Below are positions 1 through 22,922 of a stretch of 22,922 nucleotides of DNA, in pieces (positions within the stretch are counted from its first letter, which is position 1; every line of letters starts with the position of its first letter). Source of the stretch: a virus. The DNA lies in the IMG/VR virus record IMGVR_UViG_3300025941_000102, positions 1-22,922 of that record, one strand, 5' to 3'. The notes below the pieces were generated by a model. It searched no databases. It was not told the origin of the DNA and saw only the letters and a list, made by a program, of their open reading frames with translations. Made by a program: the position numbers and the translations under genes.

Positions 1-512
1 AGGCGGCCTTGCCACCCGTTCGTGGTCCTGTTGTACTTGCTCAGGTCCACTCCGTTCGCAGCGCAGATCGCTTCGAACCGGGGGATGTCGAACCCGGCCT
101 TCGCGAGGCATAGGTTGTTGATCAGGATCGCCAGTTCGTCGCCGCAATGGGCGGGATGCCCCGCTTCGGCGTACCTTGCGCGGTACTCCGCCTTCACGAC
201 GGATTTTTCAGCCTCTTCCACATCTCCCTCGCCGCCATCTTCGTCAGCGTCTTCGTCCACTTCCACGCCAGCCTCTTCGCCGCCTTGCCCATCGTCGTTC
301 TCCTTCATCGTCTCGCCGGTCACTCGCTCGGCTTCCGCGTCCCATTCCTCGTTCCAGCGGTCGAACTCCTCCGTCCCCTCGGGGAACGGGCAGTCAGCCG
401 CCATGAAGCCCGCCGAATGGGCGAGCGCCCCGTTTTCGGACACGGGCAACGGCTCGTTCGACATCAGTTCCGCTGTTGCTGCTGTTATCTGCTTCTTGCT
501 ACGCTTAGCCAT
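1..512 (-). CDS. Hypothetical phage protein, acidic N-terminal half (partial)
   Basis: Runs off the left edge; about 170 codons are visible. The ATG at 512 is preceded by AGGAGA at the right spacing and by a consensus promoter. The protein starts MAKRSKKQ, has a strongly acidic stretch around residues 80-105 and then a more ordered region containing YRARYAEAG, CGDELAIL, ICAANGVDLS and NGWQGR. The last part resembles residues about 55-150 of the gene at 4109-4672 (shared order V-x-x-Y-[RK]-x-RY, LA, ANGV[DE], W-x-GR), so the two are probably distant paralogs. No function recognised. The opposite strand is also open here, but lacks a ribosome site. Confidence 0.8.
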   Translation of the reverse strand, partial: MAKRSKKQITAATAELMSNEPLPVSENGALAHSAGFMAADCPFPEGTEEFDRWNEEWDAEAERVTGETMKENDDGQGGEEAGVEVDEDADEDGGEGDVEEAEKSVVKAEYRARYAEAGHPAHCGDELAILINNLCLAKAGFDIPRFEAICAANGVDLSKYNRTTNGWQGR

Positions 513-559
513 CTTAGTCTCCTGTTGCGGTGCGTGCGGGGCCGCGCGACCGAGCTTGT

Positions 560-588
560 ATTGTAGCACGGCCGCGCGTTCCTGTCAA
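560..588 (-). promoter_or_regulatory. Sigma70-type promoter for the gene at 1-512
   Basis: On the minus strand TTGACA (583-588) and TACAAT (560-565) are separated by exactly 17 bp, and the -10 is preceded by TG-C, an extended -10. It lies about 50 bp upstream of the ATG at 512 and just after the stop of the gene at 607-849. It is the closest match to consensus on this strand. Confidence 0.8.
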
Positions 589-606
589 GTGGGTCTTCGC
601 CGTTCC

Positions 607-849
607 CTAGGCGAACTGGTGGGTTTCGTCGTCCTTGGTCACGGACTCTTCTACAATTACGTAGCTGTTCATTGATTCCGCGCCGGTTGTGATCTGCGTA
701 AGACCGTCGCTCTTCCTTGGCTTGCGATTCAGCGAACGGCCGTGGGCCTTCGCGTGCGCCTTCGCTGCGGATTCAGCCATTTCGTAGGTTTCGTGCGCAC
801 TTGCGCCGCACGGAAAGGCGAATTGGCCGAGGCGGATTAGAATGTACAT
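607..849 (-). CDS. Small hypothetical protein, 80 aa
   Basis: Not recognised. Eighty residues beginning MYILIRLGQFAFPCGASAHE; an Ala/Lys/His-rich helix-like middle (AESAAKAHAKAHGRS) and an acidic tail. The ATG at 849 is chosen because it directly follows the 20-bp leader also found before three other genes, whose AGAAAG is the only Shine-Dalgarno-like element. It is the first gene downstream of the promoter embedded in the inverted repeat at 896-937, and ends 19 bp before the -35 of the next promoter, so it may be a single-gene transcript or read through into 1-512. Role unknown, probably an early accessory protein. Confidence 0.65.
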   Translation of the reverse strand: MYILIRLGQFAFPCGASAHETYEMAESAAKAHAKAHGRSLNRKPRKSDGLTQITTGAESMNSYVIVEESVTKDDETHQFA

Positions 850-869
850 TTGCGTGCTTTCTGGTCATT
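850..869 (-). promoter_or_regulatory. Repeated translation leader, copy A
   Basis: Minus strand AATGACCAGAAAGCACGCAA immediately before the ATG at 849. Identical over 20 bp, and 23 bp counting the start codon, to the leader of the gene at 1441-1992. It contains a weak SD (AGAAAG) and an upstream ATG out of frame with the gene. Confidence 0.75.
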
Positions 870-895
870 CTGACCGGTTGTGGTCTTCGAATACG

Positions 896-937
896 GCAGC
901 GCCGCACCCCGGATCATAACACAGGGCGCGGCGCTGC
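896..937. promoter_or_regulatory. 10-bp perfect inverted repeat around a promoter
   Basis: GCAGCGCCGC (896-905) and its exact reverse complement (928-937) enclose 22 bp that contain the -10 box of the leftward promoter; the right arm overlaps its spacer and the -35. It could be an operator whose occupancy blocks the promoter, or an RNA hairpin ending the gene at 956-1120. The sequence does not decide between the two. Confidence 0.55.
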
Positions 938-941
938 GCAA
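913..941 (-). promoter_or_regulatory. Sigma70-type promoter for the gene at 607-849
   Basis: Minus strand TTGCGC (936-941), 17-bp spacer, TATGAT (913-918), with TG-T before the -10. It lies between the stop at 956 and the leader at 850-869, in the only sizeable gap of this group of genes. Confidence 0.6.
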
Positions 942-955
942 GTAGTCTTTCGGGT

Positions 956-1120
956 TTACCCTTGCGAAGAGAATTTCTCCTGTGTTGCCCGTGCGTCTTC
1001 TTCGGAGTCGAAGGGGCCAATCGCGTCGTAAGAATATTTCGGCTGGTCTGAATCGTAGTAAACGATGTACCAACCGGTTGTCTCTAGTTCGTCTGTCTTC
1101 ACGAATTCGATCTTTTCCAC
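956..1120 (-). CDS. Small hypothetical protein, 54 aa, GTG start
   Basis: Not recognised. The GTG at 1120 overlaps the TAG of the upstream gene by one base (TAGTG), and AAAGGA lies at a suitable distance within the upstream gene, so translation is probably coupled. The 54 residues include TTGWYIVYYDSD and a short acidic helix near the end. The pattern (one beta-rich strand pair, then an acidic helix) is typical of small single-domain phage accessory proteins, but no family is recognised. A longer frame on the same strand (837-1127) is arginine-rich and has no ribosome site; I prefer this one. Confidence 0.6.
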   Translation of the reverse strand: MEKIEFVKTDELETTGWYIVYYDSDQPKYSYDAIGPFDSEEDARATQEKFSSQG

Positions 1121-1428
1121 TATTCACGTCCTTTCCACGGGTTCATCAGGTCCGCCCCTGCCTTCACCTTTTCACGGGTGTCGGCCGGGTGGTATTCGTC
1201 GGGCTCGCCCTCAGCGAAAGGGTCGTGAGGCCATTGCTCGGTGGGAACGTACGGCCTCCATGCCGTTACGCCTTCGATGCTGTCGCACCTGCCGAACTCG
1301 TCCAAGGCCCATTCCACCTCGGTCTTGTCGAGGTTCATGTACTTGGCCAGTTCGCTGGTGCTCGTCCAGCTCTTCCGTATTACGACGCCTTGCGGCGTCC
1401 ATTCGACGGTCTTGATGAGGTTCGTCAT
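1120..1428 (-). CDS. Hypothetical protein, 102 aa, possible winged-helix fold
   Basis: The ATG at 1428 follows AAGGAG at ideal spacing, 12 bp after the stop of the gene at 1441-1992. Residues about 15-50 (GVVIRKSWTSTSELAKYMNLDKTEVEWALDE, given in parts: SELAKYMNLD, EVEWALDEF) have the look of a small helix-turn-helix, which would suit a regulator, but the match is only to the general pattern. The C-terminal half is acidic and proline-containing and ends NPWKGRE. It overlaps the next gene by one base and forms a transcription unit with its neighbours on both sides. Confidence 0.75.
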   Translation of the reverse strand: MTNLIKTVEWTPQGVVIRKSWTSTSELAKYMNLDKTEVEWALDEFGRCDSIEGVTAWRPYVPTEQWPHDPFAEGEPDEYHPADTREKVKAGADLMNPWKGRE

Positions 1429-1440
1429 GTTGTGTGCTCC

Positions 1441-1992
1441 TTAGCGCTTCATCAGTTCTTCGGCGGTGCAGAAAACGACACCGTAAGCGTCCTCACCGAA
1501 AGAGGAGCGAACCCACTTGGTGTCCATTTCCGGCTTTGGCCAGGTTTGGTATGTTGCGTTGGCGGCGAATTCCCTCTTCTCCGGGTGGCGCGGGTTCGTG
1601 CCCGCCGCGCAGAGGCGGAGGATTTTGTCTGTCTCATTCCACCACAGAATCTCCATGAACGGGTTGGCTGTCGTTTCGACGACCTCCTCTTTCGCCCATG
1701 CGAGGCCATCCTCAAAGGCTCGCGCTAGTTCGTTGCGTTCGTCGGCCGGGTCGCCGAATTCCAGGTCCTCTCCTTCCTTGTACGGCCTGTAGCTTTCAAT
1801 GGTCACTTCGGCGATGAATTCCTCCTTTATGAACTCCTCTCGGTGTTCCGGCGTGTTCCACTCTTCGGTGGCCATAACGTCGAAGAATCCGAACGTCTGA
1901 AGGTAGGCTTTGTCCGCCTCTTCGCGGCTGTTGGCGCTTATTACCATCGCGCCGCCTCGGCTGTCGTAATGTCCGTAAAGGTAGAGGGTCAT
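1441..1992 (-). CDS. Hypothetical acidic protein, 183 aa
   Basis: The largest complete gene of the leftward block; not recognised. It starts MTLYLYGHYDSRGGAMVISA; an N-terminal beta-strand/helix unit is followed by a strongly acidic middle (residues about 50-105, rich in Glu) and a Trp-containing C-terminal third ending EELMKR. No membrane segment or signal peptide. Start chosen at 1992, directly after copy B of the repeated leader and with no other SD. A possible upstream reading from the leader ATG (frame ending at 1796) is out of frame with it. It is followed 12 bp later by the gene at 1120-1428. Role unknown. Confidence 0.75.
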   Translation of the reverse strand: MTLYLYGHYDSRGGAMVISANSREEADKAYLQTFGFFDVMATEEWNTPEHREEFIKEEFIAEVTIESYRPYKEGEDLEFGDPADERNELARAFEDGLAWAKEEVVETTANPFMEILWWNETDKILRLCAAGTNPRHPEKREFAANATYQTWPKPEMDTKWVRSSFGEDAYGVVFCTAEELMKR

Positions 1993-2012
1993 TTGCGTGC
2001 TTTCTGGTCATT
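1993..2012 (-). promoter_or_regulatory. Repeated translation leader, copy B
   Basis: Same 20 bp as copy A, ending at the ATG at 1992. The upstream ATG inside it opens a long overlapping frame (down to 1796) in another register, so ribosomes starting there would miss the main gene. Confidence 0.75.
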
Positions 2013-2027
2013 TGTTGGGCTTGTGGT

Positions 2028-2051
2028 GCCGCCCCGCCGAAACGGGGCGGC
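2028..2051 (-). terminator. Perfect hairpin between 2060 gene and leader B
   Basis: GCCGCCCCG (2028-2036) and CGGGGCGGC (2043-2051), a 9-bp perfect stem with a 6-nt loop, lies 8 bp past the stop of the gene at 2060-2278. No U-run follows, so it may act as a processing or leader structure rather than a classical intrinsic terminator. Confidence 0.5.
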
Positions 2052-2059
2052 TGTTCTGG

Positions 2060-2278
2060 CTACTTCAGGTCTTCGGCGGGGGGCGTGTAACGCCCTGCCG
2101 CGATTTCGGCCTTTATGAAGGCTTGTCTCTCCTCCTCGGCTTGGATGTCTTCCTCCCATATTACCTCGATTTCGAGATAGGCGAAGATGTGGTCGATGAG
2201 TTCTACGCCTTCGTAGCCTCGCTCGATTCCGTCTTGCAGCGCTTCGTAGGCTTTCGCCTGGCTTCTTGTGTGTGTCAT
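2060..2278 (-). CDS. Small acidic hypothetical protein, 72 aa
   Basis: Not recognised. The ATG at 2278 overlaps the upstream stop (TAATG), and GGGAGG lies about 14 bp before it, so this start is preferred to an upstream one that would add six residues. The protein is predicted all-helical and acidic (SQAKAYEALQDGIERGYEG, then IFAYLEIEVIWEEDIQAEEE). No transmembrane segment. Translated together with the gene at 2278-2535, and followed by the hairpin at 2028-2051. Confidence 0.7.
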   Translation of the reverse strand: MTHTRSQAKAYEALQDGIERGYEGVELIDHIFAYLEIEVIWEEDIQAEEERQAFIKAEIAAGRYTPPAEDLK

Positions 2279-2535
2279 TACGCCACGTCCTCCCACTTCA
2301 TCGTCTTGTTGTTTACCATGTATTCGCCGTCCGCACCGAAAATGGCGAAGACCGTTCCGGGGCCTCCGCCGGGGAGAAGGTCCCCGTCTTCGCTGATGCG
2401 AACCTCGAGAATCTCCTGTCCTTCGATCGGTTCCAGCTTCTGGTCACTTCGGCTGACGTTCGCCAGCTTCTGGGCGAGCTTCGCGTTTCCGATGAACGGA
2501 AAAACGAAGTCGTTGTTGGTCTTACCTCTGCTCAT
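2278..2535 (-). CDS. Hypothetical protein, 85 aa, paralog of the 2605-2865 gene
   Basis: Function unknown. Aligns along its length with the next gene upstream: both have N-D-F-x-F near the start, a helix, then [IV]LE[VI]R, a Gly/Pro-rich turn, [AV-containing] FGA, a MV-x-N strand and a C-terminal W-[EV]-[DQ]-VA. The two have diverged strongly in between, so the duplication is old. It is a small beta-rich domain with no catalytic motif visible. The ATG at 2535 follows copy C of the repeated leader; its stop overlaps the start of the gene at 2060-2278. Confidence 0.75.
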   Translation of the reverse strand: MSRGKTNNDFVFPFIGNAKLAQKLANVSRSDQKLEPIEGQEILEVRISEDGDLLPGGGPGTVFAIFGADGEYMVNNKTMKWEDVA

Positions 2536-2555
2536 TTGCGACCTTTCTGGTCATT
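2536..2555 (-). promoter_or_regulatory. Repeated translation leader, copy C
   Basis: Differs from copies A and B at two adjacent bases only (GGTCGC instead of GCACGC). Its upstream ATG opens a 10-codon frame ending shortly after the real start. Confidence 0.7.
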
Positions 2556-2565
2556 TGTGACGGTT

Positions 2566-2583
2566 GGCCGCATTTGCGCGGCC
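2566..2583 (-). terminator. Hairpin between 2605 gene and leader C
   Basis: GGCCGC (2566-2571) pairs with GCGGCC (2578-2583) around a 6-nt loop, 21 bp after the stop of the gene at 2605-2865 and 10 bp before leader C. No U-run. Same placement as the hairpins before leaders A and B. Confidence 0.4.
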
Positions 2584-2604
2584 GTTCTGCTCGTTTGTGG
2601 CTGG

Positions 2605-2865
2605 TTACGCCACTTGCACCCATTCGCAGCCTCGGTTGCTTACCATCAGTTCGTGCGTGTCGCGGCCTTCGATAGCCCCGAAGACACCGAAAATGCCGGT
2701 CCCCTCCGCTGGTTCCATCATTCCGTCGATTAGGCGGATTTCTAGGACCGAGGCCACCGGAAGCGGCGCGCGAACGTTGCGAAGCCAGTATTCGTTGGCT
2801 TCCTTGAGGCCAAGCGTGGCGAGGTGGTGCGAATTAAAGATAAAGTCCTTGCTGTCGTTCGTCAT
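2605..2865 (-). CDS. Hypothetical protein, 86 aa, paralog of the 2278-2535 gene
   Basis: First gene of the leftward block. Starts MTNDSKDFIFNSHHLATLGL and ends CEWVQVA; the core VLEIRLIDG, FGVFGA and LMVSN matches the downstream paralog. Start at 2865 is after the repeated leader; because this copy of the leader is two bases longer, its upstream ATG is here in frame and would add MIRKHAQ. I prefer 2865 because the other three leaders force the downstream start. Function unknown; beta-rich, soluble. Confidence 0.7.
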   Translation of the reverse strand: MTNDSKDFIFNSHHLATLGLKEANEYWLRNVRAPLPVASVLEIRLIDGMMEPAEGTGIFGVFGAIEGRDTHELMVSNRGCEWVQVA

Positions 2866-2887
2866 TTGTGCGTGCTTTCTGATCATT
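2866..2887 (-). promoter_or_regulatory. Repeated translation leader, copy D
   Basis: Same element with one substitution (GATCAG for GACCAG) and two extra bases before the ATG at 2865. The internal ATG becomes in-frame with the gene, unlike copies A-C. Confidence 0.65.
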
Positions 2888-2930
2888 CGCGCCTTGGCGC
2901 TGTTCACGGCCCCGGCCGGGGCCGCGCCCC

Positions 2931-2959
2931 AGCAAAGCACGGCCGGGGCGCGCCCGCAA
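2931..2959 (-). promoter_or_regulatory. Weak promoter candidate for leftward block
   Basis: Minus strand TTGCGG (2954-2959), 17 bp, TG-C, TTTGCT (2931-2936). Only half of each hexamer matches consensus, but the spacing and the CCGTGC before the -10 match the strong promoter at 560-588. Lies between the leftward block and the rightward gene at 3053. Confidence 0.35.
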
Positions 2960-2998
2960 GGTATGCTTCGCGCTTGCGCGTTCGAAGGAGAAGGAGGC

Positions 2999-3027
2999 TT
3001 GACAAGGTACGCAGGGCGTGCTAAGAT
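2999..3027 (+). promoter_or_regulatory. Sigma70-type promoter for zinc-ribbon gene
   Basis: TTGACA (2999-3004), 17-bp spacer ending in TG-C, TAAGAT (3022-3027). The ATG at 3053 lies 26 bp further on, giving a very short leader with AGAGGAG. Confidence 0.8.
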
Positions 3028-3052
3028 AGGCAGCAGTCAGAGGAGCAGCGAA

Positions 3053-3259
3053 ATGATACGAATTCGAACAAGGGCACGCGTGAAGGCTGGCCGAAAAGAC
3101 GGAGCCGTGTGCGAATGTGGTTCCAAACAGCGAAGGTACGAAGTGACGGACGAGTTCGATAATTGGAGGATGTTCGCGTGCGATGAATGCTACGAAGACA
3201 GGGTGGCGAAACTGCACATAAGATCACCGAATAGAGGCAGGCCACAGGAGGAAGCATAA
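3053..3259 (+). CDS. Small zinc-ribbon-like protein, 68 aa
   Basis: Start at the ATG at 3053, after AGAGGAG and 26 bp past a near-consensus promoter; longer in-frame extensions run through that promoter. The N-terminus is very basic (MIRIRTRARVKAGRKDG), followed by C-x-C-G (CECGS) and, about 25 residues later, C-x-x-C (CDEC), a spacing compatible with one zinc ion held by four cysteines. The basic tail and zinc site would suit nucleic-acid or RNA-polymerase binding, but this is inference from composition. It is the only confident rightward gene in the left block and stands alone. Confidence 0.75.
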   Translation: MIRIRTRARVKAGRKDGAVCECGSKQRRYEVTDEFDNWRMFACDECYEDRVAKLHIRSPNRGRPQEEA

Positions 3260-3260
3260 G

Positions 3261-3452
3261 GTGATAGTAAGTGGCATAGGCGCACGAGGATCAGCGAAGA
3301 GACCGGCTGGTTTCTATACGCTATGCGCTTTAGTACATCTCTATCTTCTTAGTACGTTTTTTCCTTTTACCAGCCGAGCCGCGCGCCCGAGGAGAAAGAC
3401 AATAGACGCTTGTGACATTTCCCGGCGGCCGCGCGGCGGCGGAGGACTTTGA
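3261..3452 (+). CDS. Doubtful small protein, one hydrophobic segment, 63 aa
   Basis: GTG at 3261, one base after the zinc-ribbon stop, with AGGAGG at 9 bp spacing, which is the main argument for it. Residues about 18-38 (FYTLCALVHLYLLSTFFPFT) could cross the membrane; the rest is Arg/Gly-rich and ends RPRGGGGL, more like translated GC-rich non-coding DNA. The underlying DNA contains a long-range inverted repeat (CGGCTGGT at about 3303 and ACCAGCCG at about 3369) that could belong to an RNA structure instead. Could be real or chance. Confidence 0.3.
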   Translation: MIVSGIGARGSAKRPAGFYTLCALVHLYLLSTFFPFTSRAARPRRKTIDACDISRRPRGGGGL

Positions 3453-3476
3453 CGGCGCGCCGTAAAGGCGTATAGG
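3449..3476 (+). promoter_or_regulatory. Promoter candidate reading into gene-free region
   Basis: TTGACG (3449-3454), 16-bp spacer, TATAGG (3471-3476). No gene with a ribosome site follows; the next 360 bp hold repeats and hairpins. Confidence 0.5.
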
Positions 3477-3481
3477 CAGCT

Positions 3482-3841
3482 GAGGGATGGACAGGCGTAC
3501 TAATCATTTCGCACCGGTTTGTGCCCGCCTTTCGGCGGTGCGAAGCTTGTCGCTCAGCTTACGTAGTTCGCGGCCCGGTTTGCGGCCTTTTTCGCTGGGT
3601 GCGAAGCTCTTCGCTTGCGAAACGTTTCTGCAACGCAACGGTTTGCGACCTTTTCTGAAGCATATAGAAGCGCTTCGCAAGCGAAGCATTTCGCCCCGCG
3701 CGCGCCGAAACACTTCGCAATGGAAAAGTTTCTTTGTCGTTAAGGTATAGTTCCACCCCCCAGCCAGCTTTCGCCGACTAGAGACGTTTCGTCTTATTCC
3801 GGGCGGGGTGGGGCGCTGGCGAACCAGCGCCCCGTTTCGCT
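3482..3841 (+). ncRNA. Candidate structured non-coding RNA or repeat region
   Basis: About 360 bp with no convincing gene, placed behind the promoter candidate at 3449-3476. Three diverged copies of a unit beginning CGGTTTG start at 3515, 3576 and 3639, about 62 bp apart; the first two share a later GGTGCGAAGCT. Short perfect hairpins follow: GCTTCGC-AA-GCGAAGC (3672-3687), AGACG-TTT-CGTCT (3782-3794), and the strong one at 3810-3833. Open frames on both strands (3487-3750 forward; 3504-3756 reverse) are low-complexity Arg/Lys/Ser and lack good ribosome sites. A regulatory RNA is a possibility, a decayed repeat region another. Confidence 0.35.
3810..3833. terminator. 10-bp perfect hairpin, possible bidirectional terminator
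   Basis: GGGGCGCTGG (3810-3819), loop CGAA, CCAGCGCCCC (3824-3833). It sits 8 bp beyond the stop of the leftward gene at 3842-4054 and at the end of the gene-free region. Neither side has a clear U-run (GTTTCGCT on the right side), so termination strength is uncertain. Confidence 0.55.
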
Positions 3842-4054
3842 CTACTCGAAGTCGATTCCGATCTGCGAGAAGTACGCGACGCGCTTCCCGTCTTCGATCA
3901 CTTCGAATCCGTCGCGAAGATCGCGCTCCTTCGAGTTAGGAAAGCGCTCGCAGACTTCGTTGTACGCCTCGCAGAAGCGATCGAAGTAGTTCTTGCGAGT
4001 TTCGCCTGCGCAACGCGACACGAAGTAGTTGCAGCTAGAAAGGATGGAAAGCAT
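3842..4054 (-). CDS. Small hypothetical protein, 70 aa
   Basis: Not recognised. The ATG at 4054 has AAGGAGA at ideal distance. Sequence begins MLSILSSCNYFVSRCAGETR, then a helical, mixed-charge region (FDRFCEAYNEVCERFPNS) and ends with GKRVAYFSQIGIDFE. Four cysteines, but not in zinc-finger spacing. The short hydrophobic start is too weak for a signal peptide. Last gene of the leftward unit that begins at 4672, separated from it by the hairpin at 4080-4101 and followed by the one at 3810-3833. Confidence 0.7.
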   Translation of the reverse strand: MLSILSSCNYFVSRCAGETRKNYFDRFCEAYNEVCERFPNSKERDLRDGFEVIEDGKRVAYFSQIGIDFE

Positions 4055-4079
4055 AAACGTTTCTCCTTGTTGGGTAGGT

Positions 4080-4101
4080 GGGGCGCGCTTGCGCGCGCCC
4101 C
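4080..4101 (-). terminator. 9-bp hairpin with GCAA tetraloop
   Basis: On the minus strand GGGGCGCGC, loop GCAA (a GNRA tetraloop), GCGCGCCCC, 7 bp after the stop of the gene at 4109-4672 and before the SD of the next gene. Without a U-run it is more likely an RNA stabiliser or partial attenuator. Confidence 0.5.
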
Positions 4102-4108
4102 GTCTTCG

Positions 4109-4672
4109 CTAGCGGAGGATCTTGGCGACCCATTCCGCCGGGGCTTCGAGGGTCTCGCCATCCGCGAGGAGCATCACCCCCGCTTCGGCCACCACCGTCC
4201 GGAGGGCAAGCCCGCCGCTCATCCGGTAGCGCCCCTCCCAGCCCTTGCTCTGCGAGGGCCAGCGGCTCTCGCTCGGCTGGAATTCGCCGGCCTCGGAGAG
4301 GACGGTCGGCTCCTCCACGCCGTTCGCGATGAGGATCGCGGCGAAGGACGGGACGTGGATCTTGGACTGCTTGTCCAGCACCTCGCCCGCGAGCGTCGTC
4401 GCCATCCAGTCGTTGTTGGTGCGCTTCTGCCACTTCTGGCGGAGGCCCATCGCGCGTGCGCGATCGCGGTAGCGCAACTTGTACTTGCGCTGCACCTTCG
4501 AGTTGCCGAGCGCGATCTGCTCGTCGATCTCGGCGTCGTCCGCCGCCTCGGCGAGGAGTGCAGCCGCCTCGGCCACGCTATCCTCGATTGTGACAACCGG
4601 GGCGGGTGCCTCGATCGCCGGGGTTGCGGCTTCGACGGTCTCAACCGTCGCGTGTGCGTGCTTCTTGGCCAT
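4109..4672 (-). CDS. Hypothetical phage protein, 187 aa
   Basis: Start at the ATG at 4672, after AGGAGA; longer in-frame extensions run through the promoter and repeats and are not used. The N-terminal ~50 residues are Ala/Glu/Val-rich and low in complexity. The rest is a mixed, ordered domain: VQRKYKLRYRDRARAMG, NNDWMATTLAGEVLD, FAAILIANGVEEP, and WEGRYRMSGG near residue 150. The same order appears in the partial gene at 1-512, so both probably belong to one family with a conserved C-terminal domain. Function unknown; the basic stretch KYKLRYRDRAR could contact nucleic acid. First gene of its leftward transcript, behind the promoter at 4760-4788. Confidence 0.8.
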   Translation of the reverse strand: MAKKHAHATVETVEAATPAIEAPAPVVTIEDSVAEAAALLAEAADDAEIDEQIALGNSKVQRKYKLRYRDRARAMGLRQKWQKRTNNDWMATTLAGEVLDKQSKIHVPSFAAILIANGVEEPTVLSEAGEFQPSESRWPSQSKGWEGRYRMSGGLALRTVVAEAGVMLLADGETLEAPAEWVAKILR

Positions 4673-4759
4673 TTCTGGTCTCCTTTGCGGGGGGTTTGCA
4701 ATCCCCGCGTGTCCCGCCCCGGCCTCGCCGTGGGCGGTGTCGGCCTCGCCGACGTTCGC

Positions 4760-4788
4760 ATCATACCACGCCGCGCGGCCCCGGTCTA
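4760..4788 (-). promoter_or_regulatory. Extended -10 promoter for 4109-4672
   Basis: Minus strand TAGACC (4783-4788), 17 bp, TATGAT (4760-4765) preceded by TG-G. The palindromic tandem repeats at 4814-4883 begin 26 bp upstream of the -35, a normal place for operator or activator sites. Confidence 0.6.
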
Positions 4789-4813
4789 TGTGACAAGCTG
4801 TCGCATATCCGCA

Positions 4814-4883
4814 CAACCCGCGGTTGCACGAGACGCACCAACCCGCGGTTGCACGAGACGCACCAACCCGCGGTTGCACGAGA
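4814..4883. repeat. Three 25-bp tandem repeats with palindromic cores
   Basis: Three copies (starting 4815, 4840 and 4865; the last is cut short at 19 bp) are identical over their shared length. Each carries the 13-bp palindrome CAACC-CGC-GGTTG (4814-4826, 4839-4851, 4864-4876) followed by CACGAGA. They lie between the two divergent transcription units. Candidates are operators, replication iterons or a packaging recognition site; the sequence alone does not choose. Not a CRISPR, because repeats are directly adjacent with no spacers. Confidence 0.85.
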
Positions 4884-4886
4884 AAA

Positions 4887-4925
4887 CCCCCCGCCTCGAC
4901 TCGTTGCACGAGTCGAGGCGGGGGG
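4887..4925. terminator. 17-bp perfect-stem hairpin next to tandem repeats
   Basis: Arms 4887-4903 and 4909-4925 are exact reverse complements around the loop TTGCA. Read leftwards the right end is followed by TTTTCT, as in an intrinsic terminator for leftward transcription. The loop and inner stem repeat GTTGCACGAG, the same 10 bp as in each tandem repeat, so the hairpin is related to that array. Confidence 0.7.
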
Positions 4926-5071
4926 ACCCGGTTCGGCGTGCATCTATTCTCCGCTGCGTATCTAAGAGTACATAGCTCATCTTTCTCTCGTGCGTGCGAG
5001 CGTATATGTACCATCCTTGACTGCGTATGGGAGGATGTGTCCACTGGGCGCGGTATACCAAGGAGCCCCCA

Positions 5072-5488
5072 ATGACACAAGCGCAGCAATCAGCCCCCGA
5101 TGTCCGAGAACTCCCCCGTACTTTTTCGGTGGAGGAGCAAGAAGCCTTCCTCGGCAAAATGGCCCCCGAGCCGGGTGCCGGAGCTTCAGCCCCCGCTCAC
5201 TATATGACACTGGACGAATTCGGCACTCCCACCGGCCTCGTTTCGCTGGACATTCCGGATGGCCCTTATATTTCGGTGATGGCGACCGTTCCGGTCGACC
5301 CCGATTCGGTGACCACCATGTCCGGAGCGCCACTCACCACACAGATGAATCCAGCTCATTCCAACTTCGACGCAGGGCTGGAAGAGCGGAACCCAACGCC
5401 GCCAGTGTTCGAAATGGGTCCCCTTTCGGCGAAGGCGAAAGCGCCTGTTACGAAAGCGCCAGAACACAAAGCACCCGAGAAGAAGTAG
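5072..5488 (+). CDS. Hypothetical Pro/Ala-rich protein, 138 aa, first of virion operon
   Basis: The ATG at 5072 follows AAGGAG with good spacing; a 15-codon extension upstream is possible but has no ribosome site. It starts MTQAQQSAPDVRELPRTFSV and has a middle that looks folded (YMTLDEFGTPTGLVSLDIPD, ISVMATVPVD). The C-terminal 25 residues are a Lys/Ala/Pro tail (AKAKAPVTKAPEHK). No family recognised. Its position just before small terminase suggests a role in packaging or head formation, but an unrelated function is equally possible. Ends 6 bp before the next GTG. Confidence 0.75.
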   Translation: MTQAQQSAPDVRELPRTFSVEEQEAFLGKMAPEPGAGASAPAHYMTLDEFGTPTGLVSLDIPDGPYISVMATVPVDPDSVTTMSGAPLTTQMNPAHSNFDAGLEERNPTPPVFEMGPLSAKAKAPVTKAPEHKAPEKK

Positions 5489-5494
5489 CTTTCG

Positions 5495-5989
5495 GTGACC
5501 GAATTTCCCCAAGATTTGCTTCCGCTGCCAACGGCCCCTTACCCCGAAAGGCCAGTAAGTGAGCCGTTGGTTCCGGAAGAGTGCCGAACGGCACTCTGGC
5601 TCGTACGCGGGAATATCACGGAGGCAGCGAAGCTGCTCAAAGTGACATCCCTCCGCCTGCGCCAGTTTGTCAACAAATCCCCCTTCCTCCTTTCGGAGAT
5701 GCAAGAGGCCAAAGATCAGCTCGCCGATCTAGCCGAATCGGTCGTATACGACGCACTGATGGACGAAGACGACAAAGGCCGCAAAGACACCATGGCCCGA
5801 TTCGTGCTCGGTTCACAGGGAAAGTCCAGAGGATGGGGCTCCGCAGGAGCAACGGGCGCGGTGAATATCAGGAACTCGCACGGCGGGACCATCATCGTGC
5901 AATGGGCTGACGGACAGTCTTTCGGTGATTCCGAGCCGTCTCCGAATACCATCGACGTCACTCCGAACGACAACGAAAAAGTGGCGTAA
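5495..5989 (+). CDS. terS: Small terminase subunit (putative)
   Basis: 164 residues, GTG start at 5495, six bases after the previous stop, with AGAAGAAG as a weak SD. Residues about 27-65 form a helix-turn-helix-like unit: CRTALWLVRGNITEAAKLLKV (given as parts: ALWLVRG, ITEAAKLLKV, LRLRQFVNKS), the pattern by which small terminases bind the packaging site. A helical middle (EMQEAKDQLADLAESVVYDA) fits the oligomerisation region. Its place immediately before, and one base overlapping with, the large subunit (TAATG) is the main support. The tail after residue 110 is polar and probably flexible. Small terminases are poorly conserved, so the call rests on context. Confidence 0.8.
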   Translation: MTEFPQDLLPLPTAPYPERPVSEPLVPEECRTALWLVRGNITEAAKLLKVTSLRLRQFVNKSPFLLSEMQEAKDQLADLAESVVYDALMDEDDKGRKDTMARFVLGSQGKSRGWGSAGATGAVNIRNSHGGTIIVQWADGQSFGDSEPSPNTIDVTPNDNEKVA

Positions 5990-7299
5990 TGGAAGCCGAG
6001 GTATTACCCGACACCGGGCCACCCAAATTCATAATTCCGTACGTCCCCCGTACCCATTTTCGGCCCCTCCACATGTCCAAGAAAAGGTGGCTGTTCACCG
6101 TTGCCCACAGACGAGCAGGCAAAACAGTTGCCTTATGTAACCAAACCATCCGCCGCGCCCTCGAAAACAAGCGAGCATTCCCTCCTCCCAGATATGCTTA
6201 CATTGGACCTAGCTTCGCACAGGCAAAAGATTTGGTCTGGGGGTATTACAAGCATTATACGAACCCTCTCCCGAGGGTTAAGGTCAATGAGGGGGATCTC
6301 CAAATAACACTCCCCAATTCGGCGATGATAAATCTGTATGGAGGAGCCGCCGCCTACGAACGAATGAGGGGCCTCTATTTCGATGGGGTAGTCGCGGATG
6401 AATACCCACTCCTCAATCCGAGCATGCTGGGATCAGTCGTCCGACCCTGCCTCGCCGATTATCAGGGGTGGGCCATTATTTCGGGGACCTCGAACGGAGA
6501 CGATCACTTCCACGATCTAAAGAAGCGGGCCGAAAAAGAAACTGAACAGTGGGATCTGTACTCGATACCGGTCAATGAAACTGACGCGCTCCTGCCCGAA
6601 GAGGTAGCGGAGATGCGGAAAGACATGACGGCCGACGAGTTCGCCCGCGAAATGATGTGCAGTTTCGATGCACCCATCGAAGGTTCGTATTACGGCGAAG
6701 TGATCAACGAAATATCCCTCGCACAGCAAATATGCGGCGTTCCGTACGACCCAGCCGCCCCGGTTATGACTTGGTGGGACCTCGGAATCGACGACGAAAC
6801 TGCCATATGGTTCGTGCAACGGGTAGGCAGGGAACTGCATGTTATCGATTTCCTTCAGAATACCGGTAAAGGTCTCGAATGGTACGCCACTGAAATCAAG
6901 AACAAACCGTACCACTACGCTGTTCACGTTACACCCCACGACATTATGGCCCGTGAACTCGGAACGGGGAAGAGCAGATACGAGATACTCGTCGCACTAC
7001 TCAACAACGTGTTCGTGTGTCCGGGACATTCCCCCGAAGATGGGATAACCGCCGCGAGAGCCACACTCCGAATGTGCTGGTTCGACAAGATCAAGACTGA
7101 TGCTGGCCTTTCGGCGCTCAAGAATTACCACAAGTCCAAGACGGGCAAGCCGGTCCACAACTGGGCGAGCCACCCGTCCGACTCATTCCGGTACGGCGCG
7201 GTGGCCCTGAACCACATAGCCCCGTATCTCGGAGCCACATCGAACGTTATTCCTTTGCACGGACCCCTTCGGCGAAATCTTAAAAGGCTGAGACACTAA
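5989..7299 (+). CDS. terL: Terminase large subunit (ATPase and nuclease)
   Basis: 436 residues. The motor that cuts concatemeric DNA and drives it into the prohead through the portal. The N-terminal ATPase has Walker A H-R-R-A-G-K-T (40-46), Walker B VVADE (134-138) and the coupling motif SGT (165-167). The C-terminal RNase H-like nuclease shows its acidic residues in WWDLG (D264), VTPHD (D318) and HPSDSFRY (D398). All expected motifs are present and in order, and length is normal. Start at 5989 overlaps the small subunit stop by one base. Family-level alternatives are not realistic. Confidence 0.96.
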   Translation: MEAEVLPDTGPPKFIIPYVPRTHFRPLHMSKKRWLFTVAHRRAGKTVALCNQTIRRALENKRAFPPPRYAYIGPSFAQAKDLVWGYYKHYTNPLPRVKVNEGDLQITLPNSAMINLYGGAAAYERMRGLYFDGVVADEYPLLNPSMLGSVVRPCLADYQGWAIISGTSNGDDHFHDLKKRAEKETEQWDLYSIPVNETDALLPEEVAEMRKDMTADEFAREMMCSFDAPIEGSYYGEVINEISLAQQICGVPYDPAAPVMTWWDLGIDDETAIWFVQRVGRELHVIDFLQNTGKGLEWYATEIKNKPYHYAVHVTPHDIMARELGTGKSRYEILVALLNNVFVCPGHSPEDGITAARATLRMCWFDKIKTDAGLSALKNYHKSKTGKPVHNWASHPSDSFRYGAVALNHIAPYLGATSNVIPLHGPLRRNLKRLRH

Positions 7300-7520
7300 T
7301 GAAGAAATATCGCAGCCACAAGATCGTCGAAGCTGGGGTGATCCAAGACAAGGTTGCTGGTCGCGTCAAGGTTGACGATGAATGGGTCGAAGTGCCGGAT
7401 AATATATTCGCGCGGGGGCTGCCCGTTTTCGGCGCGGACTACCTGGTTCGCTACGAGGACGGCTACATTTCGTGGAGCCCCAAGAAGGCTTTCGAAGACG
7501 GCTATGATGAGGTAACCTGA
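7299..7520 (+). CDS. Small hypothetical protein between terminase and portal, 73 aa
   Basis: Overlaps both neighbours by one base (TAATG at the start, TGATG at the end), so it is translated in coupling with terL and the portal. MKKYRSHKIVEAG, then VDDEWVEVPDN, GADYLVRYEDGYISW and a short acidic end. The spacing of aromatic and glycine residues suggests a small beta-barrel or SH3-like domain. Similar short genes occur between terminase and portal in podoviruses, usually unannotated. Function unknown. Confidence 0.8.
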   Translation: MKKYRSHKIVEAGVIQDKVAGRVKVDDEWVEVPDNIFARGLPVFGADYLVRYEDGYISWSPKKAFEDGYDEVT

Positions 7521-9856
7521 TGGCAGCCGTCGAAAGAGTATTCGGAAATTCCGTCGGACATACGAACTATGTCGGCGGACCGAACCGGCCGGAAGAGGAC
7601 CTCCCGTACGACGCGGCGGTTCGCGATTTGATCGACGACGCCAAGTCGTACGAAGAATCGACCCTCATGCCGGACCGTGAGGAAAATCTGGAGTATTTCT
7701 ACGGGGAAACTCCCGCCCCGGAGGGTGAAGGGACTTCGACGGCGATCTCGACGGATTACCGCGACACCGTGATGGCGATCATACCTTCGCTGATGCGAAT
7801 CTTCACATCCGCGGAACACGTCATTAGCTGCCAGCCAAACTGGGCAGGCCAGGAGGAAGCAGCGAAACAGTGCACGGATTATCTTCAGTTTATGTTCTGG
7901 GAGGATAATCCGGGGTTCCTGATCCTTCACGACGTGTTCAAAGATTCCCTGCGCTGCAAGATTGGCGTTGTCAAGTGGTACACCGAGAATGAAGAAGAGG
8001 TAACGCAGCAAACCTATCGGAACATTACCTCCGAGCAACTACAACTAATTATCTCCGAGAATCCATCGGTGCAAGTTGTGAACGCTGTTCCCTCACGACG
8101 ATCCCCGATGGGTATGGCCCCGGAGGCCAACCCCGGTCCAGCCCAAGTCTCCCCAGATGAAGGTGAAATGCCGGGCATGCCGCCTCCGGGGCCTCCTCAA
8201 GGTATGGGAATGCCAGGACCAATGGGGCCGCCTCCCCCACCGCCGCAATTGTTCGAGGAAGTTGTACTTCGCTTCGTCAAGTCCAAGCCGATGACGAGGA
8301 TCGAATCGGTACCTCTCGACGAGTTTCGTATCGATCGCCACGCGAAGAACGTCAAATCGGCAAAGCTAGTCGGGCACGACCGAATCACCGACGTTGGTGA
8401 GCTTGTTTCGGCGGGCTACTCTTTGGACGCCTTGGAGGAATATCTTGGCGCGACGTCTACGTTTTCCGTCGACAGACAGTTCCGTAACGCAGGACTTGAT
8501 GAAACTAGCGTTCAGGATGATCTTGATATTCGTTATGGTTGCTACTTTATTCGCATTGATAAGGACGGTGATGGGATTCCCGAACTCCGCGAAATCCACA
8601 CCGTCGGTGATAACCATGTTATCATTCACGATGAGGTAGTTCAGCATCCGAACTACGCCGTGTTCTGCGCGGATCCGGAACCCCACACGGTGATCGGCGA
8701 TACCCCGGCGGAACTGGTCAAGGACATTCAGGTCATCAAGACGAACATGCTGCGGGGTTCGTTGGATTCCCTCGCGCAGTCGATTTGGCCCCGCGTGGTG
8801 TTCAACGAGACCCTCGTGAGCGCCGAAGACGTTTTGAACGACGAGATTGGCGCAGCGATCAGAACGCGCGGCGATCCGGCCAATACGGTACAGTCTCTCC
8901 AACACCTGTTTGTCGGCCAGCCGGTATTTCAGATGTTCGAAGTGATGGAGACACTCCGGCAGCAGCGAACTGGTATTTCGGACGCTTCTAAGGGCGTCGA
9001 TCCTAAGGCGCTCCAATCAACGGCGCTCCAAGGGGTCGACGCCATTGTTACCGGTGCTCAGGAGAGAATAGAGCTATGCGCTCGGGTCCTCGCCGAAACT
9101 GGTATGAAAGACTTGTTTCAAGGTTTGTTGCGCGAATGCGTAAACAACCCAAACCAGGAACGGACGGTCCAATTAAGGGGAAAGTGGGTAGACATCAACC
9201 CGAGCACGTTCGATCCCTCCATGCGCATTTCGGTGAATCCAACCCTTGGGCGGGGGTCCGATATGACCCGTTTACTGGTTCTCCAAGACGTCAAGCAGAC
9301 GCAGATGATGACGATGGAGAAATACGGGGTGGATAACCCACTATGCGGGCCGATGGAGTTCCGGAATACTCTGACCGACATGATGGCTATCGGGAATATC
9401 AAGAATGTTGACCGGTATTTCAAAGTCATCACTCCAGAGATTATGGCGCAGATTGCGCAGACGCCGAAAGAACCCGACCCGGCACTTATGCTCGCCCAAG
9501 CCGAAATGGAGAAGACTCGCTCGAAGACAGCGTCGGAAATCTCTAAGGCCGACTTCCAGGATCGCAAGCTACGTGTCGACGATGATTTCCGCAGAGATCA
9601 GCTCACTGTTAAGGGGATACTCGATTCGGCTGCCCTCGAAGGCCAATGGGGCGAGCACGTCGATGGAACCCTTCTCCAAATGGCAAACGTCGCCAACGCC
9701 CTCGATAAAATTGACAACGAGGCCGCGAGCACCGACGCGGGCATCCTGAAGACCCACGCCGACATTCAGCAGGGCCAGCAACAGGCTGACATCGCGCAGC
9801 AAGCACAGGACACGGCACAACAGGTAGCAGATGCCCCACCCGACACCGGAGCGTAG
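7520..9856 (+). CDS. Portal protein (P22-type)
   Basis: 778 residues, in the range of P22-type portals. Twelve copies would form the ring at one vertex through which DNA enters and leaves. Recognised by order and content: an acidic N-terminus, a clip/wing region including STDYRDTVMAIIPSLMRIF, ILHDVFKDSLRCKIGVVKW, DEFRIDRHAKN, FIRIDKDGDGIPE, a central helix region (DIQVIKTNMLRGSLDSLAQ), TGISDASKG, and the LGRGSDMTRL part. The C-terminal ~90 residues are Gln/Ala-rich and helical, as in a barrel extension. Odd: residues about 190-243 are a Pro/Gly/Met-rich insert (MPGMPPPGPPQGMGMPG). Its 3' end overlaps the next gene by 26 bp. Confidence 0.93.
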   Translation: MAAVERVFGNSVGHTNYVGGPNRPEEDLPYDAAVRDLIDDAKSYEESTLMPDREENLEYFYGETPAPEGEGTSTAISTDYRDTVMAIIPSLMRIFTSAEHVISCQPNWAGQEEAAKQCTDYLQFMFWEDNPGFLILHDVFKDSLRCKIGVVKWYTENEEEVTQQTYRNITSEQLQLIISENPSVQVVNAVPSRRSPMGMAPEANPGPAQVSPDEGEMPGMPPPGPPQGMGMPGPMGPPPPPPQLFEEVVLRFVKSKPMTRIESVPLDEFRIDRHAKNVKSAKLVGHDRITDVGELVSAGYSLDALEEYLGATSTFSVDRQFRNAGLDETSVQDDLDIRYGCYFIRIDKDGDGIPELREIHTVGDNHVIIHDEVVQHPNYAVFCADPEPHTVIGDTPAELVKDIQVIKTNMLRGSLDSLAQSIWPRVVFNETLVSAEDVLNDEIGAAIRTRGDPANTVQSLQHLFVGQPVFQMFEVMETLRQQRTGISDASKGVDPKALQSTALQGVDAIVTGAQERIELCARVLAETGMKDLFQGLLRECVNNPNQERTVQLRGKWVDINPSTFDPSMRISVNPTLGRGSDMTRLLVLQDVKQTQMMTMEKYGVDNPLCGPMEFRNTLTDMMAIGNIKNVDRYFKVITPEIMAQIAQTPKEPDPALMLAQAEMEKTRSKTASEISKADFQDRKLRVDDDFRRDQLTVKGILDSAALEGQWGEHVDGTLLQMANVANALDKIDNEAASTDAGILKTHADIQQGQQQADIAQQAQDTAQQVADAPPDTGA

Positions 9857-10106
9857 TGATTACGAGGTTGATGAACGCGCCGCTTCGGCGTTGGCACTGC
9901 TCAACGATGCACATATCTTGGAATCTTTCACGGCGTTACGGGAGATGTATATCAATATCCTCGAAAATTCGCCGATAGGCAGCGACGAAGCTGTGACGGC
10001 GCATACGAGCCTTAAGGTTCTTCAGGATTTTCGGGCTAGCGTTGAGTCGATGGTAACAGACAGCAAAATGCGCAAAAAATACAGCGGGAAACCAAGAAAT
10101 GGCTGA
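9831..10106 (+). CDS. Small helical hypothetical protein, 91 aa
   Basis: The ATG at 9831 lies inside the portal gene in another frame and the stop overlaps the scaffold gene by 8 bp. The protein is mostly helical: ERAASALALLNDAHILESF, LREMYINILENSP, EAVTAHTSLKVLQDFRAS, with a basic end (KMRKKYSGKPRNG). Placed between portal and scaffold, so a role in head assembly is plausible, but no family is recognised. Alternative starts downstream have no better ribosome site. Confidence 0.75.
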   Translation: MPHPTPERSDYEVDERAASALALLNDAHILESFTALREMYINILENSPIGSDEAVTAHTSLKVLQDFRASVESMVTDSKMRKKYSGKPRNG

Positions 10107-11169
10107 TCCAATAGACGACGCCGCGAAGGCGTTTGATAACGATATCGCCTCTGAGTCGAGGCCCGCAAGGGCACCGAAAGAGGATAGTTCTGGTCCGCCC
10201 GAGCGCATGTTTGAGCGCCTCGGTGAACTAGAGACGGACGACGATTCCCCCGCCCGAGCCCCCGGCGACGATGACGAGCCTCCGGAGGTTTATACTGAGG
10301 ACGGCGAGGAAGAAGATGATGAAGTCGGTGAAGAAGTTGACGAGGAGCCTGACGAGGAAGATCAGGAAGGCCCCGATGCGGAGCTTCTATCTAAGGAGTT
10401 TACCGTCATGGTTGACGGTAAAGAGCAGACAGTACCGCTTAAGGAGGCCCTCGAAGGGTACGTACGTACCCAAACATTCCATCAGAGGATGAACGAGGTC
10501 GACGAGGCCAAGAAAATCATCCAACGGACTGCCGCCGACGCCGTTCACAATTACGAATACTCGATGAACATTGCGAAGGAGATCGAGGGATATCTTTCGA
10601 CGCTGGTCCCGCCTGAACCGAACTGGGACGAGGAGTTCAAGAAGGACCCGATCAAAGCTCGCGAGGTTCAGAAATACTACGATCAGGTTCGTGGGTTCCG
10701 GAAGACGCTGCAGGACAAGCTCGGAGAGGCCGCTGCAGAGCGCCAGAAGAGTGATGCTGTCCAGCTTTCGGCCTATGCCGAGGAGGAGGCCAAGAAATTT
10801 GATCGGGCCAACACCAAGCATTGGGCGACGGACCCGAAGCGTAAGCAGAAAGACCTTCAGGCGATGCGCCGAACTGCCCTTGTACAGGGCTTTACGGAGG
10901 AGGAGCTTTCGCAGGTATACGACAGCAGAATGCTGCAGGTTCTTCTCAAGGCATCGAAATACGACAGGATCATGGCCTCGCGGCCGACCCCTGTTCGACA
11001 GGGCAACGGCGCGAAGCCGGTTCCAACCGGAGGCGGTCAACCCCGCGCCAAGGTAGCAACTAGGGGTTTTCAACAGGCATCTAAGCAACTTAGCAAATCT
11101 GGAAGTATCGAGGACGCCGCCGTCGTTTTCGACCAGATCATCAGCAGGGATACCAGAAGGAAGCGCTAG
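10099..11169 (+). CDS. Scaffolding protein (putative)
   Basis: 356 residues, directly before the capsid gene, which is where phages place the scaffold that templates prohead assembly and is later lost. Composition fits: a strongly acidic N-terminal third (residues about 45-95 nearly all Asp/Glu/Gly/Pro), a long helical, charged middle (GYVRTQTFHQRMNEVDEAKK, RGFRKTLQDKLGEAAAERQ) and a basic C-terminus (ISRDTRRKR), like the coat-binding end of P22 scaffold. No catalytic protease motif was seen. The call is by position and composition, not by sequence family. Confidence 0.8.
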   Translation: MADPIDDAAKAFDNDIASESRPARAPKEDSSGPPERMFERLGELETDDDSPARAPGDDDEPPEVYTEDGEEEDDEVGEEVDEEPDEEDQEGPDAELLSKEFTVMVDGKEQTVPLKEALEGYVRTQTFHQRMNEVDEAKKIIQRTAADAVHNYEYSMNIAKEIEGYLSTLVPPEPNWDEEFKKDPIKAREVQKYYDQVRGFRKTLQDKLGEAAAERQKSDAVQLSAYAEEEAKKFDRANTKHWATDPKRKQKDLQAMRRTALVQGFTEEELSQVYDSRMLQVLLKASKYDRIMASRPTPVRQGNGAKPVPTGGGQPRAKVATRGFQQASKQLSKSGSIEDAAVVFDQIISRDTRRKR

Positions 11170-11314
11170 TCGCAGCAAGTTTAGGAAGGCCCGGAAGCGC
11201 ACAGACGAAACGGGCTTATACTCGGCGAATTTAGTTTAACCGATCGTTGCAAGGTTGAACTGGTCTCCGTGTTCCTAGTAGTCCAACGACCACTATCAAC
11301 ACAGGAGAGCCATT
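11170..11314 (+). promoter_or_regulatory. Gap upstream of capsid gene, weak -10 candidate
   Basis: 145 bp, the largest gap in the virion operon. It holds TATACT at 11217-11222 without a convincing -35, and a loose inverted repeat GCCCG...CGGGC before it. A promoter for extra capsid transcripts is plausible here but not shown. Confidence 0.3.
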
Positions 11315-12307
11315 ATGGCACGCGTTCAGAACGCATTTTCTACGTACGAGGCGAAGGCGAACAGAGAGGATCTGAGCAACTCTATCTACAACATTGATCC
11401 GTTCGATACCCCCATCCTTTCGATGGCTCGTCGGCGCAATGTTAAGAACCGGACCTTCGATTGGCAGACCGAAAATCTTCCGGCTGTTGATCCGAATAAC
11501 GCGCAGTTCGAAGGTTTCGAGCTTACGGCTCGTGGTCCTTCTCAGCCGACTGCCCGCCTTACCAACGTCACGCAGATTTCGAAGCGCGATGCGACCGTCT
11601 CCGGTTCGCAGGAGGCTTCGGATGCCGCCGGTAAGGGCTCGGAAATGGGCCACCAGATGGCGATGATGTCGAAGGTCCTCAAGTCGGACATCGAAGTCAT
11701 CCTTTCGGGGCGTCAGGCTCGTGATGATGGTTCGATCACTACTCCCCGCAAGACCGAGGCCATCGCACATTGGCTCGGAAGGGCGGTGGATAAGCTCGCA
11801 GCCCCGGCTGCTTGCGTTATCGGTGTTACGGCCGGTCTTCCGGTTCTGGCCACCGATGTTTTCGCTGCTGTCGCCGGTGCTTCGCAGGTGGCGTTTACCG
11901 AAGTGATGGTGGGCGATGCTATGCAGAAGTCGTACACCAATGGCGGCCAGCCTTCGGACATGATCGTTACCCCGGCGATCAAGCGGACGGTGTCCACCTT
12001 CGAGGGTCGCAATATCTCGCAGGTGCTTGTCGGAAAGACCGAGGTTGTGGCGACCGTTGACGTTATCGCCACTGATTTCGGCCGTGTCAAGGTGATGCCA
12101 TCGCTTTGGCTTCCCGCCGACGTTTCGTACATCCTCGACCCCGATTACGTGGCTGTTGGCTACTTCCGGAACTTCCGGCAGTTGCAGATCGCCAAGATCG
12201 GCGATGCCGAGACTCGCCTCATTCTCGCCGAGTGGGGTATCGAGATGCGCAACTCCCTCGCGCATATCATGTTTAACGGTGTGAAGCAGGGCGCCGTTAT
12301 AACCTAG
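11315..12307 (+). CDS. Major capsid protein (DUF5309 / SU10-like)
   Basis: 330 residues; forms the head shell. Recognised from the DUF5309 family pattern: an N-terminal NAFSTYEAKANREDLSNSIY, PFDTPILSMA, then RTFDWQTENL and GFELTARGPSQPTARLTN (an extended loop-like section), a helix (MGHQMAMMSKVLKSDIEVIL), and a C-terminal VDVIATDFGRVKVMPSLWLP, Y-I-L-D-P-D-Y and FRQLQIAKIGDAE. These belong to HK97-fold capsids. The ATG at 11315 has AGGAGA. Codon use is noticeably different from neighbours (many GTT, GCT, CGT), as expected of a highly expressed gene. Followed by a terminator-like hairpin. Confidence 0.92.
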   Translation: MARVQNAFSTYEAKANREDLSNSIYNIDPFDTPILSMARRRNVKNRTFDWQTENLPAVDPNNAQFEGFELTARGPSQPTARLTNVTQISKRDATVSGSQEASDAAGKGSEMGHQMAMMSKVLKSDIEVILSGRQARDDGSITTPRKTEAIAHWLGRAVDKLAAPAACVIGVTAGLPVLATDVFAAVAGASQVAFTEVMVGDAMQKSYTNGGQPSDMIVTPAIKRTVSTFEGRNISQVLVGKTEVVATVDVIATDFGRVKVMPSLWLPADVSYILDPDYVAVGYFRNFRQLQIAKIGDAETRLILAEWGIEMRNSLAHIMFNGVKQGAVIT

Positions 12308-12321
12308 TTGCCCGCCAACTT

Positions 12322-12364
12322 GGGGCGGCGTTCAGACCTTCCGTCATTCGCGCCGCCTCCTTTT
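12322..12364 (+). terminator. Terminator/attenuator after capsid gene
   Basis: GGGGCGGCG (12322-12330) pairs with CGCCGCCTC (12351-12359, one G-U pair) over a 20-nt loop, followed by C-TTTT. It lies 15 bp past the capsid stop; the run of Ts adjoins the SD (AGGAGA) of the next gene, so incomplete termination could reduce downstream expression. Confidence 0.6.
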
Positions 12365-12375
12365 AGGAGAACAGT

Positions 12376-12585
12376 ATGCCATTCAAGTCGCAAGCACAGC
12401 GAGGGCTGTTCTACAAGGCAAAGAACGACCCAGCCTTCGCTAAGAAGAAGGGTCTTCCAAAGTCGGTGATAAACGACTTTGTCAATGCCGATCCCGGTGG
12501 GAAGCTTCCGAAAAAGGCCAAGAAAAAGCGCCCGTTGGGCGGAGGCGGCGGAACCCCGTACTATCCGCTGCCGATACGAAGATGA
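12376..12585 (+). CDS. Small basic protein, 69 aa
   Basis: ATG at 12376 after AGGAGA. MPFKSQAQRGLFYKAKNDP at the start recalls a group of small phage proteins beginning MP-[FA]-K-S-x-AQ-R, whose function is not established. The middle (KKKGLPKSVINDFVNADPG) is basic and helical; the C-terminus is KAKKKRP, GGGGG and a tail. The high lysine content suggests DNA or capsid contact. First gene after the capsid gene; overlaps the next one by 4 bp (ATGA). Confidence 0.75.
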   Translation: MPFKSQAQRGLFYKAKNDPAFAKKKGLPKSVINDFVNADPGGKLPKKAKKKRPLGGGGGTPYYPLPIRR

Positions 12586-12740
12586 GACTACTTGTGTTCC
12601 TCGCCGCTCTGACACTGGCTGGTTGCATCATTGTACAGACAGTGCCAGAGCGCCAAGTAACACCAATTGCGCCAGCGGCGCGTATTATACTTGAGCAGCG
12701 TCAAGCTCAGCCGGTTCCGGCCCCGAGAGGAGGCTCATAA
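12582..12740 (+). CDS. Small lipoprotein, 52 aa
   Basis: ATG at 12582 overlaps the previous stop (ATGA). The first 15 residues (MRLLVFLAALTLAGC) are a complete lipoprotein signal: basic start, hydrophobic core, lipobox L-A-G-C with Cys15. Mature part is only 38 residues, polar, Gln/Pro-rich, ending PAPRGGS. Such short phage lipoproteins can be outer-membrane spanins, but the inner partner would be expected nearby and I see no typical one, so this is only possible. The next gene overlaps by one base (TAATG). Confidence 0.75.
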   Translation: MRLLVFLAALTLAGCIIVQTVPERQVTPIAPAARIILEQRQAQPVPAPRGGS

Positions 12741-12901
12741 TGTCAATTACAACCATCCTCATCATCATCCTCGTGTTGGTATTGTTGGGTGCGTTGCCTA
12801 GCTGGCCTTATGCGCGGAGCTGGGGTTACTATCCTTCGGGGCTCGTCGGCGTGGTATTGGTAATCCTTGTAATACTGCTGTTGATGGGACGAATCGGTTG
12901 A
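12740..12901 (+). CDS. DUF3309-like small membrane protein, 53 aa
   Basis: ATG at 12740 within TAATG. Two hydrophobic segments (about residues 4-19 and 36-49) flank LGALPSWPYARSWGYYPSG (17-35), which matches the conserved centre of DUF3309, small inner-membrane proteins common in Proteobacteria and better known from chromosomes than from phage virion operons. Function unknown. The overlap with the lipoprotein gene suggests that both act at the envelope. Confidence 0.85.
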   Translation: MSITTILIIILVLVLLGALPSWPYARSWGYYPSGLVGVVLVILVILLLMGRIG

Positions 12902-12926
12902 CAGCGTACGGGAGCACTGCTAGGCT

Positions 12927-13232
12927 ATGGAAGTCAAAAAGGTTTATCGTGATTCTGACGGGGTTCGTCGGACTGCCATCTGGGAAGACGACAAACCCGA
13001 GATACTGCACGTAAAAACAGAGGTGGACCTTACAAGGGCCATCGAAAATAATCACTTACTGCGGGAAGCGCACCCTAGACGTTCAACTAACAAGTTAGTT
13101 GCCCGTGGGGTGCCACTCACCGTTGCCGAAAAGGCGATGCGAGAGCAGTGGGACGAACGAGACTGGGCTAAGTGGCTCGACGACCCCGATAATGCCGCAT
13201 TTCGCGTTTGGCAAGGTAGAGTGGGTAAATGA
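12927..13232 (+). CDS. Hypothetical protein, 101 aa
   Basis: ATG at 12927; GGGAG lies somewhat far upstream, so the start is slightly uncertain. Begins MEVKKVYRDSDGVRRTAIWE; a beta-hairpin then a charged helical half (LTVAEKAMREQWDERDWAKW, DDPDNAAFRVWQGRVGK). No known domain. Lies between the small envelope proteins and the head-tail adaptor, which it overlaps by 4 bp (ATGA). Probably part of virion assembly, inferred from its place only. Confidence 0.75.
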   Translation: MEVKKVYRDSDGVRRTAIWEDDKPEILHVKTEVDLTRAIENNHLLREAHPRRSTNKLVARGVPLTVAEKAMREQWDERDWAKWLDDPDNAAFRVWQGRVGK

Positions 13233-13834
13233 CAGCCCTCGGCGACCATTGCAACACACTTCGTGATTGGGTGAATTTGGGTCCGGACGTCTACCCCGAT
13301 TCGGTGGTAACGTCGTGGATTCGCATGTGCGAAGCTATCCTTGGCAAGGAGCTTCGCTGCAAGGAAATGCTCCAGATAGACGTTGGCCTGTTGATCGATC
13401 AGCGATACCTTCTCCCGGCTGATTGGCGACAACTTGATTTCGTGCGCGTAGTTGGGGGGAAGCCCCTCCGATATGTGCCCCGCGACGATTTTTACAACCC
13501 CGACAAGTCTGCCGACCAGCCGAATTGTTACACCTTGACGGGCAATTACTTAATAGTTGGTGGAACCTCCGCTGACGGCCTTTCGGTGGAGATTTCGTAT
13601 TATCAGAGTTTGCCGCCCCTCGGCGATACTCCGACATGGCCCCTTATCCAATACCCGATGCTGTTTACGCTGAAGCCCCTTGCGGTCGCCTCTACTTATG
13701 CGTTTGAGGATGAGCGGGGCGATCGCTGGGAAGCGCAATCAGCGAAACTCATCGACAACATCAACCAAGAACACTTGATGAGCAAGGCCAGCGGTTCGCG
13801 CCTTACTCAGCGCCACAGAAGGAGCTTCGGATAA
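13229..13834 (+). CDS. Head-tail adaptor / tail accessory protein (putative)
   Basis: 201 residues. Resembles adaptor proteins that bind under the portal (P22 gp4-like group): a helical start (DHCNTLRDWVNLGPDVYPDS, WIRMCEAILGKELRCKEM), a beta middle with LLPADWRQLDFVRVVGGKPL and the Y-R-V-P-R-D-D-F-Y-type turn seen here as RYVPRDDFYNPD, then ISYYQSLPPL, a pattern of such adaptors, and a helical C-terminus with AVASTYAFEDERGDRWEAQ. These features and the position after the head genes support the call. The exact homologue is not determined. Confidence 0.7.
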   Translation: MTALGDHCNTLRDWVNLGPDVYPDSVVTSWIRMCEAILGKELRCKEMLQIDVGLLIDQRYLLPADWRQLDFVRVVGGKPLRYVPRDDFYNPDKSADQPNCYTLTGNYLIVGGTSADGLSVEISYYQSLPPLGDTPTWPLIQYPMLFTLKPLAVASTYAFEDERGDRWEAQSAKLIDNINQEHLMSKASGSRLTQRHRRSFG

Positions 13835-14199
13835 TGCCACTTTCATCGGGCGGCGAGTCGAATGTACTCGCTTCGTTGCTGGCAGCTCGCTTCGTATCGC
13901 TTCATACCGCCGCGCCGGGGGATACCGGTGCGAATGAAGTTGCAGGTGGTGCTTACGCCAGGCAAGGTCCAGTTTCGTTCGCTAACGCAGGCACCAATCC
14001 GACGGTGGCTTCGAATACTGCGATACTCCAGTATCCTGTGGCTACGACGAATTGGGGCACCATCACCCATTTCGGCATTTGGTCGGCTGCGACGGCGGGA
14101 ACGTTCCTCGCTTGGGCCGCAGTAACCACACCGAAATCGATCGACATCGACGACATCGCTCGTTGGGAAATTGGCAAGCTAACGGTATCTGCTGACTAA
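13834..14199 (+). CDS. Tail protein with fibre-like head domain (gp80-like), 121 aa
   Basis: Contains the recurrent pattern of small phage tail/fibre proteins: FVSLHTAAPGDTGANEVAGG, then A-Y-A-R-Q-G-P-V, WGTITHFGIWSA, G-T-F-L-A-W, ending in a short strand. This matches a family found next to tail fibre genes of many siphoviruses and podoviruses (HK97 gp80-like). No enzymatic motif. Coupled at both ends by TAATG to the adaptor gene and to the repeat protein. Confidence 0.65.
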   Translation: MPLSSGGESNVLASLLAARFVSLHTAAPGDTGANEVAGGAYARQGPVSFANAGTNPTVASNTAILQYPVATTNWGTITHFGIWSAATAGTFLAWAAVTTPKSIDIDDIARWEIGKLTVSAD

Positions 14200-14828
14200 T
14201 GCCATCCAAGTATGGAATGAAAAAGTACGGAGCGCATCTTTATAGCTCCTCGTGGATATTTGAATACTTTGAAGGGGCAATCAGTGCCTCGTTTACTGTT
14301 GCTGGTCGTCTCACCGAATCACAGCCTCTTCAAGGGACCGTTCCTATTTCGGTGATACCGGCTGGCCGTATCGCTAAGTTCAGGTATCTGCAGGGCTCCG
14401 TATCGTTTACGATGGTGCCGACGGTTCGTCTCACCGAAAGTGAGCCGTTGGCGGGTGGTTTCTCGTTCGCCCCCGTGTTGGCGGGGTGGCTCCTCGAAAC
14501 CGAGGGTTACAGCGGCAATCTCATAGTCTCGGTCATTCCGGCCGGTGGCTTTACCCGCGTTGGTTCCCGCAACTACGATGGGACCGTGTACGTTTCGGTG
14601 GACCTTGCTGGTTCGTTAACCAAGCTTTGGTCTATAGTTTCGGGTATCAACGTTTCCGTGGTGCTTTCTGGCGGCGCGGATGTTTACATCGGCGAGTTTT
14701 GGAAGCCCGATTTACCGGTTGATCCAGATTGGGTGCCCGACACACCTTCGGATGGTTTTTGGGTTCCTGACGTGCCAGTTCAAATGGGTTGGACGCCGTC
14801 TGCGCCAGAGCGCGAATGGGGAAATTAA
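14199..14828 (+). CDS. 20-residue-repeat protein, putative tail component
   Basis: 209 residues. From residue 24 to about 160, seven units of about 20 residues follow each other: x-G-x-V-x-[VI]-S-V-x-P-A-G-R-L-T (glycines at 26, 46, 66, 86, 106, 128, 149). The regular alternation of glycine and beta-branched residues indicates a beta-solenoid or stacked beta-structure, typical of fibres and spikes. The last 45 residues have W-x-P-D repeated (WKPDLPVD, WVPDTPSD, WVPDVPVQ), another low-complexity part. No recognised family. Placed between the gp80-like and collar-fibre genes, so likely part of the tail tip. Confidence 0.7.
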   Translation: MPSKYGMKKYGAHLYSSSWIFEYFEGAISASFTVAGRLTESQPLQGTVPISVIPAGRIAKFRYLQGSVSFTMVPTVRLTESEPLAGGFSFAPVLAGWLLETEGYSGNLIVSVIPAGGFTRVGSRNYDGTVYVSVDLAGSLTKLWSIVSGINVSVVLSGGADVYIGEFWKPDLPVDPDWVPDTPSDGFWVPDVPVQMGWTPSAPEREWGN

Positions 14829-15818
14829 ATGGCTGACACCGTAACAGTAAATTTTGGCTGGGTTAAGCCAGAAGTAAATGCCTCGGACGACACATGGGGC
14901 ACCAAGTTAAACGCTGATTTGGATTCTATCGATAACATTTTATTTGGCAAGGTTGCCAAGGCCGGCGACACGATGACTGGTTCGCTTGGCATACAGGCGG
15001 CTAATGCCGGCATTACGCTCAATAAACTTGCGAGCGGGGAGGGGGTCAATATCTATGGCAACATGAATGGCAAGACCCGTTGGATTGAAGTGCTTGGCGA
15101 CACTACCGCCGAGAGCGGCGCAAATGCAGGATCAAACTTCGCTATTTACAGGTGTAACGATGCTGGTGTTTTTGTTGACGCGCCATTAAGTATCATTCGA
15201 TCAACTGGAATAGTCAATGCACAACTCGGTATCACGGAAGGCGGCTTACCCCTTGCCACTAAGTACGGGTTACCCGCTGGAACGATACTACCTTATGCCG
15301 GTTACAGCGCCCCGGCCGGATGGTTCTTGTGCAACGGTCAGAACATCAGTAGGACTGGCAACCCCTTACTTAGTGCGCTGTGGGGCGGGCTTTCTCCCAC
15401 TTATCCGTTCGGCGCGGGGGACGGCTCGACCACGATGGGCGTGCCTGATTTGCGTGGACGAGTTCCGGTCGGTCAAGAGAACATGGGTGGTTTGGGGGTA
15501 CCGACGCCGGGACGGCTGATATCGAATTATGTCGGTGGTGTGCCGAATGATGTTCTCGGTGGGGTCGGCGGCGAGGCGGCGCACTCTCCTGTGGACGCAG
15601 AACAGAGGAACCATAATCACAGCCACAACCATGCGCCCAACGGCGGCGGCGCGTTCTACGGTTCCGGCGCTGGCGGCGGCGGCGCTGCGGCTGGCTCGAA
15701 CTACACGACGAAGGCCACTACCGATGTCGACGCCACCGGGGTTGCGGCATATGGCAGCTATCCGGCCAACGTCGCGCAACCGTCGCTCTTGCTTTCGTTC
15801 ATCATTAAGGGAGGTTGA
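14829..15818 (+). CDS. Tail fibre protein with phage collar domain
   Basis: 329 residues. The start ([47 protein letters not shown]) is typical of phage fibre N-termini that attach to the tail. Residues about 155-225 are a phage tail collar domain (PF07484 type): [43 protein letters not shown]. After it comes an N-H-N-H-S-H-N-H metal-binding-like stretch and a Gly-rich part, then the terminal [10 protein letters not shown]. Likely host recognition. ATG directly follows the previous stop. Confidence 0.9.
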
Positions 15819-15819
15819 T

Positions 15820-16170
15820 ATGGCCGAGCCATACGAGATGTGGGCGGATGAATATCAAGGGCTTGGCTACGACTTGCAAGCGGCAATCGACAAGTACAAG
15901 GCTGATATGCTCGCCCACGCTAACACAATTGGTATAGCCGCGCCAACTACCTACGGGCTGGTCGAGATAATTACAAAATATCATGACGGCTTGTTTGTCC
16001 TAGTGGCTGATCCGTCGCCATTGGAGAAACAGTCATTACCGATTGACCCGAAATACTACAAGACAAAGGCTGACCAGAAAACCATCGTGGCGAAAGCAGC
16101 GAAGGAAGAGGCCATAGTCAAGGCACAGGCTGAGAAAGAGGCTCGCATGAAAAAATTGGCAGAGATTTAG
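15820..16170 (+). CDS. Small helical protein, 116 aa
   Basis: Start at 15820 (ATG after GGGAGG), two bases past the fibre stop; the frame stays open for longer upstream but without a ribosome site. First part EPYEMWADEYQGLGYDLQAA and DKYKADMLAHANTIG, then a short beta-hairpin (GLVEIITKYHDGLFVLVADP), and a highly Lys/Ala/Glu-rich C-terminal helix (residues 78-116) that may be a coiled coil. Could be a fibre chaperone or a structural protein. No family recognised. Overlaps the next gene by one base. Confidence 0.7.
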   Translation: MAEPYEMWADEYQGLGYDLQAAIDKYKADMLAHANTIGIAAPTTYGLVEIITKYHDGLFVLVADPSPLEKQSLPIDPKYYKTKADQKTIVAKAAKEEAIVKAQAEKEARMKKLAEI

Positions 16171-16349
16171 TGAGTCAATACCGTGGCTCCGTCGCCGTTG
16201 TTTTAGCCTTTACGCTCGGCATAGTGTTGGTGCTGATCGTTGTTGCTATATTCCTAGGCATTCAAGTATCAGAGTTGGCGCGTAACGCGGCGGTTGGAGC
16301 GGTTGGTGTAATGGCAGGCGCGTTGGCGGCTTACATGGCAAAGAAATGA
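16170..16349 (+). CDS. Small two-helix membrane protein, 59 aa; possible holin
   Basis: GTG at 16170 overlaps the previous stop (TAGTG); stop overlaps the next ATG (ATGA). Residues about 8-30 (VAVVLAFTLGIVLVLIVVAI) and 40-56 (AAVGAVGVMAGALAAYM) are membrane segments, ending in MAKK. Length and two-helix topology fit a small holin, but adjacent lysis genes are not seen; the nearest lysozyme-like gene is 6 kb away. Could also be a different envelope protein. Confidence 0.7.
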   Translation: MSQYRGSVAVVLAFTLGIVLVLIVVAIFLGIQVSELARNAAVGAVGVMAGALAAYMAKK

Positions 16350-17848
16350 CACCCGTCGAATTCCCTCCCGGCGTTACAACTTTTGCGTCGAAGAACGCCA
16401 AGATTACGAATTGGCGTGAGGCGCACCTTATTAGATGGGACAACGGTTCTACGCTTCGTCCCATCGGCGGGTGGGAACACCTTACCCTTGGGCCGTTCGC
16501 CTCGCGTCTCCGAAAGATGCATCGATGGGTAACCAATAATAATATAGTAGTGAATGCGTATCTGTGCGAACAAAATTGTTACGTAGAGATATCAGGCGCT
16601 GTAACCGATATTACACCGGTCGGCGGAATGGCCCCGTTGCCACAGAACAATCAAGGATACGGCGACCTTAAGTATAACTCTGCTAAGTACGGAACGCCCC
16701 GACCCGGTCCGAGCAAGCAGCTGCTGACCACCCCCGTGTTTTCGATGGACAATTGGGGCGAAGAACTGCGTGTTATGACCAGCATGGATGGGCGCTATCT
16801 GGGCTGGAAGCCTTCGACGCCCACGGTACCATTAGCCGCCATTCTTAACGCTCCCATCGGCAATCGAGCGTTCGTGATCACCCCTGAACGGCACGCGATG
16901 CTGTTCGCGCTTAACGACTTTGCTAAGTTCGGGTGGTCTAACGCTGGCGACGACACGAACTGGACGCTCGGTACGGATATTCTGAGCCGGTCCAACTTCT
17001 ACGACGTATCGCCCCGTTCGCCCATCATCACGCAGCAGTTGTTCTCCAACGGCATCGTGATGTTTACTACGACGATGAGCTACCTCATCGAATGGGTGGG
17101 GCTCCCTTACGTATATTCGTACCACCCGATCGGCAAGGTGTCCATTCCGTACAGCCCCGCATCGATATGTGAGACGCCGGAAGGCGTCGTGTGGCCATCT
17201 TTCGACGGGTGGTGGATTTTCGACGGTACCGCTCCTCGAATTATCCCATGTGATATCTGGGATCGCATTCAAGATACCATCAATGTCACGGCAACGCGTA
17301 ATCAGGGCGCTTGCGTGCACATCTCCAATAAGGGTGAAGTGTGGTGGTTCTACGTGAGCACCAGTTCGCCGGATGGTCATACGGATCGGTTCGCTGTATG
17401 GGACTATCGTAGCAAGATATGGACGATGGGCAAGCTGTCCCGCACTTGCGGTTACGTTTACGCCAACGATCCATTTCCAATTATGTCCGACGGCGTGAAC
17501 GTATGGCGACACGAAGCCGGGTGGAACTATCCGGGCGCCGAAATGCCGTGGATAGAATCTCAAAACTTGAACGTGACGGGCGGAGAGAATTTCATCACGC
17601 TCAACAAGATAATGCCCGATGTGGCGGGCGATATCAACGCCCTCCGCTTTTCGGTGGTCAAAACCAACGCTCGAGCTGGTTACGCCCCCGAGGTATACAC
17701 GACGAAGCAGAAGAAGCAACCCACCGGTTACGTGGATATTCGCGAGACAGCCCGTGACATGCGGTTACGTATGGACATGGTGGCGAACTCCGATTGGTCC
17801 ACGGTGGGACCCATTCTCATCGACGCGAAGATGCGGGGTAAGAAATGA
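16346..17848 (+). CDS. Packaged-DNA stabilisation / tail hub protein (P22 gp10-like)
   Basis: 500 residues. A beta-rich, propeller-like protein; the pattern W-D-N-G-S-x-L-R-P-I-G-G, repeated strands with Gly-Trp, and blocks such as AVWDYRSKIWTMGKLSRT (a W-D-Y-R propeller strand) are characteristic of P22 gp10-like tail proteins that seal the head after packaging and hold the fibres. Six or seven W/F-D-x-W-type strands are spread through the sequence (WWIFDGT, VWWFYVS, VWRHEAGW). Its last 40 residues are basic. Start at 16346 overlaps the membrane protein. Confidence 0.72.
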   Translation: MTPVEFPPGVTTFASKNAKITNWREAHLIRWDNGSTLRPIGGWEHLTLGPFASRLRKMHRWVTNNNIVVNAYLCEQNCYVEISGAVTDITPVGGMAPLPQNNQGYGDLKYNSAKYGTPRPGPSKQLLTTPVFSMDNWGEELRVMTSMDGRYLGWKPSTPTVPLAAILNAPIGNRAFVITPERHAMLFALNDFAKFGWSNAGDDTNWTLGTDILSRSNFYDVSPRSPIITQQLFSNGIVMFTTTMSYLIEWVGLPYVYSYHPIGKVSIPYSPASICETPEGVVWPSFDGWWIFDGTAPRIIPCDIWDRIQDTINVTATRNQGACVHISNKGEVWWFYVSTSSPDGHTDRFAVWDYRSKIWTMGKLSRTCGYVYANDPFPIMSDGVNVWRHEAGWNYPGAEMPWIESQNLNVTGGENFITLNKIMPDVAGDINALRFSVVKTNARAGYAPEVYTTKQKKQPTGYVDIRETARDMRLRMDMVANSDWSTVGPILIDAKMRGKK

Positions 17849-18051
17849 GCGTAAAGGTACCCGATTTTAGGGAGCCGGGTCTTTCCGATTTCTTGCGTCG
17901 GGTGGAGGCGGATCGTGACAGGGTTGCGAACAGCGTACTTTCGGCGGTATCGGGCAATCACTCCGTGTTGCTCCTATCCCCCGGCAAGAAAACGTACGAG
18001 ATCAAAGTGAGTGATGCGGGGGCCATCACGGCAACGCTGGTGTCAGGGTGA
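17845..18051 (+). CDS. Small hypothetical virion-operon protein, 68 aa
   Basis: ATG at 17845 overlaps the previous stop (ATGA); ends in a GTGA overlap with the next gene. N-terminal helix (EPGLSDFLRRVEADRDRVAN), then hydrophobic beta-strands (HSVLLLSPGKKTYEIKVS, AITATLVSG). No domain recognised. The two-sided coupling makes it a real gene; function unknown. Confidence 0.75.
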   Translation: MSVKVPDFREPGLSDFLRRVEADRDRVANSVLSAVSGNHSVLLLSPGKKTYEIKVSDAGAITATLVSG

Positions 18052-18416
18052 ACATTACTCGCGACGACATGCGGATTAAAGTGGAGCGGGCGCTGGACGC
18101 TTTCGGCAACCTGTACACTTTTGACGACATAATGGGCCTTATCAACGAAGGCAAGATGCAGAGCTTCGCGGTGGGTGACACTTGGATCGTAACACAAGTC
18201 AACGAATTTCCCCGCCGAAAGGTGGTGGACATAGCCTTGGTAGTAGGGTTTATCGAAGAAGCGACCCATGCGCTCCCCGAAATCTATAACTTCGCCCGAA
18301 GCATCGGGGCAAATCGAGTAACTGCAGTCGGCCGCGACGGATGGTGGAAGTTCGCTGAACCGGGTTGGTACCGTGTCGGCGGCTACTTTGCAAAGGATTT
18401 GGAAAATGGGCGGTAG
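18048..18416 (+). CDS. Hypothetical protein, 122 aa, GNAT-like pattern
   Basis: GTG at 18048 inside the previous stop (GTGA). The N-terminal ~45 residues are a helical unit (RIKVERALDAFGNLYTFDD, IMGLINEGKMQSF); then WIVTQVNEFPRRKVVDIALV and ALPEIYNFARSIGANRVTAV-GRDGWWKF, a combination of a beta-strand, a helix and G-R-x-G-W also found in small phage proteins with a GNAT-like fold next to tail genes. The acetyl-CoA-binding loop is not clear, so acetyltransferase activity should not be assumed. Overlaps the next gene by 11 bp. Confidence 0.65.
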   Translation: MNITRDDMRIKVERALDAFGNLYTFDDIMGLINEGKMQSFAVGDTWIVTQVNEFPRRKVVDIALVVGFIEEATHALPEIYNFARSIGANRVTAVGRDGWWKFAEPGWYRVGGYFAKDLENGR

Positions 18417-19461
18417 CGCTCCTGCTCACACCACTCAAACAACCGAAGTAAAGCTTCCGGCTTGGGTGGACAAGGCTTCGCAAGCCAACTACGGGATGGC
18501 GCAAAGAATATCTGCTCGCCCCCTTAAGCAGTGGGGCGGACAGGATGTTGTAGACCCGTCGGCAATGACGAACCAAGGCTACAAGATGATATCCGAGGGG
18601 GCTGGTTCGGAGACCCCTTGGTACAGCGACGCCAAGGGTCTTTACGACAAGTCTGCGGGGCCGTTCGATCCTACGCAATACCTCAACCCGTATATTGACA
18701 ACGTTGAGAGCCGCTCCATCGACAACGCGAACCGGGCTCTTACCGGCCAGTTGTCGGCTGCCGACGACGCCGCGATGAAGGCGGGCGCTTTCGGCGGGTC
18801 CGCTGCTGGTGTTCAGAAGGGCATTCTCGCCGCCGAGGGTGCCAGAGGGATAGGCGACCTTTCGGCGGAGCTTCGCAAGTCTGGATACGACACTGCCGTC
18901 GCCAACATGTTTACCGATCGCTCCGGAATGCGAGACGCCGCCGCTGGTATTACGAATACGGCCGATGCGAGGGCCAGAACAAGACTTGGCGATGCCAGCG
19001 CTCTTCTCGGAGCGGGTTCGCAGGAGCAAAAACAGCGCCAAGCTGAACTCGACGCCAAAAAGTCCCGGTTCTATGAGAAGCGCGACTACCCATTGGAGCA
19101 GCTTAACATGCGCCTCTCGGCGTTGGGTATGTCTCCGTACGGCAAGACCGAAAACATGGAGAAGACGTCTACCTCCGAAAAGCAGGGGATGGACTTCGGC
19201 ACCATTTTCGGCGGGCTGATGCAATTCTTGCCGATGATGATGGGCATATCGGATAAGCGCGCGAAGACCGACATTAAGCGCGTCGGCAAGGCGAAGACCA
19301 CGGGGTTGCCGCTCTACTCATATCGGTACAAGGGGCAGCGGAAAGATACACCGAAAGTCATCGGTCCGATGGCGCAAGATGTGGAGAAGAAGTATCCCGG
19401 CGTCGTACGGGAAGTGGGTGGCCTCAAGACCGTGCCGATGGGTATCCTAACAAGTGGCTAG
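18406..19461 (+). CDS. Putative internal virion / ejection protein with S74-like C-terminus
   Basis: 351 residues with start at the ATG at 18406, which begins MGGSAPAHTT; an in-frame start 33 bp earlier is possible. Most of it is helical, with FGGSAAGVQKGILAAEGARG, RGIGDLSAELRKSG and FYEKRDYPLEQLNMRLSALG, a pattern found in virion proteins of related podophages. Residues 282-351 start S-D-K-R-A-K-T-D-I and include GLPLYSYRYKG, G-P-M-A-Q-D-V and VGGLKTVPMGIL, a short version of the peptidase S74 chaperone domain, which in fibres and spikes cuts itself off before its first serine after trimer folding. The usual long C-terminal helix is missing. Overlaps the first ART-like gene by 8 bp. Confidence 0.7.
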   Translation: MGGSAPAHTTQTTEVKLPAWVDKASQANYGMAQRISARPLKQWGGQDVVDPSAMTNQGYKMISEGAGSETPWYSDAKGLYDKSAGPFDPTQYLNPYIDNVESRSIDNANRALTGQLSAADDAAMKAGAFGGSAAGVQKGILAAEGARGIGDLSAELRKSGYDTAVANMFTDRSGMRDAAAGITNTADARARTRLGDASALLGAGSQEQKQRQAELDAKKSRFYEKRDYPLEQLNMRLSALGMSPYGKTENMEKTSTSEKQGMDFGTIFGGLMQFLPMMMGISDKRAKTDIKRVGKAKTTGLPLYSYRYKGQRKDTPKVIGPMAQDVEKKYPGVVREVGGLKTVPMGILTSG

Positions 19462-20374
19462 CACGAGACTCGTCAAGGGCATACTCAATGCCCTCGAAGA
19501 CAATCTGGGCACAAAGATATTTGGGGCCGAGGGCCGATCGCTTGCGACCAGCGGCGCGAAGCTTGTTGGCAGAACACCCCCTGGAGTTCTTGCGAAGCCA
19601 CTGAATCCTAACACTGTGCACCCGGATTTGTTGAAAGAAACTGGCGACCCGTTGTGGCGTATGCTTCACGGATCTAATAGAAAATACCCCTTTGATAGGC
19701 CGAAAGGCAATTTAGCGGATGAGGGGCTACATTTAACGGGTTCACCGGGTATTGCAGATGTTTACGCGCTTCATCCGTATTTGGACAAACCCATTCAGAG
19801 GGTAAAGGGACCGGCGGGGCCTCGGGTTTATCCAATGCTAGTCGATCCGGGCAAGCCTTTTACGGGGTTTGAACGAGATTATGGTCCTTGGGATGATCCC
19901 TATCGAGTAGCGATGCGTGCTTACGAAGACTATCAAGACATGGAAGTGCCCCGCGAAATAGATTACATTTTACAACAATTGGCTTTTGATAAGCCGGTTG
20001 TTAAAACTCTCCGTGATGCGGGCTATGACTCTATGTTGTATGGACACGACACTCCTTATCGGGATCGTCCTCGATATGCCCCGGCGACAGGTAAGGGGCT
20101 GATGTTATTTGATCGCCGTCGCGCCGTTCCGGAATTTTCGGATATTGGACAACAAGCAAAGAAAGCTAGGGGGGTGTTGGGGTTAGATACGGATCGGCCG
20201 CCTTTGGACGATAAAGCGATGATGCACCAGCTACTTGCTGGCTACCCAGATATGGACATGGATACGCTAATCAAGTACGCATTACAAGAACCGTCGTCGG
20301 AGGAAGCGGCGAGGGGAGGATTTGCCGACCGTATTGCCGATCTTATATTCGAAGAAAGACAAAAGGGCAAATAG
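19454..20374 (+). CDS. ADP-ribosyltransferase-like protein, copy 1 (306 aa)
   Basis: GTG start, overlapping the upstream stop by 8 bp. Residues 1-50 are the module shared by all three copies (MASTRLVKGILNALEDN...GVLAKP). The rest follows the order of ART-like proteins: M-L-H-G-S-N-R (H72), a short Phe-Asp turn (80-81), GLHLTGSP (91-98), A-D-x-Y (101-104), GPRVYPMLVDP, an inserted helical part, then LRDAGYDSMLYGHD and GLMLFDRRRAVPEFS. This resembles the phage ART-PolyVal type, in which His and Tyr bind NAD. The usual Glu in the last part is not apparent. Its C-terminal ~60 residues are different from the other copies. Activity is inferred, not shown. Bodies of these genes look richer in AT than neighbouring virion genes. 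Confidence 0.6.
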   Translation: MASTRLVKGILNALEDNLGTKIFGAEGRSLATSGAKLVGRTPPGVLAKPLNPNTVHPDLLKETGDPLWRMLHGSNRKYPFDRPKGNLADEGLHLTGSPGIADVYALHPYLDKPIQRVKGPAGPRVYPMLVDPGKPFTGFERDYGPWDDPYRVAMRAYEDYQDMEVPREIDYILQQLAFDKPVVKTLRDAGYDSMLYGHDTPYRDRPRYAPATGKGLMLFDRRRAVPEFSDIGQQAKKARGVLGLDTDRPPLDDKAMMHQLLAGYPDMDMDTLIKYALQEPSSEEAARGGFADRIADLIFEERQKGK

Positions 20375-21546
20375 TGGCTAGCACTAAGCTCATTAAGGGT
20401 ATACTCGGGGCACTCGACGAGAAGCTCGGTACCGGCTTGTTTAAAGCCGAGGGCCGATCGCTTGCTGGAAGTGGGGCGAAGCTTGTTGGAAGGTCCCCCG
20501 TTCGTGGCATTCTTGCGAAGCCTGCAGAGCCGTTGCCTGAAAGTGTGCACCCAGATTTCTTGAAGCCGGGACCACCGTTGGAAGAAGTGTATCACGGCAC
20601 GAACAGACGGGCAAATTTTGACCGACCCGGCGCTGGATTTTATGATGATTTTGGGCTGCACTTAACGAGCACCCCGATGGTGTCTGATTTTTATGCATTG
20701 AACTACGATACGCCAGATTTAAACTTGCTGAAAGCGGCGGCCACTGATAAGGTACCAAAGTTTAGCTTGGCGGGGCCGCGTGTTTATCCTATGTATGCCG
20801 ATCCTGGGAATAAGATTCATTTCCCGGCGGACGCCGGAAAATGGGTAGACCCGGAGCAAGTGGCGGATTCCATTGATGAACAGAGGCGGTATTGGTCGAA
20901 AACCGATTGGGGGAATTATCTTAACGATCCCATCTATGAAAAAATAATACAAGATATGCGTGGCGGAAAGCCTGTGGGCACAACCTTAACGGATTTGGGT
21001 TACCATTCGGTGGGGTATCCACATTACAACCCGATAGACAACACGGATTCGGGACAGGCTTTAATGTTGTTGGACCCGTCGCGAGCCGTACCAAAGTATT
21101 CAGAAGTCGGTCAACAAGCTGCAAAAGTAAGAGGGGTGTTGGCCCCGGAAAAAATTGCGTATCCCGACATAACCGCTCAGGATATTGCGGATGTGTTGGG
21201 ACCAGAGGGCGTTCATGCGTTGCCGCCCGAGGAATTTTTATACGAGCTATGGAACCCGACCCAGCGAAAACTTATGAATGAAATTGACCACATGGAGTTA
21301 GAGTACAAGTATGGCCAGCTTCCGCCGAACAAAAAGGCCGCCTTAGCAAAAAATATTCAAAAATTAAAGGATAAGCACGCGGCGATGGCTACTCCTGAAA
21401 GTATTCAGGCAGAAAAAATACTGAAAGACAAGGCGGATCAAGCGTGGGCGACGGGAGATTTCCATGTTGATCAGGACATAAACGATAAGGCTCTTGGCCA
21501 AACGAAAGCGTATAAAGCTCTACTCAAAAAGCTAACGGAAGAGTAA
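20374..21546 (+). CDS. ADP-ribosyltransferase-like protein, copy 2 (390 aa)
   Basis: GTG overlaps the stop of copy 1 (TAGTG). N-terminal module KLIKGILGALDEKLGTG, GSGAKLVGRSPVRGILAKP, then V-Y-H-G-T-N-R (H74), N-F-D-R-P-G, GLHLTSTP (94-101), S-D-F-Y (104-107), GPRVYPMYADPGN, a variable insert, LTDLGYHSVGYPHYN and ALMLLDPSRAVPKYSEVGQQ. Closest to copy 3 in both module and domain. After the shared end (V-R-G-V-L-A) it carries about 125 extra residues, highly charged and helical (HMELEYKYGQLPP, KAALAKNIQKLKDKHAAM), probably coiled coil. Likely virion-delivered, on the basis of context only. AT-rich third codon positions in the body. Confidence 0.6.
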   Translation: MASTKLIKGILGALDEKLGTGLFKAEGRSLAGSGAKLVGRSPVRGILAKPAEPLPESVHPDFLKPGPPLEEVYHGTNRRANFDRPGAGFYDDFGLHLTSTPMVSDFYALNYDTPDLNLLKAAATDKVPKFSLAGPRVYPMYADPGNKIHFPADAGKWVDPEQVADSIDEQRRYWSKTDWGNYLNDPIYEKIIQDMRGGKPVGTTLTDLGYHSVGYPHYNPIDNTDSGQALMLLDPSRAVPKYSEVGQQAAKVRGVLAPEKIAYPDITAQDIADVLGPEGVHALPPEEFLYELWNPTQRKLMNEIDHMELEYKYGQLPPNKKAALAKNIQKLKDKHAAMATPESIQAEKILKDKADQAWATGDFHVDQDINDKALGQTKAYKALLKKLTEE

Positions 21547-21549
21547 CAA

Positions 21550-22533
21550 GTGGCTAGTCAGAAGCTCATAAAGGGCATTCTTGGTACGCTGGACGAGAAG
21601 CTTGGGACCGGGCTGCTCAAGGCCGAAGGCAAGACGCTTGCTGGAAGTGGCGCTAAGCTTATTGGAAGGTCGCCGGTTAAGGGCGTACTCGCAAAGCCGG
21701 TGGCTCCTGAAAGTGTACATCCCGATTTTTCAAAGCCGGGGCCGCCGTTGGAAGAGTTGTACCATGGAACCAACAGGAGGGTAAACTACGATCGGCCCGG
21801 TGGTAGTTTGTACGACGAAGGACTACATTTAACCTCGTCACCCAATATAGCCGATTATTACAGCATGAACTATGACACCCCTGACATAAATTTACTTCTA
21901 GCGCAGGATCGTGGTAAATTGCCAAAAGGGATGACGCTGGCCGGTCCCCGTACTTATCCGATGTACGCTGATCCGGGCAGGCAGTTGGATTTCCCGGCAG
22001 ACCCATTAAAATGGAACGATCCCGTACATGTTGCGGACACCTTGGAGTACTTTTCTTCCTTTGATAATCCGGATTTGTTGGACATCTATAACCGTCTTAA
22101 AGAGGGGAAGCCAACCCTAGATGCTTTTAAGGATTTTGGATATGACTCAGTTAAATACCCGCACTGGAATCCATATTCAGAAGATCCGTACGATCACGCG
22201 GTAATGTTAATGGATCCCTCTCGCGCTGTTCCTAAGTTCTCAGAAGTTGCGCAAGAAGCGGGTAAGTTGCGCGGGGTACTTAGCAATAAGGACTATGTTT
22301 CACCGAACGCCGAAAATGTGCCTACCCAATTGGGGCCGGTCGGTACCGAGAAATTAACAGATGATGCGTTCATGCAGGAGATATATCATCCGTCCGTTGA
22401 ACGAATGCAAAAGAAACTGGAAAACTATCAACGTATTTTGAAGGGGGGAATGTTTATGGATTTCCCGCCGGAATACTACAAGGCAAAGATAGAGCAGGCT
22501 AAGAACACCATAAAATTAATGAGAAAAAAATGA
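21550..22533 (+). CDS. ADP-ribosyltransferase-like protein, copy 3 (327 aa)
   Basis: GTG at 21550, three bases after the stop of copy 2, with GGAAGAG as SD. Module MASQKLIKGILGTLDEKLGT then AGSGAKLIGRSPVKGVLAKP. The domain shows L-Y-H-G-T-N-R (H72), Y-D-R-P-G-G (80-85), GLHLTSSP (91-98), A-D-Y-Y (101-104), GPRTYPMYADPGRQLDFPAD, FKDFGYDSVKYPHWNPYSED and AVMLMDPSRAVPKFS. Shorter C-terminal extension than copy 2 and unrelated to it (ends with a helical VERMQKKLENYQRIL and Lys-rich tail). The stop overlaps the lysozyme-like gene by 4 bp. Confidence 0.6.
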   Translation: MASQKLIKGILGTLDEKLGTGLLKAEGKTLAGSGAKLIGRSPVKGVLAKPVAPESVHPDFSKPGPPLEELYHGTNRRVNYDRPGGSLYDEGLHLTSSPNIADYYSMNYDTPDINLLLAQDRGKLPKGMTLAGPRTYPMYADPGRQLDFPADPLKWNDPVHVADTLEYFSSFDNPDLLDIYNRLKEGKPTLDAFKDFGYDSVKYPHWNPYSEDPYDHAVMLMDPSRAVPKFSEVAQEAGKLRGVLSNKDYVSPNAENVPTQLGPVGTEKLTDDAFMQEIYHPSVERMQKKLENYQRILKGGMFMDFPPEYYKAKIEQAKNTIKLMRKK

Positions 22534-22922
22534 ACTACATCGAAGACTTCATCCGCAAGGCGGCAGCTGCTCGCGGCATCGATCCGGACATCGCTGTTCA
22601 AGTAGCGATGTCGGAGGGCGGGGTTACAGACCCGTTCCAGCGGAGTAACATTAAACGGAAAGACGGCACTTACGAGCCATCTTATGGCGCTTTCCAGCTG
22701 AATGTGGAGGGCGGGCTCGGCAAGGAGATGCTGAAGTCCAACTATGACCCCCGAAAAGACTGGAGGGCAGGCATTGAGTTTGCTTTGGACTCCGCTGCTC
22801 GCCAACGAAGTTGGGCACCGTTCCATGGCGCGGCGAGAGTTAGGATTCCTTTAGACGCCGGATTTAGTGATGCGACCAAGCCGCTAGGTATCTCACTAAA
22901 TTCCGCAAGATATGGTGGAACG
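22530..22922 (+). CDS. Virion-associated lysozyme / lytic transglycosylase-like (partial)
   Basis: 131 codons before the window ends. ATG at 22530 overlaps the previous stop (ATGA). Starts MNYIEDFIRKAAAARGIDPD, then QVAMSEGG with a candidate catalytic Glu29, and S-Y-G-A-F-Q-L (51-57), the pattern of lysozyme-like/SLT domains in which the glutamate is followed by S-x-G-x-F-Q. GGLGKEML and WAPFHGA complete the visible domain. Being in the virion operon, not a lysis cassette, it probably makes a local hole in the peptidoglycan during DNA entry. The rest of the gene may be much longer. Confidence 0.78.
   Translation, partial: MNYIEDFIRKAAAARGIDPDIAVQVAMSEGGVTDPFQRSNIKRKDGTYEPSYGAFQLNVEGGLGKEMLKSNYDPRKDWRAGIEFALDSAARQRSWAPFHGAARVRIPLDAGFSDATKPLGISLNSARYGGT

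Follow-up and report, generated by a model that had tools for sequence, protein, structure and literature searches.

Leader copies at the starts of leftward early genes

The window, by which we refer to the whole viral record of 22,922 bases, is a fragment of an uncultured phage that encodes a portal of the SU10 type and a large terminase subunit of the Terminase_6 type. Sinorhizobium phage phiM5 and Ochrobactrum phage vB_OspP_OH are among the named phages nearest to it by portal (36% identity), and an alphaproteobacterial host is therefore likely. On its minus strand the 20-mer AATGACCAGAAAGCACGCAA adjoins the ATG of four leftward early genes (Table 1). Copies 1 to 4 carry 0, 0, 2 and 2 mismatches where 0 such copies were expected by chance, and dinucleotide shuffles gave 0 leader matches at up to 3 mismatches; in copy 4 a C to T change is followed by two extra bases before the ATG. 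The initial annotation had described four near-identical leaders before the ATGs at 849, 1992, 2535 and 2865, as well as an ATG within the leader that is out of frame in three copies and in frame in the fourth. Both descriptions agreed with our analysis in coordinates and mismatches, the in-leader ATG lying at offset 19 in the three out-of-frame window copies and at offset 21 in copy 4. A weight-matrix scan across the window returned only the four leader copies and a weaker fifth match at the 5' end of gene r, with leader copies confined to the early block and none in the structural block.

Table 1. Coordinates of leader copies, genes and upstream elements in the window (G001 is a related virus described in the text)
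Feature	Position	Strand	Remarks
Leader copy 1	850-869	-	Exact; behind promoter
Leader copy 2	1993-2012	-	Exact; behind intergenic hairpin
Leader copy 3	2536-2555	-	AATGACCAGAAAGGTCGCAA, 2 mismatches (CA to GT); behind intergenic hairpin
Leader copy 4	2866-2887 (20-mer part 2868-2887)	-	AATGATCAGAAAGCACGCACAA, 22-base form; behind promoter
Gene behind copy 1	607-849	-	80 aa; no relative in G001
Gene behind copy 2	1441-1992	-	183 aa
Gene behind copy 3	2278-2535	-	85 aa; paralogue of copy 4 gene, 33% identity
Gene behind copy 4	2605-2865	-	86 aa; 53% identical to gene of a different G001 slot
Predicted extended -10 promoter before copy 1	913-941	-	TTGCGC-17-TATGAT
Predicted promoter before copy 4	2931-2959	-	TTGCGG-17-TTTGCT
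Intergenic hairpin before copy 2	2028-2051	-	No T run
Intergenic hairpin before copy 3	2566-2583	-	GGCCGC-GCAAAT-GCGGCC, no T run
Leader-like 5' end of gene r	4654-4673	-	MAKKHA..., 4 mismatches, starts AATGGCCAAGAAGCACGCAC
Gene r	4109-4672	-	
Gene p	1-514	-	Distant paralogue of gene r

Outside the window, the exact 20-mer was present in only two viral contigs, which were counted as one virus (G001) because a comparison over 17,533 bases gave 100% identity. In G001 it occurs at two gene starts, at 11054 (ATG offset 20) and 12431 (offset 19), each directly before the ATG; a third copy at 8975 has one mismatch and its in-motif ATG is the start codon of gene r. A search of 84,980 genomes of bacteria and archaea gave no exact match to the 20-mer, and no DNA relative of the region was found in the GenBank phage set. 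Recurrence of the leader in relatives, on which the initial reading of the element depended, was borne out exactly in G001 and not in the 21 other terminase relatives searched. With two independent genomes carrying the leader and 21 relatives without it, the element is restricted to one lineage and may have been duplicated recently, and a role as a general trait of the phage group was ruled out. The evidence base comprises two independent genomes, both of them fragments, and the statistics are partly post hoc. A search of the relatives for start-adjacent repeats recovered mainly short repeats with ordinary Shine-Dalgarno (SD) sequences. One further viral match (L085) falls inside a recT-like coding sequence and was discarded as chance.

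The six leader copies of the two genomes adjoin the starts of genes that belong to at least four unrelated families, and a wider search for relatives of the copy 2 gene and of the copy 4 family returned one weak match and G001 only. Each of copies 1 and 4 in the window, like both copies in G001, lies behind a predicted extended -10 promoter (TTGCGS, 17 bases, TGnT....T), while copies 2 and 3 are preceded by a hairpin and no promoter, and like hairpins also precede genes that lack the leader. The leader was thus independent of both the gene behind it and the element that precedes it.

Gene exchange and conservation at the leader

BLASTN comparison of the window with G001 showed that promoter and leader of copy 1 are orthologous to those of the G001 copy at 12431, and promoter and leader of copy 4 to those of the G001 copy at 11054, with the homology of both slots ending at the ATG. 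The 70 nt before the leader gave z values of 8.2 (copy 1 slot) and 6.3 (copy 4 slot) in comparison to 1.5 and 1.4 for the 200 nt behind the ATG, where the genes are unrelated. Additionally, the homologue of the copy 4 gene in G001 (z 7.4, 53% protein identity) occupies the other slot, behind the leader copy at 12431 (L005:3206), and genes r, q, f and p retain the same order in both viruses. Since orthology of the slots extends as far as the leader and is absent behind it, early genes were exchanged exactly at the leader, which as judged from these alignments is the joint where non-homologous early genes were swapped between two related phages. RecT was not found as a recombination partner.

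In the two orthologous slots, leader and ATG were identical in 46 of 48 columns in comparison to 135 of 176 columns in the flank up to the promoter (Fisher p=0.0017). This contrast was drawn from two slots with short flanks, and it is conservative in that the flank contains conserved promoter boxes. Four of the six leader copies are letter-identical across the two genomes, in flanks that differ at about 23% of columns, which points to selection acting across the entire leader, or else to a recent exchange of leaders between the two viruses. The earlier proposal that the whole leader and not the SD alone is conserved was upheld, as the element has been kept in two viruses with differing surrounding DNA and before unrelated genes. 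The spacing between leader and ATG varies among copies. A common RNA fold of the leader was ruled out, as structures differ among copies.

The swaps raise the main rival to a function in translation, namely that the leader is a recombination joint only: a block of homology with an ordinary weak ribosome site that was spread by duplication or recombination and has remained alike through exchange. This would explain why gene swaps stop exactly at the leader in two slots, and the genes behind copies 3 and 4 are paralogues, so that one copy may have been duplicated together with its gene. However, within-genome recombination alone leaves the letter-identity of four copies across genomes unexplained, unless leaders were recently exchanged, and a swap joint need not coincide with a start codon; we regard this rival as possible but doubtful.

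Alternatively, the leader may be a DNA operator, bound by a transcription regulator of the phage and located at gene starts by happenstance. In favour of this alternative, a predicted promoter lies no more than about 75 bases from copies 1 and 4 and from both G001 copies, and in the copy 4 slot the -10 region nearly repeats the leader in inverted form. It is nevertheless improbable, given that copies 2 and 3 lack a promoter, that the leader sequence has no dyad symmetry and that all copies share one orientation to the gene at 0-2 bases from the ATG.

The inverted near-copy, CGTGCTTTGCTGG(TC), is situated at 2931-2959 (-) in the window and at L005:1753-1781 (+) in G001. It can pair with the leader over up to 14 pairs with one bulge, and shuffles paired as well in 0 of 1000 cases for G001 and 15 of 1000 for the window. 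If the copy 4 transcript started further upstream, the -10 region would hide the leader; this hairpin is probably not transcribed because its bases fit the -10 of a common phage promoter family. That predicted promoter type (TTGACA/TTGCGC-17-TGCTATAAT, extended -10) is found throughout the phage group with 247 pattern matches in the loci examined, and window sites of this type are at 560-588, 913-941 and 2931-2959 (-) and at 2999-3027 (+). One 18-base hairpin, GGCCGCGCAAATGCGGCC, is found before a leader gene in the window (2566-2583) and before an unrelated non-leader gene in G001 (L005:2293-2310), and hairpins may therefore be shuffled modules too. A perfect 12-bp hairpin also follows a gene in G001 (L086:17834-17871), and its loop AAATGACCAGAAAA equals the leader 5' half over 12 exact bases.

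Ribosome pairing, the in-leader ATG and gene r

Leader genes lack the GGAG Shine-Dalgarno found at neighbouring genes, and the AGAAAG of the leader pairs only with a 16S tail of the CUUUCU type. A 16S tail ending in CUUUCU is present in many bacteria, alphaproteobacteria included. Pairing of leader genes with the E. coli-type tail CCUCCUUA was calculated at about 0 kcal/mol (-0.1; copy 3 -3.9) and with the tail CCUCCUUUCU at -4.8 kcal/mol (copy 3 -8.6), the latter applying to hosts whose 16S rRNA ends in CUUUCU. By comparison, neighbouring early genes with GGAG-like sites reach, with one exception, about -6 to -11 kcal/mol, the sites of r, q, g, h, f and p being at about -7 to -11 kcal/mol with CCUCCUUUCU. 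The SD of the leader is weak or non-canonical, unlike the GGAG of its neighbours, and the leader is therefore not simply a good SD that was repeated.

The ATG within the leader has no ribosome site, as pairing was at most -3.2 kcal/mol in five copies, and -4.9 in one with the CUUUCU tail. Across the six copies of the two genomes it precedes the true start by 19, 20 or 21 bases, and the upstream open reading frames (uORFs) that it opens comprise 10, 10, 14, 31, 71 and 93 codons. The upstream-start decoy that the initial annotation had offered as one explanation, or more generally a regulatory uORF, would fit the presence of this ATG in all six copies, but it did not survive the lack of an SD, the three offsets with only one in frame, the range of uORF lengths and an AATG no more conserved than the remaining leader, and is very improbable. 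The variable offset and ORF length likewise leave a conserved coupling device unsupported.

This ATG would be better explained by origin, as the leader spells out the opening codons of gene r (ATG ACC AGA AAG CAC GCA, MTRKHA). Gene r of G001 starts AATGACCAGAAAGCCCGCAA, with one mismatch to the leader (MTRKPA) and its own GGAG site. It is tentatively suggested that the leader arose as a duplicated 5' end of gene r placed before other genes, which concerns origin only and fits either function, translation-start element or joint. Leader-like starts of gene r occur in both viruses (AATGACCAGAAAGCCCGCAA in G001, AATGGCCAAGAAGCACGCAC in the window), and almost every relative has an r gene, with an N-terminus that reads for instance MAKK, MSKK or MARK. 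Against this, copying could have proceeded in the reverse direction, as a partial copy upstream of r in G001 fits a leader that invaded r, and the r frame in the leaders is out of frame with the gene behind. The partial leader (CAGAAAGCGCGCAACCC) lies at L086:8934-8953, 41 bases upstream of the leader-like r start.

Genes r and p belong to a family that lacks annotation and occurs in nearly all relatives, often as two copies per relative on opposite strands; relatives that lack the leader also carry gene r. Gene r had no match in Pfam or PHROG, and its predicted structure (a moderate model, pLDDT 79) matched none among solved structures; its relatives include two uncharacterised proteins of Ochrobactrum phage vB_OspP_OH.

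Interpretation and comparison with known systems

The reading that we favour, held with about even confidence, is that the leader together with its ATG is a portable, non-canonical translation-start element of leftward early genes that also acts as a gene-exchange joint. Ribosomes would load through pairing of AGAAAG with the CUUUCU-3' of a CCUCCUUUCU-type 16S rRNA and would initiate at the ATG 7-9 nt downstream of AGAAAG, with the outer leader bases also contributing to initiation. The whole leader may be constant because the genes share initiation control, exerted in trans by an RNA-binding protein or an RNA, or through a special initiation mode. No candidate regulator was identified in this analysis. 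A more specific form, a translational regulon in which AAUGACCAGAAAGCNCGCAA would be the recognition site for a phage protein or RNA at several early gene starts and in G001 also over the r start codon, is considered unlikely; if true, acquired genes would gain timed translational control at once by recombining behind the leader.

The closest known counterpart is the start-associated sequence (SAS) of cluster K mycobacteriophages (GGGATAGGAGCCC), which has an AGGAG core and 11-19 copies per genome (Pope et al. 2011, PMC3203893). About half of SAS genes also carry an ESAS (PMC3203893), later read as containing a promoter (PMC11373665). Both SAS and the leader are short asymmetric repeats that lie in one orientation a few bases before the ATG of non-structural genes of different families, and the leader too is conserved beyond the part able to pair with 16S rRNA. 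Unlike SAS, the leader is 20 bases long, is unrelated in sequence, contains an ATG and occurs in four copies in a fragmentary genome; AATGACCAGAAAGCACGCAA did not align with GGGATAGGAGCCC within two changes and has no AGGAG core. From its sequence and placement, the leader works like SAS and is not one of them.

Two further systems were compared as far as the citing papers describe them. The mobile PeSL cassettes of T4-type phages consist of an early promoter and a stem-loop (Arbiol et al. 2010; Comeau et al. 2014; cited in PMC4503421). Like these, the leader is a repeated intergenic block at which early genes shuffle between related phages, with promoters and hairpins preceding the joint. Here, by contrast, the repeated unit is a translation leader behind either a promoter (copies 1 and 4) or a hairpin only (copies 2 and 3), and the two elements do not form a unit. 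Lambdoid mosaic joints have conserved boundary sequences at module borders (cited in PMC3029335). They resemble the leader as short homology exactly at the gene border of exchange, with homology ending at the sequence on one side as observed here in two slots. They differ in that one genome carries the leader at several borders and that the leader adjoins start codons. On these published descriptions, PeSL and lambdoid boundary sequences match the leader in the swapping aspect only.

To our knowledge, the role of SAS in mycobacteriophages has remained unexplained since 2011. An unrelated SAS-like element in a podovirus-like phage whose host is probably an alphaproteobacterium suggests that gene-start elements of this shared kind have evolved on more than one occasion, and its position at a gene-swap joint provides a concrete link between translation signals and the shuffling of early genes.
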